DNA of 41,204 nt from a virus: positions 1-41,204 of the IMG/VR virus record IMGVR_UViG_3300043137_000100, one strand, 5' to 3'. The translations under genes were made by a program, and so were the position numbers. Below the pieces are notes generated by a model that did no database searches, was not told the origin of the DNA, and saw only the letters and a program-made list of their open reading frames with translations. This document shows, in pieces, positions 1 to 41,204 of this stretch (the first letter of the stretch is position 1; every line of letters begins with the position of its first letter).

Positions 1-157
1 CGTACTTGTTGATGGCTTTCTTGTAGACAGCCTTACACTTGTAGCGTCCACCGAGGGATGCTGCTTTAGAGTTTCTAAGTTTGATTTTGGTAGGGCCACA
101 GACTGAACAGATACCAGTCCGATTAGATTCGCTAATCTCCGAAAGACTGTGCTTCAT
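1..157 (-). CDS. HNH endonuclease, N-terminal fragment cut by the window edge
   Basis: This is the left-repeat copy of the first 52 codons of the HNH gene that is complete at 40581-40934. It includes the first CxxC pair (C17, C20). The gene is not broken biologically: it runs off base 1, and on a closed circle it would continue into the sequence before 40778. The two differences from the right-hand copy (positions 68 and 71) both fall in third codon positions. Confidence 0.85.
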   Translation of the reverse strand, partial: MKHSLSEISESNRTGICSVCGPTKIKLRNSKAASLGGRYKCKAVYKKAINKY

Positions 158-427
158 CCCGATCCGGTGGGCACGGTAGCTTTACTAGATTGCCACAGTT
201 TACGCAGGTTCCGTCTAAGAAATACCAGACTAGCTCGTAGTCATCAAAGGACACCATAGCGTTGAAGACCTGAGAGCCACACGGACAGACGTGGATGGGG
301 CCTAAGTCCCGCAAATCGGTTCCTGTGACCTGTGGTAACCCTTGTAAAGGGTTCCTGTGCCGCATTCTTGGCAGGGTTGGTAGACGGAGGGACAGCGTAA
401 CCTGACGGTTACCCGACTGCGCCCTTG
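1..427. repeat. Terminal direct repeat, left copy
   Basis: This stretch matches 40778-41204 over 427 bases with six substitutions (left-copy positions 68, 71, 180, 218, 262 and 300) and no indels. It carries the start of an HNH gene and most of a zinc-ribbon gene, both on the minus strand. The simplest reading is overlap of the ends of a circular or terminally redundant genome with a unit of about 40777 bp. The mismatches suggest the two ends came from closely related strains. Confidence 0.95.
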
Positions 428-458
428 AGGGGCGCCCTGTCTGTTTCTGCTCGCTCAC
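132..458 (-). CDS. Small zinc-ribbon protein, unknown function
   Basis: This is a 108-codon frame from a GTG at 458. The C-terminal half carries CPCG and CVNCG pairs around an aromatic segment (DDYELVWYFLDG), which looks like a four-Cys zinc ribbon. The N-terminal half is basic and less convincing. A TTG near 317, preceded by AGGA at about six bases, would give a shorter protein starting at the LRDLGPIHVCPCG segment. The stop overlaps the HNH start by 26 bases, so the two are probably co-transcribed. Comparing the two repeat copies, three of the four differences here are synonymous and one is Asn/Ser, which supports this frame at least below position 300. Between 302 and 454 another frame also encodes a CxxC element (see findings). 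The true N-terminus is uncertain. Confidence 0.7.
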   Translation of the reverse strand: MSEQKQTGRPSRAQSGNRQVTLSLRLPTLPRMRHRNPLQGLPQVTGTDLRDLGPIHVCPCGSQVFNAMVSFDDYELVWYFLDGTCVNCGNLVKLPCPPDRDEAQSFGD

Positions 459-524
459 GCTCGCAATTATAGCCAGACAGTTTCTAGTATGTGTCTTACG
501 ACACGCCGTGATAGGATGCCCAGT

Positions 525-857
525 ATGCCTCGCATATACTCAGTAAAAATCTTCGGTCAGCGATACAAGATCGATTACAAACATCACGACGAAGATAGTT
601 ACGGTGTGACTGACTCACAGGTCAATCGCATCAGTATGCGTCACAACCTACCCGAAGACAAGATGATTCACGTGCTGATGCACGAGGTAACGCACGCTGT
701 TATCCACGAGTCCTTACTTGCACAGCGTAAGCGCTTTGATGTGGAAGAAGTATGCGACCTAGTGGGATACCACATCGTAGATACTTTACAAGACAACCCG
801 GCTTTACTAGAATGGGTGTTCGGCATTAAGAAAACTACGGAGGAAGAAAACAAATGA
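525..857 (+). CDS. Putative zinc metallopeptidase (HExxH), 110 aa
   Basis: The protein has an HEVTH zinc-peptidase signature at residues 53-57 (H53, E54, H57) inside a predicted helix. Downstream acidic residues (VEEVCDLVG) could supply the third ligand. Size and motif resemble the small ImmA/IrrE or SprT-like peptidase domains often found near the start of phage early operons. The substrate is unknown. I chose the ATG at 525 because AGGA lies eight bases upstream; in-frame ATGs at 489 and 516 lack a well-placed ribosome site. The stop overlaps the next start as ATGA. It is the first gene of the plus-strand early block. Confidence 0.8.
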   Translation: MPRIYSVKIFGQRYKIDYKHHDEDSYGVTDSQVNRISMRHNLPEDKMIHVLMHEVTHAVIHESLLAQRKRFDVEEVCDLVGYHIVDTLQDNPALLEWVFGIKKTTEEENK

Positions 858-958
858 AAGAGTTGCTTATTATTGCAGTTAGCTTTACCTTTGGATTTAT
901 CGGGGCGTACGCTTTCGATACGTTCTTATCCTGGAGGGATGACCGTAAGTGGCGATAG
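854..958 (+). CDS. 34-aa single-span membrane microprotein
   Basis: ATGA overlap with the preceding gene sets the start. The sequence is one hydrophobic segment (about residues 4-25, LLIIAVSFTFGFIGAYAF) followed by a basic tail ending WRDDRKWR. That suggests an inner-membrane microprotein with a short charged tail. The next gene starts at 949 inside its last codons. Function is unknown. Operon coupling and clean composition favour a real gene. Confidence 0.6.
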   Translation: MKELLIIAVSFTFGFIGAYAFDTFLSWRDDRKWR

Positions 959-1908
959 AGGATCCAAAAGAATTACTGCTTCACGTACTGCACGCACAAG
1001 ATGCAAGTCGTGACCGCAGTTTACAGACAGAGGTAGGGCCATCAGAGATTGGTGGATGTAAGCGCAAGGTCTGGTACAGACTGAACGCACAGCCACATAC
1101 CAATGACAACCAATCTAAGTTGGCTGCCATTATGGGTACTGCAATTCACGCAGCTATCGAAGAGGCTATTGGTGCACTCGATCCTGAAGGCAAAGAATAC
1201 TTGGTTGAAACTGAGGTTGCTTTCGGTGATATGAAAGCACACGTTGACTTATTTGTACCTAGTACTGGTGCTGTGATTGACTGGAAGACTTCTAAGATTA
1301 AGAACCTTGGTTACTTCCCATCAAACCAACAGCGCTGGCAGGTACAGCTCTATGGTTACTTGCTATCTAAGAATGGCTATGAAGTTAAGACAGTTAACCT
1401 TGTAGCAATAGCACGTGACGGTGCAGAGAAAGACATCAAGGTACATACAGAACCTTACGATGAGACGATGGCACACGCTGCTTTGCTATGGCTTGAGAAT
1501 GTTAAGTCATCTACCACCTTGCCAGAGCCAGAGAAAGACGCTAGCTTTTGCAAGGACTACTGCCAGTACTACGATGCAACCGAACAGATGGGTTGCGGTG
1601 GATTAAAAAAAGAACGTATCGTCCTTAGCGAAGTCGTGATTGAGGACGTAGAAGTTGACAAGCACGCACTGCACTACTTACAGTTAGACAGCAAGATCAA
1701 AGAGCTTGAAAAGGAAAGAGAAACCCTAAAGGAATCTTTACTTGGTAGCACTGGTACCACTGCAAGTGGTATCGAAATCAGTTGGACAACAGTTAAAGGT
1801 CGTGAGACAGTTGACACTAAGGAAGTTGAGAAACTTCTAGGGTTTGTACCAAAGGTTGTTGGTAACGAATCTACAAGACTAAATATCAAATCTAATGGAG
1901 GAAAGTAA
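949..1908 (+). CDS. Cas4/RecB-like PD-(D/E)XK nuclease with Fe-S cysteines
   Basis: This 319-aa protein carries the PD-(D/E)XK nuclease signs of the RecB/Cas4 group: H67, D100 (HVDLF), D111-W-K113 (VIDWKTSK) and a QxxxY element (Q131, Y135). One cysteine lies near the N-terminus (C37, GGCKRKVWY) and three near the C-terminus (C201, C205, C216). That is the spacing of the 4Fe-4S cluster in AddB/Cas4-type nucleases. It would act as a DNA exonuclease in phage recombination or replication. The C-terminus (about 225-270) is a charged helix. The start is GTG with GGAGG eleven bases upstream. A small protein with a CKHG element and then WhiB follow directly. Confidence 0.85.
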   Translation: MAIEDPKELLLHVLHAQDASRDRSLQTEVGPSEIGGCKRKVWYRLNAQPHTNDNQSKLAAIMGTAIHAAIEEAIGALDPEGKEYLVETEVAFGDMKAHVDLFVPSTGAVIDWKTSKIKNLGYFPSNQQRWQVQLYGYLLSKNGYEVKTVNLVAIARDGAEKDIKVHTEPYDETMAHAALLWLENVKSSTTLPEPEKDASFCKDYCQYYDATEQMGCGGLKKERIVLSEVVIEDVEVDKHALHYLQLDSKIKELEKERETLKESLLGSTGTTASGIEISWTTVKGRETVDTKEVEKLLGFVPKVVGNESTRLNIKSNGGK

Positions 1909-2283
1909 ATGGCTGCAAACGAGAACACAAAGTTCCAGATTAACTACAAGTTAGCTGATGGAACTCTTATCAATCTTTATGCTTCAGATGTAAAGGATCT
2001 TGAGACAGGTCTTAACGACCTCGGTATGGTGGCAACACTTATCAAGGCAACAGGTGCTGACCTCGGTGGTGGCAACGCTACTGCTGCTGCAGTACAGAAC
2101 ATCCAAGCAGCATTCAACGCAACACCAGTTGCAGCACCAGCTGAACAGCCTGGTACTAAGAACTGTAAGCACGGAGTGATGGCCTTTAAGACAGGCACAT
2201 CAGCACGTGGACCTTGGCAGGGTTATATGTGTGCAGCACCAAAGGGTGCGCTAGACAAGTGCGAGACTATCTGGGTTCGTTAG
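1909..2283 (+). CDS. 124-aa protein with C-terminal Cys/His element, possible recombination partner
   Basis: The N-terminal 65 residues form a soluble alpha/beta-like segment (KFQINYKLADGTLINLY). An Ala/Pro-rich linker (about 66-83) follows, then a compact C-terminal region with C-KHG, a GPWQGYMC stretch and a final Cys, which may bind zinc. It starts immediately after the nuclease stop with AATGGAGGAAAGTAA upstream, so the two are translationally linked. Its position beside a RecB-like nuclease suggests a role in DNA binding or recombination, but I do not recognise the family with certainty. Confidence 0.75.
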   Translation: MAANENTKFQINYKLADGTLINLYASDVKDLETGLNDLGMVATLIKATGADLGGGNATAAAVQNIQAAFNATPVAAPAEQPGTKNCKHGVMAFKTGTSARGPWQGYMCAAPKGALDKCETIWVR

Positions 2284-2286
2284 TGT

Positions 2287-2553
2287 ATGCGCGAGCCGAG
2301 GTTCTATGAGAACCCCAGCTGCGCTGAAGTAGGAGGTGACTTTTGGTTTCCGGAAAAAGCCGACGGGTCAATGAATACTGTAGAGATGGTGATGGCAAAA
2401 TCTATTTGCCGTACCTGTCCACACAAAGCTGAATGTGCAGAGTGGGGAATTAAGAATGAAGTCTTTGGTATATGGGGCGGTCTAACACAGAAGGATCGTA
2501 GACCAATACAAAGGCAGTTAAAAATTACAATCAAAGGGGAGAGCGTTGCTTGA
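2287..2553 (+). CDS. WhiB-family transcriptional regulator
   Basis: This 88-aa protein has the four WhiB cysteines (C12, C41, C44, C50) that hold a 4Fe-4S cluster, plus the diagnostic GIWGG turn (61-65) and a basic tail (DRRPIQRQLK). WhiB proteins bind the sigma factor and modulate transcription. They are restricted to Actinobacteria and their phages, so this gene is the best host marker in the window. It starts four bases after the previous stop, and its stop overlaps the helicase start. It may adjust host transcription or control the early-late switch (inference). Confidence 0.95.
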   Translation: MREPRFYENPSCAEVGGDFWFPEKADGSMNTVEMVMAKSICRTCPHKAECAEWGIKNEVFGIWGGLTQKDRRPIQRQLKITIKGESVA

Positions 2554-3424
2554 TTTACAGCGTGCGTGGGGCACAGTCCTCACTAAAGCAACGCCTCTTC
2601 CTGATGTATGGAGTGCACTAGCAGATAAGCAGATTAAGTTCCGTAGGGGACAAGTCTGTATGGTTGCTGCAGCTCCTAACGCTGGTAAGTCTATGTTCGC
2701 ACTTATCTATGCAGTCAAGGCACAAGTACCTACGCTGTTCTTCTCAGCAGATACTGATACCACAACTGTAATGATGAGAGCAGCAGCCCACGTGAGTGGA
2801 CATAACCAAGTAAACGTTGAGCAGAATCTATCTGCCAACAATAATCACTACGATATTTCCTTTGATAAATTAAAACATATCAAGTGGGTCTTTGATTCTA
2901 GTCCGTCACTCGATGATATCGAGTTAGAAATAAAGGCGTACGTAGAGTTGTACGGCCAAGCCCCTGAGTTGATCATCATAGATAACCTTATGAATGTAGC
3001 TGCAGAGACAGACAACGAATGGGCTGGGCTTCGTGCAATTATGATGGAGCTTCACGATATGGCACGTAAGACTGAAGCCTGTGTACTGGTACTGCACCAC
3101 GTCTCTGAGCAGTCAGAGTACGGCAGTCCAACAGAACCACCAGCACGTCGTGCTATCCACGGTAAGGTCAGTCAGTTACCTGCACTGATCCTCACACTGG
3201 GATATAACCCGAACACAGCTGAGTTAAAGATTGCTGCGGTGAAGAACCGCTTTGGTCCACACGCAGCTGATGGTAAGGACTATGCGATACTGCTAGTGAA
3301 CTATGGTTCCTGTCAGATATCAGATAAGAATGCTTATGGAGCAATGTTCCAACACGATGCAAGACACGGGTATACTGGTAACTATATACCAGAGGATGAG
3401 TACGGACACGAGGTGGCAGTATGA
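2546..3424 (+). CDS. DnaB-like replicative helicase / RecA-fold ATPase
   Basis: This 292-aa protein has a Walker A motif (AAAPNAGKS, 41-49), an ADTDTTT segment after strand 2, a Walker B (LIIIDN, 142-147) and an LHHVSE sensor-like strand near 188. That is the core of DnaB-C or RepA-type hexameric helicases, with no separate N-terminal primase-binding domain. The start is TTG at 2546 with AGGGGAG just upstream, overlapping the WhiB stop by eight bases. Together with the downstream primase genes it would form the phage priming and unwinding machinery. No loader or DNA polymerase gene was found. Confidence 0.85.
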   Translation: MLDLQRAWGTVLTKATPLPDVWSALADKQIKFRRGQVCMVAAAPNAGKSMFALIYAVKAQVPTLFFSADTDTTTVMMRAAAHVSGHNQVNVEQNLSANNNHYDISFDKLKHIKWVFDSSPSLDDIELEIKAYVELYGQAPELIIIDNLMNVAAETDNEWAGLRAIMMELHDMARKTEACVLVLHHVSEQSEYGSPTEPPARRAIHGKVSQLPALILTLGYNPNTAELKIAAVKNRFGPHAADGKDYAILLVNYGSCQISDKNAYGAMFQHDARHGYTGNYIPEDEYGHEVAV

Positions 3425-3606
3425 CAACTGAGACTGTAAACAAATGGACTGCACGCTACAAGGAAGATAAGCGCACTACCTTTCAGGTACGCCTATCTAA
3501 GGCAGAGCGTGATGCTATCCACCAAGAGGCACGCAATCGTGGCATCACAGCGTGTGAACTATTTAGACAGTATGCCCAGTACCTAATGGAGGATGACAAT
3601 GGCTAA
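3421..3606 (+). CDS. Small ribbon-helix-helix-like DNA-binding protein
   Basis: A 61-aa basic protein that starts with an ATGA overlap on the helicase stop. The layout is a beta-strand (RTTFQVRLSKAERDAI) followed by two helices (HQEARNRG, TACELFRQYAQYLM), matching the ribbon-helix-helix or CopG-like pattern. It could be a small regulator of the early operon. The assignment rests on the strand-helix-helix pattern only. Confidence 0.7.
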   Translation: MTTETVNKWTARYKEDKRTTFQVRLSKAERDAIHQEARNRGITACELFRQYAQYLMEDDNG

Positions 3607-3769
3607 CACAGAGATTGCCTACTTGAAGAATGAGATCAAGCAACTCAAGGCCGATATGGCTAACTTGATTATGGCACTGATTGAACTCAAGGTATTTAAG
3701 ATTAAGGTCGATGAGAACGGTAACGCTGTCTACGACACAGGTAAAGATGAGCAGTCCGAAGTACAATAA
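3599..3769 (+). CDS. 56-aa coiled-coil microprotein
   Basis: ATG at 3599 has GGAGG eight bases upstream, inside the end of the previous gene. The first 37 residues show a heptad-like pattern (TEIAYLKNEIKQLKADM, then LIMALIELKVFKI), which suggests a short coiled coil, followed by a polar tail. It overlaps the resolvase start at 3747 by 23 bases. Function is unknown. Confidence 0.65.
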   Translation: MANTEIAYLKNEIKQLKADMANLIMALIELKVFKIKVDENGNAVYDTGKDEQSEVQ

Positions 3770-4103
3770 AGCCAAGGGCGCAGCCTTTGAGATAGATGTA
3801 ATGAAATGGTTTCGTAGTCTTGGAGTACTAGCAGAGCGCTTGCGCTTAGCTGGCAAGGATGACGAAGGTGATTTAGTATGTGTGATTGCGGGACAAACAT
3901 ACATACTAGAACTCAAGAACACGGCGAGACTAGACTTGCCGGAGTTCTGGAGGCAGGCAGAAGTTGAGGCGCTTAACTACGCTAAGGCTCGTGGTATCGG
4001 GGAAGTGCCACTGCATTATGTTGTAGTTAAGCGTCGCAACGCTGGCATAGATAAGGCTTGGGTGGTCCAAGACTTAACACAATGGTTAAAGGAGAAACAA
4101 TAA
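3747..4103 (+). CDS. Hjc-like Holliday junction resolvase
   Basis: This 118-aa protein has the layout of archaeal/phage Hjc-type resolvases: K-GAAFE (E15) in helix 1, GDL (D42), and the E-x-K pair ELK (E55, K57) of the PD-(D/E)XK fold, then a helix with FWRQAEVEALNYAK. It would resolve four-way or branched DNA before packaging. The open frame reaches back to 3681, but ATG 3747 has AGGTAAAG upstream and begins where the resemblance begins. It ends in TAATG overlap with the next gene. Confidence 0.8.
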   Translation: MSSPKYNKAKGAAFEIDVMKWFRSLGVLAERLRLAGKDDEGDLVCVIAGQTYILELKNTARLDLPEFWRQAEVEALNYAKARGIGEVPLHYVVVKRRNAGIDKAWVVQDLTQWLKEKQ

Positions 4104-4240
4104 TGCCAATTCCAGGCGGACAAATTACAAGCACAGAAACGTGGAACGAAGTTCCAGCAGTAACAGATGAAGCTATCATTGAAGCAGATGCAGAAGAAGC
4201 AGTAGAAGAGTACCTACCAGACGAGGTAGTTGAAGAGTGA
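4103..4240 (+). CDS. 45-aa acidic protein
   Basis: AAAGGAG lies seven bases before the ATG. The protein is strongly acidic, with the C-terminal half rich in Glu, Asp and Val (EADAEEAVEEY). It has no Cys and no hydrophobic span. Such acidic tails can mimic DNA, but that is only a possibility here. It is coupled to both neighbours by overlaps, and function is unknown. Confidence 0.65.
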   Translation: MPIPGGQITSTETWNEVPAVTDEAIIEADAEEAVEEYLPDEVVEE

Positions 4241-4389
4241 TCTGTCAGCCTTGTATAGATGCAGGCGAATACAATCGCTTGGATCAGATTAAACTCAGCA
4301 AAGCACATCACGAACAATGCGAGGGGTGCGTATGCCAGCACAAGACTGGTCCAGGGTACGTAAGGCGGGAAAGTTCAAAGGGAAAGTAG
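4237..4389 (+). CDS. 50-aa Cys-rich zinc-knuckle microprotein
   Basis: GTG at 4237 overlaps the previous stop (GTGA). The protein has CQPC near the N-terminus, then H-H and CEGCVCQH. That gives five cysteines and several His residues arranged like a small zinc knuckle. A basic C-terminal tail overlaps the primase zinc-domain gene by 58 bases. It belongs to a group of tiny zinc-binding proteins scattered through this early operon. Function is unknown. Confidence 0.6.
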   Translation: MICQPCIDAGEYNRLDQIKLSKAHHEQCEGCVCQHKTGPGYVRRESSKGK

Positions 4390-4709
4390 ATGCAAACGAC
4401 ATCCCAATAGATGCCATCGTCAGATTCTTTGGCGGTGAAGTAAGAGAAGGTAAGTCAGCTAGTGTCCGGTGCTGCTTACATACAGACAGCAGACGCTCTG
4501 CTGTTATCAACACGTACGATAACTTGTACTACTGTCACACCTGCGGTAAAGGTGGGAATGCAGCTAACTTAGTTTGCATACTAGAGAACTTGGAGTTTAA
4601 CGATGGCCTCAAACGTGCAATCGAAATTGCAGCTGGAAGCGGCGCAGCGATACGCACAACAAATAAGTCCGGAGGCAATCGTCGCGCTAGCAGAACGTGG
4701 GATATCTGA
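4332..4709 (+). CDS. DNA primase, zinc-binding (CHC2-like) part
   Basis: This 125-aa protein contains a CHC2-type zinc finger: C47-x2-H50 and C68-x2-C71, with the LYYCHTCGKGGNAANLV core. In DnaG-type primases this finger reads the template. The frame stops after a Ser/Arg-rich tail, and the catalytic TOPRIM part lies in a different frame starting at 4603, so the primase is split. ATG 4332 is preferred over 4317 because GAGGGG lies five bases upstream. Confidence 0.85.
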   Translation: MPAQDWSRVRKAGKFKGKVDANDIPIDAIVRFFGGEVREGKSASVRCCLHTDSRRSAVINTYDNLYYCHTCGKGGNAANLVCILENLEFNDGLKRAIEIAAGSGAAIRTTNKSGGNRRASRTWDI

Positions 4710-5253
4710 AGAGGTAGCTGCGCTCTATATGCTAGGCAGTGTGACTGATCCTATGAACGGTCACGAGATGCACGATGGGTGGATATCTATTCCATACATC
4801 ACTGCAATGAACCACTGCGTAGGCTTTAAGTTCCGTAGGTTAGATGATGGTAAGCCCAAGTACGGAAGCCCAACAGGGCAGAAGGCACACTTATATAACG
4901 TCGTTGACACAACCATCTTGAGTAGACACATCGTGGTGTGTGAAGGCGAGTTAGATACAGTCATAGTCTCAGGAGTACTAGGTATCCCAGCAGTGGGTGT
5001 ACCTGGAGTGCAAGCGTGGAAGCCACACTTTGCTAAGTTACTGAACGGTTATGACAGTGTGTATATCGTAGGTGATAACGACGTAAAGGAGGACGGCACT
5101 AATCCGGGTGCCGAATTCTCTAAGCGTGTGGCATCCGAGGTTCTTAACGGAACTATTGTTACACTTCCACCTAATATGGACATCAACGACTACTACTTGG
5201 CTCACGGTGCTGAAAGCACCACGACCTTGCTGGTAGGTGAGGGGAATGGATAA
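4603..5253 (+). CDS. DNA primase, TOPRIM catalytic part
   Basis: This 216-aa protein carries the TOPRIM signature: catalytic glutamate in CEGELD (E114), then VGDND (D158, D160) for metal binding, and a late DINDYYL element typical of phage primases. The first 45 residues (PEAIVALAERGISEEVAALY) form the helical segment that usually links zinc and TOPRIM domains. It overlaps the zinc-domain gene by 107 bases in the +1 frame, so the exact start is unsure. It may be made separately or by frameshifting. Confidence 0.85.
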   Translation: MASNVQSKLQLEAAQRYAQQISPEAIVALAERGISEEVAALYMLGSVTDPMNGHEMHDGWISIPYITAMNHCVGFKFRRLDDGKPKYGSPTGQKAHLYNVVDTTILSRHIVVCEGELDTVIVSGVLGIPAVGVPGVQAWKPHFAKLLNGYDSVYIVGDNDVKEDGTNPGAEFSKRVASEVLNGTIVTLPPNMDINDYYLAHGAESTTTLLVGEGNG

Positions 5254-5362
5254 GAGCGAATGGCTACAGATGATACAGACTTTGAATACTATGGGCTTTC
5301 GCATCTTGCAGGTGGACGTGGAGAAGGAGACGCTTCTCATATGTCCAATCCCAACCCGTTAG
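5246..5362 (+). CDS. 38-aa hypothetical protein
   Basis: ATG at 5246 overlaps the primase stop and follows TAGGTGAGGGG. The product starts MDKSEWLQMIQTLN and contains an amphipathic strand-like segment (FRILQVDVEKETLLICP). It ends 22 bases into the next gene. It is kept because of operon coupling and its plausible strand and helix pattern. Function is unknown. Confidence 0.5.
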   Translation: MDKSEWLQMIQTLNTMGFRILQVDVEKETLLICPIPTR

Positions 5363-5649
5363 TAGATCACCTTGCAGTCACAGGCTACCGAGCAGGTGGC
5401 GTGAGCACTGATGACCTAACATCTTTCATTGAATCCTTTGCATCCCTGCGTGCCAGTCGTGTACGTGGTGTAGGAGCAGACCAGTATGCACTTGCCAAAG
5501 GGCAGAAGTTTGAAACCTTTACTGTTACAGACACCATCAGGGAACTAATTGAAGAACTAGCTGATGCTAGTAACTACATAGACTTCCTTGCCATTAAGTT
5601 GCTGAACTTACAGCACACAATAGATGAGGCGCTACCTGACTGTGACTAA
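5341..5649 (+). CDS. All-helical protein, possibly MazG-like
   Basis: This 102-aa protein has a C-terminal helix with paired acidic residues (IRELIEELADASNYIDFL), similar to the metal-binding EExxD helices of MazG-like nucleotide pyrophosphohydrolases. The second half of the MazG signature is not obvious. ATG 5341 is chosen because the ORF upstream to 5260 lies in the body of another plausible small gene and AAGGAG precedes 5341. Role in nucleotide clean-up is possible but unproven. Confidence 0.65.
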   Translation: MSNPNPLVDHLAVTGYRAGGVSTDDLTSFIESFASLRASRVRGVGADQYALAKGQKFETFTVTDTIRELIEELADASNYIDFLAIKLLNLQHTIDEALPDCD

Positions 5650-6274
5650 CATACATCCATCCATCTTCGACATAGCACCTAGCGTTGCTAACACTGTATA
5701 CAAGCAATACAGGAACTTTGTTGAACGCGATGATGTAAAGCAGGAGTGTATGCAGTGGGCGCTAGCCCGTGCTGGGTACATCAATGATCAGTTAGGTGAA
5801 GAGAACGTTGAGCAACGCAGACACAACGAGCAAAAGATTGCTTGGCAGATGTCGCGTGCAGCCGAACGTTACTGTCGTAAAGAGAAGGCTACTAGGTCTG
5901 GCTATCAGCTAGGCGATGAGGCCTACTACCAGACTGCAATGCTTGGTCAGTTGCTACCCTTTGTTATTGCCTCCGTTGTAGATGGCACGGTTCTTGAGCA
6001 GGCACAAGAGATGATCAGAGATGGACAACCGAAGGGTTCGTCTAGTCCTGCCGAAGGTGGCAACCTACTGGCTATGCTATTAGATATTAAGAAGGGTTAC
6101 GAGAAGTTAGGTGAGGAAGACAAGCGCATACTTGCCCTTCGTTACCACGAGAACCTTACCCTTGTACAGATTGGTGAGGTACTAGAGTGCCACCACAGCA
6201 CAGCAGATCGCAGATGTAATCACGCTCTGCGTGAGCTGAATAATAAATTGGGTGGGCCAAGCCCGTACCAATGA
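5642..6274 (+). CDS. Sigma-70 region-4-like protein
   Basis: The last 60 residues read like sigma region 4: an EEDKRILALRYHENLTL segment, then QIGEVLECHHSTADRR as a helix-turn-helix, then a basic helix ending in ALRELNNKL. The N-terminal 100 residues contain a charged helical stretch (QRRHNEQKIAWQMSRAAERY) of unclear type. It may direct host polymerase to phage promoters or act as a packaging-type HTH protein. GTG 5642, overlapping the previous stop by eight bases, is preferred, with ATG 5624 as the alternative. Neither has a strong ribosome site. Confidence 0.75.
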   Translation: MTNIHPSIFDIAPSVANTVYKQYRNFVERDDVKQECMQWALARAGYINDQLGEENVEQRRHNEQKIAWQMSRAAERYCRKEKATRSGYQLGDEAYYQTAMLGQLLPFVIASVVDGTVLEQAQEMIRDGQPKGSSSPAEGGNLLAMLLDIKKGYEKLGEEDKRILALRYHENLTLVQIGEVLECHHSTADRRCNHALRELNNKLGGPSPYQ

Positions 6275-6429
6275 GACTCTACATAAAATATCTACGTGAG
6301 TGCTACCTAATTATCAAGTGCCTCATCATACGTAATCATAAATTAAAGTATGAGTTCGTTAAGAACTTTAGCAAAGATGAGATGTTACAACTTGCCCACT
6401 GTACCAAATGCAATAGGTACTGGGTATGA
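6271..6429 (+). CDS. 52-aa basic protein with C-terminal CxxC
   Basis: ATGA overlap with the sigma-like gene sets the start. The protein is basic and Ile/Leu-rich in its first half (YLRECYLIIKCLIIRNHKL) and ends with HCTKCNRYWV, possibly half of a zinc site. It overlaps the next gene by four bases. Function is unknown. Confidence 0.6.
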   Translation: MRLYIKYLRECYLIIKCLIIRNHKLKYEFVKNFSKDEMLQLAHCTKCNRYWV

Positions 6430-6809
6430 ACGAGATAATCCTGTATGACTTTCTTAAACTTAATCTATACCCAGACTTGCTGCGTGCGCCCGGAATCTAT
6501 GATGCCTTCGACTGCACCAGTGAGAAGGCCGGTCACTTCATCGAACTGAAGTGTCGCCAAACCCATTATTCTACGCTACTTATAGAGCAGATGAAGTACC
6601 GCAAGCTGATAGAGCAGGCCTATCACCGCGACCTTCTGCCCTTCTACATCAACAGCACACCACTTGGTATCTACTCCTTTGATCTCACAGAGATAGACGA
6701 ACCACAGTGGCACGTGCACCAGATGCCAGCGACCACAGAGTTTGAAAACACCGACAAGGTGGAGAAGATAGTTGGTTACCTAAATATAGAAGAGGCGGTA
6801 AAGCTGTGA
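6426..6809 (+). CDS. Putative PD-(D/E)XK-like nuclease, 127 aa
   Basis: The ORF has an early Asp-containing strand (YDAFDCT), then HFIELKCRQTHYSTLLIEQMKYRKL. This gives the D...E-x-K pattern of small PD-(D/E)XK nucleases, followed by a helix with a conserved-looking Lys. It overlaps its left neighbour by ATGA and its right by GTGA. It may be a second DNA-processing nuclease or a catalytically different relative; only the motif spacing supports this. Confidence 0.65.
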   Translation: MNEIILYDFLKLNLYPDLLRAPGIYDAFDCTSEKAGHFIELKCRQTHYSTLLIEQMKYRKLIEQAYHRDLLPFYINSTPLGIYSFDLTEIDEPQWHVHQMPATTEFENTDKVEKIVGYLNIEEAVKL

Positions 6810-6901
6810 AGATATTATGTAAAGTATTTGGACACAAGTTGTTCCTATTCAATACGCATAATGCTCTATGCCAGAGATGTGAAAGGAAGTTTCACGGATG
6901 A
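6806..6901 (+). CDS. 31-aa Cys-containing microprotein (DUF1660-like)
   Basis: GTGA overlap with the gene before and ATGA overlap with the gene after fix both ends. The sequence has C5, then KVFGHKLFLFN, and LCQRCERKF near the end. This recalls the very short prophage DUF1660 proteins (LCxxFGHK ... CxRC). It is probably a zinc-binding microprotein of unknown role. Confidence 0.6.
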   Translation: MKILCKVFGHKLFLFNTHNALCQRCERKFHG

Positions 6902-7077
6902 CCTACGACTACGAGTGCACCAAGTGTAAGAACAGTTACACAGTTGAGCGTGGCATCAGAGATGCAGAAGTGTTACCAGTATGCGTTGGTTGCCACGAGT
7001 CTATGACTCGCGTATGGTCTGCACCCACTGTACTCTTCAATGCACCTGGCTTCTACAGTACGGACAATAAGAAATGA
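6898..7077 (+). CDS. FmdB-type zinc-ribbon protein
   Basis: The 59-aa product starts MTYDYECTKCKNSYTVE, has a second pair CVGC, and ends with APGFYSTDNKK. CxxC...CxxC plus a terminal GFYSTD are the marks of the FmdB/CxxC_CxxC_SSSS zinc-ribbon family, whose members are small and of uncertain, possibly regulatory, function. Spacing and length fit the family. Both ends overlap neighbours by ATGA. Confidence 0.8.
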   Translation: MTYDYECTKCKNSYTVERGIRDAEVLPVCVGCHESMTRVWSAPTVLFNAPGFYSTDNKK

Positions 7078-7661
7078 CCGAGTACCCTAATTGGTTTAAG
7101 CAGATAGCACAGCATAACTTCGAGCAGTTCCTGCTCCCACTAGAAGGCAAAGAGTGGCTACGTTTCTTGCAGCTTGGTTGCTTTACTGGTGACGCTAGCG
7201 TATGGCTGTGCCAGAACGTACTCACTGGCGAGCACAGCTGGCTTGATGATGTTGATACTTGGCGCGGTGCACCTAACGAACCGATCCAAACACAGATGGA
7301 CTTTGATGATGTCTATGCGACATACAAAGCCAAGACTGAAGATATGTCTATTATGGTTCATCGTTGCAGTACTTCTGACTATTTACTCGATCACGATAAC
7401 GCATTTATGCGTGCCTCTGCATATGACTTTATCTACGTGGACGCACACCATACAAGTGCGTCTGCCTTCCTCGATAGCGAACTATCGTGGCCCTTGCTTA
7501 AACGTGATGGCATACTAGCTATTGACGATTACGAGTGGACTCACCCTGACGGCGTTGATATACACGCACCTAAGATTGGTATTCATATGTTCCTTGATCG
7601 CCACGAAGGTGAGTACGAAGAACTCGTACGCAACCAGCAGTTATGGATTAGAAAGAAGTAA
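7074..7661 (+). CDS. Class I SAM-dependent methyltransferase
   Basis: This 195-aa protein has a Rossmann motif I (FLQLGCFTGDASVWL, about 31-45) and the later FIYVDAHHTSASAFLD and GGILAIDDYEW-like segments seen in Methyltransf_24-type small-molecule methyltransferases. The third-strand acidic residue lies in DVDTWRG. The substrate could be a sugar or another small molecule. It is the last plus-strand gene before a GC-rich hairpin and is coupled to the FmdB gene by ATGA. Confidence 0.8.
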   Translation: MTEYPNWFKQIAQHNFEQFLLPLEGKEWLRFLQLGCFTGDASVWLCQNVLTGEHSWLDDVDTWRGAPNEPIQTQMDFDDVYATYKAKTEDMSIMVHRCSTSDYLLDHDNAFMRASAYDFIYVDAHHTSASAFLDSELSWPLLKRDGILAIDDYEWTHPDGVDIHAPKIGIHMFLDRHEGEYEELVRNQQLWIRKK

Positions 7662-7662
7662 A

Positions 7663-7689
7663 CCCCGCCGGAAAGAGGTAACGGCGGGG
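7663..7689. terminator. GC-rich hairpin between convergent gene blocks
   Basis: A perfect eight-base stem, CCCCGCCG at 7663-7670 and CGGCGGGG at 7682-7689, encloses an 11-base loop. It begins one base after the methyltransferase stop and 18 bases before the minus-strand methyltransferase stop, so it sits where two transcripts converge. There is no U-tract on either side, so termination efficiency is uncertain. Confidence 0.65.
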
Positions 7690-7707
7690 CCTACTTAGGA
7701 GGGCGAG

Positions 7708-8211
7708 TCAGACTATATCACAGATATTGCCAATGACCCACTCAACTACAGGTACTGCAACTGCGTTGCCCATCTGCTTATATCTACTGCTATCTGACTG
7801 ACCAGCTGTCCAATCATCAGGGAATCCCTGCAATCGTTCACACTCTACTGGTGTTAAGCGGCGAACAGTTCCCTTGTTTAACAAGGTCTGATCATTCGAT
7901 GTTGCTATTGTCAATGACTTATCCTCACTAATCAAAGGGCCTTTGCCCCCACCTGGTTTACCTTCTCGCATACGCATTAGTGTTGCAACCATAGAAACGT
8001 TGTTCCCTCCTGTACCCATACGAGATGTAAGGGTATTCATAGTCTCGCCTTGTACTCTAGCTCCGTCGTGGTAGTGAGGGTGAAAGACGATGATAGTAGT
8101 ACGCACATCGCCATTATCAAATGCGTTCATAGTAGGCATAACCCCTCCCTCAATCCACGTTTCATAGTCTTCATCATTCTGTGCCCGCCTACTCTTCGTG
8201 AACCACAACAT
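7708..8211 (-). CDS. C5 cytosine methyltransferase, C-terminal part (after frameshift)
   Basis: This frame holds the end of a DNA C5-methyltransferase: the target-recognition region and then RRLTPVECERLQGFPDDWT and RYKQMGNAVAVPVVEW, which are conserved motifs IX and X. It lies one frame away from the upstream catalytic part, with about 22 bases of overlap (8189-8211). The listed ATG at 8211 is probably not a natural start, because the preceding MLWF residues have no ribosome site or family resemblance. Confidence 0.75.
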   Translation of the reverse strand: MLWFTKSRRAQNDEDYETWIEGGVMPTMNAFDNGDVRTTIIVFHPHYHDGARVQGETMNTLTSRMGTGGNNVSMVATLMRMREGKPGGGKGPLISEDKSLTIATSNDQTLLNKGTVRRLTPVECERLQGFPDDWTAGQSDSSRYKQMGNAVAVPVVEWVIGNICDIV

Positions 8212-8914
8212 TATCTTCAGGCCTTTTGTATGTAGTAGCTGTAAGGGTTGTTACTCCTGGGCTGTACTTAGCGAACCCTGTTTGACCAAAGCTTCTTGCA
8301 GTTCTTCCGGCAAGGTCTTCCCTCTGCGGTTGGCTCGACGTAGAATCCCGTCGCACGCTCTGCTGCTTAAATAGTATTTCTCCGGCGCTTCCGCTTGAAG
8401 CACGTCGGCAAGCGATGAAGACACGCTTGCGTCGCTGGGGTACTCCGAAGTACTGAGCATCAAGCACGCGCCAGGCGACACTATACCCGAGGTCTGCCAT
8501 CGTCCCGAGTACGACAGCAAAGTCTGCTCCGTTGTTAGAGGAAAGGAGACCAGGTACATTTTCGAGGATTGCGTACTCTGTTTGCGTTTCTTCCACAATT
8601 CTTGCAATCTCCCAGAATAATCCGCTTCGTGCGCCAGCAAGACCAGCTCTTTTGCCAGCGACTGACAGATCTTGGCAGGGAAATCCTCCTGTAATAATTC
8701 CTCTGCTTGGTTCAAATCCTGCTCCAATTAAATCACTCCCCTTTACTGTAGTTACATCATCGAATATCTTGCTATTAGGAAACCGGTGTGCCAATACATC
8801 TTGACACTTCTTATCTATCTCAACTGAAGCTACAACATCTACGCCGTTGCGCTCCATCGCTAGGTCAAAGCCACCCACTCCTGCGAATAGGGATACGCCT
8901 GTTAGTTTACTCAT
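8189..8914 (-). CDS. C5 cytosine methyltransferase, N-terminal catalytic part
   Basis: This part holds SAM-binding motif I (SLFAGVGGFDLAM, about 8-20), the catalytic loop GGFPCQDLS with C80, the ENVPG motif near 119, and QRRKRVFI (motif VIII). These define DNA (cytosine-5) methyltransferases, which methylate DNA to evade host restriction. The frame stops at 8189 after NVVVHEE, yet the missing motifs IX-X continue in the next frame from about 8205, so a one-base insertion or +1 shift splits the gene. ATG 8914 is favoured: GAGGG lies eight bases upstream and it overlaps the transglycosylase stop as ATGA. Confidence 0.85.
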   Translation of the reverse strand: MSKLTGVSLFAGVGGFDLAMERNGVDVVASVEIDKKCQDVLAHRFPNSKIFDDVTTVKGSDLIGAGFEPSRGIITGGFPCQDLSVAGKRAGLAGARSGLFWEIARIVEETQTEYAILENVPGLLSSNNGADFAVVLGTMADLGYSVAWRVLDAQYFGVPQRRKRVFIACRRASSGSAGEILFKQQSVRRDSTSSQPQREDLAGRTARSFGQTGFAKYSPGVTTLTATTYKRPEDNVVVHEE

Positions 8915-9188
8915 CAGTACCACCCTCTACCTCTGTGGTGGGCAAGAGCGCGGCACGCAGATCCTCGATAGCGGTGTTCAAGGTATCGTAGACCGTGAAG
9001 GATTTGAAGTTCAGGTTGTCCACTACGCTCTCTAAGGAGCTGAGCAATTCCATAAGCCGAACTTCGTTTGTTGTCGGCAAGGTGGTCAAACCTGCTTTCA
9101 CTGGTCCATAGGGTGACAAGGCACGTAACTTCTTTTCTCGAATATCCGAGAGCGCGACTATATTCTCTTGTGATTCGTTTATTCTCAC
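8907..9188 (-). CDS. 93-aa acidic helical protein overlapping a transglycosylase frame
   Basis: GTG at 9188 overlaps the stop of the gene before it (GTGA) and follows GGAGGAGAAGC, a strong ribosome site. The product has a basic first third and an acidic, leucine-rich helical remainder (RLMELLSSLESVVDNLNF, TLNTAIEDLRAALLP). It covers nearly all of 8914-9188, which also encodes the transglycosylase in another frame. Its stop overlaps the methyltransferase start by eight bases. I do not recognise a family. It could be a fortuitous open frame, but its start signals fit this operon well. Confidence 0.5.
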   Translation of the reverse strand: MRINESQENIVALSDIREKKLRALSPYGPVKAGLTTLPTTNEVRLMELLSSLESVVDNLNFKSFTVYDTLNTAIEDLRAALLPTTEVEGGTDE

Positions 9189-9330
9189 GCTTCTCCTCCA
9201 TTGTCGCCTTCGTCCTCGCCACGATTAGTGGCTTCTCTCTTAGGTGCAGAGGAGGTAGTGGGTCGTGAACCCAGCTCGCTAGTATTAGTAGTGCCGTTAA
9301 TATCAAGCCACTTTTTACCCAGTTGTTCAT
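8914..9330 (-). CDS. Membrane-anchored lytic transglycosylase (SLT-like)
   Basis: This 138-aa protein starts with an N-terminal membrane anchor (about residues 6-21, KSGLILTALLILASWV). The muralytic part has TLWTSESRF with the likely catalytic E78, then SAYGIAQLL (91-99), QILHGLRYLEHRYR, and a terminal HHRGRGWY. That is the compact SLT fold found in many actinobacterial and phage proteins. It would cleave peptidoglycan from the outer face of the membrane. ATG 9330 has AGGAGAAGG upstream; ATG 9201 would drop the anchor. It overlaps 9185-9475 by 146 bases and 8907-9188 almost completely. It lies far from the late lysis cassette, so a role in early cell-wall change is possible. Confidence 0.8.
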   Translation of the reverse strand: MNNWVKSGLILTALLILASWVHDPLPPLHLREKPLIVARTKATMEEKRENKRITREYSRALGYSRKEVTCLVTLWTSESRFDHLADNKRSSAYGIAQLLRERSGQPELQILHGLRYLEHRYRGSACRALAHHRGRGWY

Positions 9331-9475
9331 CGCTTGCCTTCTCCTGTTCTAACAATTCCTTGTAAGTCTCGGGGTAGGCAGAAGCCAACCGCACCAACGC
9401 TCGATCTCTCGCTCGTCTGTAGTTTCGATAGCTCACAGCCTGATTGGCTGCGGCCTTCATTCTCTTTTCATTCAT
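9185..9475 (-). CDS. 96-aa protein: basic helical N-terminus, polar tail
   Basis: The first 55 residues form a basic helical region (AVSYRNYRRARDRALVRLA, then EKASDEQLGKKWLDI). The rest is a low-complexity Gly/Thr/Ser/Glu tail. The tail lies over the part of the DNA that also encodes the membrane anchor of the transglycosylase, which may explain its odd composition. The start overlaps the microprotein stop by ATGA. Function is unknown. Confidence 0.7.
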   Translation of the reverse strand: MNEKRMKAAANQAVSYRNYRRARDRALVRLASAYPETYKELLEQEKASDEQLGKKWLDINGTTNTSELGSRPTTSSAPKREATNRGEDEGDNGGEA

Positions 9476-9540
9476 CGTTTCCCTCTCTTAATCATTGCGT
9501 AGCCTACCAGTAGGGCAGCGCCCATACCTAACCAATACAT
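9472..9540 (-). CDS. 22-aa membrane microprotein
   Basis: An ATG directly follows the previous stop (TAAATG) with AGGGAAAGAG upstream. The product is MYWLGMGAALLVGYAMIKR plus GKR: one hydrophobic span and a basic end, so it would insert with the positive tail inside. It ends in ATGA overlap with the next gene. It is too short for normal gene calling but fits the gap exactly. Function is unknown. Confidence 0.5.
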   Translation of the reverse strand: MYWLGMGAALLVGYAMIKRGKR

Positions 9541-9795
9541 TTACTCTTTCCCTTTCGCTATAGCCTGATTAATAATGTGTGTGATATCCACAGGCTGTCC
9601 AATAAGGACAGCGTCTTCTTCATCTGAAGACCACGCAGAGACAAGCAAGCGTGACCCGATAGGGGCGCGTGTGTACCACTCGACAGCTTCGTGAGGTTTC
9701 TCTCCTCCCCATTGAGCAACTCCCTCTCCGTCTGTCACCTCGTAGAGGTTGATAAGGTCGTACTTGGCAGGGTGAAAACTGATTATATTATTCAT
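9541..9795 (-). CDS. 84-aa hypothetical protein
   Basis: ATG 9795 has GAGGAGGAAGACA upstream; the open frame back to 9840 lacks such a site. The protein starts MNNIISFHPAKYDLINLYEV and contains Trp-rich segments (AQWGGEKPHEAVEWY) and an acidic loop (SSDEEDAVLI). It resembles a small compact alpha/beta protein, but I do not recognise the family. Confidence 0.65.
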   Translation of the reverse strand: MNNIISFHPAKYDLINLYEVTDGEGVAQWGGEKPHEAVEWYTRAPIGSRLLVSAWSSDEEDAVLIGQPVDITHIINQAIAKGKE

Positions 9796-9919
9796 TGTCT
9801 TCCTCCTCTTCCTCAATCCCAAAAATACGCGACAGCGCACTGTTGGCTCTCTTAAGGGTGGCGATAGCTTCCGCCTTTTCTCTTTCCATTGTCTCCTGCA
9901 TTGTCTCTCCCTCGTTCAT
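9788..9919 (-). CDS. 43-aa charged helical protein
   Basis: ATG 9919 overlaps a shorter upstream peptide by ATGA. The sequence is one long charged helix (MERE, EAIATLKRANSALSRIFG) that ends in EEEEED. The purine-rich codons for this acidic tail also serve as the ribosome site for the next gene at 9795. Function is unknown. Confidence 0.55.
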   Translation of the reverse strand: MNEGETMQETMEREKAEAIATLKRANSALSRIFGIEEEEEDNE

Positions 9920-9972
9920 CGTAAGCACCCGCATTCTTTGACCGGTACTAGGTGATCGCCGCATATTGTCAT
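9916..9972 (-). CDS. Possible 18-aa Cys-containing peptide
   Basis: ATG 9972 overlaps the previous stop, the stop overlaps the next ATG at 9919, and GAGGGAGAGAG lies before the start. The peptide is MTICGDHLVPVKECGCLR, with three Cys and one His, possibly enough for a metal site. The exact ATGA-ATGA fit argues for translation. At this length chance is still possible. Confidence 0.35.
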   Translation of the reverse strand: MTICGDHLVPVKECGCLR

Positions 9973-10115
9973 TTACTCTCTCCCTCTTTCTCTATACAAG
10001 CGGGGCAGATATTGCCCCCCTCCTGGTCTTGCTGGTCAAACTCATTGCCACATTCGGCACACTTGATTTCGTTTAGCTCGTGGTTAGCCCACGGATCGGC
10101 GTCGTAATAGCTCAC
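9969..10115 (-). CDS. 48-aa zinc-ribbon protein
   Basis: GTG 10115 overlaps the previous stop (GTGA). The protein has an acidic N-terminus (SYYDADPWANHELNEI) and then CAECGNEF and CPAC pairs, the two knuckles of a zinc ribbon. The open frame extends back to 10214, but the extension overlaps the coding part of the preceding gene. Function is unknown. Confidence 0.65.
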   Translation of the reverse strand: MSYYDADPWANHELNEIKCAECGNEFDQQDQEGGNICPACIEKEGESK

Positions 10116-10426
10116 GCGCTCATCTTCTCCTCTACAAAACTCTCCGCAATCTCTCGCCAGTTCACACGATAGAGGCTGCCGATATCGTTTCTCATAGCCT
10201 TGAGGCTGTCCCAATTCTCATCGAATAGGTCATCGATGAAGTTCTCAACGCGGTCACGATATTGAGCAAATAACCAGCTCTCGTTTGCGATTGAGGCGTT
10301 GTCTCTTTCTGTTGTGTATTCGTTCGCCATCTCCTGCACTTGATTCTGTAGCCCTTCCTCGTTGTTAATCCAAAGAGCCACCGCCCAAGTCTCGCGGTTT
10401 GTCCATCCGTTGTATTCTTCGCACAT
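10112..10426 (-). CDS. 104-aa protein with NGWTNRETW signature
   Basis: ATG 10426 with AGGACGAAAG upstream gives a product beginning MCEEYNGWTNRETWAVALW. The NGWxNxETW start and the following INNE segment match a widespread family of small phage and plasmid proteins of unknown function (DUF7249-like). The rest is acidic and helical, with a Trp-rich end. The frame to 10516 runs through the palindrome at 10482-10503, so the shorter start is better. Confidence 0.75.
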   Translation of the reverse strand: MCEEYNGWTNRETWAVALWINNEEGLQNQVQEMANEYTTERDNASIANESWLFAQYRDRVENFIDDLFDENWDSLKAMRNDIGSLYRVNWREIAESFVEEKMSA

Positions 10427-10481
10427 CTTTCGTCCTCTTTCTCTTGTTGTTGTGTTCTGCCCTGATAGGTACAGAGTACCA

Positions 10482-10503
10482 CACTCTACCGTTAAGTAGA
10501 GTG
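10482..10503. promoter_or_regulatory. Palindrome upstream of the NGWTNRETW gene (operator-like)
   Basis: CACTCTAC (10482-10489) and GTAGAGTG (10496-10503) are perfect inverted repeats around CGTTAA. They lie in the 90-base gap between the gene starting at 10426 and the stop at 10517, one of the few gaps in this operon. It could be an operator, an RNA hairpin, or a processing site. No convincing promoter was found with it. Confidence 0.5.
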
Positions 10504-10516
10504 CGATACTACGCAA

Positions 10517-10633
10517 CTATTTTTCCGCGCATACAGGGCAGAGTCTTATGGTCTCGCCATCTAGCTCTGCCGTGTACATCTCCGATTTCTCGTAGAAATA
10601 ATCACACCCATAACAGGATTCTCTTTCGCTCAT
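10517..10633 (-). CDS. 38-aa zinc-ribbon microprotein
   Basis: The product starts MSERESCYGCDYFYEKSEMY and ends with RLCPVCAEK, so two CxxC knuckles frame a short strand segment. It begins in ATGA overlap with the membrane protein before it. It is followed by the palindrome-containing gap. Function is unknown, and the knuckle pattern supports real coding. Confidence 0.6.
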   Translation of the reverse strand: MSERESCYGCDYFYEKSEMYTAELDGETIRLCPVCAEK

Positions 10634-10761
10634 TGCTTGCCCTCTCGCTCTCGTACCCAAAAGAAAAGCCGGCAGCCCAGCTCGGCCACGCCCCAGATCA
10701 GTGCTGCCCCCAGGGCGAGCTGAAGTAGCCCGCCCGCCATCTCTGCAATCTGTACGCTCAT
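10630..10761 (-). CDS. 43-aa membrane protein with GC-rich codons
   Basis: ATG 10761 lies in an overlap with the preceding gene. A hydrophobic segment (GLLQLALGAALIWGVAELG, about 11-29) is followed by a basic end (RLFFWVRERE). Codons are much richer in G and C than in its neighbours (GCC, CTG, GGC, GGG), which may mark separate origin. It could be a small membrane effector. Function is unknown. Confidence 0.55.
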   Translation of the reverse strand: MSVQIAEMAGGLLQLALGAALIWGVAELGCRLFFWVREREGKQ

Positions 10762-10901
10762 CTCATCCCCCACATCTGGCGAATCTCTTGCGCCGTAGGC
10801 ATTGGCTTACTGTCAAAATCTATAGCGTGGCATTCTAGGCAACGCCCTAGCGGGAATTGTTGCCCCTCTTCTATGTGCTTTTGGCAATCTGTGCATTTCA
10901 T
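10758..10901 (-). CDS. 47-aa zinc-binding microprotein
   Basis: ATG 10901 directly follows the stop at 10902. The protein has CTDC at the N-terminus and CLEC in the middle (RCLECHAIDFD), so it likely holds one zinc ion, and ends in a helical tail (TAQEIRQMW). The stop overlaps the next start. Function is unknown. Confidence 0.6.
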   Translation of the reverse strand: MKCTDCQKHIEEGQQFPLGRCLECHAIDFDSKPMPTAQEIRQMWGMR

Positions 10902-11114
10902 TTATTCGACCCACTTTCTCATATCGTTGATTCTTTCCTGCACATTTTCAATCTTGTCCTCGCACTCTTCAAACTGTGCAATCGCTTGCCGAATCTGTAG
11001 GAATTCAAGAGGGGTAACGGCTCGCCCTACCACTCTCTCAATCTCTCTCTCTGCCTCGTCTCGTCGCGCAAAGATTGTGTTCTCTTGCTCTTGTAGATAA
11101 TCGAGTTGTTTCAT
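10902..11114 (-). CDS. 70-aa coiled-coil protein
   Basis: Almost the whole protein is charged helix with heptad-like spacing (QLDYLQEQENTIFARRDEAE, then IRQAIAQFEECEDKIENVQE). AGAGGAAAAGAA precedes the ATG. It lies just after a promoter-like sequence at 11140-11167, so it may be the first gene of a second transcript in this operon. Function is unknown. Confidence 0.7.
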   Translation of the reverse strand: MKQLDYLQEQENTIFARRDEAEREIERVVGRAVTPLEFLQIRQAIAQFEECEDKIENVQERINDMRKWVE

Positions 11115-11139
11115 TTCTTTTCCTCTTTCTGTTGGTTTC

Positions 11140-11167
11140 TATATACGGTATATCGATCAGATTTCAG
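11140..11167 (-). promoter_or_regulatory. Minus-strand promoter with overlapping palindrome
   Basis: On the minus strand CTGAAA (11167-11162) and TATATA (11145-11140) are separated by 16 bases, a reasonable sigma-70-type promoter for the gene at 10902-11114. A palindrome with ATATAC and GTATAT around a central G (11141-11153) covers the -10 box, so a dimeric repressor could block it. A T7 run lies at 11182-11188 on the plus strand. Confidence 0.5.
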
Positions 11168-11186
11168 CTCTGCAGCAGATCTTTTT

Positions 11187-11339
11187 TTACGCTGTTAGTT
11201 GTTGGATAGTTTCATCAAGGAACAAGGCGAGAAGTTTCCAAGTCTCATCTTCGATATTGTTGTCGAACTTTGGTAGGTGCTTGGCTATGACATCAGAGAT
11301 GTCTTCGGTTAGTGCTAGGTGCAGTTCTTCCTTATTCAT
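11187..11339 (-). CDS. 50-aa acidic helical protein
   Basis: ATG 11339 overlaps the preceding stop by one base (TAATG). The product (MNKEELHLALTEDISDVIAK, later ETWKLLALFLDETIQ) looks like two amphipathic helices with net negative charge. It has no Cys and no membrane span. It ends before the promoter-containing gap. Function is unknown. Confidence 0.6.
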   Translation of the reverse strand: MNKEELHLALTEDISDVIAKHLPKFDNNIEDETWKLLALFLDETIQQLTA

Positions 11340-11500
11340 TAGATGTTCTCCTTTGTTAGTTGTGTGATGTGAATTCTTGATTCGCTTGCCCCGTAAAAAC
11401 TCACGACAGCAAAACCAAAGTTGTCTAGTTCTACGATTCTGCCTCTGTGGGTATTGCCGTTGATGTCTTTCGTTGTAATTATGTCGTTTACGATAAACAT
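11339..11500 (-). CDS. 53-aa small beta-barrel-like protein
   Basis: ATG 11500 with AAAGGAAAACAA upstream is the likely start; the frame back to 11545 adds a polar stretch without family character. The sequence alternates short strands (FIVNDIITTKD, THRGRIVELDNFGFAVVSF, SRIHITQL), as in small SH3-like folds. Function is unknown. Confidence 0.65.
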   Translation of the reverse strand: MFIVNDIITTKDINGNTHRGRIVELDNFGFAVVSFYGASESRIHITQLTKENI

Positions 11501-11513
11501 TTGTTTTCCTTTC

Positions 11514-11735
11514 TTAGAATTGGCGTGGGTCGTAGGTGTTAGCAAGAAACAAAGTCACAGCAGAGTATTCGCTGTAGTCATCAGGGGCAGGAAGTGCAAC
11601 GCTGTTGATGTTGTACCAATCAGACTGTGAGCCTTCAGGGATTGAACTTGTAAGGATTTGCCAATCATCAGGAAGTGCAAAGAGAATCGCTTTCAATTCT
11701 CCAACTGTTAGAGGCTTGTCGAATTCGTGTGCCAT
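11514..11735 (-). CDS. 73-aa hypothetical, first gene of minus-strand operon
   Basis: ATG 11735 has GAAAGGAATCACA upstream. The protein starts MAHEFDKPLTVGELKAILFA and continues with LPDDWQILTSS and a C-terminal TLFLANTYDPRQF. The 'VGELKxxLxxLPDDxxI' pattern is common in small phage proteins of unknown role. The start falls about 30 bases from the -10 of a promoter at 11765-11794. The extended frame to 11924 is likely chance. Confidence 0.7.
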   Translation of the reverse strand: MAHEFDKPLTVGELKAILFALPDDWQILTSSIPEGSQSDWYNINSVALPAPDDYSEYSAVTLFLANTYDPRQF

Positions 11736-11764
11736 TGTGATTCCTTTCGGTAGGTTGTGGGATA

Positions 11765-11794
11765 AGTGTATGCCCGACTCTGCCCTATATGCAA
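11765..11794 (-). promoter_or_regulatory. Candidate promoter for the minus-strand operon
   Basis: On the minus strand TTGCAT (11794-11789) and TACACT (11770-11765) lie 18 bases apart, about 30 bases before the first gene at 11735. A broken inverted repeat, GACCA and TGGTC at 11795-11820, sits just upstream of the -35 and could bind an activator or repressor. Confidence 0.45.
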
Positions 11795-11932
11795 GACCAT
11801 TTGAAAGATTCTTTTTGGTCGTGTCGAAGCGGGTCCACTTGTTACTCGCCGGTAAGTTACTGATCTTTTTTCCTGGTAACTTGAGTGTTTCCTGAGAGTT
11901 GCCAGAGCTGAAACGGCAGGGCAATAGATAGA

Positions 11933-11971
11933 CAGATGGGCGCAGATTGTAAACGGTTTACAGATTGGGCG
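11933..11971. repeat. CAGAT repeats around a TGTAAAC palindrome
   Basis: CAGATGGGCG (11933), CAGATTG (11943) and CAGATTGGGCG (11961) repeat within 39 bases. Between them TGTAAAC and GTTTACA form an inverted repeat around a central G (11948-11962). Short direct repeats next to a palindrome and DnaA boxes resemble replication iterons or operator arrays. Confidence 0.55.
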
Positions 11972-12032
11972 AAGATGTTTAAGTCTTAGGGTCTGCCGTA
12001 GGGTTAGCCATCCCCGCAAAAAACTGCAAAAG

Positions 12033-12073
12033 TTATCCACAGCCTGTGGACAGGGGGGCGGGGGTTATCCACA
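12033..12073. promoter_or_regulatory. DnaA-box cluster, putative replication origin
   Basis: TTATCCACA occurs at 12033-12041 and again at 12065-12073, both perfect consensus DnaA boxes. Between them TGTGGACAG (12045-12053) is the same box inverted with two mismatches. TCCACAG and CTGTGGA form a 7-bp inverted repeat with one central base. A host DnaA protein could bind here. An AT-rich region follows from about 12120. Confidence 0.7.
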
Positions 12074-12152
12074 GGGCGCAGAACCCGAACCGGAGGTGTT
12101 AAACGGCGAGCGGAGGTAGTGTTATGTACCCCAGAAAAATATATTTGCTAAA

Positions 12153-12182
12153 GTGAAAGTGGGGCTGACCTGCAGTTATACT
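12153..12182 (+). promoter_or_regulatory. Rightward promoter candidate P1
   Basis: GTGAAA (12153-12158) and TATACT (12177-12182) are separated by 18 bases. Transcription would begin near 12189 and run through four hairpins toward terminase. The layout is close to that of P2 at 12391-12420. Confidence 0.45.
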
Positions 12183-12211
12183 GTATGTGTTCCAACTCAC
12201 AGAAGTAAAAA

Positions 12212-12234
12212 CGCGAAACGACTTAAATTTCGCG
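12212..12234 (+). other. Hairpin CGCGAAA/TTTCGCG
   Basis: A perfect seven-base stem (12212-12218 with 12228-12234) encloses CGACTTAAA. It would be the first RNA hairpin of a transcript from P1 and would start about 23 bases from its 5' end. It could protect the transcript, or be a DNA site. Confidence 0.5.
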
Positions 12235-12280
12235 CCTTATATATAGTAGGGGAGTAAAGCGGGGAAGAGTCCGGTTTACG

Positions 12281-12328
12281 ACCCGTACGCTACGGGTGAA
12301 ACCCTTCGCGTAGCCCCCTAGGGCGAAG
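12281..12328 (+). other. Mutually exclusive hairpins (switch-like RNA element)
   Basis: Hairpin A pairs ACCCGTA (12281-12287) with TACGGGT (12291-12297). Alternative B pairs GCTACG (12289-12294) with CGTAGC (12309-12314), with GGT/ACC inside. Hairpin C pairs CTTCGC (12304-12309) with GCGAAG (12323-12328), with TAG/CTA inside. A excludes B, and B overlaps one side of C. No known riboswitch core or tRNA was recognised. Confidence 0.5.
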
Positions 12329-12348
12329 CGAGCAGTACCACTAAATGC

Positions 12349-12385
12349 GGGATAGGTCTATCTAAATTTAGATCACTAGTATCCC
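12349..12385 (+). other. Nested inverted repeat
   Basis: GGGATA (12349-12354) pairs with TATCCC (12380-12385), and inside it ATCTAAATTTAGAT (12360-12373) is a perfect palindrome. As RNA it would be a two-part hairpin. As DNA the central 14 bases could be a dimeric protein site just upstream of P2. Confidence 0.5.
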
Positions 12386-12390
12386 AGTAT

Positions 12391-12420
12391 GTGAGACAGA
12401 TAGCCCAGTAAAATTATACA
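12391..12420 (+). promoter_or_regulatory. Rightward promoter candidate P2
   Basis: GTGAGA (12391-12396), an 18-base spacer and TATACA (12415-12420) repeat the arrangement of P1. Transcription would begin near 12427 and read into terminase only if it passes the terminator at 12464-12514. Confidence 0.45.
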
Positions 12421-12463
12421 ATCCCTAGTATAAAAGAAGAGCCATCACGGCCGATTTTTAGAA

Positions 12464-12514
12464 GCCCAAGAGAGATCCCTAGCCACGGCTAAATCGCTTG
12501 GGCCTACATTTTTT
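12464..12514 (+). terminator. Rho-independent terminator/attenuator just before terminase
   Basis: GCCCAAG (12464-12470) pairs with CTTGGGC (12497-12503), with TAGCC/GGCTA as an inner stem, and a T6 run ends at 12514. The terminase GTG is only 13 bases farther on, so this sits in the leader of the late operon. It could end a short RNA from P1 or P2, or be an attenuator that must be passed for late expression. Confidence 0.7.
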
Positions 12515-12526
12515 AGGGAGCAACAC

Positions 12527-14386
12527 GTGGCAGAGAATTCAGCAGATATAGCCAAGAGGATTATCCTCGGCTGCGTCGCAGAAGGTATGACCATCGACGC
12601 CGCTTGCGGTTCCGCCGGTAAGTCGATGAAGACGTATGAGTACTACCGTCGCACCGATAAGGTTTTTGCAGACAAGGTAGATCGAACCCGTCTCGGCCTT
12701 AAGGACAAGCAGTTCCAAGGTGGAGACGTTCACGATATTGACTTCGTGGAGTTCCGCCAGAAGTTTCTACACTCCAAGACTTTTCCACATCAGGTAAACC
12801 TAATAGATGTGATTGAAGGACGTGAGCCTAGCTGGCTCCATCCCAGTATGAAGTTTGAACCGGGCCTAGCGGCAAACCGTGTTCTCATTAACATTCCGCC
12901 AAACCACGCCAAGTCGATTACGGTCACGGTCGACTACGTCACGTGGAAGGTAGCTCAGAACCCCAACTTCCGAGTTCTGATTGTATCCCAGACGCAGCAG
13001 CTAGCTGCCGACTTTCTCTACGCCATCAAGCAAAGACTAACGCATCCTATGTATGCAGACCTCCAAAGTGCTTATGCTGCTGGTGTAGGGTTTAACTCTA
13101 AGACCGCTTCCTGGCAGGCAACCCGCGTCACCTTCGGTGATGAGCTTCGTGAGTCTAGCGAAAAGGATCCGAACATCGAGGCCGTCGGTATCGGCGGTCA
13201 GATTTACGGCAAGCGTGCCGATATGATTATTGTCGATGACGCGGTCACTTTAAAGAACGCTAACGAGTTTGAGAAGCAGATCCGTTGGTTAACCCAGGAC
13301 GTACGCTCTCGTCTTAACCCTACCGGTAAGCTAATTGTTATTGGTACCCGTGTAGCCTCGGTTGACCTATACCGCGAGCTTCGCTCAGAGGACCGCTACC
13401 CAGGCGGTCAGGTTCCTTGGAAGTATCTGGCGATGCCAGCCCTTCTTGAAATTAACGAAGACCCCGACAAGTGGGTTACCTTATGGCCACACTCCGATGC
13501 TCCATTCGATGGGCAAGAGGAAGCTGATAAGAACGAAGACGGTCTATATCCTAGATGGTCTGGTCGTAACTTATATAACGAACGTCAAGCTATGGATGCT
13601 TCAACCTGGGCGCTGGTCTACCAGCAACAGGATGTAAGCGAGAACGCGGCGTTTGACCCAGTATGTGTTCGTGGCTCTATGGACGGAATGCGTAAAGCAG
13701 GACGTCTAGAGATGGGACACCCAGGTCATCCTAAAGACTTAACAGGCTTCAGCTTTATCTGCGGTATGGATCCGGCCATTGTCGGAGATACGGCAGCTGT
13801 CTGTTATGCCATTGACCGTAATACTTCTAAGCGCTACATCGTAGACGTTATGAAAATTACGCGTCCGTCCCCTCAGCAGATCCGCGACATCATTATTAAC
13901 TGGACCCAGCTTTACAGTCCATCCGAGTGGATTATTGAGAAGAACGCATTCCAGGCATTCCTTACACAGGATGAAGGAATCCGTATGTTCTTGGCAGGAC
14001 GCGGTGTAGTTCTTAAGGAACACCATACCGGTTCTAATAAGTGGGACTCTGGTTTCGGTGTGGCATCTATGGCCACCCTCTTTGGTACTAAGCAGGTAGA
14101 TGGTAAGCACCATCGAGATAACTTGATACACCTACCTAGTGATCAGACAGAGAACATCAAGGCTCTAGTAGAGCAGTTGATTACGTGGACGCCAACAACT
14201 AAAGGTAAGACCGATATTGTGATGGCGCTCTGGTTCTGTGAGATCCGAGCACGTGAGATGCTCAACTACGGCCAGTACGCAACGCATCACCTTAAGAATC
14301 CTTTCCTCTCCAGGGCGGAGTTAGGAAAGCGAGTAGTCATCAATATAGATGAAGCACTCGCACAACAGAATCAAACATTCGTCTAG
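12527..14386 (+). CDS. Large terminase with TerS-like N-terminal domain
   Basis: The ATPase has a degenerate Walker A (PPNHAKS, 124-130), Walker B (IIVDD, about 234-238) and a C-terminal RNase H-like nuclease with GMDPAIVGD (about 413) and WIIEKNAF (about 468). It translocates and cuts DNA into the capsid. The first 60 residues (AKRIILGCVAEGMTIDAACG, then TYEYYRR and VDRTRLGL) look like the helix-turn-helix domain of small terminases, and no separate TerS gene is seen nearby, so the two functions may be fused. GTG start with AGGGAG seven bases upstream. 619 aa is long for TerL (commonly 450-550). Confidence 0.9.
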   Translation: MAENSADIAKRIILGCVAEGMTIDAACGSAGKSMKTYEYYRRTDKVFADKVDRTRLGLKDKQFQGGDVHDIDFVEFRQKFLHSKTFPHQVNLIDVIEGREPSWLHPSMKFEPGLAANRVLINIPPNHAKSITVTVDYVTWKVAQNPNFRVLIVSQTQQLAADFLYAIKQRLTHPMYADLQSAYAAGVGFNSKTASWQATRVTFGDELRESSEKDPNIEAVGIGGQIYGKRADMIIVDDAVTLKNANEFEKQIRWLTQDVRSRLNPTGKLIVIGTRVASVDLYRELRSEDRYPGGQVPWKYLAMPALLEINEDPDKWVTLWPHSDAPFDGQEEADKNEDGLYPRWSGRNLYNERQAMDASTWALVYQQQDVSENAAFDPVCVRGSMDGMRKAGRLEMGHPGHPKDLTGFSFICGMDPAIVGDTAAVCYAIDRNTSKRYIVDVMKITRPSPQQIRDIIINWTQLYSPSEWIIEKNAFQAFLTQDEGIRMFLAGRGVVLKEHHTGSNKWDSGFGVASMATLFGTKQVDGKHHRDNLIHLPSDQTENIKALVEQLITWTPTTKGKTDIVMALWFCEIRAREMLNYGQYATHHLKNPFLSRAELGKRVVINIDEALAQQNQTFV

Positions 14387-14395
14387 GAGACAATA

Positions 14396-14665
14396 ATGGC
14401 TAGAGATTCACGAATTGGTGTTACCGGTGGCGGTGCTGGACGTGGTGCTGGTGTTAATAACTCTACGGCTGCATTAAAAAAATCAGGACTTGAAAAACTT
14501 GCAAAAATTGGCAAAACCACTTCAGAGGCCCATATTTCTTATGCAGTTAGACAAGGAAAAATAACCGCAAAAGAAGCAGCTGCGATTGATCCCAAAAAAT
14601 TTGGCGTATTAAACAATCCAGATGTTGTTTCATCAAAAACAATTACATTAAAAAAGGGTAAATAG
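14396..14665 (+). CDS. 89-aa hypothetical with A-rich codons
   Basis: This Gly-rich start (GVTGGGAGRGAGV) is followed by a Lys-rich region (LKKSGLEKLAKIGKTT, KKFGVLNN). Nearly all Lys codons are AAA, unlike terminase and portal, which use AAG heavily. It may be a minor head or packaging factor, but I do not recognise it. The start ATG follows GGAGACAATA. Confidence 0.65.
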   Translation: MARDSRIGVTGGGAGRGAGVNNSTAALKKSGLEKLAKIGKTTSEAHISYAVRQGKITAKEAAAIDPKKFGVLNNPDVVSSKTITLKKGK

Positions 14666-14667
14666 TT

Positions 14668-14859
14668 ATGGCAATCACACCAGGATTTAAGACAAACGCC
14701 GAAGGCGAGCAGGAATACATTGACAAGGGATCTGTAATGATGCCTCAGATCAACCCAGTAGTAGAAGCTAAGTACCTCAAGGCGTCAGTTGAAGCTGACA
14801 TCATTGACTACGTTGAGTGGCCTACTAGAGTTGCTGGTCAAGAAATGCAGGGTTTCTAA
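14668..14859 (+). CDS. 63-aa hypothetical
   Basis: The product starts MAITPGFKTNAEGEQEYIDK and is acidic with a Trp-Pro motif (YVEWPTRVAGQE). It begins two bases after the preceding stop, with AAAAAGGG upstream. Small genes between terminase and portal are often minor capsid or regulatory factors; nothing identifies this one. Confidence 0.6.
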   Translation: MAITPGFKTNAEGEQEYIDKGSVMMPQINPVVEAKYLKASVEADIIDYVEWPTRVAGQEMQGF

Positions 14860-14861
14860 TT

Positions 14862-15122
14862 ATGGAAAATCCAATTAACAAAATTAAACAATATGCTAGC
14901 AACGTTAATAAAGAGCTTGGTCAGTTGCAAGCGGCTTCTGAAAAATCAGTAAAAGCAAAAAATGATGCAAACATTCAGAAGTTGCCAAATGGCAAAACAG
15001 TAAAGACTGGACCATCTGAAGCAGAAGCAGACTCAAATACACGTAAACAACGTAGCGAATTTTTCGGAGCGTTGTTGCAGAACCGTACTTATGTAGATCG
15101 TAAGACGGGCAGAGCTAGATAA
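14862..15122 (+). CDS. 86-aa coiled-coil-like basic protein
   Basis: A long polar helix (NKIKQYASNVNKELGQLQAA) is followed by a Lys-rich segment and a basic end (RKQRSEFFGALLQNR). It uses AAA-rich Lys codons like 14396-14665. It may belong to head morphogenesis or DNA packaging because of its place before the portal. Function is unknown. Confidence 0.6.
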   Translation: MENPINKIKQYASNVNKELGQLQAASEKSVKAKNDANIQKLPNGKTVKTGPSEAEADSNTRKQRSEFFGALLQNRTYVDRKTGRAR

Positions 15123-15131
15123 AGGATTACA

Positions 15132-16880
15132 ATGCTAACAGTTAAAGAGGTTACCGCTAAGGTAGCACGCTTACAGACCAAGTACGCAGCGCGTGACGGT
15201 CGTATGCGTGACGTCCTTTCGGTACGTCAAGGGGATATCTCCAAGGTATACCCATCTATGTTTTCTGATGAGTACCCAAAGCCACTCGTCGCTAACATCA
15301 TTGACGTCGCTGCACGCGACCTTGCAGAATCAATGGCACCACTGCCATCATTTAACTGTTCAGCATCTAATACAGTCTCCGATTCAGCACGCAAGGCGGC
15401 TGATCTTCGTGGACGTATTGCAAACTATTATGTAGACCGTTCAGAACTAGGCGTACAGATGTACACCGGTGCTGATTGGTACAACACATACGGAATGCTT
15501 ATCGGTCGCGTCGAACTTGATTACGAGAACGACAACCCAATCATCAAGATGATTAACCCATTCGGTGCATACCCAGAGATTGACCGTTTCGGTCGTTGCT
15601 TATCTCTTACCCAGATTGTGGGTATGGATGCACAGACTTTGGCTTCAATGTACCCAGAGTTCTACAACGAAATCGTTGGTATGAACCAGTACACACCAGG
15701 TTCTCCTTACCTTTCTCTGGTTCGCTACCACGATAAGGACCAAGATCTTATCTATCTACCAGATCGTAAGGGCTTAGTTCTATCTAATACACCTAACCCA
15801 ATCGGTGAATGTATGGTCCGTGTGGCTATGCGTCCATCTATCGATGGCGAAGCACGCGGTCAGTACGACGATGTGCTCGGTGTACAACTTGCTCGTGCAC
15901 GCTTTGCAGTACTGCAGATCCAAGCAGCAGAGAAATCTATCCAAGCACCTATCGCTATCCCACAGGATGTACAGGAACTTGCTCTTGGACCAGATTCAAT
16001 TATGCGTTCTGCCAACCCACAGGGTATTCGTCGCGTTCCACTTGAACTTCCAGCCGGTGTATTCGGTGAGTCAGGTGTACTAGAGCGTGAACTTCGTACC
16101 GGCGCCCGCTATCCAGAAACTCGTGGAGGAAACTCAGATGCTTCGATTGTCACAGGTCGTGGTGTCCAGGCTCTCCAAGCTGGCTTTGATACCCAAATCA
16201 AGGCCGCGCAATCGCAGTTTGCTCGTTTGTTCGTTGAGCTTATTGGTCTTTGCTTCAAAACCGATGAGAAAATCTTTGGTAATAAGGTTAAAGAGATTCG
16301 CGGTGTGGATGATGGAACTCCTTACACGATAAAGTACGTAGCCACTAAGGCTATTGCTGGTGACTACACAGTCGATGTCCGTTACGGCATTATGTCTGGT
16401 ATGAATCCAAACAACGCAACAGTGGCTTTGCTACAGATGCGTTCAGATAAACTTGTTTCACGCGACTATGTACGCCGTGAACTTCCAATCGAGATCAATG
16501 TCGGTCAGGAAGAACAGAAAGTTGATATCGAAGAGATGCGCGATGCACTTCGTGCAGCTATTGGTCAGACCGCACTTGCAATTCCACAGATGGTTGCACA
16601 GGGTCAAGACCCAATGAAGATTATTACCTCCTTTGCGGAAATGATTAAGAACCGTCAAAAGGGTATGAGTATTGAGACTGTTGTGGAGAAGGCGTTTACG
16701 CCAGAACCTCAGCCTGAGACAGCAGCGATGCAGCCTCAGCCCCCAGTAGCAGGTATGGCTCCCGCCTCTGCCTCGCAGCCAAGTATGGAAACACCTGGCG
16801 GTGCAGCCCCTGCTGCTGGCGGTCCACAAGGAAGACCAGATATTGCATCATTGCTCGCATCAATCGGCGGCGCGGCATAA
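15132..16880 (+). CDS. Portal protein
   Basis: This 582-aa protein lies between terminase and the other head genes. It has the mixed alpha/beta central part (NPIIKMINPFGAYPEIDRFG), long helices and a Gln/Pro/Ala-rich C-terminal tail usual for portals. The ring it forms would hold the packaging motor and later the tail. The N-terminal part (RMRDVLSVRQGDISKVYP) resembles siphovirus and podovirus portals of actinophages. ATG 15132 has AAAGGATTACA upstream. Confidence 0.75.
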   Translation: MLTVKEVTAKVARLQTKYAARDGRMRDVLSVRQGDISKVYPSMFSDEYPKPLVANIIDVAARDLAESMAPLPSFNCSASNTVSDSARKAADLRGRIANYYVDRSELGVQMYTGADWYNTYGMLIGRVELDYENDNPIIKMINPFGAYPEIDRFGRCLSLTQIVGMDAQTLASMYPEFYNEIVGMNQYTPGSPYLSLVRYHDKDQDLIYLPDRKGLVLSNTPNPIGECMVRVAMRPSIDGEARGQYDDVLGVQLARARFAVLQIQAAEKSIQAPIAIPQDVQELALGPDSIMRSANPQGIRRVPLELPAGVFGESGVLERELRTGARYPETRGGNSDASIVTGRGVQALQAGFDTQIKAAQSQFARLFVELIGLCFKTDEKIFGNKVKEIRGVDDGTPYTIKYVATKAIAGDYTVDVRYGIMSGMNPNNATVALLQMRSDKLVSRDYVRRELPIEINVGQEEQKVDIEEMRDALRAAIGQTALAIPQMVAQGQDPMKIITSFAEMIKNRQKGMSIETVVEKAFTPEPQPETAAMQPQPPVAGMAPASASQPSMETPGGAAPAAGGPQGRPDIASLLASIGGAA

Positions 16881-16897
16881 CTCTAGGGAGGTGAAAT

Positions 16898-17035
16898 ATG
16901 AACAAGGGAACACAAGCACCAGCATCTATGTCTAAGCCAGTTGAAGGCAGCAAGGCAGGATCAGTTGTTACAGGTGGTAAGGTAATGGCTCCATTCGCTG
17001 GAGCACCAAAGCCAGGCAAGAAAGTTAGCAAGTAA
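16898..17035 (+). CDS. 45-aa Lys/Gly-rich mini-protein
   Basis: ATG 16898 has GGGAGGTGAAAT upstream. The sequence starts MNKGTQAPASMSKPVEG and ends PKPGKKVSK. It resembles the small protein at 27347-27511 in its MNK start, Ala/Ser/Met-Pro-rich body and KK(S)VSK end, so the two are likely paralogues. Such proteins near capsid genes could bind DNA or decorate the head, but this is not proven. Confidence 0.65.
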   Translation: MNKGTQAPASMSKPVEGSKAGSVVTGGKVMAPFAGAPKPGKKVSK

Positions 17036-17062
17036 AAAACTTTTAGAAAGCGGGGGTACTGG

Positions 17063-17278
17063 ATGGATAACAAAGTTCGCCGTCCAGTACGCTTCGCTGA
17101 CTTTGTAGTTGTCGGCGCGGAGCTTGCATACAACATAATGCAAGTATTTACAGCAGCCGCAGAAGATTTATTAGAACTATCCGTTTACAATGCGAACCGC
17201 ACAACGGAATTAAACAAAGCGTGGGAAGACTTCGCTACAGATTTAGAAACTATTCAGGAGGATACAGATGGCGCTTGA
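17063..17278 (+). CDS. 71-aa helical protein
   Basis: The product starts MDNKVRRPVRFADFVVVG and continues as an Ala-rich helix (LAYNIMQVFTAAAEDLLELS) and an acidic end. GCGGGGG lies before the ATG. The stop overlaps the next gene by eleven bases. Function is unknown; its place suggests a minor virion or assembly role. Confidence 0.6.
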   Translation: MDNKVRRPVRFADFVVVGAELAYNIMQVFTAAAEDLLELSVYNANRTTELNKAWEDFATDLETIQEDTDGA

Positions 17279-17690
17279 AGACGCTAGAAACCCTATGCAG
17301 GGTGTATCAGGTCCTGGACCATACGCAAAGCGTACAGATCTTTCATATAAGTCAGAGTCATACGGTGACGGAGTTGCATACGATGCAGCTAAGTCTGGTG
17401 CCCCATTAGCGCGTGCACAAAAGTCACCAATGCTTTCACAGGCGCCAGAAGTGCCAACAGGTTCAGTTTCACAGATGCCAAGCGTAGGGCTTTTCGATTC
17501 AACACAACGCCCAGATGAACCTATTACAGCAGGTATTGATATGGGCGCAGGTGTTGGTTCAGATGCTCTTATGATGCAGTCACAATTTGCACAGGAAAAA
17601 CTATCTAATACTTTGGCAAAGATGTTGCCTTATGATCAGACCGGCGAGATTGGTATTCTGTATCAGCAGGCTATTGCGCGAGGTATGTAG
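17268..17690 (+). CDS. 140-aa hypothetical virion-region protein
   Basis: The protein is Pro/Ser/Met-rich, with polar, probably disordered stretches (GPGPYAKRTDLSYKSESYGD, then LSQAPEVPTG) and a helical C-terminus ending in an ARGM stretch. CAGGAGGAT lies before the ATG. The last base of its stop is the first base of the next gene's GTG. It may be an adaptor for the giant protein that follows. No family recognised. Confidence 0.6.
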   Translation: MALEDARNPMQGVSGPGPYAKRTDLSYKSESYGDGVAYDAAKSGAPLARAQKSPMLSQAPEVPTGSVSQMPSVGLFDSTQRPDEPITAGIDMGAGVGSDALMMQSQFAQEKLSNTLAKMLPYDQTGEIGILYQQAIARGM

Positions 17691-20600
17691 TGGCTAACCC
17701 AAACCTTAAAATTACAGCTGCACAGGCTAACTTATCTGATAAAGAAAAGGCCCAGATTGACGGCCTTGCAAAACTTCTTGATTCTCACCAGTCTCTTATG
17801 GCTATGCCATCAGCGCAAGCAAACCAAAAGTATGCTTCTAAGCCAGAGACTGAGCAGAAAGCACACGTTGGTTTATTTGGTGGCGAAAACCCACTAGGTA
17901 ACGCTCTTCACTATTTAGGCGATGCAGTTAAAACTACTATTGCAACACCTTTTAAGATTCTTAACGAAGTCTCTGACTTCACCACACGCCTTTATCGTAC
18001 TGGTGCTATTGCACTAGATGAAGGCATTAACCTTGCAGATGCTTTTAAGGCAGCAAATGACAAGGGCGATAAGGTATTTAATAAAAGCCGCATAGCTGAT
18101 GCTGAAGTAAAGTACGGCAAAGATATGATGAGCGTTGCTACTAAGGTAGCAAGCGGTCTTACACTAGACAAGATTATGGCTGAAGGCAATGAAGCCGAAA
18201 AGCTTATTGCTTCACAGGCTGCTCAGCTTAAAGAGCAGGGTAACCCAGACCTATTGCTTCAGGATGCTATTGATGCAGCGCAAGCTGCTAAGTATTCACC
18301 AGGTCGTCAACTAGCAAACCTACTTCTTCCAGAGTCAATGGAGGGCGGAAGCCTTCTATACAAGGGAATCTCAGGTATCGGTGATGCTGCATATCGTATC
18401 TTTGGAGATCCAACACTTCAGCTTGGTAAGGCTAAGAAAGCCTACGATGCTGGCGATTGGCTTTTCTATAACATTATCGGTAAAGATAAGTTCTCTTATG
18501 GACGTTCTATTATTGGAACCGTCAACCAAGAGCAGCGTGTAGACCGTGTATTTGCTAACCCAAAGGTTGCAAACTTCTTTAATGTCTACGGTCAAGACCT
18601 AGATAAGCTTGCAAAGGCACGTAAAGCTAATGATCCAAATGCTATGGCTGAAGCTTCAGTTAATCTAAAGCGTTTAGCACCAGAGTTTGGCCCATCTGCT
18701 GTAGATGAATTCATCCGTGCAGGTGTTAAGGATGCTGATACTGCAGCTAACTACCTTAAGAACGTACAAGATACGACTTTTATCCTACGTGGCCAAGCAG
18801 CTCGTAAGACTCCATTGATTCCACAACTTGATGCTGCGCGTAAAACACGCGTTAATGTGCTTACAACAGCTAATAAAGTATTTAATATCGAAAAAGTTGG
18901 ACGCAAACTTGTCGATAATATGTACGGACTTAACGCAACCACTGAAGATGTGATACAGGGGCTTACAAACCGAGCAGAAGAAATTGGTAAGGCTGAAAAA
19001 GCTGTTGCTAAGTTTAAGAGAGACGGTTCATTCCGCTTTACTAACGACCAAATCAGTGCACGCATTGACCGATTTGCACAGAAGTTTGCTATTACTCCTT
19101 ATTTCAAGAACGGCTTTTTTGATGTCAACTCAACTGATGCCCAAACAAAGGTATATCAGCTAGCACGCCTAGGTAATAGTAACTATCACTCAAAGATTAT
19201 TGCAGAAGCATTTGGTGCTGGTAACGAAGGCCAGAAGAAGCAAATCTTTGATGGTCTTTGGGGAACAGTTGCTGAGATTCGTGGCTGGAATAAGTCCGAA
19301 GCTGGTATGAAGATTCTTACTGAGGGTAAAGGTCGTGTTGAGCAATACGCTCCAACCCTTTTCCGTGAAGTTAAGGACGAAGTAACAGGCGCTGTAAGGC
19401 GAGAAGCTTACAATCCAGCTGAATTTGCTGGAGAACAACTTGCAGTCCTAGACTGGCAACTATCTTCAGGTATGCGTGTACCAAGTATCTTGGAACTAGA
19501 CAGCCTTGTAGCAAAAGACGCTTTAACTGCACGTATCTTTGGACCTAACTACAAGAAGTGGGCCGATAAGGTCACATCTTGGTGGGTATTTGGAACACTT
19601 GCAGGTCCTCGTTTTGTTATTCGTAACTCTGCTGAAGACCTTTTAGTACACGCACTCGTAGGCGAATCACAGCTTGGTGTTATCAGTGGACGTAAGTTTA
19701 TCCGCCGATTAGCGGCTGCAGACCCACAGACTAAGTCAAGTTTTATTGCACGCTTGGTAGATAAGGCAGACCGTAAGGTTGCTGAAACTGCTATGGCTAA
19801 AGCGATTGCTAATAACGATGAGATTGCCGTTCAATCAGTAATGATGAACGCTATTGCTAAGGATCTTCTTGGCGGTCGTATTGATGCAAAGGCAGCAGAG
19901 CGTCTATCTGAGCACTTTAAGTATGCAAACAAAGAGGCCTTCTTTGAAGGTGTATCAGAAGGTGCAAAGAACGCTCTTCGTGGGGCAAGCCAGTACACAT
20001 CTGTAACAGAAGATATCTCTAAGTTTGGCGCCACTAAGATGGCTGCACTTAGAATCAATGGTGAAGAATACAAGCAGGCTACTGGTACAAGTTTTAGTAA
20101 TTTCAACCCAGTAGTCAGCCAAGAGAATAGAACTTCTTGGCTCTTTACTATTACAGCTAATGTTAACTCTGAACTAGGTTCACTTGCAATCAAGAACCTT
20201 GACTCAAACATTACACGTAAGCAGGCTATAGATAACATTCGTGATTATCTTGATGGGCTTCCAAAGAAAGACCTTGGCCGTTTTAGCCTTTACTCAAAGG
20301 GTGAGACAACTCAACGTCACGCTGAATCTATCTATGACTCAGTACGACCATACTTTTCAATGCGTAACGGCGACCTTAATACAGACCTTCTCAGTAAGGT
20401 ACGTTTTACAGATGAAGCCGGTAACGTTGTAGTTAAGGCAGATGACATTAGCCTTACAGATATTCCAGGACTTAACCAGATTGACTTGGCTCCAGAGTTT
20501 ATCTCAGGACCAACACTGGTTCCCGTAACAGATAACTTTGCTGGCAGTATTATGCAGTGGGGTTGGGACACAATGGGTGCGGCTAACGCACGCCTTACAC

Positions 20601-22372
20601 GTCAGCCACTAGCAATGGAAGCGCTTAACGGAATCCTTAAGGATATGGATGAAGCAGGCTTTGCTAAGGCTTATATTGAAAAGGCCACAGCGGGGCTAAA
20701 GGATGAAGCATTTGAAGCAGCTGAAAAGACAGCCAAGCGTCAGCTTGCTGGTATTGCTGAAGATCTTGCAACAAACAAAGTATTAGCTTACGTAGATAAC
20801 CCTGAAGTACGTACACAGCTTGCAATGAACGTACGTAACTTTGCTCGTTTCTACCGTGCAACTGAAGACTTCTATCGTCGTGTCGTACGTTCTGTACGTT
20901 ACAACCCAGAAGCACTTGCTCGTGCATCCCTTACTTATGAAGGTATTGCACACTCAGGTTGGGTACAGACAGACGAGAATGGCGACCAGTACTTCTTCTA
21001 TCCAGGCTTAAGCCCTGTATATCGAGTAATGGAAAAGCTTGGACCGGTCTTTGGATTCGGTGATGCCTTTAAGACAGGTATGCCAGTGCAGTTTGGTGCT
21101 AAGTTAAAGATGATCACACCATCTCTTAACCCAGATTCTTTGTTCCCAACATTTGCTGGACCGCTTGCTGCTCTACCAATTAAGATGGTAGGCAATATCG
21201 TTCCACAGGTTAAAGACCTTGAACAGTACCTCACAGGTGCTTATGGCGTAGACCAGCCTTTGATTAACGCTGTGCTTCCAGCACACGTAAACCGTTTGCT
21301 AGCTGCTATGAACCAAGATGAGCGTAGCTCACAGTACGCATCAGCGATGCGTAAGGCTGCTACATATCTACAGGCTTCAGGTCACGGTATTGAAACCAAG
21401 ATTGATCCTGATACTGGTATGGAGATTGCTCCTACAGCAGGGGAAATTGCTGACTACCAGAACAAGCTTCAAGCTTCTACAATGAGCATTCTTTCTATGC
21501 GCTTTGTATTTGGATTCTTTGCACCAGCATCACCTTCAGTAAACCTGAAGTCTGATATGGCTGACTGGGTTCGTGATAACGGACAGATTAGCTACAAGGC
21601 AGTCTTTAACAAGATGATTGAAACCTATAAGGGTGATATCGATAAGGCTATGGGTGAGTGGGTTAAGTACTACCCAGACCAGATGCCATACACAATTTCA
21701 GAGTCAGAGCCTACTGTCGTAGCAAACGTTCGTGCAGTTGAATCTGCAGGAACTTGGGTTGACAAGAACGCAGAACTCCTTAAGCGCTACCCAGAAGCTG
21801 CAGCATTCTTGATTCCACAGGCTGGTAAGTTTGACTTCAACGCATACAAGTTGCTATCAACTTCAGGCCTTAAGACAAGCAAGACTGTTACAGACTTTGT
21901 CCGTCAAATCTCTGTAGCCAAGGACCGCGAAGAGTATTACGCAAAGAAGGATGAGTTTGACCAGATGCTTGCATCTTCGCCAAACACAGAATCAAAGCGT
22001 ATTATTCGCAATGAATGGGAAACCTGGTCTTCTGAGTTTAAGGGTGTACGTCCATTGCTTCAGGAAGAACTTGGTAAGGGTGCAGCTAAGGCTGTAGACC
22101 GTACGAGAGCGTTACAAGATATGACTCTTATGCTTTCTGATCCATCAGTCAAGGCAGAACCAAAGACTCGCAGGGTCTTGCAAGATATGCTCAACGAATA
22201 CAATAGTTACTTGTCAGCAAGAGACTACGCACAAAGCCCTAACTCAGGGTTAGGTGCAAACTACGCAGAGACTCTTCGACTATCTACACTAGATTCTCTT
22301 AAGTCTATTGCTGCAGGAAACTCTAGTGCACTTGCTGCATATAACTCATTATTCGCACCACTATTTCGTTAA
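17690..22372 (+). CDS. Giant 1560-aa virion-associated (probable internal/ejection) protein
   Basis: This is the largest gene, about 11% of the genome. It starts with GTG overlapping the previous stop by one base. The protein is helical and rich in Ala, Lys, Asp and Asn. It has a long charged N-terminal region, a Trp-rich hydrophobic stretch near residues 625-650 (SWWVFGTLAGPRFVIRNSAE) and another near 1264 (MSILSMRFVFGFFAP). No protease, lysozyme or polymerase motif was found. Its place between portal and scaffold/capsid, together with no evident tape measure, suggests an internal core or DNA-ejection protein like those of short-tailed phages. That is inference from context; a tape-measure role is less likely because no tail-tube genes surround it. 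Confidence 0.65.
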   Translation: MANPNLKITAAQANLSDKEKAQIDGLAKLLDSHQSLMAMPSAQANQKYASKPETEQKAHVGLFGGENPLGNALHYLGDAVKTTIATPFKILNEVSDFTTRLYRTGAIALDEGINLADAFKAANDKGDKVFNKSRIADAEVKYGKDMMSVATKVASGLTLDKIMAEGNEAEKLIASQAAQLKEQGNPDLLLQDAIDAAQAAKYSPGRQLANLLLPESMEGGSLLYKGISGIGDAAYRIFGDPTLQLGKAKKAYDAGDWLFYNIIGKDKFSYGRSIIGTVNQEQRVDRVFANPKVANFFNVYGQDLDKLAKARKANDPNAMAEASVNLKRLAPEFGPSAVDEFIRAGVKDADTAANYLKNVQDTTFILRGQAARKTPLIPQLDAARKTRVNVLTTANKVFNIEKVGRKLVDNMYGLNATTEDVIQGLTNRAEEIGKAEKAVAKFKRDGSFRFTNDQISARIDRFAQKFAITPYFKNGFFDVNSTDAQTKVYQLARLGNSNYHSKIIAEAFGAGNEGQKKQIFDGLWGTVAEIRGWNKSEAGMKILTEGKGRVEQYAPTLFREVKDEVTGAVRREAYNPAEFAGEQLAVLDWQLSSGMRVPSILELDSLVAKDALTARIFGPNYKKWADKVTSWWVFGTLAGPRFVIRNSAEDLLVHALVGESQLGVISGRKFIRRLAAADPQTKSSFIARLVDKADRKVAETAMAKAIANNDEIAVQSVMMNAIAKDLLGGRIDAKAAERLSEHFKYANKEAFFEGVSEGAKNALRGASQYTSVTEDISKFGATKMAALRINGEEYKQATGTSFSNFNPVVSQENRTSWLFTITANVNSELGSLAIKNLDSNITRKQAIDNIRDYLDGLPKKDLGRFSLYSKGETTQRHAESIYDSVRPYFSMRNGDLNTDLLSKVRFTDEAGNVVVKADDISLTDIPGLNQIDLAPEFISGPTLVPVTDNFAGSIMQWGWDTMGAANARLTRQPLAMEALNGILKDMDEAGFAKAYIEKATAGLKDEAFEAAEKTAKRQLAGIAEDLATNKVLAYVDNPEVRTQLAMNVRNFARFYRATEDFYRRVVRSVRYNPEALARASLTYEGIAHSGWVQTDENGDQYFFYPGLSPVYRVMEKLGPVFGFGDAFKTGMPVQFGAKLKMITPSLNPDSLFPTFAGPLAALPIKMVGNIVPQVKDLEQYLTGAYGVDQPLINAVLPAHVNRLLAAMNQDERSSQYASAMRKAATYLQASGHGIETKIDPDTGMEIAPTAGEIADYQNKLQASTMSILSMRFVFGFFAPASPSVNLKSDMADWVRDNGQISYKAVFNKMIETYKGDIDKAMGEWVKYYPDQMPYTISESEPTVVANVRAVESAGTWVDKNAELLKRYPEAAAFLIPQAGKFDFNAYKLLSTSGLKTSKTVTDFVRQISVAKDREEYYAKKDEFDQMLASSPNTESKRIIRNEWETWSSEFKGVRPLLQEELGKGAAKAVDRTRALQDMTLMLSDPSVKAEPKTRRVLQDMLNEYNSYLSARDYAQSPNSGLGANYAETLRLSTLDSLKSIAAGNSSALAAYNSLFAPLFR

Positions 22373-22390
22373 TACGAGAGGAACTAACTA

Positions 22391-23830
22391 ATGGCTGTAA
22401 CACAGAAGAGCTATGTCGATAATAGCTCTAGTGTCAAGGCTGCTCGCAAAAAGCTGGATGCAGCTAAAGCGGCGCTATCTGACGCAAATAAAGCCAAGGC
22501 TGGACTTCCTTCAAGCGCTGGTAAAGAACTTGCTTCTCAAATCGAAACTCGTATTTCAAAGGCAGAAACAGATCTTGATAAGGCGCTTGCTGACGTAACA
22601 GAGGTAGAAACAAAAGCCAAGAATTACTTCACCAAAAATGAAGAAACAATCACAGCAAAGTCAAAGGCAAAAGATAAAGCTACAGGCGAATCTAATGTAG
22701 CTTCAGCAGAAGCTCAGATTGCTAGAATGAAAGAAGCTGGTTTTGATACAACGGCTCTTGAAGCACAAGTTACCAAGACTAAAAATAAAACAGTAGCAGC
22801 CGCTGAAGCTAATGAAGGTTCTGGTTCTACAGCTTTAACAGTAGAGCAAATCAATAAGCAATTAGACATTCTTAATAAGAATCCTCGTCAGCTTATTTTT
22901 GGTATGGACCCACAGGAAAGAATCAATCTTGCAAGGACTCTTACTGCAGCTGGATTCATAACACCAGAATTAAAAGGTCAGTTCAATGATGGTCTTGTTT
23001 CAAACTACAAAGCCGCTATTAGCCAAGCTAAATCTTGGAACACACTTAACAAAGACTTAGAGGGATATACACCAGTAGATCTTACTGGATTCCTTACCTA
23101 CCGTACTGGCCTTACTAAAGCTGCAGGCGGCGGTGGCACCGGTGGTTTATCTAACTACATTTATAGCCCAACAGAAGCTAAGTCTGCAATTACCAAAGTA
23201 ATTACAAGTCTTCTTGGCCGTGAAGCTACTGATAAAGAAGTTGCTAGCATTTCAAAACAGCTTATTGCTGCACAGAAAGCAAACCCAGGTAGAACTGTTA
23301 AAGGTATTACTACTGGTCGTCTTGACGCTGACCAGTTTATTACAGATATTATTAAGTCTGGTAAAGAATTTGCTTCAAAGGTACAAGCTAAACAAGACTT
23401 AACGACACAAGGTATTGAAGCAGTAGCAAGAGCTAATGGACTTAACCTTCGTCCAAATGAACTTAAGACCTACTCAGACCGTGTTAAAAACGGTGAGGAT
23501 ATTAAGACTATTGAGAACCAGCTTCGTGCTGTGGCATCTCTTGGTCAGCCAGATGCTATCAAGAAGTTAATGGAAGCTGGCACAGACCTTGAAACTATCT
23601 ACGCTCCATACAAACGTACGCTGGCTACAAGCCTTGGGCTTAATCCAGAATCAATTACATTAGATGACCCAACTCTTCGTATGGCTATTGGTCCCGATAA
23701 AGAAATGTCTCTTTACGATTACAAGAAAGCAATCCGTAATGATTCACGTTGGAAGTATTCAGAAGAAGCAAACGATGAAGTCAGCGAAATGATCAATCAG
23801 GTCAAACGCGACTTTGGATTTATGGGGTAA
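22391..23830 (+). CDS. 479-aa coiled-coil virion-region protein
   Basis: The first 150 residues are Lys/Ala-rich helix with coiled-coil spacing (ARKKLDAAKAALSDANKAKA). The middle contains ITSLLGREATDKEVASISK, a motif that recurs in internal core proteins and peptidoglycan-linked ejection proteins of some podoviruses. The C-terminus has amphipathic helices (RWKYSEEANDEVSEMINQVK). It follows the giant protein by 18 bases and may form part of the same internal complex. ACGAGAGGAAC precedes the ATG. Confidence 0.6.
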   Translation: MAVTQKSYVDNSSSVKAARKKLDAAKAALSDANKAKAGLPSSAGKELASQIETRISKAETDLDKALADVTEVETKAKNYFTKNEETITAKSKAKDKATGESNVASAEAQIARMKEAGFDTTALEAQVTKTKNKTVAAAEANEGSGSTALTVEQINKQLDILNKNPRQLIFGMDPQERINLARTLTAAGFITPELKGQFNDGLVSNYKAAISQAKSWNTLNKDLEGYTPVDLTGFLTYRTGLTKAAGGGGTGGLSNYIYSPTEAKSAITKVITSLLGREATDKEVASISKQLIAAQKANPGRTVKGITTGRLDADQFITDIIKSGKEFASKVQAKQDLTTQGIEAVARANGLNLRPNELKTYSDRVKNGEDIKTIENQLRAVASLGQPDAIKKLMEAGTDLETIYAPYKRTLATSLGLNPESITLDDPTLRMAIGPDKEMSLYDYKKAIRNDSRWKYSEEANDEVSEMINQVKRDFGFMG

Positions 23831-23833
23831 CTG

Positions 23834-25114
23834 ATGGCTAGACCAACTTTAGAAGGTGGCAGCAACGCTGGCTCACCAAATGCTTCTAAAACTGCAGCAC
23901 AATTAGCAGCAGAGGCAGCATTTACAACAGCAGCTAACGCTGCTAAAGCAAAGCCAACTGCAGCAAACATCAATAAGTTAAAAGATGCAGCTGCAGCCAA
24001 AGAAGCAGCTACTCCTAAGACTCCTGATTATTCAACAATTCTTAACAATCTGCCTGAAGACTACGCGGCCATTGATAAGACTATTGCTGAAATTGATAAG
24101 AACATTGCTGATGTAAATACAGCGGGTCAAGAAGCTGGTGTCATTTCCCAATCAATGGGTGGGCCAGCTTGGCAGTACATCAACGATACTGGAAAGAAAC
24201 CAGAAGACACAAGCCGTCAAGATGCGTACCAGAAATTGTACGATGAGTTTAATGCTATTGGATTAGGCGCTCTAGTATCAGATGCTAAAGACCTCATAAT
24301 GAAAGCAACATCTATTTCAGCTATGCCAGATGCTTTGCGTGGAACTCAAGCTTACCGCACTCGTTTCTCAGCAAACGATGCTCGTATTGCTAAAGGTCTA
24401 AGCGCACTTAGCCCAGCCCAGTATCTTGCAAAAGAAGATGCTTACCAGAACCTTATGCGTAACTATGGTCTGCCTGCTAGTTACTACACAACAGGACTAT
24501 ACGGAAAGCAAGAAGGATTTGACAAGCTCCTTGCTAACGATGTGTCTGCGGTAGAACTAGAAGACCGTATCTCTACAGCGCAGAAGCGTGTACTTAACGC
24601 TAACCCAGAAGTACTTAATGCTATTAAAAGCTTCTACGGGGATTCCATTACTAATGGAGATATCCTTGCTTACACACTTGATCCTACAAAGGCTCTTACT
24701 GATATTAAGAAGAAGGTTACAGCCGCTGAAATTCAAGGCGCTGCAAACGTATTTGGTCTTAATAAGATTACAGCTGAATCAACACCTGAACAGATTAAAC
24801 AACTAGAAGCCCGTGCTAACGCACTTGCTGGCTACGGTGTAGATAAGGCTGCAGCACAGGCAGGCTTTGAAACAGTGGCTGAATATGCACCACGTGGTTC
24901 ACAGCTAGCTGATATCTATAAGCAGACTCCTTATACACAAGCAACTGCAGAGTCCGAAGTCTTTAAGACAGTAGGTGCAGCAGATGCTGCAGCACAGCGT
25001 AAGAAACTGAAAGCACTTGAAAGTGCACAGTTCGGCGGCTCATCTGGTGTTGGCGCACTAGGAAGAGACAAAGCAATTTACGGTGGATCATCAGGCCAAG
25101 CAGGCCTGTACTAA
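23834..25114 (+). CDS. 426-aa Ala-rich virion-region protein
   Basis: The N-terminus is Ala/Lys-rich and probably disordered or helical (TAAQLAAEAAFTTAANAAKA). Helical segments such as YAAIDKTIAEIDKNIADVN follow, and the C-terminus is Gly/Ser-rich (FGGSSGVGALGRD). Three successive large Ala-rich proteins before the scaffold look like a set of internal virion proteins. I do not recognise a family. It starts four bases after the preceding stop. Confidence 0.6.
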   Translation: MARPTLEGGSNAGSPNASKTAAQLAAEAAFTTAANAAKAKPTAANINKLKDAAAAKEAATPKTPDYSTILNNLPEDYAAIDKTIAEIDKNIADVNTAGQEAGVISQSMGGPAWQYINDTGKKPEDTSRQDAYQKLYDEFNAIGLGALVSDAKDLIMKATSISAMPDALRGTQAYRTRFSANDARIAKGLSALSPAQYLAKEDAYQNLMRNYGLPASYYTTGLYGKQEGFDKLLANDVSAVELEDRISTAQKRVLNANPEVLNAIKSFYGDSITNGDILAYTLDPTKALTDIKKKVTAAEIQGAANVFGLNKITAESTPEQIKQLEARANALAGYGVDKAAAQAGFETVAEYAPRGSQLADIYKQTPYTQATAESEVFKTVGAADAAAQRKKLKALESAQFGGSSGVGALGRDKAIYGGSSGQAGLY

Positions 25115-25120
25115 ATAGAC

Positions 25121-25205
25121 CTGCCACTGGAACGACCGGCCCAGTGGAGTGATAACAATTACCGGTAGTAGAAGCCATACAGAGAATCCCCAGAGCTGTA
25201 TGAGG
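25121..25205 (+). ncRNA. Structured leader with predicted H-type pseudoknot, before scaffold/capsid
   Basis: CCACTGG (25124-25130) pairs with CCAGTGG (25141-25147). Loop bases ACCGG (25135-25139) can pair with CCGGT (25162-25166) downstream, giving a classic H-type pseudoknot with loops of 4, 1 and 14 bases. A second hairpin pairs CATACAG (25176-25182) with CTGTATG (25196-25202). The region falls in a gap of about 120 bases inside an operon where gaps are usually under 20 bases. No known riboswitch was recognised, and the RNA role is inferred. Confidence 0.45.
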
Positions 25206-25236
25206 TCTGCGACTAACTATGAATGGGAGATGGACT

Positions 25237-25707
25237 ATGTCCAATTTCGAGTACGAGGATGACGACGACGATATCACTACAAGTGATAGCGGTAACGATC
25301 TAGTCAAACAGCTGCGTAAAGCAGCAAAGCAAAAGGATAAAGAACTTCAAGAGCTTCGTGCTCAGTTTGAAGGAATATCCAAAGCACAACGAGAACGATC
25401 AATCAAAGATGTCCTCGAATCTCGCGGAGTGAATAGCAAGATTGCTAAGTTCATTCCATCGGACGTAGACTCAACTGAAGAGTCTTTGTCTAAGTGGCTT
25501 GACGATAACGGAGACGTTTTCGGTTTTACAGCCACTGAATCCAACCAGCCTGTCGTCGACCCAGCCCAAGCTGCGGCGTATAAGAAGATGAATAGTGTTA
25601 CTGAGCAAGGGCTTACCCCTGATGCTTCAGATGACATTATGCGTAAGCTTATGAACGCTAACAGTAAGGAAGAACTGGACGACATTATTAGACAGTCTGG
25701 ACTCTAA
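25237..25707 (+). CDS. Putative scaffolding protein
   Basis: This acidic 156-aa protein begins MSNFEYEDDDDDITT, has a charged coiled-coil middle (LVKQLRKAAKQKDKELQELR) and a helical end (DASDDIMRKLMNANSKEELD). Acid-rich N-terminus, coiled coil, and a place directly before the capsid gene are typical of scaffolds, which guide procapsid assembly and then leave. ATG 25237 has GGGAG eight bases upstream; the in-frame ATG at 25219 lacks a good site. Confidence 0.75.
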   Translation: MSNFEYEDDDDDITTSDSGNDLVKQLRKAAKQKDKELQELRAQFEGISKAQRERSIKDVLESRGVNSKIAKFIPSDVDSTEESLSKWLDDNGDVFGFTATESNQPVVDPAQAAAYKKMNSVTEQGLTPDASDDIMRKLMNANSKEELDDIIRQSGL

Positions 25708-25728
25708 CTAACCGAAAGGCATAATCAA

Positions 25729-26670
25729 ATGGCAGTTCCAGGTGGTACACTCACCGGTACATCCGCGATTAGCAACCTAGTCCAAACAGCGTATGATCAA
25801 TACGTTCGTATGGCACTTCGTAGCATTCCAGTAATGCGTGCTCTTGCAGATGTAAAGCCGGTACAGCAAGCAATGCCAGGTTCATCAGTTGTATTCTCAA
25901 TCTACTCAGACCTCGCTCAGGCGACAACGACTTTGACAGAAACATCAGATGTATCTTCTATTGCTCTTGGTAATCCAAACCAGATTACAGTTACATTGAA
26001 CGAATACGGCTCAGCCGTAACAACAACAAAGAAGCTCAACTTGACTTCTTTCAACGATGTTGACACAGCTCTTGCTGACATCATCGCTTACAACGCTGCA
26101 GACTCTATCGATGCTGTTGTTGCTGCTGTCCTCACAGGCGCAGGCAACACAAACATCGTATACGGTGGCAACGCAACAACAACAAACACAATCGACGCAT
26201 CAGACACAATGACTGTTGCTGCGATTCGTGAAGCTGTAACAGAACTTCGCACAAACAAGGCTTTGCCTCGTATTGGTGAACTTTACGCAGCTTACCTCCA
26301 CCCACGTCAGACAGCCGATCTTCGTGCTGAAACTGGTACTGGTGGATTCCAGGCACTTACACAGTACGTAGACCGCACACCATTCGTGGCTGGCGCAGTC
26401 GGCGTAATCGAAGGTGCGTTCGTTGTTGAAACACCTCGTGTTCCTTACGCAGTGAACACAAACTCACCAGCAGTCAACGTCTACAAGGCAGTTGTTGCTG
26501 GTCGTGAAGCACTCGCAGAAGCTCAGGGACAGGACATCTCAACAGTTGTCGGTCCACAGATCGATGCGCTCCGTCGTTACCACACCATCGGTTGGTACTA
26601 CTTCGGTGGCTTCAACATCCTACGTACAGCGGCTCTTTACCAGATCCAGTCTGCAGCGTCAAACGGATAA
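25729..26670 (+). CDS. Major capsid protein (N4-gp56 family, HK97 fold)
   Basis: This 313-aa protein has the layout of N4-gp56-type capsid proteins: a helical N-terminus (AYDQYVRMALRSIPVMRALA), a Gly/Ser segment, beta strands (QITVTLNEYGSAVTTTKKLN) and the TSFNDVDTALADIIAYNAADSI helix. It would form the icosahedral shell. GAAAGGCATAATCAA precedes the ATG, and the scaffold lies just upstream. Codon use is strongly biased to C-ending Thr and Asn codons, as expected for a highly expressed gene. Confidence 0.9.
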   Translation: MAVPGGTLTGTSAISNLVQTAYDQYVRMALRSIPVMRALADVKPVQQAMPGSSVVFSIYSDLAQATTTLTETSDVSSIALGNPNQITVTLNEYGSAVTTTKKLNLTSFNDVDTALADIIAYNAADSIDAVVAAVLTGAGNTNIVYGGNATTTNTIDASDTMTVAAIREAVTELRTNKALPRIGELYAAYLHPRQTADLRAETGTGGFQALTQYVDRTPFVAGAVGVIEGAFVVETPRVPYAVNTNSPAVNVYKAVVAGREALAEAQGQDISTVVGPQIDALRRYHTIGWYYFGGFNILRTAALYQIQSAASNG

Positions 26671-26691
26671 TCATTTAGTTGATTGACGGGT

Positions 26692-26724
26692 GGGCAGGGT
26701 ACATATTTGAAAAGTATCCTGCTC
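26692..26724 (+). terminator. Stem-loop after the capsid gene (partial terminator or processing site)
   Basis: GGGCAGGGTAC (26692-26702) pairs with GTATCCTGCTC (26714-26724) as an 11-bp stem with two G-U pairs and a loop of 11 bases. There is no U-tract. It lies in the 80-base gap after the capsid gene and could stabilise or partly end capsid mRNA. Confidence 0.45.
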
Positions 26725-26750
26725 ATCAGTAAGTTCACTAAGGAGAACTA

Positions 26751-27077
26751 ATGGCATATACAGCAACAACTCCCTGGGAGTACCAGACCTGGGGCGCTAA
26801 CAAACCCTGGCCTGACCAGTACACACGTCTATCACAACGTCGTATACAGGGCGGTACAGAGACTGGCGAGATTAACCCATTCCTTACTGACATTGCACGT
26901 GGCGTAACTTTAATTTATATCAATGGAACTATTGAAGCAACCTTGTATCCTTACCAGAACACTCTGGCGGATGCAGACTGGTATTTACTAGGTGGGCATA
27001 CCCAAGAAATAACAGACGAGCAGGCAGCAATCTTGATTGCTAACGGCTACGGAGACTATGTGGAGCCAATCGTATGA
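26751..27077 (+). CDS. 108-aa hypothetical virion-region protein
   Basis: The protein is rich in Trp and Tyr (AYTATTPWEYQTWGANKPWP) and has strand-like segments (VTLIYINGTIEATLYPYQ) ending in a helix (EITDEQAAILIANGYGD). Such short beta-rich proteins next to the capsid gene are often decoration or head-completion proteins. I cannot assign it. AAGGAG precedes the ATG. Confidence 0.6.
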   Translation: MAYTATTPWEYQTWGANKPWPDQYTRLSQRRIQGGTETGEINPFLTDIARGVTLIYINGTIEATLYPYQNTLADADWYLLGGHTQEITDEQAAILIANGYGDYVEPIV

Positions 27078-27334
27078 GTAAACATCGCAGAGAAGTACAC
27101 CCAGTAGAAGTAGATGGTTGCTTCGGGTGCAAGATTAGCGGGCTTCAGTTTGATTTAGGCGCAGCCAAATCTAATGGAGTACCTCACGCTAAGGAGCACG
27201 ACAAAGAATTAGGTTCCTACTATGACGCAGTGCGTCAGGGTATTGAACCAGTATCAACAAAGAAAAAAGATATTGATGCTGCTGTCCGACTATCTAACGA
27301 TATGGGCAAAGCATTCGATGGTAACGCAATCTAA
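27074..27334 (+). CDS. 86-aa hypothetical with CxxC
   Basis: ATGA overlap with the previous gene sets the start. The first half contains DGCFGCKISGLQFDLG and a KEHDKELGSYYDAVRQGI stretch, a pattern that I have seen in small actinophage structural-region proteins, with one CxxC. The C-terminus is polar. Role unknown. Confidence 0.6.
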   Translation: MSKHRREVHPVEVDGCFGCKISGLQFDLGAAKSNGVPHAKEHDKELGSYYDAVRQGIEPVSTKKKDIDAAVRLSNDMGKAFDGNAI

Positions 27335-27346
27335 CAAGGAGCAGAT

Positions 27347-27511
27347 ATGAATAAAGATAAAGGTAACTCAGCTGAGTCCACTATGGACACTGGCTACAGA
27401 ATGGGATCCACAAAGGGTATTCCTGCTTCTATGCCAGCGGGTGGACAGACAGCAATGACTAAGGGCAACACAGCAAAGTTTGTTGCTGGTAAGAAATCGG
27501 TGAGCAAGTAA
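27347..27511 (+). CDS. 54-aa Lys/Gly-rich mini-protein, paralogue of 16898-17035
   Basis: AAGGAGCAGAT precedes the ATG. The product starts MNKDKGNSAESTMD and ends FVAGKKSVSK, similar in plan to the protein at 16898-17035. It is the first of five short, basic genes packed head to tail (27347-28140). Their Lys/Ala-rich make-up suggests nucleic-acid binding in the capsid, which remains a guess. Confidence 0.6.
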   Translation: MNKDKGNSAESTMDTGYRMGSTKGIPASMPAGGQTAMTKGNTAKFVAGKKSVSK

Positions 27512-27597
27512 TGTGCGCTAGCTGCGGTTGCGGATACGCAACATACGACGATATTGAAACAGGTGCACCAGGTGCAACACCAAAGGATCAAGGATGA
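27511..27597 (+). CDS. 28-aa Cys-rich microprotein
   Basis: The start shares one base with the previous stop (TAATG). The product begins MCASCGCGYATYDD and continues with Gly/Ala/Pro. The C-x-x-C-x-C knuckle makes it a likely metal-binding peptide. It ends in ATGA overlap. Function unknown. Confidence 0.55.
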   Translation: MCASCGCGYATYDDIETGAPGATPKDQG

Positions 27598-27722
27598 AGC
27601 ACGACGACAAGAAGTACACCAAGAAGATGACTCCTGCCCAGAAGAAGAAGTTTGAGAAGCAGGATGCAAAGAACGATATGAAGCTAGCAAAGAAGATTAA
27701 GGCTAAGAAGAAAGCAAAGTAA
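27594..27722 (+). CDS. 42-aa Lys-rich protein
   Basis: ATGA overlap. Nearly half the residues are Lys (MKHDDKKYTKKMTPAQKKK, then KKIKAKKKAK). It would bind nucleic acid by charge and may condense DNA in the head. No family recognised. Confidence 0.6.
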   Translation: MKHDDKKYTKKMTPAQKKKFEKQDAKNDMKLAKKIKAKKKAK

Positions 27723-27982
27723 TGGCTAAGAGTCCAGCGTGGCAACGTAAAGAAGGTAAGAACCCAGAAGGCGGATTAAACGCTAAGGGTCGCGCTAGTG
27801 CTAAAGCACAAGGTAGCAACCTAAAGCCACCTGTGTCTTCTAAGCAAGCCAAGAAATCACCTAAAGCTGCAGCACGACGCAAATCATTTTGTGCTCGTAT
27901 GGGCGGTAGCAAAGGTCCGTTGAAAGACGAAAAGGGTAAACCAACTCGTAAAGCGCTTGCGCTTAGAAAGTGGGACTGTTAA
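27722..27982 (+). CDS. 86-aa basic conserved phage protein (SPAWQRKEGKN type)
   Basis: TAATG overlap. The sequence begins MAKSPAWQRKEGKNPEGGLN and ends RKALALRKWDC, with RRKSFCARMGG in the middle. This pattern recurs in short basic proteins of cyanophages and other aquatic phages (DUF6321-like). It has Lys- and Arg-rich, probably disordered, parts. Possibly a nucleic-acid-binding virion protein. Confidence 0.7.
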   Translation: MAKSPAWQRKEGKNPEGGLNAKGRASAKAQGSNLKPPVSSKQAKKSPKAAARRKSFCARMGGSKGPLKDEKGKPTRKALALRKWDC

Positions 27983-28140
27983 TGAAGAAAGAATTTTGGG
28001 ATAAGAAGAATCCTAATAAGAAGTCTAAGCCATTGACTCCTGCCCAAAAGGCAAAGGCAAAAGCAAAAGCTAAGGCAGCCGGTCGACCATACCCAAATCT
28101 GGTAGATAACGCAGCAGCCAAAAAGTCTAAGAAGAAGTGA
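27982..28140 (+). CDS. 52-aa Lys/Ala-rich protein
   Basis: TAATG overlap. The product has KPLTPAQKAKAKAKAKAKAA, then GRPYPNLVDNAA and a KKSKKK end. It resembles histone-tail-like basic proteins. The preceding basic genes suggest one functional group. Confidence 0.6.
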   Translation: MKKEFWDKKNPNKKSKPLTPAQKAKAKAKAKAAGRPYPNLVDNAAAKKSKKK

Positions 28141-28148
28141 GGTAGTAG

Positions 28149-28435
28149 GTGTCCTACGGTACAGCAGGTTCAACACTTAACGACGAGTTAAATCGTCTAG
28201 CAAACGGGGGCACCTACCCTGCAATCTCTGCATACAAGGATCAGGCAGGTGCAGCACAGGCTTGGGCTGCAGCTAAGAGCGTTACTCTTAATGGAGTCTC
28301 TGACCTAGTAGGCGTAGTCAACTATGTTGGCGGTATTACTACTCGTGCAACTATGCTTGATATTGCTGGTATCTGCAACTACATCGCTGGCACTTCAGGA
28401 CTAGAGCCTGCAGCTGCGTTGCGTGAGGTGGCTAA

Positions 28436-28439
<4 letters not shown>
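28149..28439 (+). CDS. 96-aa structural-region protein
   Basis: GTG 28149 with GGTAGTAG upstream. The product begins MSYGTAGSTLNDELNRLANG and continues with Ala/Gly helical stretches (YKDQAGAAQAWAAAKSV). It overlaps the next gene by four bases. Such short helical proteins near tail genes can be tail-completion factors; not assigned. Confidence 0.6.
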
Positions 28440-29465
<1,026 letters not shown>

Positions 29466-29474
29466 TTATACCTT

Positions 29475-30068
29475 ATGAAGGTAAATGAGTACTTTGACCG
29501 AGTTGTGGTGATTAACCTAGACCGCAGGCCAGATCGTATGGTCAAGCTTGGTCCACAGTTAGATGAACTAGGTATCAAGTATGACAGGTTCTCAGCACAC
29601 GATGCAAATGAATTAGGCATCAAACCGTACGTAGCAGGAACGTGGAGTCATACGACTGTATGGTCTAGATACCGTCAGATATATGGCAACATCAAGATAC
29701 TTGTACTAGAAGATGATGCCTTGTTCTGCGAAGACTTCAATGAGAAGTTTGCAGAAACAATGAAGACTTTGCCTGAAGACTGGGACATATTCTACCTAGG
29801 TGCATTACTGGATAAGACCACAGGTAAAGTTGAAAAGATTAACGACCACTGGGCTAGACAAATAATCAGTACTGGCACTCAGGCTTATTGTATTAACCCA
29901 AAGCGCCTTGAAAGATTCTACGAAGAAGTCAAGGACAAAGAGTGGTACATAGATGTAGAGCTAAGAGTGCTCTCAGAACAGTACAACGCTTATATTGCAC
30001 AGCCTAACCTAGTAACACAATTCCCCTCATACTCAGATTTACGCGAGCGAGAGGTAGATGACTTTTGA
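29475..30068 (+). CDS. Glycosyltransferase family 25 (LPS/collagen type)
   Basis: The 197-aa protein starts with RVVVINLDRRPDR (9-21), the GT25 signature, and has a VLEDDA (77-82) metal-binding motif. GT25 enzymes include bacterial LPS galactosyltransferases and the animal collagen galactosyltransferases. It is 11 bases after the collagen-like gene and overlaps the next GT gene. It may glycosylate the virion (inference). Confidence 0.85.
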   Translation: MKVNEYFDRVVVINLDRRPDRMVKLGPQLDELGIKYDRFSAHDANELGIKPYVAGTWSHTTVWSRYRQIYGNIKILVLEDDALFCEDFNEKFAETMKTLPEDWDIFYLGALLDKTTGKVEKINDHWARQIISTGTQAYCINPKRLERFYEEVKDKEWYIDVELRVLSEQYNAYIAQPNLVTQFPSYSDLREREVDDF

Positions 30069-31153
30069 AAGTAGCCGTATACACGATATGTAAGAATGAG
30101 GAAAAGTATGTCCAGCGCTGGTATGAATCTACCAGAGATGCCGACTACCACATCCTCACAGATACAGGATCAACAGACGGAACCGTTGAGCTTGCTAGAA
30201 GTCTTGGTATTACTGTTAATGAAATATCTCTCAAGCCCTTTAGGTTTGATGACGCGAGAAATGCGTCGCTGATACACGTACCAACTGATGTTGATTACTG
30301 CATAGCGCTAGACGTAGATGAAGTATGTGCTCCAGGTTGGCGTGAGGCGCTACAGATAGCGTACGACAAAGGTATTGATAGACCAACGTATCGTCGTATC
30401 GAAGCGTTTAATGATGATGGCAGTCCACTGACAGAGTTCAATGGCTTTAAGGTACACCGTCGCTTTGGTATCAGATGGCATTACCCGATACACGAGGTAC
30501 TGGACTGGTACTCAACAGAGCCAGAGAAGTCTGAGTACATCGAAGGCTTTGAGATTCACCATCACCAAAACAAGGAAACATCTAGAGCGCAGTATCTACC
30601 GTTACTAGAGATGGCAGTTAAAGAGAAGCCAGACGCTAGAAACTTGTATTACCTAGGACGAGAGCTGTCCTACTACAAGGAGTATGAGCGAAGCAAAGAG
30701 ATGCTATTGAAGTATCTAGAGATTTCTATATTTAAGCAGGAACGCAGTTCAGCTTGTCGCATACTAGGTATCGTTGATCCTAAGAATGCAGAAGATTGGT
30801 TTACCCGTGCTACAGAAGAATGGGAAAGCCGAGAGTCTTTCTTAGCACTGGCTAACTATTACTACCTCCGCAAGGAGTGGGATGAGTGCCACCTTGTGGC
30901 AAAGACTGCACTGCAGTTCGACAAGAAGCCTATGGAGTTCCTTGTAGAAGCCTGGGCGTGGGGCCATATGGCAGAAGACTTAGTTGCAGTAAGTGCGTGG
31001 CAACTAGGAGATTACAAGACAGCACTACATCACGGCCTGAAGGCGTTAGCACTAGCGCCTGACAATGAAAGATTACAAAGCAATGTTCGATTCTATGAAA
31101 GTAAGGTAAGCGATGCCAACGTTCAGTCAGATGACGTCAGAGGTACAGAGTAA
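30065..31153 (+). CDS. Glycosyltransferase family 2 with TPR-like C-terminus
   Basis: The GT-A domain shows TICKNEEKYV (7-16), DTGSTDGT (33-40) and the metal motif LDVDE (82-86). The last half is helical with TPR-like repeats (YYLRKEWDECHLVAKTAL, DYKTALHHGLKALALAP). It may add the next sugar or act with the GT25 enzyme. TTG start at 30065 overlaps the GT25 stop by four bases. Its last 41 bases overlap the adaptor gene. Confidence 0.85.
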   Translation: MKVAVYTICKNEEKYVQRWYESTRDADYHILTDTGSTDGTVELARSLGITVNEISLKPFRFDDARNASLIHVPTDVDYCIALDVDEVCAPGWREALQIAYDKGIDRPTYRRIEAFNDDGSPLTEFNGFKVHRRFGIRWHYPIHEVLDWYSTEPEKSEYIEGFEIHHHQNKETSRAQYLPLLEMAVKEKPDARNLYYLGRELSYYKEYERSKEMLLKYLEISIFKQERSSACRILGIVDPKNAEDWFTRATEEWESRESFLALANYYYLRKEWDECHLVAKTALQFDKKPMEFLVEAWAWGHMAEDLVAVSAWQLGDYKTALHHGLKALALAPDNERLQSNVRFYESKVSDANVQSDDVRGTE

Positions 31154-32015
31154 CCTACAGGGCTATTCCCTGCGCCAAGACCGCATTACGTGGGTGGCGA
31201 CATCAGGTGGCATTACAGCTACTTCCTTAAATATCAAGATTGGTTCAGCAGATAACCTTGCTAAAGGTATCGTGCAGATTGATAACGAACTTATCTGGGT
31301 CAACTCATTTGACCGACAGAACCTCACACTTAACGTAGCTCCAGGCTTTGGTCGTGGCTATATGGGTACAACACCAAGCCCACACGCTGAGAATGCTCAA
31401 GTAATCCTTACACCTACATTCCCAATCACAATGATTCAACAGGCTATCAACGACACTATCAACTCCCTGTATCCAAAGTTGTTCCAGGTCGCATCAACTA
31501 CCTTTACATACAACGCAGCACAGATTGCATATCCACTACCAGACGACGCAAGAGATGTGCTCTACGGATCTTGGCAGACACCTGGACCTTCTAGGGAATG
31601 GCTACCAATTAACCGTTGGCGTATTGACCGTATGGCAAACGTAGCATCGTTTAATACTACAAAGACTGTGAACCTATATGAAAAGATTGTCCCTGGTCGT
31701 ACGGTCCAAATCTACTATTCCACTATCCCAAGTAACCTCACTAACTATAACGATGACTTTGCTGCTGTTACAGGCTTACCAGAATCGTCAAGAGATGTCG
31801 TTACGCTTGGTGCTGCTTACCGACTCCTTAGCTATATCGATACCGGTAGAATTAACCTCTCATCAGCTGAAGCAGACTTAGCAGATACAAAGCTTCCATC
31901 AACTGCAGGTGCCTCAGCATCTAAGTACATCTTTGCGCTATACCAACAGCGCCTCTCAGAAGAGTCAACCAAACTTCAAGACCGATTCCCTATTCGCCTG
32001 CACTACACCAACTAA
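31113..32015 (+). CDS. Head-tail adaptor / tail tubular A-like protein
   Basis: The protein begins MPTFSQMTSEVQSNLQGYSL. It then has a beta-strand part (IDNELIWVNSFDRQNLTLNV) and a helical part near ITMIQQAINDTINSLYPKLF, with C-terminal helices in KYIFALYQQRLSEES. This layout fits a podovirus adaptor (gatekeeper) between portal and nozzle. It overlaps the GT2 gene by 41 bases. AAGG precedes the ATG. Confidence 0.65.
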   Translation: MPTFSQMTSEVQSNLQGYSLRQDRITWVATSGGITATSLNIKIGSADNLAKGIVQIDNELIWVNSFDRQNLTLNVAPGFGRGYMGTTPSPHAENAQVILTPTFPITMIQQAINDTINSLYPKLFQVASTTFTYNAAQIAYPLPDDARDVLYGSWQTPGPSREWLPINRWRIDRMANVASFNTTKTVNLYEKIVPGRTVQIYYSTIPSNLTNYNDDFAAVTGLPESSRDVVTLGAAYRLLSYIDTGRINLSSAEADLADTKLPSTAGASASKYIFALYQQRLSEESTKLQDRFPIRLHYTN

Positions 32016-32024
32016 GGAAAACCT

Positions 32025-32879
32025 ATGATACGCGTATACAGTTCCATCTCGGTTGAGACTATCCTCTCAGCCAGTATCACAAGCTCACAGACTTCTATAG
32101 TTGTGGCAACTGGTACAGCCTCAGCGCTCCTTGGTGGAGCGCCTTTAAGTCCTGCAGGCACATACCAGTTCACACTGGCACTTGATCCAGATACTGTTAA
32201 CGAAGAGATTGTTTTCGCTACCTTTATCTCTGGCGATACTTTTACTATTCAGCGCGGTAGAGCAGCAACAACTGCAATCACACACGCATCAGGTGCAACA
32301 GTACGTCACGTACTCACATCAGATGACCTACAGTATTTTAATACAGCACTTCAGCCAGACCAGTTAACTGCTAAGGGTGACTTGATTACAGCAAGCGCTG
32401 CAGGCACTACAGGAATCCTTGCAGTTGGTACTAACGGTCAAGTCCTTACAGTAGATTCAACTGTCACAAATGGTATTAAGTGGGCTACACCTTCATCACT
32501 ACCATCACAGACTGGTAACTCAGGTAAGTACCTGACAACTAACGGAACTGCAACATCGTGGGGTGCGGCAGTATCTACACTTGATCTGACATTCAACGCA
32601 CAGACCGGTACTACATACAGCCTTGTGGCAGCAGATGCTAACAACAAGTTGGTAACTCTGACTAACGCTAGCGCTATTACGTTGACTGTGCCTAACGGTG
32701 TCTTTACTACTGGTCAGCAGATTAACATTCAACAGCGCGGTGCAGGACAGGTAACAGTGGCATCAGATGGAACAACAGTTCTTACTGGCACTGGCACCAA
32801 GTTACGTACTCAGTACTCAGCAGCAACTTTGGTCTGCACCTCAGCTAACAACTTCACCTTGATTGGGGACATCGAGTAA
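32025..32879 (+). CDS. 284-aa beta-rich fibre/tail protein
   Basis: The first 120 residues resemble a beta-sandwich that binds a tail ([20 protein letters not shown]), then a linker, then a C-terminal module ([20 protein letters not shown] ... [10 protein letters not shown]). This last module recurs in 33208-33624. It probably builds part of a short tail fibre. TAAGGAAAACCT precedes the ATG. Confidence 0.65.
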
Positions 32880-33208
32880 TGGCAACCGTATATAAAGTCT
32901 TAGGACAGTCAGCGCCTAGCGCTACTACAGCAACTACGCTGTACACAGTCCCATCTGCCACATCAACTGTGGTATCTAGTATCAACGTGGTTAACGTTGG
33001 TGGCTCTACAGATACAGTCCGTATTGCTATCCGTCCAGCAGGTGCAACACTTGCTAACGAACACTACATCGTCTACGGCCTTAGCCTTACAGCTGGTTCA
33101 ACCTTTACTTACACAAGCGGTGTAACGCTTGCAACTACAGATGTGGTCACTGTGTACTCAACTACAGGGACTAGCTCATTTAACGCATTCGGATCGGAGC
33201 TTGCATAA
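32879..33208 (+). CDS. 109-aa beta-rich structural protein
   Basis: TAATG overlap. Sequence is Thr/Ser/Val-rich with strands (SSINVVNVGGSTDTVRIAIR, HYIVYGLSLTAGSTFTYTSG). It looks like a small decorating or fibre-associated protein. Family unknown. Confidence 0.6.
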   Translation: MATVYKVLGQSAPSATTATTLYTVPSATSTVVSSINVVNVGGSTDTVRIAIRPAGATLANEHYIVYGLSLTAGSTFTYTSGVTLATTDVVTVYSTTGTSSFNAFGSELA

Positions 33209-33624
33209 TGTCAGTATCAATAACCCCGAACCCTAACGTCGTAGGTCCTACCGGACCAACCGGTGCTACTGGGCCTACTGGTCCAACAGGTGCTACTGGC
33301 TCTGCGGGTGGTGGCATTGCAGCTATCAACGCACAGACTGGTACAACATATACTCTTGTTGCTGGTGATCTTAATGACCTAGTAACTTTATCTAACGCAG
33401 GTGCTATTACCCTGACAGTACCTCCTTCAGTCTTTAGCACAAACGATGTTATTAACATTGCACAGTATGGCGCAGGCCAAGTAACTTTGGCACAGGGTGC
33501 AGGCGTAACTATTAACTCTAACGGCGCTACAGCAACTGCTCCTAAACTCAGAGTGCAGTGGTCATCAGCATCAATTATCTGCACAGCTTCTAACACGTTC
33601 TTAGTGGTGGGAGACATTGCCTAA
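33208..33624 (+). CDS. 138-aa fibre protein: short collagen-like stem plus beta module
   Basis: The first 33 residues carry a brief [10 protein letters not shown] repeat. The rest is a beta module (AQTGTTYTLVAGDLNDLVTL, NDVINIAQYGAGQVTLAQ, TFLVVGDIA) that matches the end of the protein at 32025-32879. It is a likely small fibre. TAATG overlaps on both sides. Confidence 0.65.
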   Translation: MSVSITPNPNVVGPTGPTGATGPTGPTGATGSAGGGIAAINAQTGTTYTLVAGDLNDLVTLSNAGAITLTVPPSVFSTNDVINIAQYGAGQVTLAQGAGVTINSNGATATAPKLRVQWSSASIICTASNTFLVVGDIA

Positions 33625-34229
33625 TGCCAATCCTAGGAATTATTGCTTCACAGATTTCAGGACATCTTGCACCACCGCCTGTATTCCAAGGTGATTACTG
33701 GGCGCTTAACTCAGCAACTGTTCCTTCAGGTGGAGTTGCCTCAATTACCTTTAGTAATATTCCCCAAAATTATACACACTTACAAGTCAGGTGTTTGCTT
33801 CGATCTAACAGAGCAACTTTTGCTATTGACAATTTGAAAATTCAATTTAACGGCGATACTTCCGCATCAAGTTACGCAACACACATCCTTGATGGGGATG
33901 GAGCAACTGCCGCATCGTCTGCTTATGCAAGCGGATCGCTTAACACTGCTTGCGCTGGTAACTTTGTTGCAGCATCAGGTGCTTCAACTGGAGTATTTGG
34001 CGCATCTGTAGTTGATATTCTTCAGTATACAAATACAAGTATCAACAAAACTGTACGCGGTATTGGTGGTGTTGACAACAACAGCGGTGGAGGTTCTACT
34101 TTTGGAATGAGTAGCTTTGCTTCTGGCTTATGGCTTAATACTTCTGCAATCACAAGCATTACAATATCTGGTTTTAATGGTGGAACTTTATCTGAATTCA
34201 GTCAAGCAGCACTTTACGGGGTGAAATAA
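33624..34229 (+). CDS. 201-aa fibre protein (first of three related)
   Basis: The product has strands typical of short tail fibres (VASITFSNIPQNYTHLQVRC) and ends in LWLNTSAITSITISGFNG and ALYGVK, like the next two genes. It lacks the Gly-rich tip. It may be a truncated member of the series or a separate subunit. Confidence 0.6.
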   Translation: MPILGIIASQISGHLAPPPVFQGDYWALNSATVPSGGVASITFSNIPQNYTHLQVRCLLRSNRATFAIDNLKIQFNGDTSASSYATHILDGDGATAASSAYASGSLNTACAGNFVAASGASTGVFGASVVDILQYTNTSINKTVRGIGGVDNNSGGGSTFGMSSFASGLWLNTSAITSITISGFNGGTLSEFSQAALYGVK

Positions 34230-34230
34230 T

Positions 34231-35565
34231 ATGGCTACCAATACTTATGTTGCGCTAGATAAAGTTACAGTTGGAACTGCAACACCTACAGTAACTTTTA
34301 CTGGTATTAGTGGAAGTTATACTGACCTTGTACTTGTATCAGATAACTTGCAATCAGGTGGAACTCAAGGAAATCTTTTTATCCAATTTAACTCCGACTC
34401 AGGATCCAACTATTCACGTACTTGGCTATCAGGCGACGGATCTAGTGCGTATTCAGGACGTGAATCAAGCCAGACTAAAATAGGTTTAACCGCTTACGCC
34501 TATCCACAAACAACAACTCGTTGGGCTGGCATTATCCAAATACAGAATTATTCTAATACAACTACCTATAAAACTTTATTAACACGTGGAAACAATAGCG
34601 CCGTAGGCGTTGACTCTGTTGCAGGTTTATGGCGCAGTACTGCTGCAATTACAAGTATTACTATCTCGCGTTCAAACGATAACTTTGCAGTTGGCTCCAC
34701 ATTCTCGTTGTATGGCATCAAAGCTTGGGCGCCTGAAGCGACACCAAAGGCAACTGGTGGTTATGTTTATTCAGATGCTACATACTGGTATCACGCGTTC
34801 CCATTCACATCAACCTTTACTCCACTACAAACTATTAGCTGTGACTACCTAGTAGTTGCTGGTGGTGGTGGTGGAAGCTATGACGTTGGTGGCGCAGGCG
34901 GTGCAGGTGGACTTCGTTCCACAGTAGGAGCAACCGGTGGCGGTGGATCACTTGAATCCGCTATATCTTTATCAGCAACTGCTTACACAGTAACTGTCGG
35001 CGCTGGTGGTGCAGGAGCACTAACAGGAAGTCGTACAGGAGCCAATGGCTCTGACTCAACCATCTCATCAATTACCTCTATAGGTGGTGGAGGTGGTGGG
35101 TACAACGGCGGAAGCGGTGCCACAGGTGGTTCAGGTGGTGGTGGTAGCCGTTCAAGCGGTAACGGTGGATCGGGTACAACCAACCAAGGTTACGGCGGCG
35201 GTAACGGAGCAAGTAACACTAACGGTGCAGGTGGCGGTGGTGGTGCTGGTTCAGCAGGAACTTCAGCGAATGGAACCACAGGTGGTGGCATTGGTGGTAA
35301 CGGTGTACAAATTACTGCTCTTGCTAATGCAACGCTCACTGGTATTAACGGTTATTACGCAGGCGGCGGCGGTGGCGGTGGAAACGTAACACCACCAGCA
35401 GCAGGCGGTCTAGGTGGTGGCGGTCAAGGTGGCACACCTGGAGGACAAAGTATTAAACCTGGTGTTCTTAACACTGGTGGTGGCGGTGGTGGTTGCGGTG
35501 GAGGAGATTCTACAGGCAACGCATCAGGCGGTTCAGGACTTGTAATTATTCGATATGCGAAATAA
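34231..35565 (+). CDS. 444-aa fibre protein with Gly-rich tip
   Basis: The N-terminal 165 residues share the module seen in the two flanking genes (SGSYTDLVLVSDN, LWRSTAAITSITISRSND, FSLYGIK). A linker (YWYHAFPFTSTFTPLQTISC) leads to about 235 residues of Gly-rich repeats, ending SGGSGLVIIRYAK. Poly-Gly sandwiches of this type form receptor-binding tips in several phages. The two codons before the start (AATAATATG) separate it narrowly from its neighbour. Confidence 0.75.
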   Translation: MATNTYVALDKVTVGTATPTVTFTGISGSYTDLVLVSDNLQSGGTQGNLFIQFNSDSGSNYSRTWLSGDGSSAYSGRESSQTKIGLTAYAYPQTTTRWAGIIQIQNYSNTTTYKTLLTRGNNSAVGVDSVAGLWRSTAAITSITISRSNDNFAVGSTFSLYGIKAWAPEATPKATGGYVYSDATYWYHAFPFTSTFTPLQTISCDYLVVAGGGGGSYDVGGAGGAGGLRSTVGATGGGGSLESAISLSATAYTVTVGAGGAGALTGSRTGANGSDSTISSITSIGGGGGGYNGGSGATGGSGGGGSRSSGNGGSGTTNQGYGGGNGASNTNGAGGGGGAGSAGTSANGTTGGGIGGNGVQITALANATLTGINGYYAGGGGGGGNVTPPAAGGLGGGGQGGTPGGQSIKPGVLNTGGGGGGCGGGDSTGNASGGSGLVIIRYAK

Positions 35566-35577
35566 GGAGAATAGATA

Positions 35578-36939
35578 ATGGCAGACACAAGTACATACAC
35601 CCTTTTACAGCGCATATCTCTTACATCATCAGCATCTTCGGTGACTTTTAGCAACATCCCACAATCGGGCTATACCGATTTGAAGATTGTTGCTTCAACT
35701 CGATATAGCGGTGGTGGCTACGGAACTGATATGACCATTGCATTTAATGGTTCAACATCTAGTTTTACTGGACGCAGAATTTATGGATATGGCGGAGGCG
35801 TATATTCAGATACTCAAACAAATGTCAGCGGTGTAGTAGTTGGAGCGGGAGCAACAGCTAATACATTTTCATCAAACGAAATCTACATCCCTAATTATTT
35901 GTCTAGCAACTATAAATCTTATTCAATAGATGGTGCAAGCGAAAACAATAACTCAACATCTTATTTGCTTGAACTGTCTGCAAACTTATGGAGCAACACA
36001 GCGGCTATTAGCTCTGTTACTTTAGGTGTTGGTTCAGGTACATTTGACACCAACAGTACTTTCTCGCTATACGCAGTATCAGCAGTAGGCACTACACCAG
36101 GTACACCTAAAGCAACTGGTGGAGATATCATCAGAAATGATGGAACTTACTGGTATCACGCGTTTCTTAACACAGGTCAATTTACTCCAGGATCAACACT
36201 ATCTTGTGATGTCTTACAAATTGCTGGTGGCGGAGGCGGCGGTGGTGGCATCGGCGCAGGCGGCGGTGCAGGTGGATTACTTAGTTACACATCACAATCA
36301 TTAACCGCTACTAACTATCCAGTTGTAATTGGAGCTGGTGGTGCTTATGGTATTGGAAGTACATATCGAGGAATATCAGGTAGCAATTCTCAATTTTCTA
36401 CATTGACTGCTTCCATCGGCGGAGGTGGTGGTGGTTCACGTGATTCATCACAGCAAACAGGCGGCACTGGTGGTTCAGGTGGTGGAGGAACTAACTTTGC
36501 TGCAGGCGGATCTGGTACAAGCGGCCAAGGAAATGCTGGCGGTACTCCAAACTCAAACGCTCCAGGTTACCCTGGCGCGGGTGGAGGTGGTGCAGGTGCT
36601 GCAGGTGGCAACGGTGACAACAACACTGGCGGTAATGGTGGTAATGGCTCATCTGCATATTCATCGTGGGGCGCAGCAACACTAACTGGAGAGAATGTTT
36701 CTTCAACATATTACTACGCAGGTGGTGGCGGTGGAGCTGTTAACGATGGACTAAACGGCGGCGGTACTGCAGGAATTGGCGGTTACGGTGGAGGCGGTTA
36801 TGCTGCTCCATCTCGTAGCTTCAATGCAAGCCCAGGAAGTGCTGGCACCGGTGGTGGCGGTGGTGGAAATGGAAACGGTTCTGGCTTCACAGGCGGTAAC
36901 GGTGGTTCAGGCATCATTATTATTAGATACCCAGTATAA
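35578..36939 (+). CDS. 453-aa fibre protein with Gly-rich tip (paralogue)
   Basis: AAGGAGAATAGATA precedes the ATG. The first half matches the previous gene (SVTFSNIPQSGYTDLKIVAS, LWSNTAAISSVTLGVG). YWYHAFLNTGQFTPGSTLSC starts the Gly-rich half, which ends GGSGIIIIRYPV. The two fibres differ mainly in loop sequences. It is probably a receptor-binding subunit. Confidence 0.75.
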   Translation: MADTSTYTLLQRISLTSSASSVTFSNIPQSGYTDLKIVASTRYSGGGYGTDMTIAFNGSTSSFTGRRIYGYGGGVYSDTQTNVSGVVVGAGATANTFSSNEIYIPNYLSSNYKSYSIDGASENNNSTSYLLELSANLWSNTAAISSVTLGVGSGTFDTNSTFSLYAVSAVGTTPGTPKATGGDIIRNDGTYWYHAFLNTGQFTPGSTLSCDVLQIAGGGGGGGGIGAGGGAGGLLSYTSQSLTATNYPVVIGAGGAYGIGSTYRGISGSNSQFSTLTASIGGGGGGSRDSSQQTGGTGGSGGGGTNFAAGGSGTSGQGNAGGTPNSNAPGYPGAGGGGAGAAGGNGDNNTGGNGGNGSSAYSSWGAATLTGENVSSTYYYAGGGGGAVNDGLNGGGTAGIGGYGGGGYAAPSRSFNASPGSAGTGGGGGGNGNGSGFTGGNGGSGIIIIRYPV

Positions 36940-36949
36940 GGAGAAACAA

Positions 36950-37255
36950 ATGGCACATTTTGCAGAAGTAGAAAACAACACAGTCGTACGCGTACTTGTA
37001 GTACCAAACGAGCAAGAACATCGTGGTCACGATTACTTGGCCAACGAGCTAGGACTTGGTGGTACTTGGGTACAGACAAGTTACAACGCCACTATCCGTA
37101 AGAACTATGCGGGTATTGGTTATACATATGACGCAGGACGCGATGCTTTTATCGCACCTAAGCCAGAGTGCCACGACACAGTGACATTCGACGAAGAGAC
37201 TTGCACCTGGTCTTGTCCAGATGCTACCCACGTAATCATCCTAGGAGAAGAATAA
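36950..37255 (+). CDS. 101-aa conserved aquatic-phage structural protein
   Basis: ATG 36950 with AAGGAGAAACAA upstream; the longer frame starting at 36776 overlaps the fibre gene and has shadow composition. Product MAHFAEVENNTVVRVLVVPN, then RKNYAGIGYTYDAGRDAF and TWSCPDATH. This pattern recurs beside tail genes of cyanophages and pelagic phages. Function unknown. Confidence 0.75.
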   Translation: MAHFAEVENNTVVRVLVVPNEQEHRGHDYLANELGLGGTWVQTSYNATIRKNYAGIGYTYDAGRDAFIAPKPECHDTVTFDEETCTWSCPDATHVIILGEE

Positions 37256-37485
37256 TGACTGATAAGAAGCTAATCGTTGATCTTGCTAAGGGAACACAGA
37301 CTTATGTGGACCTCACACCAGAAGAGATTGAACAGCGTGCAGTAGATGCACAGGCTGCAGCCATTGAAAAGGCTGAGCGTGACGCCGCAGACCAAGCTAA
37401 GGCAGATGCCAAGCTATCAGCGCAAGCAAAACTTGCAGCATTAGGTCTTACAGGCGAAGAAGTAGCAGCACTTACAAACAACTAA
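37255..37485 (+). CDS. 76-aa helical protein
   Basis: TAATG overlap. After a short strand (KKLIVDLAKGTQTYVDLTP) an Ala-rich helix of about 45 residues follows (AAIEKAERDAADQAKADAKL). Such proteins often sit in tail-fibre operons as chaperones or adaptors. Not assigned. Longer frame from 37168 is a shadow. Confidence 0.65.
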   Translation: MTDKKLIVDLAKGTQTYVDLTPEEIEQRAVDAQAAAIEKAERDAADQAKADAKLSAQAKLAALGLTGEEVAALTNN

Positions 37486-37495
37486 GGAGTAGCAA

Positions 37496-39676
37496 ATGGC
37501 TTACGGCTCAGACATTACGGATCCGATTCCCTATCCGTTATCGAATCCATCAGGGTCACAGTCATATGCGGCAACTGGTATTGCTTACGACGTAGCCTTT
37601 GGTGGTCTACCGTTCTTTTTGACTACTGGGGATGAGAACCCTTATCGCAGAGTCACTGCCCAGTACCGTAAGCAGCAAGTGGATATGTCACGTGAACCAG
37701 GTGAGCAGACGCTCACTGGTTGGTGGCTACGTTCACAGTCAAGCTTTCACCTTGGACAAGGCGTTAAGTTCTTTGAGCCTCAGCAGGATGAATCGCTACG
37801 CTTCCAGTTTACCTACAGCAAAGGCTGTGATGTCTGGACTAAGGGCCAGATAACACTGCTCAAGGATGTAGATGCTACACACCTGACTACTGGTAACTTG
37901 CAGGCTAACAAGCGTCCACTCCAGATTGCTCGATCTATTAGACCTGACTGGACTGTTACCAACAAGGCACTGACTTCTAACGTAGCAACACTTACTATCG
38001 GTAGCCACAAACTTCCTGTTGGTGCCACAGTAAACGTTGCCAACGTTGATGCAACCTTTGATGGCACTTACGTACTGACAGCAGTGGCTGCAACAACTAT
38101 CTCCTACGCCAAACCTAATACGACTAACGTTACATCAGTAGCGGCAACAGGCGCTGTAACTCAAGACTCAATCCTTCTATGGGATGAGTACGACGTAGAT
38201 AAGATTGACGTAGGCGGTGGGCTTATCCACTTCATCGACTACACAGCTGGAACAGATGACCCTGTATACGCTATCTGTGATGACGGAACCTACGCCTACT
38301 GGGTGACTAACCAGACTGCAGGTGGCGCTAAGAAGATTCACGTCTATAAGAAGTTACTTACAGCTGACTCATCAGTATCACCTACTCTGATGTTTAACGC
38401 TACAGGTATTGTAGTAGTTAACGCAGTAATGGAATACACCAAAGAGCGTATCATTCTGGCAGCTAATGACAGCATCTATGAATTTTCTACTACTGCAACA
38501 GCGCTACCTACTGCGGTCTATCAACACAAAGACCCAGATCATATCTTTACTAGCATCACCTCAAGCGGTGCTGCAATCTACGTGGCAGGCTACGGCGGTA
38601 TCCAGTCAAACATCTATAAGTTTACGCTGACTACAGCAGGTGCTATGCCTACGCTGACCAGTGCTATCACTGCAGCTGAACTTCCAGTAGGTGAAGTTGC
38701 ATTTAGAATCTATTACTACCTTGGCTATATGGCTATCGGCACAAGCCTAGGTCTACGTATTGCACAGGTATCAGATACTGATGGCTCTATTGCCTACGGC
38801 CCACTTGTCTTTGAGACAGACCAGCCAGTCTATGACGTAGCCGGATACGACAAGTATCTATGGTGCACCACTGGTGTAGACGGGGCAGCTGGCGTTACAC
38901 GCGTTGACCTTGGACAACAGGTAGGAACTACTCTGGTCTTTGCTTACGCTTGGGACTTGTACGACCCAGACGTTACTGGCTTCGTAACCACATCCTGTTC
39001 TTTTGCTGGCAATACAAATCGTTTAGTATTTTGTACAGCAAGCAACGGCGTAGATGATGGTGCTATCTACATCGAGTCTGCCTCAGTATTGGTAGCACAG
39101 GCCACACTACGTGTGGGCTACATCCGATACAACACACTTGAGAACAAGATCTTTAAGTTCCTACAGCCACGCTTTGAATCACCTAACGGCTCATTGGCTA
39201 TCTATTCTATCGATGCGTACAACAACGAGTATGCAATCGGTACCTTTGCACAAGGTGCAGACATTACGCAGATTGGTATTCCATACCCTGCAACACCTCA
39301 GCAGTACTTAGGCTTTAAGTTCGTGATGGATAGGTCTACTACAGACTCGACTAAGGGGCCACTCTTTACTGGTTACCAGATCCGAGTACTGCCTTCTATC
39401 CCACGTCAGCGTTTGATTCAGTACCCAGTAGAACTCTACGACAGCGAGATGGACAAGTTTAATAACCCTGCAGGTTATGAAGGCTCTGCCTATGACCGCT
39501 TGCTTAATATGCAGTCTATTGAAAACCTTGGTGACCTTATCCGTGTGGAGGATTTCCGTACTGGTGAGTCATACCTTGGACTTATTGAAGAGATGGACTT
39601 CATTAACAAGACACCTACCGATAAGCGATACTCCGGCTACGGCGGTCTGCTCCTAGTAACAATTAGAACAGCATAA
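37496..39676 (+). CDS. Tail nozzle / tubular protein B-like, 726 aa
   Basis: AAGGAGTAGCAA precedes the ATG. The protein is beta-rich throughout: KALTSNVATLTIGSHKLPVG is an inserted Ig-like segment (about 160-220), followed by propeller-like repeats (PVYAICDDGTYAYWV, ERIILAANDSIYEFS, PVYDVAGYDKYLWC). The end has RPRFESPNGSLAIY-like strands and a compact alpha/beta tail. This resembles the nozzle protein of short-tailed phages. It would close the tail tip before ejection. Named by architecture and position only. Confidence 0.65.
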   Translation: MAYGSDITDPIPYPLSNPSGSQSYAATGIAYDVAFGGLPFFLTTGDENPYRRVTAQYRKQQVDMSREPGEQTLTGWWLRSQSSFHLGQGVKFFEPQQDESLRFQFTYSKGCDVWTKGQITLLKDVDATHLTTGNLQANKRPLQIARSIRPDWTVTNKALTSNVATLTIGSHKLPVGATVNVANVDATFDGTYVLTAVAATTISYAKPNTTNVTSVAATGAVTQDSILLWDEYDVDKIDVGGGLIHFIDYTAGTDDPVYAICDDGTYAYWVTNQTAGGAKKIHVYKKLLTADSSVSPTLMFNATGIVVVNAVMEYTKERIILAANDSIYEFSTTATALPTAVYQHKDPDHIFTSITSSGAAIYVAGYGGIQSNIYKFTLTTAGAMPTLTSAITAAELPVGEVAFRIYYYLGYMAIGTSLGLRIAQVSDTDGSIAYGPLVFETDQPVYDVAGYDKYLWCTTGVDGAAGVTRVDLGQQVGTTLVFAYAWDLYDPDVTGFVTTSCSFAGNTNRLVFCTASNGVDDGAIYIESASVLVAQATLRVGYIRYNTLENKIFKFLQPRFESPNGSLAIYSIDAYNNEYAIGTFAQGADITQIGIPYPATPQQYLGFKFVMDRSTTDSTKGPLFTGYQIRVLPSIPRQRLIQYPVELYDSEMDKFNNPAGYEGSAYDRLLNMQSIENLGDLIRVEDFRTGESYLGLIEEMDFINKTPTDKRYSGYGGLLLVTIRTA

Positions 39677-39879
39677 TGCAGGCACAGGATTACGCAACAG
39701 TCGCAGTCGCTGTCATAACTATTATCGGTGGCTTTGCCACAGCAGTTCGCTGGATGGTTAAGCACTACCTTGCAGAACTTAAACCCAACTCAGGATCAAG
39801 TATGCGTGATGAATTGACTGGCCTTAAATATGAGGTAGCCATTATCAAAGACCTAGTAATAGAACTGGTGAAGAAATGA
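39676..39879 (+). CDS. 67-aa single-span membrane protein (lysis-region)
   Basis: TAATG overlap. A hydrophobic span (YATVAVAVITIIGGFATAV, about 6-24) precedes a charged C-terminal helix (YEVAIIKDLVIELVKK). It sits at the start of the lysis cassette and overlaps the endolysin gene by ATGA. It may be a holin partner, antiholin or spanin-like protein. Confidence 0.7.
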   Translation: MQAQDYATVAVAVITIIGGFATAVRWMVKHYLAELKPNSGSSMRDELTGLKYEVAIIKDLVIELVKK

Positions 39880-40328
39880 TTCTATTAGCAAAGAAGGCAA
39901 GCCCTGCTGCTATCGCAGCACTACGTCAAGCTACAGCACTTAAACCTAAGCGCAAGAAGGCTAGCGATGGATTACTTCCATCTAAGGATCACGTGAAGCA
40001 GAACCCAAACTCTGACCACAACTCAGGCTTTGCAGTCGACGTTACACACGATCCTGTCAATGGTATTGATTGCGCCTTTGCTTTCATCAAACTACAGGCA
40101 GACCCACGTGTTAAGTACCTAATCTTCAGTGGCAAGATTTGGTCACTTGAAAAGGGTAACAAGGATTACACCGGACCTAATAAACATACTAAGCATCTGC
40201 ACATTTCCATTAAGGAAACTTGTGGCAATGACACCTCACCTTGGTTCACCTGGCTAGGTGTTCCCAAGAAACTCGACAAGGTTAAGGCAGCAGTTAAGCC
40301 TTTACCTAAGAAGAAGGAGCAAAAATGA
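39876..40328 (+). CDS. Endolysin, M15-type peptidase (VanY/L-Ala-D-Glu family)
   Basis: The 150-aa protein has SDHNSGFAVDVTHDP (46-60) with likely zinc ligands H48 and D55, and HTKHLHISI (104-112) giving the third ligand, H109. This fits M15 peptidases, which cut peptide crosslinks in the cell wall. The N-terminus is basic, with no signal peptide, so it likely needs the holin. It overlaps the membrane gene before it and the holin after it. Confidence 0.8.
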   Translation: MILLAKKASPAAIAALRQATALKPKRKKASDGLLPSKDHVKQNPNSDHNSGFAVDVTHDPVNGIDCAFAFIKLQADPRVKYLIFSGKIWSLEKGNKDYTGPNKHTKHLHISIKETCGNDTSPWFTWLGVPKKLDKVKAAVKPLPKKKEQK

Positions 40329-40519
40329 ACAAGAAGAAACTAGAAGCAATCGCATCAACATACCTTCGTGCAGCAGTCGCAGCAGTTATTGCGCTATACC
40401 TTGCTGGAGTGACTGAGCCAAAGGCTTTGCTATCAGCAGCGTTAGCTGCAGTTGCAGGTCCACTACTTAAGGCACTCGATCCAAACTGCACAGAGTTTGG
40501 CAAGAACTCAACTAAGTAA
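40325..40519 (+). CDS. Holin, 64 aa
   Basis: ATGA overlap with the endolysin. Two hydrophobic stretches (about 15-27, AAVAAVIALYLAG, and 33-51, ALLSAALAAVAGPLLKALD) are separated by a short turn, and the ends are charged. This fits a class II holin that opens the membrane for the endolysin. It is the last gene of the late operon. Confidence 0.75.
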   Translation: MNKKKLEAIASTYLRAAVAAVIALYLAGVTEPKALLSAALAAVAGPLLKALDPNCTEFGKNSTK

Positions 40520-40540
40520 AGTTTGACTGCGAGGCTATAG

Positions 40541-40576
40541 AGGCTCGGTCCCTTCGGGGACCGGGCTTCTTTTTTT
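40541..40576 (+). terminator. Strong Rho-independent terminator of the late operon
   Basis: AGGCTCGGTCCC (40541-40552) pairs with GGGACCGGGCTT (40557-40568) around a TTCG tetraloop, with two G-U pairs, and a T7 run ends at 40576. It lies 20 bases after the holin stop and just before the convergent HNH gene. Confidence 0.9.
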
Positions 40577-40580
40577 GTCC

Positions 40581-40934
40581 CTAAAATATGCCAGAGTTAC
40601 TATCGTCGTTGAGGTGAGTCTTCAATCGGTGGCAGTTAGCACAAAGAGTTTGTAGGTTGGCAGGGTCGTTGTTCCAACGGTCACCGTCGATATGGTCCAC
40701 GTCGAGCTGACTGATGTGTACCGGCTTAAAGTCACAGTGTTCACAGTAGTCTTTCTTATGAACTGTGTAAGGGTAGGCGTACTTGTTGATGGCTTTCTTG
40801 TAGACAGCCTTACACTTGTAGCGTCCACCGAGGGATGCTGCTTTGGAATTTCTAAGTTTGATTTTGGTAGGGCCACAGACTGAACAGATACCAGTCCGAT
40901 TAGATTCGCTAATCTCCGAAAGACTGTGCTTCAT
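40581..40934 (-). CDS. HNH endonuclease
   Basis: The 117-aa protein has a CxxC pair (C17, C20), then CEHC (C64, C67), the core DVDHIDGD (78-85) with H81, NND near 88-90, and CANCH (98-102). This is the zinc-stabilised HNH fold that cuts DNA. In phages such enzymes may help packaging or be selfish elements. It reads against the late operon and ends at its terminator. Its 5' part lies in the terminal repeat, and the same fragment appears at 1-157. Confidence 0.9.
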   Translation of the reverse strand: MKHSLSEISESNRTGICSVCGPTKIKLRNSKAASLGGRYKCKAVYKKAINKYAYPYTVHKKDYCEHCDFKPVHISQLDVDHIDGDRWNNDPANLQTLCANCHRLKTHLNDDSNSGIF

Positions 40935-41204
40935 CCCGATCCGGTGGGCACGGTAGTTTTACTAGATTGCCACAGTTTACGCAGGTTCCGTCTAGGAAAT
41001 ACCAGACTAGCTCGTAGTCATCAAAGGACACCATAGCGCTGAAGACCTGAGAGCCACACGGACAGACGTGGATGGGTCCTAAGTCCCGCAAATCGGTTCC
41101 TGTGACCTGTGGTAACCCTTGTAAAGGGTTCCTGTGCCGCATTCTTGGCAGGGTTGGTAGACGGAGGGACAGCGTAACCTGACGGTTACCCGACTGCGCC
41201 CTTG
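40778..41204. repeat. Terminal direct repeat, right copy
   Basis: This stretch matches 1-427 with six substitutions. It contains the start of the complete HNH gene and the 3' part of the zinc-ribbon gene. See the left copy for interpretation as contig end overlap. Confidence 0.95.
40909..41204 (-). CDS. Zinc-ribbon protein, right-repeat copy, 5' end cut by window edge
   Basis: Same gene as 132-458, seen in the right repeat. The frame runs off the window end. Ser replaces Asn in VFSAMVSFDDYE, the only amino-acid change in the shared part. The stop overlaps the HNH start by 26 bases. Confidence 0.7.
   Translation of the reverse strand, partial: RAQSGNRQVTLSLRLPTLPRMRHRNPLQGLPQVTGTDLRDLGPIHVCPCGSQVFSAMVSFDDYELVWYFLDGTCVNCGNLVKLPCPPDRDEAQSFGD

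Follow-up and report, generated by a model that had tools for sequence, protein, structure and literature searches.

A conserved folded RNA upstream of the large terminase gene in freshwater actinobacterial phages

In phage lambda, Q antitermination involves the pR'-tR' leader (6S RNA), a short RNA between the late promoter and the first late genes. In the early operons of coliphage HK022, the put RNA, ~70 nt long, forms two stem-loops that bind the beta' zinc-binding domain, and it acts on distant terminators (PMC9378689); antitermination proceeds in cis with no dedicated protein. A far-left non-coding RNA, nc_1, is the most expressed late feature of Rhodococcus phage WC1, and far-left ncRNAs are also reported at the left ends of D29 and Kampy (PMC10986025). 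Late transcription in D29 starts ~230 bp from the left end (PMC5712189). Thus, given the late ncRNA of WC1 and the late start of D29, an RNA at such a place is not without precedent.

The locus described here lies in front of the large terminase gene (terL) of a freshwater actinobacterial phage represented by a single virus record, whose 41,204 nucleotides are referred to as the window. Its cultured relatives have as hosts the freshwater Ca. Nanopelagicales, which are very abundant (PMC10202952). Similar to HK022 put, a folded RNA is found just downstream of a probable phage promoter heading a long operon, an analogy of working drawn from description; put has two stem-loops, whereas the fold of the window RNA differs. 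Similar to WC1 nc_1 and the D29 late region, a non-coding stretch heads late actinophage genes, a likeness of position to a window known from its sequence. The late start of D29 also lies at a similar distance from the genome end, if the candidate cos site described below is right, and the model of the window RNA (R1) finds no match in D29 positions 1-3000.

The gap before terL and its relatives

Leftward ORFs stop near 11.9 kb and terL starts with the GTG at 12527; therefore, 11930-12526 is a divergent non-coding gap. The first-pass annotation of this region had likewise seen no credible ORF here and had placed the terL start at the same GTG. The gap and the gene behind it contain the following features, in window coordinates:

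11992-12016, no strand: conserved block TCTGCCGTAGGGTTAGCCATCCCCG (family GTGCCGnnnGGTA-GTnnGCCC), a candidate virion end (cos) from contig-end clustering
12033-12041 and 12065-12073, + strand: two perfect DnaA boxes (TTATCCACA), with similar boxes in several, not all, relatives
12137-12158, + strand: block a (AAATATATTTGCTAAAGTGAAA), a conserved DNA element present once in the window and containing the -35 of the first-pass annotation
12186-12201, no strand: CRP/GlxR-like site TGTGTTCCAACTCACA (family TGTGA-N6-TCACA), with one mismatch in the window
12212-12234, no strand: palindrome CGCGAAA-N9-TTTCGCG over the -35 region, covarying between relatives
12242-12247, + strand: probable -10 box TATAGT, part of CCTTATATATAGTAGGGG (12235-12252), with transcription expected to start at ~12249-12256
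12242-12378, + strand: conserved folded RNA matching model R1 (cmsearch 47.7 bits, E 5.1e-10; window outside the training set)
12254-12279, + strand: helix P1, GUAAA (12254-12258) with UUUAC (12275-12279), GA/GA outside (12252-12253, 12280-12281)
12305-12332, + strand: helix P3, UUCGC (12305-12309) with GCGAG (12328-12332), inner hairpin GCCC (12313-12316), loop CCUA, GGGC (12321-12324)
12464-12514, + strand: non-canonical hairpin plus T6, a sporadic insertion, arms 12464-12473 and 12494-12503, T6 12509-12514
12527-14386, + strand: terL, large terminase subunit (phrog_38, E 8e-63; Terminase_6C)

At least 599 terL relatives are present in viral contigs. Eighty loci were taken from these, and the 71 sequences with enough upstream DNA, the window included, were aligned; the gap before terL is conserved in nearly all of them. 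A 19-base pattern drawn from the best-conserved part recovers at least 119 stretches, some already in the set, and terL follows wherever the contig continues, mostly at 196-430 nt. A second, independent pattern, drawn from the 3' half, adds 51 further loci, 50 of which have terL 106-630 nt downstream; the contig of the remaining locus holds just 214 bases downstream. In practically all contigs of sufficient length, the folded RNA precedes a terL of this family. Two pattern matches without terL, from a scan of genome contigs, were taken as chance. One 40683-base contig (L028/L085) carries the element inverted at its end, facing away from terL, which is probably an assembly artefact.

Other genes of the window phage were also noted. 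The N-terminus of TerL (12527-12700) reads like a small-terminase helix-turn-helix, which suggests a fused small terminase, and a separate small terminase was not recognised in any of the three ORFs that separate terL from portal. Two leftward ORFs that overlap (7708-8211 and 8189-8923, - strand) share the matches to DNA methyltransferase; the gene is split or frameshifted.

Structure and conservation of the RNA

Model R1 was built from 21 relatives (training set A3) with the window left out, and it matches 56 of 58 test loci; among the 58 are L081, which is the locus of the window itself, and one of the training sequences. Among the 21 sequences, 93.2% of pair cells pair, compared with 87.9% after shuffling and 25-47% in slid versions, and covariation is 0.165 versus 0.085 shuffled. 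In the 56 sequences, both-side changes affect 18 of the 23 pairs, covariation reaches 0.313 (0.121 in shuffles) and 151 cells are double-changed (49 shuffled), as counted on a structure-fitted alignment (A4) with a statistic that ignores phylogeny. The native halves of helix P1, helix P3 and the palindrome outfold all 300 permutations, by a statistic that ignores relatedness. Compensatory changes in the RNA exceed both the shuffled and the slid controls. G-U pairs outnumber A-C pairs by 43 to 17, and the + strand is therefore indicated for the RNA. Folding of the wider stretch 12189-12526 is also beyond chance, since its z score is -3.9 and none of 100 shuffles folds as well; the first-pass annotation had described several hairpins here, and they are present. 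Its suggestion of a candidate phage RNA is supported by the covariance search that it had called for, and the element is almost certainly a real conserved RNA, found in more than 100 related phages.

Helix P1 takes the form GYAAARC/GYUUURC in relatives, rarely GGAAA/UUUCC or GUAGAC/GUCUAC, and the second stem, helix P3, encloses GNCC-CCUA-GGNC. A symmetric GA/GA borders both helices in most relatives, while helix P3 of the window has GUA/GAA instead. The RNA of most relatives also contains a constant CUUACCCCUC, represented in the window by GUACCACUAA, and further hairpins accompany the two helices downstream of the promoter core. If the transcript starts near 12254, the GGG at 12249-12251 is promoter DNA outside the RNA; its pairing with CCC shows little covariation.

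Two other routes to the structure were set aside. RNAalifold, applied to all 106 sequences as aligned by MAFFT, collapsed because the P1-P2 segment differs in type between clades, and was replaced by a segment-wise analysis. A first anchor-based count gave no excess for helix P3, because collapsing to unique arms weighted mis-anchored outliers; arm listing and the half-swap test were used instead.

No match was obtained in Rfam 15, either at the gathering score or at E values up to 5 on 11900-12600, nor by BLASTN of the region against phage records, and the element is not described in the literature on phage RNAs near terminase. The RNA family and its structure thus appear to be new, as far as the Rfam and literature searches reach.

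Promoter, upstream DNA and the junction with terL

The conserved promoter core is CCTTATATATAGT-AGGGG, with one copy in the window. The TGTGA-N6-TCACA site stands 39/40 bp from the core in 85 sequences, 54/55 bp in 46 and 34 bp in three, so that 131 of 134 sequences have it at one of the first two distances. Across relatives, this site keeps its 16-bp length but not always its symmetry, as would suit an operator of the CRP/FNR family more than a hairpin in RNA; we infer such an operator, and the CRP/GlxR-like label follows the GlxR consensus. Block a lies 70-141 bp from the core among relatives. The phage also encodes a sigma-like factor (5624-6274, + strand; Sigma70_r4 E 2.8e-6, sigma-factor PHROGs down to 1.2e-11) and a WhiB protein (2287-2553, + strand), which are possible regulators of the late promoter.

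The first-pass annotation had placed a promoter, P1, at 12153-12182. Its hexamers, GTGAAA-18-TATACT (9/12), are present, and P1 is one of five sites that a promoter scan reports in 3 kb, where 3.3 +/- 1.9 are expected by chance. However, P1 is not a conserved promoter, because each hexamer belongs to a different conserved block and the spacing of the two blocks changes from relative to relative; the pair is a coincidence of this genome. The transcript of ~325 nt proposed from it, running from ~12189 to 12514, gives way to one that would begin at ~12249-12256 from the conserved promoter, and the terminator assigned to its end is sporadic.

Further upstream, the contig ends of relatives cluster 236-277 bp before the promoter core (eight in 41 bp), and three contigs begin at one identical alignable base. 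The block at 11992-12016 may be a cos site, but the contig-end evidence is no more than suggestive: conserved sequence can break assemblies, the ends are scattered in a second clade, and one near-complete contig repeats its own end at 94% identity. The stretch with the DnaA boxes is repeat-rich, other relatives having TAGACA..TGTCTA inverted repeats there instead, and it is a possible replication origin.

Parts of this layout recur in phages of other groups. The Streptomyces BI phages (Beephvirinae: WRightOn, Manuel, FlowerPower) have two CRP-like sites, where the window has one, and a palindrome before terL. They carry TATATATATA(A/C)T-GGGG or TATATATATAAT-GGGG before terL near the left genome end, with TATAAT-GGGG placed as the window's -10, and a folded leader of ~250 nt before terL that is 43% identical to the window's. 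WRightOn has an annotated sigma-K factor, and the window phage a sigma-like protein. The Planktophila phages E7 and F5 (PMC10202952), whose terL is 47% identical to the window's, and their relatives have block a or a remnant of it and a palindrome with a TATCTTATATAG promoter-like core. Model R1 has no significant match in the left ends of either the Streptomyces BI or the Planktophila phages. In the Planktophila-phage clade (L206-L285), a second, unrelated conserved folded leader with TTATGCCGTT occupies the 350 nt before terL. The position of a leader is conserved more widely than this RNA.

On the 3' side of the RNA, the first-pass annotation had proposed a terminator at 12464-12514. The arms and the T6 are present, but the structure is non-canonical: a terminator scan does not report it, because five bases (CTACA) part the stem from the T-run, and its fold (z -1.5) is equalled by 18 of 200 shuffles. 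Among the nine loci compared, the hairpin recurs solely in L004, where the inner stem is compensated; L002 and L003, with terL proteins 96-97% identical, are without it. Across the RNA-terL interval of 99 relatives, the sense strand has a canonical terminator in 7 and the antisense strand in 12. A conserved terminator behind the RNA is absent and is not part of the conserved design.

Genes do occur in this interval. The RNA-terL junction is an apparent insertion hot spot, holding a tRNA-Arg (ACG) in five loci (L040, L041, L042, L052, L114) and, on the terL strand and as read from sequence, an HNH-like ORF in L132 and small basic-protein ORFs in L133, L101, L054, L016 and L177. A tRNA-Trp is present in the gap before terL in L247, of the Planktophila-phage clade. 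As tRNA and coding genes stand between RNA and terL, transcription would be expected to read through from the RNA into terL. The RNA is unchanged where a tRNA, an HNH-like or a basic ORF comes first, and thus it is not tied to the terL ribosome site.

Possible functions

The RNA most likely heads the late-gene transcript. The best explanation, put forward tentatively and by analogy, is that the late operon has a structured leader at its 5' end which acts in cis on the polymerase, put-like in principle. The promoter with its -10 at 12242-12247, backed by the palindrome and the CRP/GlxR-like site, would start a transcript at ~12249-12256, and the first 130-200 nt would fold into the conserved RNA. 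Transcription would continue past it into terL and the virion genes; through a cis effect on the polymerase during elongation (antitermination or anti-pausing, as in HK022 put), the RNA would let the long late operon be transcribed efficiently. The relatives have a conserved promoter core, a covarying RNA in a fixed place and genes able to sit behind it; we infer the start site, late timing, read-through and action on the polymerase. Such a cis leader is consistent with a covarying RNA on the sense strand, the promoter core directly in front, and a place always upstream of the terL operon with no conserved terminator behind. The same promoter layout in the Streptomyces BI phages and, by reading, in the Planktophila phages also supports it. 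Against it, phages with related terL have different leaders, and the proposed function is argued from position.

The main rival, itself rather unlikely, is a stable ncRNA acting in trans, derived from the late transcript by processing or termination and comparable to WC1 nc_1. Strong structure and covariation would suit it, as would the far-left ncRNAs of WC1, D29 and Kampy (PMC10986025), and tRNAs inserted behind the RNA would permit cleavage from the mRNA. However, neither a terminator nor a 3' end is conserved, and the RNA is never found apart from the terL operon. It is improbable that the RNA is a leader for late-mRNA stability or for translational control of the first gene: its 5' position and strong stems would fit, but the first gene varies (HNH-like, basic protein, tRNA), and the start codon lies anywhere from ~200 to 800 nt away.

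A DNA element only, in which operators, a replication origin or a cos/packaging signal have inverted repeats that mimic RNA stems, is highly unlikely. The CRP-like site, palindrome, DnaA boxes and nearby contig ends are compatible with it, yet the GA/GA interruptions make the arms of helices P1 and P3 non-palindromic as DNA, and the G-U excess and the 18 of 23 covarying pairs speak for RNA. A packaging RNA working with TerL, as the phi29 pRNA does, has slighter prospects still; linkage to terL in nearly every contig, a place possibly near the genome end and the lack of a recognised separate small terminase in the three terL-portal ORFs would agree with it, but TerL itself begins with what reads as a small-terminase helix-turn-helix, and related terL genes have unrelated leaders.

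Least probable is the late attenuator suggested in the first-pass annotation, a terminator at 12464-12514 that would stop late transcription until it is overcome, in the manner of lambda tR'. A hairpin with T6 is there and recurs, compensated, in L004. The attenuator reading is weakened, however, because same-strand tRNA or coding genes follow the RNA in several relatives and no terminator is conserved; the spacing is non-canonical, near relatives lack the hairpin, and canonical terminators are no commoner on the sense than on the antisense strand. Lambda tR' is defined by its terminator, whereas the window family has no conserved intrinsic terminator in the stretch from the late promoter to the first late gene.

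It is conceivable, if on the whole somewhat doubtful, that the late-transcription or packaging machinery of the phage has in this RNA a functional partner of a sort new to actinobacterial phages, either a put-like, protein-free polymerase modifier or a terminase partner. To our knowledge, RNA-based control of late transcription, or a packaging RNA, would be new for these phages. Relatives of the phage are common in viral contigs, and culturable Streptomyces phages with a similar promoter plan provide a laboratory model. Compact, covarying and fixed in place where the late operon begins, this RNA represents a new RNA family whose function is directly testable.
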